IMG/VR virus record: IMGVR_UViG_3300035212_000133
Location: 1 to 21,179 of that record
Source: a virus
Reading direction: 5' to 3' (one strand)
Length of the DNA stretch: 21,179 nt
Shown here: in pieces, positions 1-21,179 of the stretch
Position numbering within the stretch: the first letter of the stretch is position 1
Layout of the letters: the number at the start of each line of letters is the position of its first letter
Translations under genes and position numbers: made by a program
The notes under the pieces: model-generated
Told to the model about the DNA's origin: nothing
Databases searched by the model: none
The model's input: only the letters and a program-made list of their open reading frames with translations

Positions 1-1
1 C

Positions 2-520
2 ACAATCGACCGTATGAAAGGCGCGGCCAACGCTGGTAAAGGTGTAGCCTTCTTTGCTAATAGCCAAGACCAATTACCAAAAATCGAAAGCATACCAACC
101 AACCAAAACGACAAACTGTTTCAAGAAGCTAGCGCTTTGAATACTGAACAAATTTGTTTTTCCCATACAATCGACCCTATTCTCATGGGTGTTCGTACTA
201 CGGGATCGCTGGGTGGGGGTGCTGACATTAAACAAGCCTACGTAATATTCGAAAAAAACGTGGTTATTCCTTTACGTGAACAAGTTACCGAAATTTTCCA
301 AGAACTATTAAACGTTTGCCGTTTGACTGCTGAATTTAATATACGTAATTTCCAAATAATTAACGAAACTATTGTAGAACGCGACGAAAAAATACTAAAA
401 GTCGTGGATAGTTTAAATAGTTTAGAAGCTAGTGTAGCGCAAAAAGTTCTTGAACAAATGACACCTAACGAACTACGCGCTTTGGCTAGTTTACCACCTT
501 TAGAAATTCCCGCGCAATGA
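2..520 (+). CDS. Phage portal protein, C-terminal part (gene cut by left window edge)
   Basis: The frame is open to the first bases, so only the last 172 residues are present and the true start lies upstream. The stretch with ICFSHTIDPILMGV, then GSLGGGADIKQAY, then a conserved-looking FEKNVVIPLREQVTEIFQ helix resembles the end of the clip/stem and crown region of portal proteins, where a proline-containing loop is followed by a long amphipathic helix. Portals form the dodecameric ring at the capsid vertex through which DNA is packaged and to which the tail attaches. The stop overlaps the next gene as ATGA, suggesting translational coupling to the connector-like gene. An internal methionine at base 14 is not a plausible start because the similarity extends through the edge. 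I am confident of a portal but cannot assign the exact subfamily. Confidence 0.8.
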   Translation, partial: TIDRMKGAANAGKGVAFFANSQDQLPKIESIPTNQNDKLFQEASALNTEQICFSHTIDPILMGVRTTGSLGGGADIKQAYVIFEKNVVIPLREQVTEIFQELLNVCRLTAEFNIRNFQIINETIVERDEKILKVVDSLNSLEASVAQKVLEQMTPNELRALASLPPLEIPAQ

Positions 521-1074
521 TTTACTTTATAACAGAAAACTATCTAAAGACGAACACGCCAATAACGGCGAACGTAGACGTTACAGACGTAACACCGTAC
601 ATAAAAACGCAATCGGACTTAAGGGTACAACCTATTCTTGGGTCCGTGTTTTACAACCACCTACTAGACGCCTACAATAACCAAACGTTAACACCAGACG
701 AAGAAGACCTAGTAACGTTTATACAACCCGTAGTAGCGTGGCGTTCGGCTGAGGATGCAGTTTTCGGACTATCTTACCAACTTAAAAACAAAGGTCTACA
801 AACACAAAGCGGCGACTATTCAAATAGCGTTAGCCGTGCCGAGGTTGCTTTTTCAATGGAACACTACGCACAAAAAGCTAGTTTCTTTGAGATGCGTTTG
901 TCTAAATGGTTGCTAGCTAATAAAAATTTGTTTCCCGAATTTACTAGTTTACAAAACCGGGACACGGATTTACGCCCACAAATTGACGCGTGTAATTGTG
1001 TAGGTACTTGTTACGGACGTTGTGGCCAACGTTACGACGACAACGGTTATAACAATTCTATAATGGTTTTCTAA
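517..1074 (+). CDS. Putative head-tail connector / adaptor protein
   Basis: This 185-residue protein is mostly alpha-helical in appearance and sits directly after the portal gene with an ATGA overlap, the usual place of a head-completion or adaptor (gp6/gp15-like) protein. Its N-terminus (YFITENYLKTNTPITANVD, then a helix predicted around residues 28-55) resembles small uncharacterised proteins next to portals in Bacteroidota phages. Adaptor proteins bind below the portal ring and seal packaged DNA; that role is inferred from position and size, not from a clear motif. The C-terminus is odd: it carries four cysteines at residues 159, 161, 165 and 169 (C-x-C-x3-C-x3-C), followed by a polar Asn/Asp-rich tail. 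The stop and the next start share one base (TAATG). Confidence 0.5.
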   Translation: MIYFITENYLKTNTPITANVDVTDVTPYIKTQSDLRVQPILGSVFYNHLLDAYNNQTLTPDEEDLVTFIQPVVAWRSAEDAVFGLSYQLKNKGLQTQSGDYSNSVSRAEVAFSMEHYAQKASFFEMRLSKWLLANKNLFPEFTSLQNRDTDLRPQIDACNCVGTCYGRCGQRYDDNGYNNSIMVF

Positions 1075-1499
1075 TGACAACTAAAACCCAAATTTTAACC
1101 TTTGCACTTTTTGCCGTATTGGCACCCGTTAAGCCGCTTGTTTTTATTGCTATCCTAGCTATTGTTTTAGATACCGCTTTCGGCATTTGGCGTAGCGTAA
1201 AGAAAAACGGATGGACCTCTATTCGTTCTAGACGTTTGAGCCACACAATTAGTAAAAGCCTTTTGTATTCCGGTGCTATTGTGTTTATATTCTTACTTGA
1301 AAAGTACGTAGTAGCCGACATACTAGGGCAATTTGTTGCGGTGGATCTAGTGTTAACGAAAATGTTTACATTCTTTTGCGTAGTTACCGAAATCAAAAGC
1401 ATAAACGAAAGCTACTTTAGTGTTACCGGTGTTAATGTTTGGGACAAGTTCATAAAATTTGTAAAGCGTAGCAAAGAACAACTAGAGGAACTTAAATAA
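1074..1499 (+). CDS. Holin, phi29/TcdE-like holin family
   Basis: This 141-residue membrane protein has hydrophobic segments at roughly residues 6-34, 62-78 and 84-104, separated by a basic loop (WRSVKKNGWTSIRSRRL). The pattern LDTAFGIWRSV, then SKSLLY and later EIKSINES matches the Bacteriophage_holin_4 family, whose members have a D-x2-x-G motif at the end of the first long hydrophobic stretch and an E-x-x-S-I-x-E motif near the C-terminus. Holins oligomerise in the inner membrane and trigger lysis by opening it for the endolysin. The next gene is an amidase, so the context agrees. The C-terminus is charged (KRSKEQLEELK), as expected for the cytoplasmic end. A probable terminator lies between this gene and the endolysin. 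Confidence 0.8.
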   Translation: MTTKTQILTFALFAVLAPVKPLVFIAILAIVLDTAFGIWRSVKKNGWTSIRSRRLSHTISKSLLYSGAIVFIFLLEKYVVADILGQFVAVDLVLTKMFTFFCVVTEIKSINESYFSVTGVNVWDKFIKFVKRSKEQLEELK

Positions 1500-1511
1500 A
1501 GTCCCGTAAAT

Positions 1512-1540
1512 AGCGCAAAACACTTGACATTTGCGCTTTT
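1512..1540 (+). terminator. Probable intrinsic terminator between holin and endolysin
   Basis: A perfect 8-bp inverted repeat (AGCGCAAA at 1512-1519 and TTTGCGCT at 1530-1537) encloses a 10-base loop and runs into TTTT. The stem is short and the T-run is only four bases, so it may be a weak or partial terminator that lowers endolysin expression, or an RNA-processing hairpin. It occupies most of the 52-base gap before the amidase start. Confidence 0.5.
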
Positions 1541-1551
1541 AAATACAAGTT

Positions 1552-2199
1552 ATGAAGCTAGATATTTCTAAGATTAAACAAGTACGTTTAAAAGAAACGC
1601 AGTTCTTTGCCGAGGAAAGCAACAAAACCCAAATCTACTTGCACCATACAGCGGGCGGTGGTAACGCCGAGGCGGTTAGTAGGTATTGGAACGGAAACAC
1701 GGAGAGAATAGCTACGGCATTTATTATAGGACAAAACGGTTTAATAGTACAATGCTTTTCGTCTAAGCACTGGGCATGGCATTTAGGTGTAGGTCAAAAG
1801 GAATTTAAAGCCCAAGGTGTACCTTATACAAACCTTAACAAAACTTCGGTAGGTATAGAGGTTTGCAACTGGGGTTACTTAAAAGAAAAAGACGGTAAAT
1901 TTTACAACTATGTAGGTGGCCGCGTTATGGATTCTATGGTAACAACTTTAGACACACCATACAAAGGCTACAAACACTGGTTTAAATACACCGACGAACA
2001 AATAGAAAGCACTCGCCAGTTAGTTGTTTACCTTTGCGAAACTTACGACATACCAAAAGAATACCGTTCGGAAATATTCGGACTTGACAAGGAAGCCTTT
2101 AAAAACACGAAAGGAATTTACACCCACAATTCAGTACGTAAAGATAAAAGCGACATTTACCCTTGCCCAAAAATGATTGAAATGCTTAAAAACCTTTAA
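1552..2199 (+). CDS. Endolysin, N-acetylmuramoyl-L-alanine amidase (Amidase_2 fold)
   Basis: The protein has 215 residues and is a single catalytic domain without a visible cell-wall-binding module. LHHTAG at residues 30-35 supplies the first zinc ligand (H31), and the late pair THN (H192) and YPCP (C205) match the His/Cys ligands of the T7 lysozyme-type amidases, where the third ligand is Cys rather than Asp. The middle motif WAWHLGVG and the strand TSVGIEVCNWG are also typical. The family cleaves the amide bond between MurNAc and L-Ala in peptidoglycan. There is no signal peptide, so release depends on the holin just upstream. ATG 1552 is preceded by AAGTT, a context shared with four other starts in this window. 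The next gene begins four bases after the stop. Confidence 0.9.
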   Translation: MKLDISKIKQVRLKETQFFAEESNKTQIYLHHTAGGGNAEAVSRYWNGNTERIATAFIIGQNGLIVQCFSSKHWAWHLGVGQKEFKAQGVPYTNLNKTSVGIEVCNWGYLKEKDGKFYNYVGGRVMDSMVTTLDTPYKGYKHWFKYTDEQIESTRQLVVYLCETYDIPKEYRSEIFGLDKEAFKNTKGIYTHNSVRKDKSDIYPCPKMIEMLKNL

Positions 2200-2202
2200 T
2201 CT

Positions 2203-2634
2203 ATGAGAAGTTCGCTACTTATTTTGTCGCTAATATCTACTATACTTGCGACATCTTGCTCGGTAAATTACCACGTACGTAAAGCAATCAAGAAGGGTTA
2301 CCGTTGTGAGGAGGTAGCAGACACTTTTGTAATAAATTCAATAGATTCAATTCCGTACGTTTTAAGGGACTCAATTATGTGGGAAAGGGTATTAGTCCAA
2401 AAAGATACAATAGTTCGTTACAAGCGTTCCCACGTACCTAAAACACGATTGCAGACACGTATTGAATACAAACTAAAACGCGACACCTTACGAATGATTG
2501 AAAAAGTTGAGGTAGTTAAATGGAAAACAGAACGTAATAAGAAAAAAAAAGCTAACCTTTGGCTTTTTATAATAGGTTTCGGTGCTGGTTTCCTTACAAA
2601 TTGGCTACTTAAGTTTTCTAAATTTTTCTTATGA
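2203..2634 (+). CDS. Putative unimolecular spanin (u-spanin): lipoprotein with C-terminal membrane anchor
   Basis: This 143-residue protein begins with a lipoprotein-type signal (hydrophobic residues 5-15, then ATSC with Cys19 as the lipidation candidate) and ends with a hydrophobic segment at about residues 119-136. That double-anchored layout, N-terminal lipid and C-terminal transmembrane helix, is the hallmark of u-spanins such as T1 gp11, which fuse outer and inner membranes in the last step of lysis of Gram-negative hosts. Its position directly after holin and endolysin supports this. The periplasmic part is rich in beta-like alternating and charged residues, again as in T1 gp11 rather than Rz coiled coils. 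A caution: four lysines lie on the presumed periplasmic side of the C-terminal helix, against the positive-inside rule. Position -3 of the lipobox is Ala rather than Leu. The stop overlaps the next start as ATGA. Confidence 0.6.
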   Translation: MRSSLLILSLISTILATSCSVNYHVRKAIKKGYRCEEVADTFVINSIDSIPYVLRDSIMWERVLVQKDTIVRYKRSHVPKTRLQTRIEYKLKRDTLRMIEKVEVVKWKTERNKKKKANLWLFIIGFGAGFLTNWLLKFSKFFL

Positions 2635-3509
2635 CTGTAAAAAAACACGCAAAGAACATACACGAATTAAACCTAATCGGTAAAAAGGTAAAGATAGCCA
2701 TGCTATCGGATATTCATTGGGACAACCCTAAGTGCGACTGGAACCAACTAAAAAAAGACTTAGATTATTGCAAAGAAAACGACATACCGGTAATGATTAA
2801 CGGGGATATGTTTTGTTTGATGCAAGGTAAAGGCGATCGACGCGGTAATAAGTCCGACATACGACCCGAACACAACAACGCAAAGTATTTAGATAGCATA
2901 GTAGAAACCGCCGTTGAATGGTTTTTACCGTATGCTCATATTTTGACGGTAATAGGTTACGGCAACCACGAAACGGCCATAATCAAATGGCAAGAAACCG
3001 ACATTTTGCAACGCTTTGTGGACCTACTTAATTATAAAGCTGGTTCAAGCGTGTATACTGGTGGGTATGGTGGTTGGTTAGTTGTTCGTCAACATATTAG
3101 CGAGAATATAAACACCTCGTTTAAAATTAAATACTTTCACGGTTCCGGTGGTGGCGGTGTAGTTACAAAAGGCGCCTTGAATTTAACTAGGGCTTTGGAA
3201 ATGTACGAAGACTTCGACGTATTTACAATGGGCCACATACACGAAAACGCCTCACGTAACGACGTACGCGACACTACAAGCTATAATGCCAAACAAGGTT
3301 ACCGCCAAGAACACAAACAAATACACTTAATGTTAACGGGTACCTATAAAGAGGAATACGGCGACGGTTCTAAAGGCTGGCACGTAGAACGAGGCGCACC
3401 AGTTAAGCCAACGGGCGGCCGTATATTGGTCTTTGAAAGTGATCGTATAGAAAAAGACGGACAAAGAAAAGTTTATAAAAACATAGATAGTACAAAATTT
3501 CCACTTTAA
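2631..3509 (+). CDS. Metallophosphoesterase (calcineurin-like fold)
   Basis: The 292-residue protein carries the whole set of metal-binding motifs in order: D27-x-H29 (SDIH), G58-D59 (NGDMF), G111-N112-H113-E114, H170 (FHG) and G201-H202-I203-H204. These coordinate two metal ions in calcineurin-like phosphoesterases, which hydrolyse phosphomono- or phosphodiesters in nucleotides, nucleic acids or proteins. A glycine-rich loop (GSGGGGVVTKG) follows H170. There is no signal peptide, so it should act in the cytoplasm. It is coupled by ATGA to the spanin-like gene and is the last gene before a strong terminator, so it is expressed with the late lysis genes. The substrate cannot be read from the sequence. 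Phage relatives are sometimes annotated as DNA repair exonuclease-like or phosphatase-like; neither can be asserted here. Confidence 0.85.
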   Translation: MTVKKHAKNIHELNLIGKKVKIAMLSDIHWDNPKCDWNQLKKDLDYCKENDIPVMINGDMFCLMQGKGDRRGNKSDIRPEHNNAKYLDSIVETAVEWFLPYAHILTVIGYGNHETAIIKWQETDILQRFVDLLNYKAGSSVYTGGYGGWLVVRQHISENINTSFKIKYFHGSGGGGVVTKGALNLTRALEMYEDFDVFTMGHIHENASRNDVRDTTSYNAKQGYRQEHKQIHLMLTGTYKEEYGDGSKGWHVERGAPVKPTGGRILVFESDRIEKDGQRKVYKNIDSTKFPL

Positions 3510-3542
3510 ATACTTAACTTTACACGTTTCATAGTTGTTAAG

Positions 3543-3567
3543 GCCATCCGTTCGGGTGGCTTTTTTT
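3543..3567 (+). terminator. Strong rho-independent terminator ending the lysis operon
   Basis: A 7-bp stem (GCCATCC at 3543-3549 with GGGTGGC at 3554-3560, one T-G wobble) has a GTTC tetraloop and is followed by seven T residues. It lies 33 bases after the metallophosphoesterase stop and separates the late block from the control region. Confidence 0.88.
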
Positions 3568-3695
3568 GTTTATTACACTATGCAATTAGTTTGGTTTTTT
3601 GTTTAATGGGCTATACATTGCGCTTAATGTTTAAAATATTATAGGTACTCGGTAAAAATCCGACTAAACGTGCAGTATGTTACACAAAATGTCAA

Positions 3696-3800
3696 CTTAT
3701 AAGCTCAAAATACTTGACTATTTGTCCACTTTATAGTTGAAAAAACTGGACATAATGAGCCATAAACCAACTTTAAAGTATTGATTTGGCTACTTATAAG
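3696..3800. repeat. Two copies of the palindrome CTTATAAG
   Basis: The perfect 8-bp palindrome CTTATAAG occurs at 3696-3703 and 3793-3800, each preceded by A. The first copy is also framed by GTCAA (3691-3695) and TTGAC (3714-3718). They may be protein-binding sites, but in AT-rich DNA chance recurrence is possible. Confidence 0.35.
3723..3752. repeat. Interrupted dyad TGTCCA / TGGACA
   Basis: TGTCCA at 3723-3728 and TGGACA at 3747-3752 form a 6-bp inverted repeat; inside it AGTT (3735-3738) and AACT (3744-3747) give a second small dyad. It could be an operator or an RNA hairpin. It is not followed by a T-run, so it is not a terminator. Confidence 0.35.
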
Positions 3801-3805
3801 AGATA

Positions 3806-3836
3806 TTAAGTGTTTTTCACCTACCTTAAGTGTTTT
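3806..3836. repeat. Direct repeat TTAAGTGTTTT, two copies 20 bp apart
   Basis: TTAAGTGTTTT occurs at 3806-3816 and 3826-3836. The start-to-start distance of 20 bp is about two helical turns, so both copies would present the same DNA face to a bound protein. Iteron or operator function is inferred. Confidence 0.45.
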
Positions 3837-3887
3837 GCTTATGTAAACAAAACGCCAAAATCTATACACGACAGACTTGTTATGTAT

Positions 3888-3940
3888 AAAATAAGGGTAA
3901 AACCTTACAAACTTTGCCACAAAATAAGGGTAAAGCCTTA
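3888..3940. repeat. Tandem operator-like repeat containing TAAGG-N6-CCTTA
   Basis: Two 20-bp copies (3888-3907 and 3921-3940) differ at one position (AAAATAAGGGTAAARCCTTA). Each contains an inverted repeat TAAGG/CCTTA with a 6-base spacer. The copies are 33 bp apart, close to three helical turns. Each copy therefore has the form of a dimeric repressor/activator site, and the pair lies about 90-140 bp upstream of the early promoter. Confidence 0.6.
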
Positions 3941-4029
3941 AAACGCTAAAAAAACTTTACGTCTGAAACCCTTGTAAATACTAGATATTTCAATTTATTT
4001 AAAAAAAAACTTTAAACATTTTGAAACTT

Positions 4030-4064
4030 TTTGTTAATATATCCGATAAAGCTATATATATTTG
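4030..4064 (+). promoter_or_regulatory. Early promoter of Bacteroidota type
   Basis: A perfect -7 element TAnnTTTG (TATATTTG at 4057-4064) is preceded 23 bases upstream by TTTG (4030-4033). This fits the published Flavobacterium/Bacteroides consensus TTG-N17-23-TAnnTTTG. The 16 bp at 4055-4070 recur exactly at the promoter before the ERF gene. Transcription would start near 4070, giving a short leader to the ATG at 4087. Confidence 0.75.
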
Positions 4065-4086
4065 CATATACAAAAACACTAACGAC

Positions 4087-4236
4087 ATGAAAACGCAACT
4101 AATTATTGAAACAGAAAACAAGCTTTGGAACGACTACGTAACAAAACGCGACGCGCTAGGGTACGGACATAAAGACACCCGCCTAGCTTTTGCCCTTTAT
4201 AATGAAATGTTAAAACACTTAATCGAAGCAATATGA
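4087..4236 (+). CDS. Small early protein of unknown function
   Basis: This is the first gene after the early promoter and encodes 49 residues: mainly helical, with charged and aromatic residues (NKLWNDYVTKRDALGYG) and no recognisable domain. I chose ATG 4087 rather than a TTG at 4021, because the TTG lies upstream of the promoter -7 box and the predicted transcript would not include it. Its stop overlaps the next start as ATGA. As the first product of the early operon it could act on the host, but nothing in the sequence shows this. Confidence 0.6.
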   Translation: MKTQLIIETENKLWNDYVTKRDALGYGHKDTRLAFALYNEMLKHLIEAI

Positions 4237-4472
4237 AAACAATTAAATTCTTATTCTCAGACCTAAACACAGACGAACGCCAGATTTTAGGTTGTGGCAT
4301 TGTAGCTTTATTTGGCTTTGCGCTACTTATTTGGCTCATGTCAACAAACACCCCGCCACGTTTACACCATGCGACTACGGACCCGCAAACGTTTAAAACA
4401 CGTAGCTACGAATTGAAAGGTATATACAAACAATACGCCCAAGGCGTTTATAATAGAAGCAATGAACAGTAG
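4233..4472 (+). CDS. Small single-pass membrane protein, unknown function
   Basis: This gene encodes 79 residues with one clear transmembrane segment at about residues 20-36 (CGIVALFGFALLIWLM). The N-terminal part has acidic and basic residues (SDLNTDERQ), and the C-terminal part is hydrophilic and Thr/Arg-rich, ending GVYNRSNEQ. I do not recognise a family. It overlaps its upstream neighbour by ATGA and the next gene by 11 bases, so it is clearly part of the early operon. A role at the host envelope, such as superinfection exclusion, is possible for early phage membrane proteins but unsupported here. Confidence 0.6.
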   Translation: MKTIKFLFSDLNTDERQILGCGIVALFGFALLIWLMSTNTPPRLHHATTDPQTFKTRSYELKGIYKQYAQGVYNRSNEQ

Positions 4473-4758
4473 AATATGGATTGACCCGCAAGGCGGCTTT
4501 AATTACGGCGGCGGAATGCACGCCTTAATCTTTAGCGCATATAGCGACGAACTACTAGCCGAAGTTTATGTAGAATTAAGCTATAATAGAGTTCAAGACA
4601 CCGAAGAATTAACATATCAAATAACAAAAATTTATGAAAACACCAAAGAAACTGAAAGCCAGCTATACGAAGAACTTAACCAATACGGTAACGACTTGTT
4701 ACAGTCCGAAATATGCGAATGGTACGAGGACCACGGCCGCGCTGAATGGGGCATTTAA
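4462..4758 (+). CDS. Hypothetical acidic early protein
   Basis: The 98-residue product is acidic, especially in its second half, which contains YEELNQYGNDLLQSEICEWY. The N-terminal part (IWIDPQGGFNYGGGMHALIF, residues 5-24) could form beta strands. No domain is recognised. It starts within the end of the preceding gene and is itself overlapped by another frame that leads into the next gene. Its small acidic character resembles many early phage proteins that bind host proteins, but that is only analogy. Confidence 0.55.
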   Translation: MNSRIWIDPQGGFNYGGGMHALIFSAYSDELLAEVYVELSYNRVQDTEELTYQITKIYENTKETESQLYEELNQYGNDLLQSEICEWYEDHGRAEWGI

Positions 4759-4843
4759 CCGCTATCGAATATACCGCTTTTGGGGTAACTTTAACGAAGA
4801 CCTTTATAACCGAATTTGTGAAATTAAAATGCAAGAGATATGA
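4634..4843 (+). CDS. Possible small protein overlapping the preceding gene out of frame
   Basis: A 69-codon frame begins at ATG 4634, inside the previous gene, and ends in an ATGA overlap with the next gene. Only its second half (from about base 4746), with RFWGNFNEDLYNRICEIKMQ, is outside the neighbour and looks protein-like; the first half looks like the shadow of the overlapped gene. The ATGA junction argues for translation here, because nearly all real genes in this operon are joined this way. The true start may be later with an unusual codon, or the segment could be reached by a frameshift from the upstream gene. Start is uncertain. Confidence 0.4.
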   Translation: MKTPKKLKASYTKNLTNTVTTCYSPKYANGTRTTAALNGAFNRYRIYRFWGNFNEDLYNRICEIKMQEI

Positions 4844-5061
4844 CACCAAAAGAGAAAGCAGAAGAGTTAATATTGAAATACTTGAAAATGCAAAGGCATA
4901 AAATGTTTAATGGATGGTGGCATAAAATGATATCGAAGCAATGTGCATTAATTTCAGTTGATGAGTGTATAGAATTGCTATTAAATATAAACCCACACAT
5001 GGCATTCCCTCAACAAGTAAAATATTGGCAAGAAGTAAAACACGAAATTCAAAAGCTATGA
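4840..5061 (+). CDS. Small conserved-type protein of Bacteroidota phages, unknown function
   Basis: This gene encodes 73 residues with the layout MTPKEKAEELILKY, then KQCALISVDECIELL, then YWQEVKHEIQKL. This combination (N-terminal helix, central ALI-x-VDE helix, C-terminal YWQEVK helix) is familiar from short hypothetical proteins scattered through Bacteroidota phages and prophages; I know no function for them. Base usage is more AT-rich and uses different codons from its neighbours (for example AGG, TTG and GAG), hinting at a different origin. It is coupled by ATGA on both sides. Confidence 0.65.
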   Translation: MTPKEKAEELILKYLKMQRHKMFNGWWHKMISKQCALISVDECIELLLNINPHMAFPQQVKYWQEVKHEIQKL

Positions 5062-5204
5062 AATACTTACTAACGTACTACGTCGGAACTAAAGCGGTTC
5101 AAAGCTGGCGTTTTTATTCTAAAACTATGGCCTATGCCATGAAGTCGGAACTAATATATACAAACAACTTTAACTTAGGCAAGTTTAAAATAACGGAAAT
5201 ATGA
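5058..5204 (+). CDS. Small hypothetical protein
   Basis: This gene encodes 48 residues, with an N-terminal beta-like stretch (YLLTYYVGTKAVQSWRFYS) and then FNLGKFKITEI. I chose ATG 5058 because it overlaps the previous stop as ATGA; the longer frame upstream is the shadow of the preceding gene. The compact alternating pattern suggests a small beta-alpha-beta fold. No family is recognised. Confidence 0.55.
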   Translation: MKYLLTYYVGTKAVQSWRFYSKTMAYAMKSELIYTNNFNLGKFKITEI

Positions 5205-5626
5205 AAAATAGAATAGCATTAATACACGAACTTATAGAGGTATACGATTTAACAAGCAAATGTAGGGATCGCGGACTAATATACAAACGCGCATACCTAT
5301 ACAATGAACTACGAACTAGTGGCTTTAGCCTTTTGCAAATAGGCGAGATATTCGGGAAGCATCACTCCACAATTATTCACGGCTTACGAACGCATAAAGA
5401 CCTTACGGGCTACGGCGACGAGGATTATAAACACGAAACATACCAGTTAAAAGAACAACTAGAGGGTAGCGTAATAATTTACCCAAATGAAACCAGACAA
5501 GTGCGCGACTTAAAAACGGACCTATTAGATGCTAGAACAATACGCGACTTTAAACGTATTCGTCGACGTGTTAAATTAGGTGTTTACGAAAAACTTTTAG
5601 CTGAAAGCAACCTTTTGCAAGAATAA
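5201..5626 (+). CDS. DNA-binding protein with DnaA domain IV-like helix-turn-helix
   Basis: Residues 41-63 read GFSLLQIGEIFGKHHSTIIHGL. This closely matches the DnaA domain IV signature, where an 'x-I-G-x-x-F-G-R-x-H-S/T-T-V-x-H' helix pair contacts DnaA boxes. The protein has only 141 residues, with no AAA+ domain, so it is the DNA-binding module alone. The C-terminal half (residues 75-141) is charged and rich in Arg/Leu (DLLDARTIRDFKRIRRRVKL) and may be a second helical domain. Placed immediately before the replication genes, it may recognise the phage origin, recruit or block host DnaA, or act as a repressor. Function is inferred. It is ATGA-coupled to the preceding gene and closes the first early operon. 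Confidence 0.65.
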   Translation: MKNRIALIHELIEVYDLTSKCRDRGLIYKRAYLYNELRTSGFSLLQIGEIFGKHHSTIIHGLRTHKDLTGYGDEDYKHETYQLKEQLEGSVIIYPNETRQVRDLKTDLLDARTIRDFKRIRRRVKLGVYEKLLAESNLLQE

Positions 5627-5630
5627 ACGT

Positions 5631-5638
5631 TATATTTG
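5631..5638 (+). promoter_or_regulatory. -7 element of a promoter for the structured RNA
   Basis: TATATTTG fits TAnnTTTG exactly and lies five bases after the stop of the DnaA-like gene. Transcription would begin around 5641-5646, just where the first hairpin of the structured RNA starts. A TTTG at 5614-5617 is only 13 bases upstream, shorter than usual, so the -33 part is weak. Confidence 0.55.
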
Positions 5639-5643
5639 TAGAC

Positions 5644-5732
5644 GAGTTGGCTGGACACCATAAACTCAAAAGGAATTATTTACCCTCAAACCGAATTGCA
5701 CGTCCAGCCGCAACGAAGTTTGGGGGTTTTTT
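5644..5732 (+). ncRNA. Candidate structured small RNA: two hairpins joined by a kissing loop, ending in a terminator
   Basis: Hairpin 1 pairs GAGTT (5644-5648) with AACTC (5663-5667) and has a 14-base loop. Hairpin 2 pairs ACCCTCAAAC (5682-5691) with GTTTGGGGGT (5718-5727), then a symmetric CGAA/CGAA internal loop able to form tandem G-A pairs, then TTGC (5696-5699) with GCAA (5710-5713), capped by a 10-base loop. GGCTGGAC (5649-5656) in loop 1 is perfectly complementary to GTCCAGCC (5702-5709) in loop 2, giving an 8-bp kissing interaction. Hairpin 2 runs directly into TTTTTT, so it is also a rho-independent terminator. A TAnnTTTG box sits just upstream. The element could be a free sRNA of about 90 nt or an attenuator for the replication genes. 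I do not recognise a known RNA family. Confidence 0.65.
5682..5732 (+). terminator. Rho-independent terminator formed by hairpin 2 of the structured RNA
   Basis: A 10-bp lower stem (one U-G pair) is followed by six T residues at 5727-5732. Its large upper part contains the kissing-loop sequence. Termination here would separate the first early operon from the replication genes, unless pairing with hairpin 1 or an antiterminator changes the fold. Confidence 0.7.
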
Positions 5733-5748
5733 ATTTTAAAATATTTAT

Positions 5749-6369
5749 ATGAGCGGGTGGATTAAATTACATAGACAAATTTTAGACTGGGAATGGTACG
5801 ACGACCATAATGCATTTCGTTTGTTTATTCATTTGCTTTTAAAAGCTAACCATAAAGAAAAAAAATATAGGGGTATGTTATTACAATCGGGTACTATTTT
5901 AACAAGTCGAGACATTCTATCTTTAGAAGTTGGCCTAAGTGTACGTCAAACTAGAACCGCACTAGATAAGCTAAAATCGACCAACGAATTGACCATTAAA
6001 ACAAGCGGTCAAGGTACTATTATTCAAATAGTTAACTACCAAAAGTATCAAATAGAGACCAGCGAAACGACCAACGAGCGACCAGCAAACGACCAGCAAA
6101 CGACCACTAACAAGAATGTAAAGAAAGAAAGAAATATATTTATACGCCCAAGTGTTCAAGAAATTGACGCTTATTGCTTAGAGCAAAACTTGCAAATAAA
6201 CGCCCAAGGCTTTATAGACTATTACGATAGTAACGGGTGGAAAGTAGGTAAAAACCAAATGAAGGACTGGAAAGCTACGGTAAGACGTTGGGCAAAACCT
6301 AAAGAACAAATAGAAATGGTACACGATCCACTTGTTGAAGCTGCTAAAAGACTCGGTTATGTTAAATAA
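5749..6369 (+). CDS. Phage replication initiation-like protein (winged helix plus C-terminal MKDWKA domain)
   Basis: The N-terminal part (about residues 1-100) has the layout WIKLHRQILDWEWYDD...FRLFIHLLLKANH...GTILTSRDILSLEVGLSVRQTRTALDKL, a winged-helix pattern common in phage replication and primosome organiser proteins. A low-complexity Thr/Asn/Gln linker (about residues 103-125) follows. The C-terminal part (about 130-185) contains IDAYCLEQ, then IDYYDSNGWKVGKNQMKDWK and VRRWAK, a motif set shared by many phage replication proteins. Such proteins bind origin DNA and load the helicase. The next gene encodes a RecA/DnaB-fold ATPase and overlaps by 11 bases, fitting an initiator-helicase pair. 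It begins 16 bases after the structured RNA's T-run, so the RNA may control it. Confidence 0.75.
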   Translation: MSGWIKLHRQILDWEWYDDHNAFRLFIHLLLKANHKEKKYRGMLLQSGTILTSRDILSLEVGLSVRQTRTALDKLKSTNELTIKTSGQGTIIQIVNYQKYQIETSETTNERPANDQQTTTNKNVKKERNIFIRPSVQEIDAYCLEQNLQINAQGFIDYYDSNGWKVGKNQMKDWKATVRRWAKPKEQIEMVHDPLVEAAKRLGYVK

Positions 6370-7300
6370 AGGAATACACCTAGAAAAGCTTTTTGATTAT
6401 AAGAACGGCAAAATTAAACAAGGGCTAGGCATAGGCACAAAGCTAGACGACTATCTAAGATACAAGCCTAGGCAACTAAATATCATTTTAGGCCATGACA
6501 ACGTAGGTAAGACCTACTGGATAAATTGGTATTTCCTTACGCTTGCACTTAAACACGAATTAAAGTTCGTAATGTGGTCCGGAGAAAACCAATACTGGCA
6601 AATTCTTCGCGACATGGTACAAATTTATTCTGGCAAAGCATTTAAGCAATTAAGCGAACGCCAAATATCTAGCTACATGGCCTACTTAGAACAATACTTT
6701 GAATTTATAGACAACTCAAAGCTATACAAACCAAACGAACTATTTGAACTATTCCGTAAGTCAGACGCTGATGCGTGTTTAATTGACCCGTACACCGGAC
6801 TAGACCGACAAATGGGCTACGAGGGGAACTATAAGTTTTTAAACGACGCCCGACAATTTTGTAACGAAACGGGTAAGACTTTGTACATAAACACGCACCC
6901 AAATACGGAAAGCGGACGTAGTGGTAACATATACCCAGACAACCATATCTGGAAAGGACACCTTAAACCACCGCTTAAAGACCATATAGAGGGTGGTAAA
7001 GCGTTCTTAAACCGATGCGATGACATGATCGTAATTCATAGGCTAGTAAAACACGAAACAATGAAGTACGTAACTTTGGTAACAACTGAAAAGATTAAAG
7101 ACCATGAAACGGGCGGGGCTATTACTGGGTTTGAAGACTTTATTTTATGTGAATTTAACCACGGTCTAGGCTTTATAGTTGAAAACAAAGACCCGCTTAA
7201 AGAAATAAGGCCACGTGAACGACAAACCAAACTACAAGAAAACGAATTAATGAACACCAGCGAAAAGCTTAGACGTCTGGCTAACGAAACACCTTTTTAA
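6359..7300 (+). CDS. RecA/DnaB-fold ATPase, probable replicative helicase-like protein
   Basis: With ATG 6359 as start the protein has 313 residues. Walker A is GHDNVGKT (residues 45-52), and the likely Walker B aspartate is D143 in ACLIDPYTGL. Between them come VMWSGEN (72-77; E76 may be the catalytic glutamate by analogy with DnaB/RecA) and, later, INTHPN, similar to the sensor strand of RecA-like AAA_25 proteins. The domain couples ATP hydrolysis to movement on DNA or protein remodelling. It is shorter than DnaB (no primase-binding N-terminal domain), so it may work with the preceding initiator as a loader or minimal helicase. I prefer ATG 6359 over TTG 6332 because it makes a short overlap with the upstream gene. 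Confidence 0.75.
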   Translation: MLNKGIHLEKLFDYKNGKIKQGLGIGTKLDDYLRYKPRQLNIILGHDNVGKTYWINWYFLTLALKHELKFVMWSGENQYWQILRDMVQIYSGKAFKQLSERQISSYMAYLEQYFEFIDNSKLYKPNELFELFRKSDADACLIDPYTGLDRQMGYEGNYKFLNDARQFCNETGKTLYINTHPNTESGRSGNIYPDNHIWKGHLKPPLKDHIEGGKAFLNRCDDMIVIHRLVKHETMKYVTLVTTEKIKDHETGGAITGFEDFILCEFNHGLGFIVENKDPLKEIRPRERQTKLQENELMNTSEKLRRLANETPF

Positions 7301-7301
7301 A

Positions 7302-7934
7302 ATGAAAGTAACCGATAAAATAACAATAACAAACGAGGATAACATTGAGCTGATGGCACGTTACCCCGACAACTATTTTGACTTGGCAATAGTTGACCCG
7401 CCGTATGGGATTGATATAAATGTTTCTATGGGTAGAAGAAAAGGAGATAAAAAAAGTAATTACCATAAATTTGCTGGTAATGATAATTGTATTCCTACTG
7501 CAGAATATTTTAAGGAACTGAAAAGAGTATCTAAAGAGCAGATTGTTTGGGGCGGAAATTATATGATTGAACATTTAACGCCATCGCCTTGTTGGTTGCT
7601 TTGGGATAAAGGATTTTCTGAAGATGTTACTTTTGCTCAGTTTGAATTGGCTTGGACTTCTTTTACTTCAAGTGCAAAAAAATATGACAAACACCCATCA
7701 CAACAAAACAGAATACACCCGACACAGAAACCTACTGCACTGTATAAATGGATTCTTGACAAATACGCAAAGAAAGGATATAAAATACTTGACACTCATC
7801 TTGGTTCTGGCAGTATTGCAATAGCTTGTCACGATTACGGATTTGAGTTAACCGCTTGCGAGCTGGACGCTGAATACTACAAAAAGGCAATTCAAAGAGT
7901 TAAGAACCATACCAACCAACAAAAACTATTTTAA
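7302..7934 (+). CDS. DNA methyltransferase, N6-adenine/N4-cytosine type, beta-like order
   Basis: The catalytic motif DPPY is at residues 32-35, and the AdoMet-binding motif (DTHLGSGS, residues 164-171) comes near the end. This IV-then-I order is that of the beta class. HPTQKP at about 142-147 marks the motif X region that precedes motif I. At 210 residues the enzyme is small, leaving little room for a target-recognition domain (about residues 40-135). It probably methylates phage DNA to protect it from host restriction; the target sequence cannot be deduced. Codon and base usage differ from the flanking genes: AGA for Arg, GAT for Asp and GGA for Gly are frequent, suggesting recent acquisition. 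It begins one base after the upstream stop. Confidence 0.85.
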   Translation: MKVTDKITITNEDNIELMARYPDNYFDLAIVDPPYGIDINVSMGRRKGDKKSNYHKFAGNDNCIPTAEYFKELKRVSKEQIVWGGNYMIEHLTPSPCWLLWDKGFSEDVTFAQFELAWTSFTSSAKKYDKHPSQQNRIHPTQKPTALYKWILDKYAKKGYKILDTHLGSGSIAIACHDYGFELTACELDAEYYKKAIQRVKNHTNQQKLF

Positions 7935-8224
7935 TGGAACTAGGACTAGAAATAATAAAAACACGGGCTAACCTTTGGGCTATTCAGCAAAGAATAAAGA
8001 CCGCACGCGAACAAATACTAAAAACAAGACCCGAAGCAAAGGACTATATACAAGGCGCAGAAAAAAGCGAACAAGAATTGCTAGAGGCTATTTCGTTTTT
8101 TAGTAGACTACACGAACACGCAGTATCGATAAGTAGAGAAAATACAATTCTCGCTAGCCGAAACATAGACCTATTACAAAGGGTTAAAGAACTAGAAATA
8201 GAAATACAAACACAAAGCTTTTGA
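7934..8224 (+). CDS. Coiled-coil protein of unknown function
   Basis: The protein has 96 residues and is almost entirely helical and charged, with heptad-like Leu/Ile spacing from about residue 50 to 92 (LLQRVKELEIEIQTQ near the end). No enzymatic motif is seen. Start and previous stop share one base (TAATG), so it is coupled to the methyltransferase gene. It lies between the methyltransferase and NinG and may be an accessory or oligomerisation protein of the replication/recombination module; this is an inference from position only. Confidence 0.6.
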   Translation: MELGLEIIKTRANLWAIQQRIKTAREQILKTRPEAKDYIQGAEKSEQELLEAISFFSRLHEHAVSISRENTILASRNIDLLQRVKELEIEIQTQSF

Positions 8225-8226
8225 TA

Positions 8227-8745
8227 ATGCCACGTTGTAAGAATTGCAAAGACAAGTTTGAACCCATACGTTTCAACCATAAATTTTGCCTAAAAGACGA
8301 ATGCGTTAAGGCTTTTGTAGAAGAAGTCAAGACTTCGGCATGGAAAAACACGAAAAAGAAATGGACAACCGAACTAAAAACAACCAGCGACTGGCTTAAA
8401 GACGCACAAAAAGTATTCAATACCTACATACGTAAACGCGACGAGGGCAAGCCTTGCATTTCTTGCAACCAACCACCCAAGAAAAAGAACGCGGGACACT
8501 ATTACTCGCAAGGTGGACATTCAAACGTCCGTTTTGACGAAGACAACGTGCATTTGCAATGCGAACATTGTAACACTTTTTTAAGCGGCAACCTTTTGAA
8601 CTACCAGATAGGCATAGAACAACGCATAGGCGCCGACAAATTAGTAGAATTACAAGGCCGAGCGCACCTAGAGAAACGCTGGGACGTCGAAGAACTTAAA
8701 GAACTAATAAAAGTATACAAACAAAAAATAAACCAAATACAATGA
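8227..8745 (+). CDS. ninG: NinG/Rap-like recombination protein
   Basis: This 172-residue protein carries three cysteine pairs: C4-x2-C7 with C21-x4-C26, then CISC, then CEHC. Between the last two is the stretch AGHYYSQGGHSNVRFDEDNVHLQC, which is characteristic of NinG (lambda Rap), an HNH-like zinc-bound endonuclease that resolves recombination intermediates. The motif GHYYS plus LQCEHCN is the strongest evidence. NinG in lambda increases recombination by the Red pathway; here it is in the same module as an ERF annealase and an exonuclease, which fits. I prefer ATG 8227 to the TTG at 8221 that overlaps the upstream stop, though coupling from either is possible. The stop overlaps the next gene as ATGA. 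Confidence 0.9.
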   Translation: MPRCKNCKDKFEPIRFNHKFCLKDECVKAFVEEVKTSAWKNTKKKWTTELKTTSDWLKDAQKVFNTYIRKRDEGKPCISCNQPPKKKNAGHYYSQGGHSNVRFDEDNVHLQCEHCNTFLSGNLLNYQIGIEQRIGADKLVELQGRAHLEKRWDVEELKELIKVYKQKINQIQ

Positions 8746-9224
8746 TAAAAATAGACATAACCGAAGACCAAATTTTACAAGCTAGAAAGCTTTATAATTT
8801 TAAGGCGTTAACAAATTCAATAACGCAAGGCGAAAGCCAAATATACGGTGCGCTAGGCGAGGTAATAGCTATGCACTTTTTGCGATCCATAAACAAACCG
8901 GTTCAATACGTAGGTAGTTACGACTACGACCTAGAAATAAACGGGAAAAAAATAGACGTTAAGACCATACGAACTGACAAAGAACCTACAAACGACTTCA
9001 ACCTAAATATAAGCGCGTTTAATACCAAACAAGAAACCGACTTTTATCTATGGTGTAGCGTTTCCCAAGATATGAAATACGGTTATGTAATTGGTTATCT
9101 AGCAAAAGACGAATTTTATAGAATGGCTGAACTAAAAAAAGAGGGGGAAATAGACTGGGGTAGCTGGGTATTTAAAAGCGACACGTACACCACCAAAGTA
9201 AAAAATGTGAAAAAATTTAATTAA
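8742..9224 (+). CDS. Putative PD-(D/E)XK nuclease
   Basis: The 160-residue product has the core pattern GALGE (E40), then YDYDLEI (D63), then KKIDVKT (D72-V-K74). This fits the PD-(D/E)XK nuclease fold with the final acid as Asp in a D-x-K motif. The following region (NLNISAFNT, then FYLWCSVS, then YGYVIGYLAK) has the alternating strands expected after the active site in small endonucleases of this class. The substrate may be phage recombination intermediates, or host or competitor DNA. It is coupled by ATGA to NinG, itself an intermediate-resolving enzyme, and is the last gene before the second early-type promoter. Confidence 0.65.
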   Translation: MIKIDITEDQILQARKLYNFKALTNSITQGESQIYGALGEVIAMHFLRSINKPVQYVGSYDYDLEINGKKIDVKTIRTDKEPTNDFNLNISAFNTKQETDFYLWCSVSQDMKYGYVIGYLAKDEFYRMAELKKEGEIDWGSWVFKSDTYTTKVKNVKKFN

Positions 9225-9228
9225 ATAG

Positions 9229-9258
9229 TTTGTATATCGAAATATCTTTATATATTTG
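9229..9258 (+). promoter_or_regulatory. Second early-type promoter, before the ERF recombination genes
   Basis: TTTG (9229-9232), 18 bases, TATATTTG (9251-9258): an excellent fit to the Bacteroidota consensus. The 16 bp TATATATTTGCATATA at 9249-9264 are identical to the promoter before the first early gene (4055-4070), so both are probably controlled alike. The predicted leader is about 25 nt, ending in the AAGTT-ATG start context. Confidence 0.8.
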
Positions 9259-9288
9259 CATATAGTTAACACTTAAAAACAACAAGTT

Positions 9289-9816
9289 ATGAAACATTTA
9301 TTTAAAGCGCTTGCGGCTTTTCAGCAAGAAGTACCAGTTATTCACAAAGGTACGCAAGGGTTCGGCTATTCTTATAGCGATCTACCCGCAATTTTCAAAG
9401 TAATTAACCCGTTACTAGCTAAACACGGACTAGGATTTACCCAAATGCTTGACACTAAAGAAGGCATTGACTACATTGTAACAATGGTTTTCCATGTAGA
9501 AAGCGGTGAGAATCTAGAAAGCAAAGTAGCAATACCACACGTTCAACTAAAAGGCATGAATGACTATCAAAGCTTTGGTTCGGGCGTGACCTATTTTCGT
9601 AGGTACGCATTGGCAAGCTGCCTCGCTTTAGTGACGGATAAAGATACCGATGCTGGCGGCGAACAAGTAAAAAACGAACCAAAGAAAAAGCAAATAGACT
9701 CTAAACGTTTTCAAGCCGCAGTAGTAGCCATACAAAAAGGCGACTATACCCGCGAAAAGCTAGAGCAAAGCTTTGAATTAACCGAAGGTCAAACCGATAT
9801 ACTTAACGCGCTATGA
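9289..9816 (+). CDS. erf: ERF-family single-strand annealing protein
   Basis: The 175-residue protein shows the ERF pattern in order: an N-terminal helix (FKALAAFQQEVPVI), YSYSDLPAIFKVINPLLAKHGLGF at about residues 24-47, VTMVFHVESGENLES, DYQSFGSGVTYFRRYAL (about 92-109), then CLALVTDKDTDAGG. The TYFRRYAL and DxDxDAG elements are diagnostic. The family binds ssDNA in rings and anneals complementary strands during phage recombination. The next gene encodes an exonuclease of the YqaJ/lambda-exo type, overlapping by ATGA, so the two form a two-component recombinase as in other phages. The C-terminus (about residues 125-175) is basic then helical, as in other ERF members, where it contacts partners. 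Confidence 0.92.
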   Translation: MKHLFKALAAFQQEVPVIHKGTQGFGYSYSDLPAIFKVINPLLAKHGLGFTQMLDTKEGIDYIVTMVFHVESGENLESKVAIPHVQLKGMNDYQSFGSGVTYFRRYALASCLALVTDKDTDAGGEQVKNEPKKKQIDSKRFQAAVVAIQKGDYTREKLEQSFELTEGQTDILNAL

Positions 9817-10493
9817 CTACTTTCAAAATTAGATGTTCTGCCATAGGTAAAATAATGACTAACCCCCGCACAAAGGGGGAGTTATTATCTCAAACCGCAA
9901 AGACGTACATAGAAGAACAAGTGCTACGTGCCAAATACGGCGTTATTAAGACGTTTTCAAGCCGTTACACCGACAAAGGTAACCTAGTAGAAGACGAAGC
10001 CATAGAAATGGCCTCAAACGCGCTAGAAATGGGTTTCTTATATAAGAACCACGAACACTTTGAAAACGAATGGCTAACGGGAACCCCGGACGTAAACACG
10101 AACGATATACTTTTGGACGTGAAAAGTTCTTGGGATGCAACTACTTTTCCGTTTTTTGCTACGGAAATACCTACTAAAGATTATTACTACCAGTTGCAAG
10201 GCTACCTTGAACTTACGGGTAAAACCGATGCGTTGCTAGTCTATTGCCTAGTTAATACACCTATTCAAATGGTAGAGGATGAAATAAGGCGCGCACACTG
10301 GGCCGCCCAGCTATTAGAAGAAAACTACGACTTACGCGACGAGGTGTTGAAACGACATAACTTTGATCACATACCGTTAAACCGCCGTGTAAAAGTCTTT
10401 AAAGTAGAAAAAGACGAACAAGTAGTAAACGAAATAAAAGAACGCGTAGAACTATGCCGCGAGTATTACGAAACCCTTTATAATTTCCTATGA
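9813..10493 (+). CDS. YqaJ/lambda-exo-like exonuclease
   Basis: The 226-residue protein has RCSAIGKIM (residues 7-15, a typical substrate-binding start), KGNLVEDEAI (E60), GTPDV (D93), LLDVKSSW (D102-V-K104) and YYQLQGYLELTG (Q127-x-Q129-x-Y131). These are the PD-(D/E)XK active site and the Q-x-Q-x-Y helix of phage exonucleases that degrade one strand of dsDNA 5'-3' to supply ssDNA to an annealing protein. The ERF gene just before it, overlapping by ATGA, is the partner. The family usually forms trimers or toroids; this cannot be seen here. The active-site acid before Lys is Asp rather than Glu, which leaves DxK within the normal variation. Confidence 0.88.
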   Translation: MTTFKIRCSAIGKIMTNPRTKGELLSQTAKTYIEEQVLRAKYGVIKTFSSRYTDKGNLVEDEAIEMASNALEMGFLYKNHEHFENEWLTGTPDVNTNDILLDVKSSWDATTFPFFATEIPTKDYYYQLQGYLELTGKTDALLVYCLVNTPIQMVEDEIRRAHWAAQLLEENYDLRDEVLKRHNFDHIPLNRRVKVFKVEKDEQVVNEIKERVELCREYYETLYNFL

Positions 10494-10759
10494 AACAGCA
10501 AATAGAAGACCAGATAGTAAAAAGCGTACTAGCTAAATACGTCGAACGCTCAAACACGGGCCTAAAAAAATACGGAACACCGCTAACACGTAACGACTTA
10601 ACACTAGACCAGTGGATAACACACCTACAAGAAGAATTAATGGACGCCACGTTGTACCTAGAGCGCATAAAAAAAGACATAGCGCTAGTAGAGGTCGAAG
10701 CGTTTAGCAATGGTTACCGCGAAGCAATTACAAAACGAACTAAACAACAAGAACAATGA
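10490..10759 (+). CDS. MazG-like / nucleotide pyrophosphohydrolase-like small protein
   Basis: This gene encodes 89 residues with KKYGTPLTRNDLTLDQWITH (about 27-46) followed by LQEELMDATLYLERI (about 47-61). The E-E-L-x-D pattern on a helix and the preceding YGTPL-x-x-ND loop resemble small phage proteins of the all-alpha NTP pyrophosphohydrolase (MazG) superfamily, in which paired acids bind Mg2+ and a nucleotide. The usual second E-x-x-D helix is not obvious, so activity is uncertain. It could clean up nucleotide pools or modulate the host alarmone, as proposed for phage MazG; neither is shown here. It overlaps the exonuclease stop as ATGA. Confidence 0.45.
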   Translation: MKQQIEDQIVKSVLAKYVERSNTGLKKYGTPLTRNDLTLDQWITHLQEELMDATLYLERIKKDIALVEVEAFSNGYREAITKRTKQQEQ

Positions 10760-10884
10760 AACAAAAAGAATATAAACCAACCCGCCAAGAAAAAAGCAAA
10801 AGCGAAATGGCTGCTATTGGCACAATGATACTGGTAACAGTCATTGCAATTATTTTAGTAATCAATTTAATCTATAATATATAA
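10756..10884 (+). CDS. Tiny single-pass membrane protein
   Basis: This 42-codon gene is supported by its junctions: ATGA overlap with the MazG-like gene upstream and TAATG overlap with the next gene downstream. The product has a basic, hydrophilic N-terminus (KQKEYKPTRQEKSKSE) and one hydrophobic helix (about residues 19-40, AIGTMILVTVIAIILVINLI). The positive-inside rule puts the N-terminus in the cytoplasm. No family is recognised; its role in an otherwise DNA-metabolism operon is unclear. Confidence 0.6.
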   Translation: MKQKEYKPTRQEKSKSEMAAIGTMILVTVIAIILVINLIYNI

Positions 10885-11117
10885 TGGAAACAAAAAACAA
10901 CGCGGGTGCAATTTTTAAGAACACCTACAAAAAGACGGAAACCCAACCAGACTACAAAGGTAAGTGCATGGTGAACGGCAAAGAAATGGAAATAGCCCTA
11001 TGGGTTAAAGACACAAAGACCGGCGAAAAGTTCTTTTCAGCATCATTTAGCGAGCCGTATGTAGCCCAAGAACCTACCAACCCACCCGTACCACTTAACG
11101 ACGACCTACCATTTTAA
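10884..11117 (+). CDS. Small SSB-like protein with acidic C-terminal tip
   Basis: The 77-residue protein has NAGAIFKNTYKKTETQPDYK, then GKCMVNGKEMEIALWVKDTK and GEKFFSASFSEPY, i.e. a short run of beta strands as in a cut-down OB fold, similar to small phage proteins often annotated as SSB-like or DUF736-like. It ends in a proline-rich linker (PTNPPVPLN) and the peptide NDDLPF, which is like the DDIPF tip through which bacterial SSB recruits RecO, PriA, exonuclease I and other enzymes. It lies with the annealase, exonuclease and NinG. Full OB-fold proof is lacking: at this length it would be about half of E. coli SSB. Confidence 0.6.
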   Translation: METKNNAGAIFKNTYKKTETQPDYKGKCMVNGKEMEIALWVKDTKTGEKFFSASFSEPYVAQEPTNPPVPLNDDLPF

Positions 11118-11123
11118 AAAGTT

Positions 11124-11324
11124 ATGAACATTAACGACATAGAATTACGCAATAAAATGCGCGAGGTTTTAAAGTCGAAAACACGAAACCAAATAGCCGA
11201 GGAAATCAAAGAAAAAACGGGTAAGTTCCACCCATTTCAAATACAAAATTTCCTAGATGGTAAAGACGTTTCGTTAAGTACGGCGGTAAAGCTAGACGAG
11301 TACATAATAAGACACCAACTTTAA
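11124..11324 (+). CDS. Small helix-turn-helix DNA-binding protein (Cro-like)
   Basis: This gene encodes 66 residues, of which about 18-56 read TRNQIAEEIKEKTGKFHPFQIQNFLDGKDVSLSTAVKLDEYI. This is like the lambda-repressor/Cro class: 'x-x-x-A-x-x-I...' helix 2, a turn, then a recognition helix and 'S-x-x-T-A-x-K-L-x-x-Y-I'. It is preceded by AAAGTTATG, a start context shared with several others. Placed last in the ERF operon before a terminator, it may repress the operon or the two TATATATTTGCATATA promoters. The operator is not proven. Confidence 0.6.
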   Translation: MNINDIELRNKMREVLKSKTRNQIAEEIKEKTGKFHPFQIQNFLDGKDVSLSTAVKLDEYIIRHQL

Positions 11325-11342
11325 ACGGTAGACTACTACTAC

Positions 11343-11367
11343 AAGGCCCCTTAATTGGGGCTTTTTT
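11343..11367 (+). terminator. Rho-independent terminator after the ERF operon
   Basis: AAGGCCCC (11343-11350) pairs with GGGGCTTT (11357-11364), with one G-T wobble, around a 6-base loop; six T residues run from 11362 to 11367. It ends transcription after the small HTH gene and is followed almost at once by a new promoter. Confidence 0.85.
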
Positions 11368-11379
11368 GTTGAAAAATAA

Positions 11380-11411
11380 TTGAAACACGAATATAAAAAC
11401 GTATACTTTTG
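11380..11411 (+). promoter_or_regulatory. Promoter for the pre-packaging gene block
   Basis: TTG (11380-11382), 21 bases, TACTTTTG (11404-11411), an exact TAnnTTTG. It directly follows a terminator. The first plausible start codon (ATG 11416) lies only four bases downstream, so the mRNA may be leaderless. Confidence 0.65.
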
Positions 11412-11415
11412 GAAT

Positions 11416-11667
11416 ATGGAAATATTAATATACGTTGGTTTAGCGTGGTGGCTTGTAAATTTCGAGCCTTTACAACTACTTTTAGACGCTATCTTTAGCC
11501 GCTTACCTATTAACGGCCTTACAATACCCATACACGCCGCCTTTGGTTGTCCTAAGTGCGTAGGCTTTTGGACTAGTTGGGCTTTCACTGGGGAATTTTT
11601 AACGGCTACCCTTATAAGTTTAACCGCCCACACCTTGGACCTATGCTTACAGAGGCTCAACAAATAG
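11416..11667 (+). CDS. Small membrane protein with CPxCxGFW motif
   Basis: This gene encodes 83 residues: an N-terminal hydrophobic helix (residues 2-16, EILIYVGLAWWLVNF), the motif FGCPKCVGFW (residues 43-52) and a second hydrophobic stretch (about 55-70). The Cys pair C45/C48 before an aromatic resembles DUF1360-like small membrane proteins found in phages and sporulating bacteria; the function of the motif is unknown. I took ATG 11416 rather than a TTG at 11380, since that TTG is in the promoter. It overlaps the next gene by 25 bases. Confidence 0.6.
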   Translation: MEILIYVGLAWWLVNFEPLQLLLDAIFSRLPINGLTIPIHAAFGCPKCVGFWTSWAFTGEFLTATLISLTAHTLDLCLQRLNK

Positions 11668-11846
11668 AAATTATCAAAATACTAGAGTTGCTAACCCCTA
11701 CCCGGTTAAGCAAAATGTATTTAAAAAAGCTTCAAAAGATTAAAAACGTAGCAACGGGCCAAAATGACAACCGATGTCTTTGCGGTGCTGGAGATCGTGT
11801 AACCTTTTATAATGAGTTCCTTGTCTGGTATCAAAAAAATTCTTGA
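11643..11846 (+). CDS. Hypothetical small protein with CxC motif
   Basis: This gene encodes 67 residues with an N-terminal helix (MLTEAQQIEIIKILELLT), a basic middle (LKKLQKIKNVA) and NRCLCGAGDRVTFYNEFLVWY at the end. The C-x-C followed by a YNEFLVWY helix resembles short uncharacterised proteins of Bacteroidota phages, with no known role. ATG 11643 is the first ATG of the frame and begins inside the end of the membrane protein gene. The stop lies 35 bases inside the next gene. Confidence 0.55.
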   Translation: MLTEAQQIEIIKILELLTPTRLSKMYLKKLQKIKNVATGQNDNRCLCGAGDRVTFYNEFLVWYQKNS

Positions 11847-12390
11847 CGCCTACATAACGGCAAATTATAGCGAGGTTAGGACGTACACTAACTATATGCT
11901 TAAGCGTTTAATGTTAAGCAAAAAGATAAACTACATAAATTTAAAGGCTGACACGGTAATAAACAACGCCTATTTGCACGTTGCTGGTATAGACGACCAC
12001 GAGGCCGACGAAAACAAGGTAAAAAGCTACCTACTCAATACAATCAAAATGCAAATTTGGTGGCCTACGTCTTTAAGTAGGAAACAAGACGAGGTTTATA
12101 GCCAAGAATACATAGCGACCGACAAGCCCGAAGATGACGAAATAACGGACAAGCTAAGACACGAGGAAATTATAAACTTACGAAAGGCTTGTATAAACAC
12201 CTACCTTAACGAACTAATAAGCCCAGTTGAAAAACGGATAGCTGACGCTTATTTCACGCACAAATGCCAAACGTCTAGAGCAATGGCGGACTATTTCGAC
12301 ATTCCGCGCACCTCGGCGTACTACATGATCAAAGCATTGAAACAAAGAATAAAGGAAATAGAATATAGTTATATCAATGGAAAAGACTAA
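11812..12390 (+). CDS. Sigma-70-like phage transcription factor
   Basis: The protein has 192 residues. The first part has VINNAYLHV (about 49-57) and KSYLLNTIKMQIWW (about 70-83), like the helices of sigma region 2. After an acidic linker (DKPEDDEITDK) comes KRIADAYFTHKCQTSRAMAD and YFDIPRTSAYYMIKALKQRI, a region 4-like helix-turn-helix. The size and two-part layout match extracytoplasmic-function (group IV) sigma factors. It lies just before the terminase and tail genes, so it is a good candidate for a late activator that redirects host RNA polymerase. It could also be only a DNA-binding packaging protein that has kept the fold. Region 2 similarity is weaker than region 4. Confidence 0.55.
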   Translation: MSSLSGIKKILDAYITANYSEVRTYTNYMLKRLMLSKKINYINLKADTVINNAYLHVAGIDDHEADENKVKSYLLNTIKMQIWWPTSLSRKQDEVYSQEYIATDKPEDDEITDKLRHEEIINLRKACINTYLNELISPVEKRIADAYFTHKCQTSRAMADYFDIPRTSAYYMIKALKQRIKEIEYSYINGKD

Positions 12391-12544
12391 CAAAATAGCC
12401 GCTGGCCTTATAGTTATTTCGATAGGCGTTTTAATTACGCTATGCGAATACAGACACGCTTTGTTTATTACGGGCTTGTTTATTGCTTTTAGCGGCATAG
12501 GTATTATATTAGAAACCATAGAAAAAAACGAACATGAAAATTAA
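12377..12544 (+). CDS. Tiny two-helix membrane protein
   Basis: This 55-codon gene overlaps the sigma-like gene by 14 bases and the next gene by 11. The product has two hydrophobic helices, about residues 7-22 (IAAGLIVISIGVLITL) and 28-45 (LFITGLFIAFSGIGIILE), separated by the polar turn CEYRH. The tail is charged. This could be a small holin-like or other membrane protein; a holin is already present in the lysis cassette, so I do not assign a role. Confidence 0.55.
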   Translation: MEKTNKIAAGLIVISIGVLITLCEYRHALFITGLFIAFSGIGIILETIEKNEHEN

Positions 12545-12800
12545 AGACGAATACAAAGGAAAAACGCTTATAAGCTACGATAGTGTTCTAGGCGAACGAC
12601 GTATAGAGGTTGACAAAATAGACCCAAAACGTTTTACATATTACACTAGCATAGGTTTGGGCTATCTATTCGAAAAGGAAAGCCAAACAATTAGCTACAC
12701 CGGCATAGACCATGAGGTGGCGCAAGCGGATGCGGTCGCAGAACCGAAGCCAGTTATTAAAAAAACACGAAAACGTAGAAAAGATGCCACAACCAATTAA
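12534..12800 (+). CDS. Hypothetical protein with basic tail
   Basis: This gene encodes 88 residues. The first 60 have a beta-rich look (YKGKTLISYDSVLGERRIEV, then FTYYTSIGLGYLFE), followed by an Ala/Pro linker and a strongly basic C-terminus (KPVIKKTRKRRKDATTN). The basic tail would bind nucleic acid or an acidic partner. In phages, proteins with a compact beta domain and basic tail near the terminase may be head or packaging accessory proteins; this is only a guess from context. Confidence 0.5.
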   Translation: MKIKDEYKGKTLISYDSVLGERRIEVDKIDPKRFTYYTSIGLGYLFEKESQTISYTGIDHEVAQADAVAEPKPVIKKTRKRRKDATTN

Positions 12801-12963
12801 AGGCGAGGGTAAAGAAAAGTACATTGAACGTTGCATGGCAGACGAAAAGAGCGTAGGATCGTTTCCAGATGAAAGCCAACGTTATGCTGTATGTACTAGA
12901 GTATGGGAAACACACGCCCGCGAGGCTTTATCCCGTTATGTTAAGTCTTTAAAGCAAAAGTAA
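12784..12963 (+). CDS. Small protein with RCM...QRYAVC...W motif
   Basis: This gene encodes 59 residues including KYIERCMADE, then FPDESQRYAVCTRVWETH. The spacing 'R-C-M-x8-x-F-P-D-x-x-Q-R-Y-A-V-C-x-x-x-W' recurs in my memory of phage proteins, either as a small protein or as the tail of head-maturation proteins, often next to packaging genes. It is probably a small structural fold with the two Cys facing each other. I use ATG 12784, which overlaps the previous gene by 17 bases; the longer frame upstream is a shadow of that gene. Base 12963 ends its stop and the next ATG follows directly. Confidence 0.55.
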   Translation: MPQPIKGEGKEKYIERCMADEKSVGSFPDESQRYAVCTRVWETHAREALSRYVKSLKQK

Positions 12964-13158
12964 ATGGCTTTTTACCTTATTGATATGGGCGTAAACATGA
13001 ACGAGGTAGGTAAGGCCGTAGAAACGGAACTAAAAAAAGACGGACACCATATTGTAATATACCTAACAGATATGCCAACACTACTATGCGTAGAAGAACT
13101 AACCGAGGACCAATTTTTAGACCACTATAAAAACACGAAACCAAATGGGAAAACATAA
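12964..13158 (+). CDS. Hypothetical small protein before the terminase
   Basis: This gene encodes 64 residues with a mixed alpha/beta pattern: LIDMGVNMNEVGKAVETELK, HHIVIYLTD and LCVEELTEDQFLDHYK. No domain is recognised. Its start follows the previous stop without a gap, and its stop lies 14 bases inside the small terminase gene, so it is read as part of the packaging operon. Confidence 0.5.
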   Translation: MAFYLIDMGVNMNEVGKAVETELKKDGHHIVIYLTDMPTLLCVEELTEDQFLDHYKNTKPNGKT

Positions 13159-13576
13159 ATACATAGAAACACCAGAAAAGCTATGGGAAATGTTCGAAAC
13201 TTACAAAACACGAACCATAGAAAACCCCAGAGTAATAGACAAAGCACTACAAAGCGGAAAAGTAGTCCAAGAAAAGCTACGAGTACCCCTAACATACGAA
13301 GGCTTTGAAACATACTGCTACGAACAAGGGGTAACAGTAGACCACTACTTCAGAAATACGAATAAGGCATACGATGAGTATTGCGGGGTCTGCCAACGTG
13401 TAAAGAAAATTATACGCCAAGACCAAATCGAAGGGGGTATGGTTGGCCAATACAACCCGTCCATAACTCAAAGGCTAAACAACCTAACCGAAAAGACGGA
13501 CGTAACCTCAAACGGCGAAAACATAAACGAGATTAAAATAAGCATTATCAGACCCGACACCAAAGAACTAGAGTAA
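13145..13576 (+). CDS. terS: Terminase small subunit (Bacteroidota phage type)
   Basis: This 143-residue protein begins KYIETPEKLWEMFETYK and contains LTYEGFETYCYEQGVTVDHY, IIRQDQIEGGMVGQYNPSIT and QRLNNLTEKTDV. The combination of an N-terminal 'TPEKLWELF' helix, the EGFE loop and the invariant DQIEGGM-x-G-x-YNPSITQRLN is typical of small terminases of Bacteroidota phages. The small subunit binds the packaging-initiation site and regulates the large subunit. The gene directly precedes the large terminase, sharing a TAATG overlap. Confidence 0.88.
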   Translation: MGKHKYIETPEKLWEMFETYKTRTIENPRVIDKALQSGKVVQEKLRVPLTYEGFETYCYEQGVTVDHYFRNTNKAYDEYCGVCQRVKKIIRQDQIEGGMVGQYNPSITQRLNNLTEKTDVTSNGENINEIKISIIRPDTKELE

Positions 13577-14727
13577 TGGACCTAAAGTCAACCATAGTCT
13601 TTGAACGAAATTACGACGCGCTTTATAATAACGAGGCGCGTTTTATCATTAACGAGGGGGGTAGCCGTTCAAGTAAGACGTATTCACTTTGCCAGCTTAT
13701 AATGGTGTATTGCTTACAGAACCCGCAAAAGGTTGTTAGCATCATTCGTAAGACTTTCCCAGCGTTACGGGCAACGGCTATGCGCGACTTTCTTGAGGTG
13801 CTAAAAGAGGCGGGTGTCTACGAAAAGACGAGCCATAACATGAGCGAACACATCTACACCTTCCCTAACGGTTCGATAGTAGAGTTCTTTTCAGTTGACG
13901 ACGAGCAAAAAATAAGGGGCCGCAAGAGGTCTATAGCATGGTGTAACGAGGCGAACGAACTATTCCTAGACGACTTTACGCAGTTGAACATGAGGACCGA
14001 AAGCAAGCTAATCTTTGATTACAACCCGAGTGATTCTACAAGCTGGCTATACGAACTACCAAAACACGAAAGCATACTAATAAAATCTACGTATAGGGAC
14101 AACCCCTTTTTGCCCGACACAATCAAACGCCAAATAGAAGACCTCAAACGTACCGACGAGGCGCTATACCAAATCTACGCACTAGGCGAACACGCTATAA
14201 GCAAAAGCAATATATATTCAAACTGGTCATTTCTACCACACCGACCCTCTAGATTCACTCAGTTTGTATACGGCTTAGACTTTGGGTACAACCACCCAAC
14301 CGCTTTAATGCGTATATACTGGCACGAAAAAGACATATTCATAGAACCCGTAATATACGAAAGCTACCTAACTACCTCGAACCTTATTGATCGTATAGCC
14401 TCGCTAGACGTCGAAAAGGAAACAGAAATAATAGCCGACTACGCACGCCCAGAAATTATAGCCGAAATGAACAACGCGGGGTACAACGTAAGGAACGCAA
14501 ACAAGTCAGTCAAGAAAGGTATCGACAATATAAAAACATTCGGGGTGTATGCCATGAACGACAAGAACCTAGAAAAGGAATACCAGAATTACAAATGGAA
14601 AAAAGTAGGCGACCAGATTTTAGACGAACCAGTAAAGCTATATGATGACGCCATGGATGCCATACGTTACGCGACGACCTACATAAAAGAACAATACTAT
14701 ACAGACGACGCCTATTTTGCGTTCTAA
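13576..14727 (+). CDS. terL: Terminase large subunit (PBSX/Terminase_3-like)
   Basis: This 383-residue protein has a Walker A-like GGSRSSKT (residues 28-35), a Walker B with catalytic glutamate (IAWCNE, E125) preceded by IRGRKR, and a C-terminal RNase H-type nuclease domain starting YGLDFGYNHPTAL (D235). Further acids are at D288 (IADYARPE, with E293) and D357-D358 plus D361 in LYDDAMDAIRYA. These cover the ATPase motor and the nuclease that cuts concatemers. It is slightly short for the family but all key residues are present. The Walker A ends in SSKT rather than GKT, as in other PBSX-type terminases. Tail rather than head genes follow, which is unusual; the portal is at the other side of the window. 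Confidence 0.92.
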   Translation: MDLKSTIVFERNYDALYNNEARFIINEGGSRSSKTYSLCQLIMVYCLQNPQKVVSIIRKTFPALRATAMRDFLEVLKEAGVYEKTSHNMSEHIYTFPNGSIVEFFSVDDEQKIRGRKRSIAWCNEANELFLDDFTQLNMRTESKLIFDYNPSDSTSWLYELPKHESILIKSTYRDNPFLPDTIKRQIEDLKRTDEALYQIYALGEHAISKSNIYSNWSFLPHRPSRFTQFVYGLDFGYNHPTALMRIYWHEKDIFIEPVIYESYLTTSNLIDRIASLDVEKETEIIADYARPEIIAEMNNAGYNVRNANKSVKKGIDNIKTFGVYAMNDKNLEKEYQNYKWKKVGDQILDEPVKLYDDAMDAIRYATTYIKEQYYTDDAYFAF

Positions 14728-14757
14728 ATAAAGACGAACTAGAATTTTAATATAGTT

Positions 14758-16188
14758 ATGGCACAAACTACAATAGCACAACCCCAAAGCTTTACCCCGG
14801 GTTTCAACCCCGTAAAGTTCTTAATAGATTCGACGAACAAAAACCTAGACGGGTTCAAGTACATTTTTGACGTATACGACGGCGCTACTCAAATAGGTCG
14901 TTTTAAAGTCTTACCCCGGATAGTTGACGGCTACGGCGAACTTGACCTAAGTAGGTTCTTAACTAGCTACCTATCATGGAACTTTGAACCCAACGTAAAC
15001 ACGGACTACGACGCCTCAAATTGTTACTTTAGTTTCACGCTAAAGACTGGCGAGGAATACCTAGCCGAATTTACCTACACTAGTTCACTTACAAACTCTA
15101 GCGGGTTCGTACGTGTGAACGTAAACAATACTTTTGTGGTAGGCGACCAGATTAACATAGTTCAAGCGGACGGCGGTACGGCCAACCCACTAGTTGAGGG
15201 CTTGCACGTAGTTACAAACTCGTCGGCTACATGGTTTGAAATTGGCGTGGCATGGTCTAGCGTAACGAACGCGGCAATAGACGGCTTAGTAACCTATGCG
15301 GACAACCGTAAACTAGCGGTGTACGACGTAATAACTTTCGCCAAGCAATCTTATAACGGGGTATTTAAGTGGGCGCTATGGCCTACATACGACGAAACAA
15401 ACTACGTCCTAACCGCAAACACAAAGCTATGGGTAACGGACCAACCGCGCACGGGATTCTATGCAACGTTAGGCCAAGACCTTTGGTTAAACGCTAAAGC
15501 CAAGCCAGCTAAAAAGATAGTGTTCGAAAATAGCAACGGCGACATATTGTACAAAAACACGGTGTCAACTGCTTCTATTGTAGGCATAGCCGTAGGCCCT
15601 AACAACCTAGGCACGCTTACCGTAACTTCGGGAACCTTACCACTAATAAAACCAGATACAACGTTCTACACGTTCTATTACGACGACGCGGGCCAAAAGT
15701 CCGTCAAGTATAGAGTAGACATAGACCGCCGCGAAAGCATCGAAGAAGTAGACCTAGTCTTTTTGGATCGTATGGGTTCAATGTCTAGCTTTGCTTTTCA
15801 GCTTAAAAACTACGAACGTGGCGAAGTGACACGCGACGAGTACAACAAAGACGTGCAAGGCTATGTAACGGGCGGGCAATGGAAATACGAAACCCAAGAG
15901 TTCGGCTTTAACACCTACCAAGTAAGCGCAACCAAAACCCTAGAACTAAACACAAATTGGATGACCCAAGAAATGGCCACCTACTTTGAGCAGCTAATAA
16001 CTAGCCCGCAAGTATACATGAAGCGGGTAACGTACACTTGTCCCGATGGTATAGTGGTAAGAAGTACGCAATACGTACCGGTTATTCTAGTAACAAATAG
16101 CTACGAGGTATTCAAGCAAAGAAACAAAAACCTAATCAAACAAACGGTAGTAGTTAAGCTTTCAAATAACGACGTAATAAATGGTTAA
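14758..16188 (+). CDS. Tail/baseplate structural protein, Bacteroidota phage type
   Basis: The 476-residue protein is rich in beta strands and Asn/Thr/Asp residues, with no enzymatic motif. The C-terminal part contains IEEVDLVFLDRMGSMSSFAF (about residues 327-346) and then NWMTQEMATYFEQLITSP. This D-R-x-G-S-x-x-S-F-x-F set is familiar from uncharacterised tail proteins in Bacteroidota phages and prophages, located near the tape measure gene. A role as a distal tail or baseplate component is inferred. It starts 30 bases after the large terminase, preceded by AATATAGTTATG, and overlaps the next gene by eight bases. Confidence 0.6.
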   Translation: MAQTTIAQPQSFTPGFNPVKFLIDSTNKNLDGFKYIFDVYDGATQIGRFKVLPRIVDGYGELDLSRFLTSYLSWNFEPNVNTDYDASNCYFSFTLKTGEEYLAEFTYTSSLTNSSGFVRVNVNNTFVVGDQINIVQADGGTANPLVEGLHVVTNSSATWFEIGVAWSSVTNAAIDGLVTYADNRKLAVYDVITFAKQSYNGVFKWALWPTYDETNYVLTANTKLWVTDQPRTGFYATLGQDLWLNAKAKPAKKIVFENSNGDILYKNTVSTASIVGIAVGPNNLGTLTVTSGTLPLIKPDTTFYTFYYDDAGQKSVKYRVDIDRRESIEEVDLVFLDRMGSMSSFAFQLKNYERGEVTRDEYNKDVQGYVTGGQWKYETQEFGFNTYQVSATKTLELNTNWMTQEMATYFEQLITSPQVYMKRVTYTCPDGIVVRSTQYVPVILVTNSYEVFKQRNKNLIKQTVVVKLSNNDVING

Positions 16189-19018
16189 GATAGTTTTAGG
16201 CGGCGGCACGTCGGTAAGTGGCCAAGTAGGTAGCTTTCAAAATAGAGTAACTACGGACGGCGGTACGTTTGAGGCTCCCGGTTGTTTGTCGGAGTTCTTA
16301 AAGTCTTTAGGTGGCGAGGAACTTATAGGCGGTATTTTAGACGTACGGCCCGACGTGAATGTCCCGCTTACCTTTTCTGTTGGCGAGATTAGAGATATTA
16401 CAAAGCGAACGGGTACGTTTTCAAAGACTATTGTACTACCAGCAACGGACAACAACAACCGTATTTTAAACCATTACTACGATGTAAATGTAGAGGCGGG
16501 AACGTTCGACTTAACAAAGCTAACCCATTGCCAAGTATTACAGAACGACGTTGTTATTCTAGAGGATGCTATATTACAGTTGGTTGGTGTTAACAAGTCC
16601 CAAAACACGGACCAATACGAACAAGTTGCTAGCTACGAGGTGTTAATAAAAGACACAAAGGCGGAACTATTCACGGCCATAACAAATGCCGAACTTACGG
16701 ACATAGACTTTTCTGACCTTAACCACTTTTCAAATTCTAGCAGTATTATTGCTACCTACTCATTTACGCAAGCCAACGGATATAAGTACGTTTTACCATA
16801 CCAACCAACCAACGTTATAAACGTTCGCCAACTTAAACCAGCAATCTACGCAAAAACTTACTTTGATCGCATTTTTGCAAACGCTGGCTTTTCCTACACT
16901 TGGGCCGACATACAAAACGCAAGGTTCGACAAGTTGTTAATACCATACAACGGCGACGAAAACCAAATAGACTGGGACGACTTTAAAGTAGTTGCGAACA
17001 CATCCCATACCACCGCCTTTTCACAACCCGCAAACGGTAACTTTATAGGCTTTCAAGAATTGTTAACGGGGTTCACTGAAATACAAGACCCACAAAACTT
17101 ATTCAACCCCACAACTGGTGTGTATACCGCACCAACTAACACCGACCCAGCGGCCTCGCAAGGTTACGAATTTAACATAACCATATATTACGAGGTAACG
17201 GTATTCAATACTTCGGCTAGTCCCGTGCAACCTTACGTGTTTAACACCCAAACGGCTACCTATGTACCGCAAGCTAGAACGTTTACGCCTATTGTTAAAG
17301 CTTTAGACCCAACGGGACAAGGCTCTACGGCCTCGCTTACCCCTATTTTAATAAACACTTTTGTAGCGTCGGGCCTTTCGATATTTGGAACCTATGCCAA
17401 CCTTGTAATAACTAGCCCAAGTTCTTATATTACTACGGGCGACTTGTTAACAATGGTTGCGGGTATTCAATCAAACTGGCAATTTGGCTTAACTACGTGG
17501 CGAACTGCGGCGGGTGTAGCGGCGCAAGTAGACGTGAATCTAGATATTATAAACCTTAAGGTAGAAATAAAACCAAATAGTAACACCCAACCAATAGGCG
17601 GCTACGTTACTATGAACGAATACGTACCCCAAAAGGTAAAGCAAAGCGACTTTGTAAAGTCTATATTTACAATGTACAACCTATTTGCGGACGTCAACCC
17701 CGAACAACCTAACAATATCATTTTAACCCACCGCGACGAGTATTACGACAACGGCGCTGAAAAGGACTGGACCTATAAACTAGCAAAAGACCGAGAACAA
17801 AATCTAGAGTTCCTACCAGACGTAACAAACAAGCGCCTAATCTTAACATACAAACAAGACAAAGACAGCGCAAACGAATTGTATTTTGACACCACCCGCG
17901 AAATATACGGGCAATTAGAATATATTTTTAATTCGGAATATGTAAAGGACATAGATACAAAAGAACTAATCTTTGGACCTACGCCAATAACCTCAACAAC
18001 GTTTGGTGCTATACTACCAATGTTTGACGGCCAAGCACCTAAAACCAATTTAAGAATATTGTACGATGGTGGTGCGCAAACTTGCGGGAACTACGATCTA
18101 ATCGACGGTGGCTTAACTGGTACGTATGGCGTAACTACTTACCCGGCTATTACCCACTTTGACAACGCACTAACACCTAGCTTTGATATTAATTTCGGAA
18201 CGTGCGACTTTTACTTTTACCAACCGCTAACGCTAACCAATAACAACCTATACAATCTATACTGGCGCCGAACCATTAACCAAATTAACGAAGGCAAAAT
18301 GCTAACGGCGTTCTTTAGGTTAACCGAAGCGGATATACATAACTTAAAACTTAACGACAAAGTACGCATAGATAATTCGTGGTGGAATATAAACCGCGTA
18401 ATTGACTACAATGCAAACACGGACACTTTAACAAAAGTCGAACTTATAAGCGTAGACAGTGAACTAGAACTAGCCCCGTTTATAACTAACACGGGAACCC
18501 CAGCGCCTAGCGTTATTACGCAAGTAGCTTTAAGTTCTGTATTTACTACCAAAATGGCAACGGGCAACCTTATTCTAGAGGGTGCCAACGTTGAGGTATA
18601 CGGAAAAAGTAACACCGTAGCGCAAGGAATCAAGGGTATTATTATAGGCGACAACAAAACACTAAACGAAGACGGACTAATAACCCCGAAAATTAACGGC
18701 ATAGAAACGCAAAGCTTTGCTTATATAGCTAACCTTACCCAAGTGGGAACGGCTGCGCCTACGGACTTAATATTGGCTAATAACGTAGGTGTAATAACAT
18801 GGACTAGAACGGCTCAAGGCGAATATCTAGGCACACCTATAAACCCTTTTGACTTTCAAACCACCTACGTAATGGTTAATCAAGTAGAACACGACTACCA
18901 AACGAGCGCGTACATAAACACGGACGGGAATATAGTAGTTATTACTTGTAGAAATTCTGGCCATAGCCACCGAGACGACATACTAAATAACACAACTTTA
19001 GAAATACGCACTTACTAA
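16181..19018 (+). CDS. Large tail/baseplate protein, possibly with receptor-binding C-terminus
   Basis: The 945-residue protein has an N-terminal domain with VPLTFSVGEIRDITKRTGTF and SKTIVLPATDNNNRILNHYY (about residues 61-100), a pattern found in large Bacteroidota phage proteins after the previous gene. Middle sections carry QSDFVKSIFTMYNLFADVNP and repeated beta-rich blocks. The C-terminal part (about 830-945) ends with beta-strand and Asn/Gly-rich stretches (TSAYINTDGNIVVITC, then HSHRDDILNN), reminiscent of a small host-binding or trimerisation domain. It is therefore a candidate for a baseplate hub with adhesin tip. No peptidoglycan hydrolase motif is seen. The gene sits just before the tape measure. 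Confidence 0.6.
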   Translation: MVKIVLGGGTSVSGQVGSFQNRVTTDGGTFEAPGCLSEFLKSLGGEELIGGILDVRPDVNVPLTFSVGEIRDITKRTGTFSKTIVLPATDNNNRILNHYYDVNVEAGTFDLTKLTHCQVLQNDVVILEDAILQLVGVNKSQNTDQYEQVASYEVLIKDTKAELFTAITNAELTDIDFSDLNHFSNSSSIIATYSFTQANGYKYVLPYQPTNVINVRQLKPAIYAKTYFDRIFANAGFSYTWADIQNARFDKLLIPYNGDENQIDWDDFKVVANTSHTTAFSQPANGNFIGFQELLTGFTEIQDPQNLFNPTTGVYTAPTNTDPAASQGYEFNITIYYEVTVFNTSASPVQPYVFNTQTATYVPQARTFTPIVKALDPTGQGSTASLTPILINTFVASGLSIFGTYANLVITSPSSYITTGDLLTMVAGIQSNWQFGLTTWRTAAGVAAQVDVNLDIINLKVEIKPNSNTQPIGGYVTMNEYVPQKVKQSDFVKSIFTMYNLFADVNPEQPNNIILTHRDEYYDNGAEKDWTYKLAKDREQNLEFLPDVTNKRLILTYKQDKDSANELYFDTTREIYGQLEYIFNSEYVKDIDTKELIFGPTPITSTTFGAILPMFDGQAPKTNLRILYDGGAQTCGNYDLIDGGLTGTYGVTTYPAITHFDNALTPSFDINFGTCDFYFYQPLTLTNNNLYNLYWRRTINQINEGKMLTAFFRLTEADIHNLKLNDKVRIDNSWWNINRVIDYNANTDTLTKVELISVDSELELAPFITNTGTPAPSVITQVALSSVFTTKMATGNLILEGANVEVYGKSNTVAQGIKGIIIGDNKTLNEDGLITPKINGIETQSFAYIANLTQVGTAAPTDLILANNVGVITWTRTAQGEYLGTPINPFDFQTTYVMVNQVEHDYQTSAYINTDGNIVVITCRNSGHSHRDDILNNTTLEIRTY

Positions 19019-19033
19019 TAGGGTAATATAGTT

Positions 19034-21070
19034 ATGAATACAGTTGAGATACCACTAAAACTTACGGGCATATCCGAAATTAAAGCCGAACTAAAAGCGG
19101 TAAAGGGTGCAATAGCCAACGCGACCGACCCGGAAAGTATGCAAGCCCTAGCCCAAAAGGCGGGGCAACTAGCCGACAAGCTTAAAGATGTTAACGAACA
19201 AGTAAGCGTATTTAACGCGGGTTCAAAGTTTGAGGCGGTAAGCAATTCATTTGGTTTAATTCAAGCGGATCTAGCTAGTTTAGACTTTGAGGGCGCGGCT
19301 GAAAAGGCGCAAGTATTTGCTAAAACGTTGGGTTCCGTAGGTAAAGCCGAAATAAGCGGCGCACTTAAAGGCCTTACTGGTGTAGTTAAAACCGTTGGCG
19401 GGGCTTTTGTAAAGCTGGGTGTTCAAATTCTAGCTAACCCAATCTTCTTATTGGCGGCCGTTATTACTGCCATAGTAGTAGGTATCGGGGTTTTCCTAAA
19501 TAAAATAGGTGTACTAGATAAAGTCTTACAAGTTTTAATGACACCCATTAACGCAATCATCGACGGCTTTAAACAACTTACCGACTACCTAGGACTTACG
19601 CAATATGCCGCCGAGGAAAACGCAAATAAAATGGCCAAGGCTAACGACAAGGCCGCGGTAAGTTCACAAAAGCGCGCTGAAAAAGTAGCGGATAGTTACG
19701 ACCTAGAAATAGCCAAAGCTAAAGCGGCGGGCAAAGATACTAGCGCGTTAGAAATAGCAAAGAGCAAAGCGTTAAGTAAAGAGGCAGACAAGCGACTAAA
19801 AGACCAAAGGGCAGAATACGCAGCACTACAAAAGATAGCTAGCAAAGACAACCTTGAACGACGTAAAAAATTACGCGAACAAATAGACGCTGAAAACAAA
19901 ATACTAAAAGACGGACGTAAGGAACGCCAATTAATAGAAATAGAATCCGACGCAAAAAAAGAAACTAAAGAAAAAGAATCCGCATCTAAAAGCACGGACA
20001 ACGCTAAGAACTACGCCAAAAATAGACTTGACGCTGAGCGCAGTATAAAGGATATTGAAATAGCATTGATCGCAGACGACACAGAACGCGAACTAGCCAC
20101 AACAAACGAAAAGTATAGACGCCTAATAGAAGACGTAAAGAAAAACGAAAACCTAACGGGTGCGGAAAAAGTACGTTTGACCAAACTATACAATGACCAG
20201 AAACAAGCGGAACTAGATAAAGCCGCAAAAACGCAAGCGGACGCAGACGCAAAACGCCGTGAGTTAGTACAAAAAGGTTTAGACGATTACCAAAATCAAG
20301 AACTAGACAAGGCCGAAGCGTTAGGCGAACAAATTTACCAACTAAGTATAACAGCCCAGCAAAGAGAAATAAAAGCAAATGAATACTATTACGAAGAACT
20401 TATAGCACAAGCCAAACGCTATGGTCAAGATGCTACTTTATTTGTAGAAGAACAAAAGAAAAAAGAAGCCGAAATAAATAAGAAGTATGCAGACGAAGCA
20501 AAAGCAAAGGCACTAGCTGAAATAGAAACCGCTAGGCAAGTACGCGACGCCAAAATATCTATGGTAGGCGACTATACCCAAGGCTTAATGAATTTAACTT
20601 CATTGTTAGTTAAAGACCAAAAGAAAATAGAAAAGATAAACAAAGCTAGCGCCTTAGTTCAAATTGGTATAGATACGGCCAAAGCAATTAGTTCACTTGT
20701 TGCCGTAGCTAACGCTAACCCCGGCAACGCGCTTACATTTGGCGCCGCGGGTGCTGCTCAATTTGCCGCTGGTATTTTGCAAATTACTACTAACATGGTA
20801 AAAGCAAAGCAACTATTAAGTAACCCTAGCGGGTCCGTAAGTGGTGGTGGTGGCGGTGGAGGTGGCGGTTCGTCGCCATCAAATACTAGCGTTACAGCTT
20901 TAACCCCAGCTACGCAAATGTTCGGACAAGGCAACCAATTAAACACCGTAGGCCAACCGCAAAGCGTAAGCGCCCAACAAAACATAGTTGTGCAAGCTAT
21001 CGTAAGCGAAAGCGACATAACAAGTACACAAAACAAAATAGATAAAATTAAAAAAGGGTCTGAATTATGA
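19034..21070 (+). CDS. Tail tape measure protein
   Basis: This 678-residue protein begins with helical heptads (ISEIKAELKAVKGAIANA), has a hydrophobic segment at about residues 137-156 (ILANPIFLLAAVITAIVVG), then a long charged coiled coil from about 195 to 505 rich in K/E/A/Q, and ends with a second hydrophobic section (about 535-595, with ISSLVAVANANPGNALTFGA) and a Gly run in the linker. This order is typical of tape measure proteins, which set tail length and help DNA entry. At about 0.15 nm per residue it would predict a tail near 100 nm, by the usual rule of thumb. AATATAGTTATG precedes the start, as for the 476-residue tail gene. The stop overlaps the next gene as ATGA. Confidence 0.85.
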   Translation: MNTVEIPLKLTGISEIKAELKAVKGAIANATDPESMQALAQKAGQLADKLKDVNEQVSVFNAGSKFEAVSNSFGLIQADLASLDFEGAAEKAQVFAKTLGSVGKAEISGALKGLTGVVKTVGGAFVKLGVQILANPIFLLAAVITAIVVGIGVFLNKIGVLDKVLQVLMTPINAIIDGFKQLTDYLGLTQYAAEENANKMAKANDKAAVSSQKRAEKVADSYDLEIAKAKAAGKDTSALEIAKSKALSKEADKRLKDQRAEYAALQKIASKDNLERRKKLREQIDAENKILKDGRKERQLIEIESDAKKETKEKESASKSTDNAKNYAKNRLDAERSIKDIEIALIADDTERELATTNEKYRRLIEDVKKNENLTGAEKVRLTKLYNDQKQAELDKAAKTQADADAKRRELVQKGLDDYQNQELDKAEALGEQIYQLSITAQQREIKANEYYYEELIAQAKRYGQDATLFVEEQKKKEAEINKKYADEAKAKALAEIETARQVRDAKISMVGDYTQGLMNLTSLLVKDQKKIEKINKASALVQIGIDTAKAISSLVAVANANPGNALTFGAAGAAQFAAGILQITTNMVKAKQLLSNPSGSVSGGGGGGGGGSSPSNTSVTALTPATQMFGQGNQLNTVGQPQSVSAQQNIVVQAIVSESDITSTQNKIDKIKKGSEL

Positions 21071-21179
21071 CAAGTTACCAAGCATTAATAAACGAAATAA
21101 CGGACTTTTATAACAACCACGTACAAGTTCAAAAGGTCGGTTCGGACTTTCAAGAGCAAATGACTAACTTTGCCACAAA
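21067..21179 (+). CDS. Probable tail component after the tape measure (cut by right window edge)
   Basis: Only the first 37 residues are present: MTSYQALINEITDFYNNHVQ, then KVGSDFQEQMTNFA. The gene begins at an ATGA overlap with the tape measure stop. Short proteins starting 'MTYQELI-x-x-I' directly after the tape measure gene are common in Bacteroidota phages and are taken as minor tail proteins. The frame runs off the window. Confidence 0.6.
   Translation, partial: MTSYQALINEITDFYNNHVQVQKVGSDFQEQMTNFAT

Follow-up and report, generated by a model that had tools for sequence, protein, structure and literature searches.

Several described RNAs bear on the RNA reported here. Phage P4 CI and the c4 RNA of P1 and P7, the latter filed as Rfam RF01695, are antisense RNAs of prophage immunity in proteobacterial phages. 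The put element of phage HK022 is an antitermination RNA made of two hairpins with which an early transcript opens, acting in cis to let RNA polymerase resist later terminators, and the packaging RNA of phi29 has complementary loops that covary between phages and pair between molecules. In the I-complex plasmids, antisense copy control works through stem-loop I of RNAI and the repZ pseudoknot (PMC10724649, citing Asano & Mizobuchi 1998).

The window, which is the whole stretch analysed (IMG/VR record IMGVR_UViG_3300035212_000133, positions 1-21,179), contains between two replication-related genes a short interval that the initial annotation had described as a kissing-loop RNA with its own promoter box and terminator. 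All of the elements so described are present and correct to the base. The features of this region are as follows, with P1 and P2 denoting the two hairpins and A1 the alignment of relatives introduced below.

5201-5626, + strand: upstream gene for a DnaA C-terminal helix-turn-helix-like protein (PF08299, E 9e-7, just under the curated cut-off)
5631-5638, + strand: promoter -7 box TATATTTG, of the Bacteroidota TAnnTTTG type, without TTG at -33
5644-5667, + strand: hairpin P1, GAGTT (5644-5648) with AACTC (5663-5667), closing a 14-nt loop
5649-5656, + strand: loop-1 kissing sequence GGCTGGAC, read from the sequence and seen in covariation
5657-5662, + strand: loop-1 bridge ACCATA (family AYYATA), conserved in A1
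5668-5681, + strand: linker AAAAGGAATTATTT (family AAGRNRTTATT), conserved in A1
5682-5727, + strand: hairpin P2, with an outer and an inner stem
5682-5691 and 5718-5727, + strand: outer stem of P2, ACCCTCAAAC with GTTTGGGGGT
5696-5699 and 5710-5713, + strand: inner stem of P2, TTGC with GCAA
5692-5717, + strand: symmetric internal loop, CGAA (5692-5695) facing CGAA (5714-5717), with possible tandem G-A pairs
5702-5709, + strand: loop-2 kissing sequence GTCCAGCC, the exact complement of loop-1 positions 5649-5656
5728-5733, + strand: T-run of an intrinsic terminator, six T, read from the sequence
5749-6369, + strand: downstream replication gene, by tblastn a relative of phage DnaD-like helicase loaders
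6065-6106, + strand: three 11-bp direct repeats (CGACCAGCAAA type) inside the replication gene

The product of the downstream gene matches the 'DnaD-like helicase loader' of Cellulophaga phage phi18:3 (tblastn, E 4e-29), and the 11-bp repeats within it are possible iterons of an origin of replication. The minimum-energy fold of the window RNA includes both P1 and P2, at -23.1 kcal/mol. By itself this nested fold is not unusual (z = -1.22); the information sits in the complementarity of the two loops, because nested folding gives no score for such pairing. Elsewhere in the window there is a single 7-nt copy of loop 1, which lies within a gene, and there are no 8-nt copies of either loop.

We fetched IMG/VR loci through relatives of the replication protein and of the DnaA-like protein, and found that the same gap in most close relatives holds the same architecture with quite different but still complementary loops, such as CTCTCACA/TGTGAGAG, GGTCCGAC/GTCGGACC, CCTTCGAC/GTCGAAGG and AGTCTCAA/TTGAGACT. 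A descriptor composed of P1, its loop, P2, the loop complement and the T-run gave 91 matches in these loci, about 49 of them distinct, whereas 342 kb of shuffled sequence yielded no match. Together with the covariation described below, this excludes a chance origin, which had been thought hard to credit from the window alone. With pattern scans the set grew to 190 distinct RNAs from 298 loci, with 76 kissing sequences among them; the RNAs also have the TAnnTTTG box beside P1, and a few entries may be false since the final scan was scored more loosely. The window RNA possesses the P1, the P2 and the covarying loop-loop helix by which we define the family, and covariance model R2 gives it 82 bits, with an identical copy of the window RNA among the model's input.

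Cultured phages carry the RNA as well. The covariance model finds it in Cellulophaga phi18:3 (E 9e-9) and Tenacibaculum Gundel_1 (E 1e-10), inspection finds it in Cellulophaga phi19:1 with loops GTACGAC/GTCGTAC, and it is present in the Flavobacterium phages of the mumin type. The T-runs of Gundel_1, phi18:3 and phi19:1 are interrupted. In morran9-1 (MN812219) the hypothetical ORF deposited at 14157-14300 spans the RNA region, probably through misannotation.

The pairing was examined in alignment A1, which holds 52 subtype-A RNAs, the window's subtype, less than 90% identical to each other and aligned by sequence only; for the covariation counts the pseudoknot was supplied explicitly. Proposed pairs are formed in 95.1% of cells, compared with 69.4% after shuffling and 35-50% when the partners are slid by 1-3 columns, and the covariation score of 0.706 falls to 0.215 with shuffling and to 0.125 or less with sliding. 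The percentages paired come partly from selection, as the descriptor that found the candidates demands pairing; this does not affect the number of two-sided changes or those relatives that protein homology alone brought in. Two-sided changes occur in 24 of the 27 pairs. In the kissing helix, paired in 98.8% of cells, they affect seven of the eight pairs, the remaining pair being A-U without variation; P1 (91.5% paired) has such changes in all five pairs, the outer stem of P2 in 8 of 10, and the inner stem in all four. Every row has G-A on the 5' strand of the internal loop, for which the usual form among the relatives is UGAA/GGA. P2 is rich in G-U pairs, which fits an RNA of the + strand rather than sites in DNA.

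The cultured Flavobacterium phages show the compensatory loop changes individually: the pair is GTGAGACG/CGTCTCAC in filifjonk9-1 and hattifnatt9-1, GTGAGAAG/CTTCTCAC in morran9-1, and GTGGAACG/CGTTCCAC in mumin6-1 and snusmum. Across the family the loop-loop helix is 6-9 bp long. The comparison with relatives upholds the structured RNA, its kissing helix, the tandem G-A loop, the promoter box and the terminator, and those relatives that keep the flanking genes change their loops with compensation, where uncompensated change had been named in advance as evidence against the structure.

The promoter proposed in the initial annotation is upheld in part. Across 105 non-redundant upstream regions the box is nearly always TATATTTG and is preceded by T in 86%; box positions that played no role in selection are T/A in 92-94%, only part of the motif having been selected on. 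P1 begins 0-6 nt after the box in these 105 relatives, and the predicted transcript is likely to begin with P1 or close to it. The usual TTG/TTTG element at -33 is absent both from the window and from the 105 non-redundant relatives, and we therefore infer the promoter from the -7 box and its spacing alone and regard the assignment as incomplete. Two more TATATATTTG boxes lie in the window at 4057 and 9251, in near-identical surroundings (TTTATATATTTGCATATA); they precede genes at about 4233 and 9289, have TTG 21-26 nt upstream, and are likely ordinary operon promoters.

At the other end of the RNA, 191 of 198 relatives have a run of at least six T, and a start codon follows within 30 nt of the run in 170 of 196 (median 18). 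A further -7 box between the T-run and the gene was found in just 4 of 198, so that transcripts of the operon probably read through the RNA and its terminator. The downstream genes mostly encode replication proteins, whose several N-terminal types are connected by BLAST matches; the others, often placed after one small gene, encode an ATPase or loader, primase-like, ParB-like and other proteins, and in Gundel_1 the gene following the RNA is an annotated antirepressor. Most of these gene names rest on sequence resemblance and neighbourhood rather than on family scans.

We found no Rfam 15 match at the gathering threshold in the window or in 11 loci that include relatives belonging to both subtypes, and a permissive search of the window returned just mir-553 and a Plasmodium RNA, both far below threshold. 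A known Rfam RNA is accordingly rejected, in keeping with the first impression that the family was not a recognised one. No description of this RNA appeared in the literature searched, a body that excludes most subscription journals. In cellular genome contigs the replication protein had no match, none of the pattern matches in genomes had the promoter and structure of the family, and a covariance search of about 700 host-side genomes, with few candidates scored in each, gave one false positive at an integrase gene. Cellular or prophage copies are thus unsupported by these host-genome searches, which were shallow. On the comparative evidence we conclude that the predicted RNA is an undescribed family of structured RNAs of about 90 nt in phages of marine and freshwater flavobacteria.

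A second form of the RNA, subtype B, has a loop 1 of 6-9 nt and an AGUA facing GAA in P2, an arrangement that we take to resemble the loop-E or sarcin-ricin consensus. Subtype B can occupy the same gap with the same neighbours (L013, L017, L023); blastn searches for it in cultured phages gave nothing useful. In 17 of 42 subtype-B contexts the downstream gene has at its start a copy of the RNA's own loop-1 sequence, compared with 2.2 after permutation and a maximum of 7 in 1000. Counted per loop sequence, which partly controls for shared ancestry, the copy is present for 9 of 17 subtype-B loop types where 0.70 are expected, a level reached in 0 of 5000, and other gene starts are not enriched. 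The nine are AAGCAG, AATGCAG, AGGCAG, ATGCAG, GAGCAG, GGGCAG, GTCGCAG, GTGCAG and GTTGCAG; one of the two subtype-B scans required CTGC in loop 2, a rule that favours GCAG-type loops and ignores the gene start.

The copy commonly forms the loop of an A/T hairpin of 5-9 bp that reaches the start codon, here called P3, as in L449 (tcattttaAAGCAGtaaaatgg), L467 (ttatttaaGAGCAGttaaatgg) and L477 (cataaAATGCAGttatg). The P3 stem is just 2 bp in the GTTGCAG group, and L450 has none by strict count. The start-codon copy varies together with loops 1 and 2, and because the loop-1 sequence recurs there, loop 2 could have either of two pairing partners, the gene start or loop 1 of the same RNA. More than half of the subtype-B contexts have no start copy, and in L090 an AGGCAG RNA lies beside a GTTGCAG gene start. 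For subtype A, the window included, a start-codon copy is rejected; its frequency is about that of chance, with L169 the sole case among about 107 items.

In its way of working, the phage RNA appears most like the control of the initiator by kissing RNAs in I-complex plasmids. Both would place a loop-loop kiss beside a replication initiator gene with specificity set by a few loop bases, and in subtype B the loop partner lies near the initiator start with possible competition for one loop. Unlike the plasmid system, the phage RNA involves no counter-transcript, its complementary loops being on the same strand and in one RNA; it ends in its own terminator and has no Rfam match. Complementarity of a loop to a site that may control initiator translation, the downstream start codon, is seen in 9 of 17 subtype-B loop types and not in the window's subtype. 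Opposite-strand transcription, the mark of CopA/CopT and RNAI, was not found, since box, G-U usage and terminator all fit the strand of the replication gene, and for this reason we do not file the RNA with plasmid antisense copy control.

Among the phage RNAs, P4 CI and c4 share with it a short structured RNA upstream of a replication or ant gene and complementary segments within the same transcript. Unlike them, the present RNA has no Rfam match and its mumin-group carriers are described as lytic (PMC7077304). The lytic habit of these carriers and the empty, if shallow, host-genome searches weaken a prophage-immunity reading. HK022 put is similar in opening an early phage transcript with two hairpins and in acting in cis; no such kissing helix is known for it, and it is not itself a terminator. 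The phi29 packaging RNA likewise has complementary, covarying loops, while the flavophage RNA is tied to replication genes and not to packaging.

We favour, with moderate confidence, the reading that the RNA controls expression of the replication operon it heads, a reading drawn from sequence and position. Of the roles first offered (a phage small RNA, a copy-control-like RNA, or a terminator or attenuator for the replication genes), control of the replication operon fits best, and copy-control-like action gains support from the start-codon loop copies of subtype B. The RNA would start at P1 and end at P2, and each phage would have a private loop code. In subtype B, loop 2 would pair with loop 1, locking the RNA on itself, or with P3 at the start codon, and the competition of P1 and P3 for loop 2 would set the amount of initiator made. 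In subtype A the candidate steps are termination, read-through or translation, and the RNA could act in cis, on mRNA that has read through, or in trans once terminated; the purpose of this subtype is inferred from its position, from an architecture common to both subtypes and from the ability of subtype B to take its place in the gap. Only tentatively do we go further and propose a three-partner kissing switch, by which loop 2 might choose between its own first hairpin and the copy at the initiator start codon, metering replication. If such a switch exists, a private RNA code in each lytic flavophage could set compatibility between co-infecting phages.

A purely transcriptional leader is an unlikely alternative: here the kissing structure would set termination at the RNA's own T-run, as an attenuator, or modify RNA polymerase in put-like antitermination, and the subtype-B copies would be secondary. 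Such a leader agrees with an RNA that begins just past the -7 box and ends in a terminator before the operon, with the near absence of a promoter between RNA and gene, and with the lack of a start-codon copy in the window's subtype. It leaves the loop-1 copies at the start codon in 9 of 17 subtype-B loop types unexplained, nor would one expect a put-like element to finish with a terminator of its own. We hold it at least as doubtful that the RNA is a trans-acting small RNA with a host or distant phage RNA as target, its place in the operon setting only the timing. The RNA's own promoter box and terminator suit this idea, as do loop sequences such as TCTCAC that recur across structural types. 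The position before replication genes is nearly constant, however, and 7-8-mer kissing matches elsewhere in the fetched phage DNA number 6 and 8 against 5.0 and 6.2 permuted, with no excess at other gene starts (30 vs 32.3). An antisense seed acting on the phage's own genome is rejected on the same counts.

That the RNA serves phage DNA replication directly, as a primer, origin transcript or protein scaffold and not as a regulator, is improbable: it adjoins the DnaA-like and initiator genes, and the 11-bp repeats are only a few hundred bases away, yet it also precedes primase-like, ParB-like and Ant genes, and the start-codon copies would have no explanation. Inverted and direct copies of one short sequence around a promoter box could be repeated sites for a DNA-binding protein, but the stems covary independently and have many G-U pairs in the + strand orientation, which makes an operator very improbable. 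An ordinary terminator with chance complementarity, for which the unremarkable nested fold might speak, deserves almost no credence, being refuted by the covariation and further opposed by the lack of shuffled matches and the compensatory changes in cultured phages.

Control of the replication operon, as favoured here, suggests that the RNA may govern when the virus begins copying itself, and that the use of loop-loop RNA codes at the initiator gene is common to plasmids and lytic phages. The family is large, has very strong covariation, is absent from Rfam and occurs in phages of ecologically important bacteria. Its cultured carriers (the Flavobacterium mumin-type phages, phi18:3, phi19:1 and Gundel_1) make it directly testable, and its loop pairs form a natural collection of kissing interactions, perhaps mutually orthogonal.

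Each record of about 30 kb that the covariance model hits contains a single hit. By the descriptor, 11 loci have two RNAs, never with the same loop code (L207, L240, L247, L262, L302, L560, L569, L573, L608, L637 and L651), the copies often about 2 kb apart. The second copies in L207 and L240 belong to a third structural form, for example GAAGCGTGAGAACTTC...TCTCACGC and AGAAGCGTCGGAAACTTCT...TCCGACGC, which has a TCTCAC/TCCGAC motif in loop 2; subtype A has the motif in loop 1. We also observed a conserved leader element, GGTAATCTTNAAACC, a small hairpin that usually follows AGTTAYY; the kissing-loop RNA lies on one side of it and, on the other, the start codon of a small gene with a MANVKL-like product (L437 at 13991, L581 at 249, L112 at 2762, L568 at 11937, L585 at 1219, L637, L651 and others). 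Many phages have this arrangement, cultured ones of Cellulophaga and Flavobacterium among them. Bare GGTAATCTTNAAACC is found at 84 places, and in 14 of these the RNA, or its promoter and T-run, lies just upstream.
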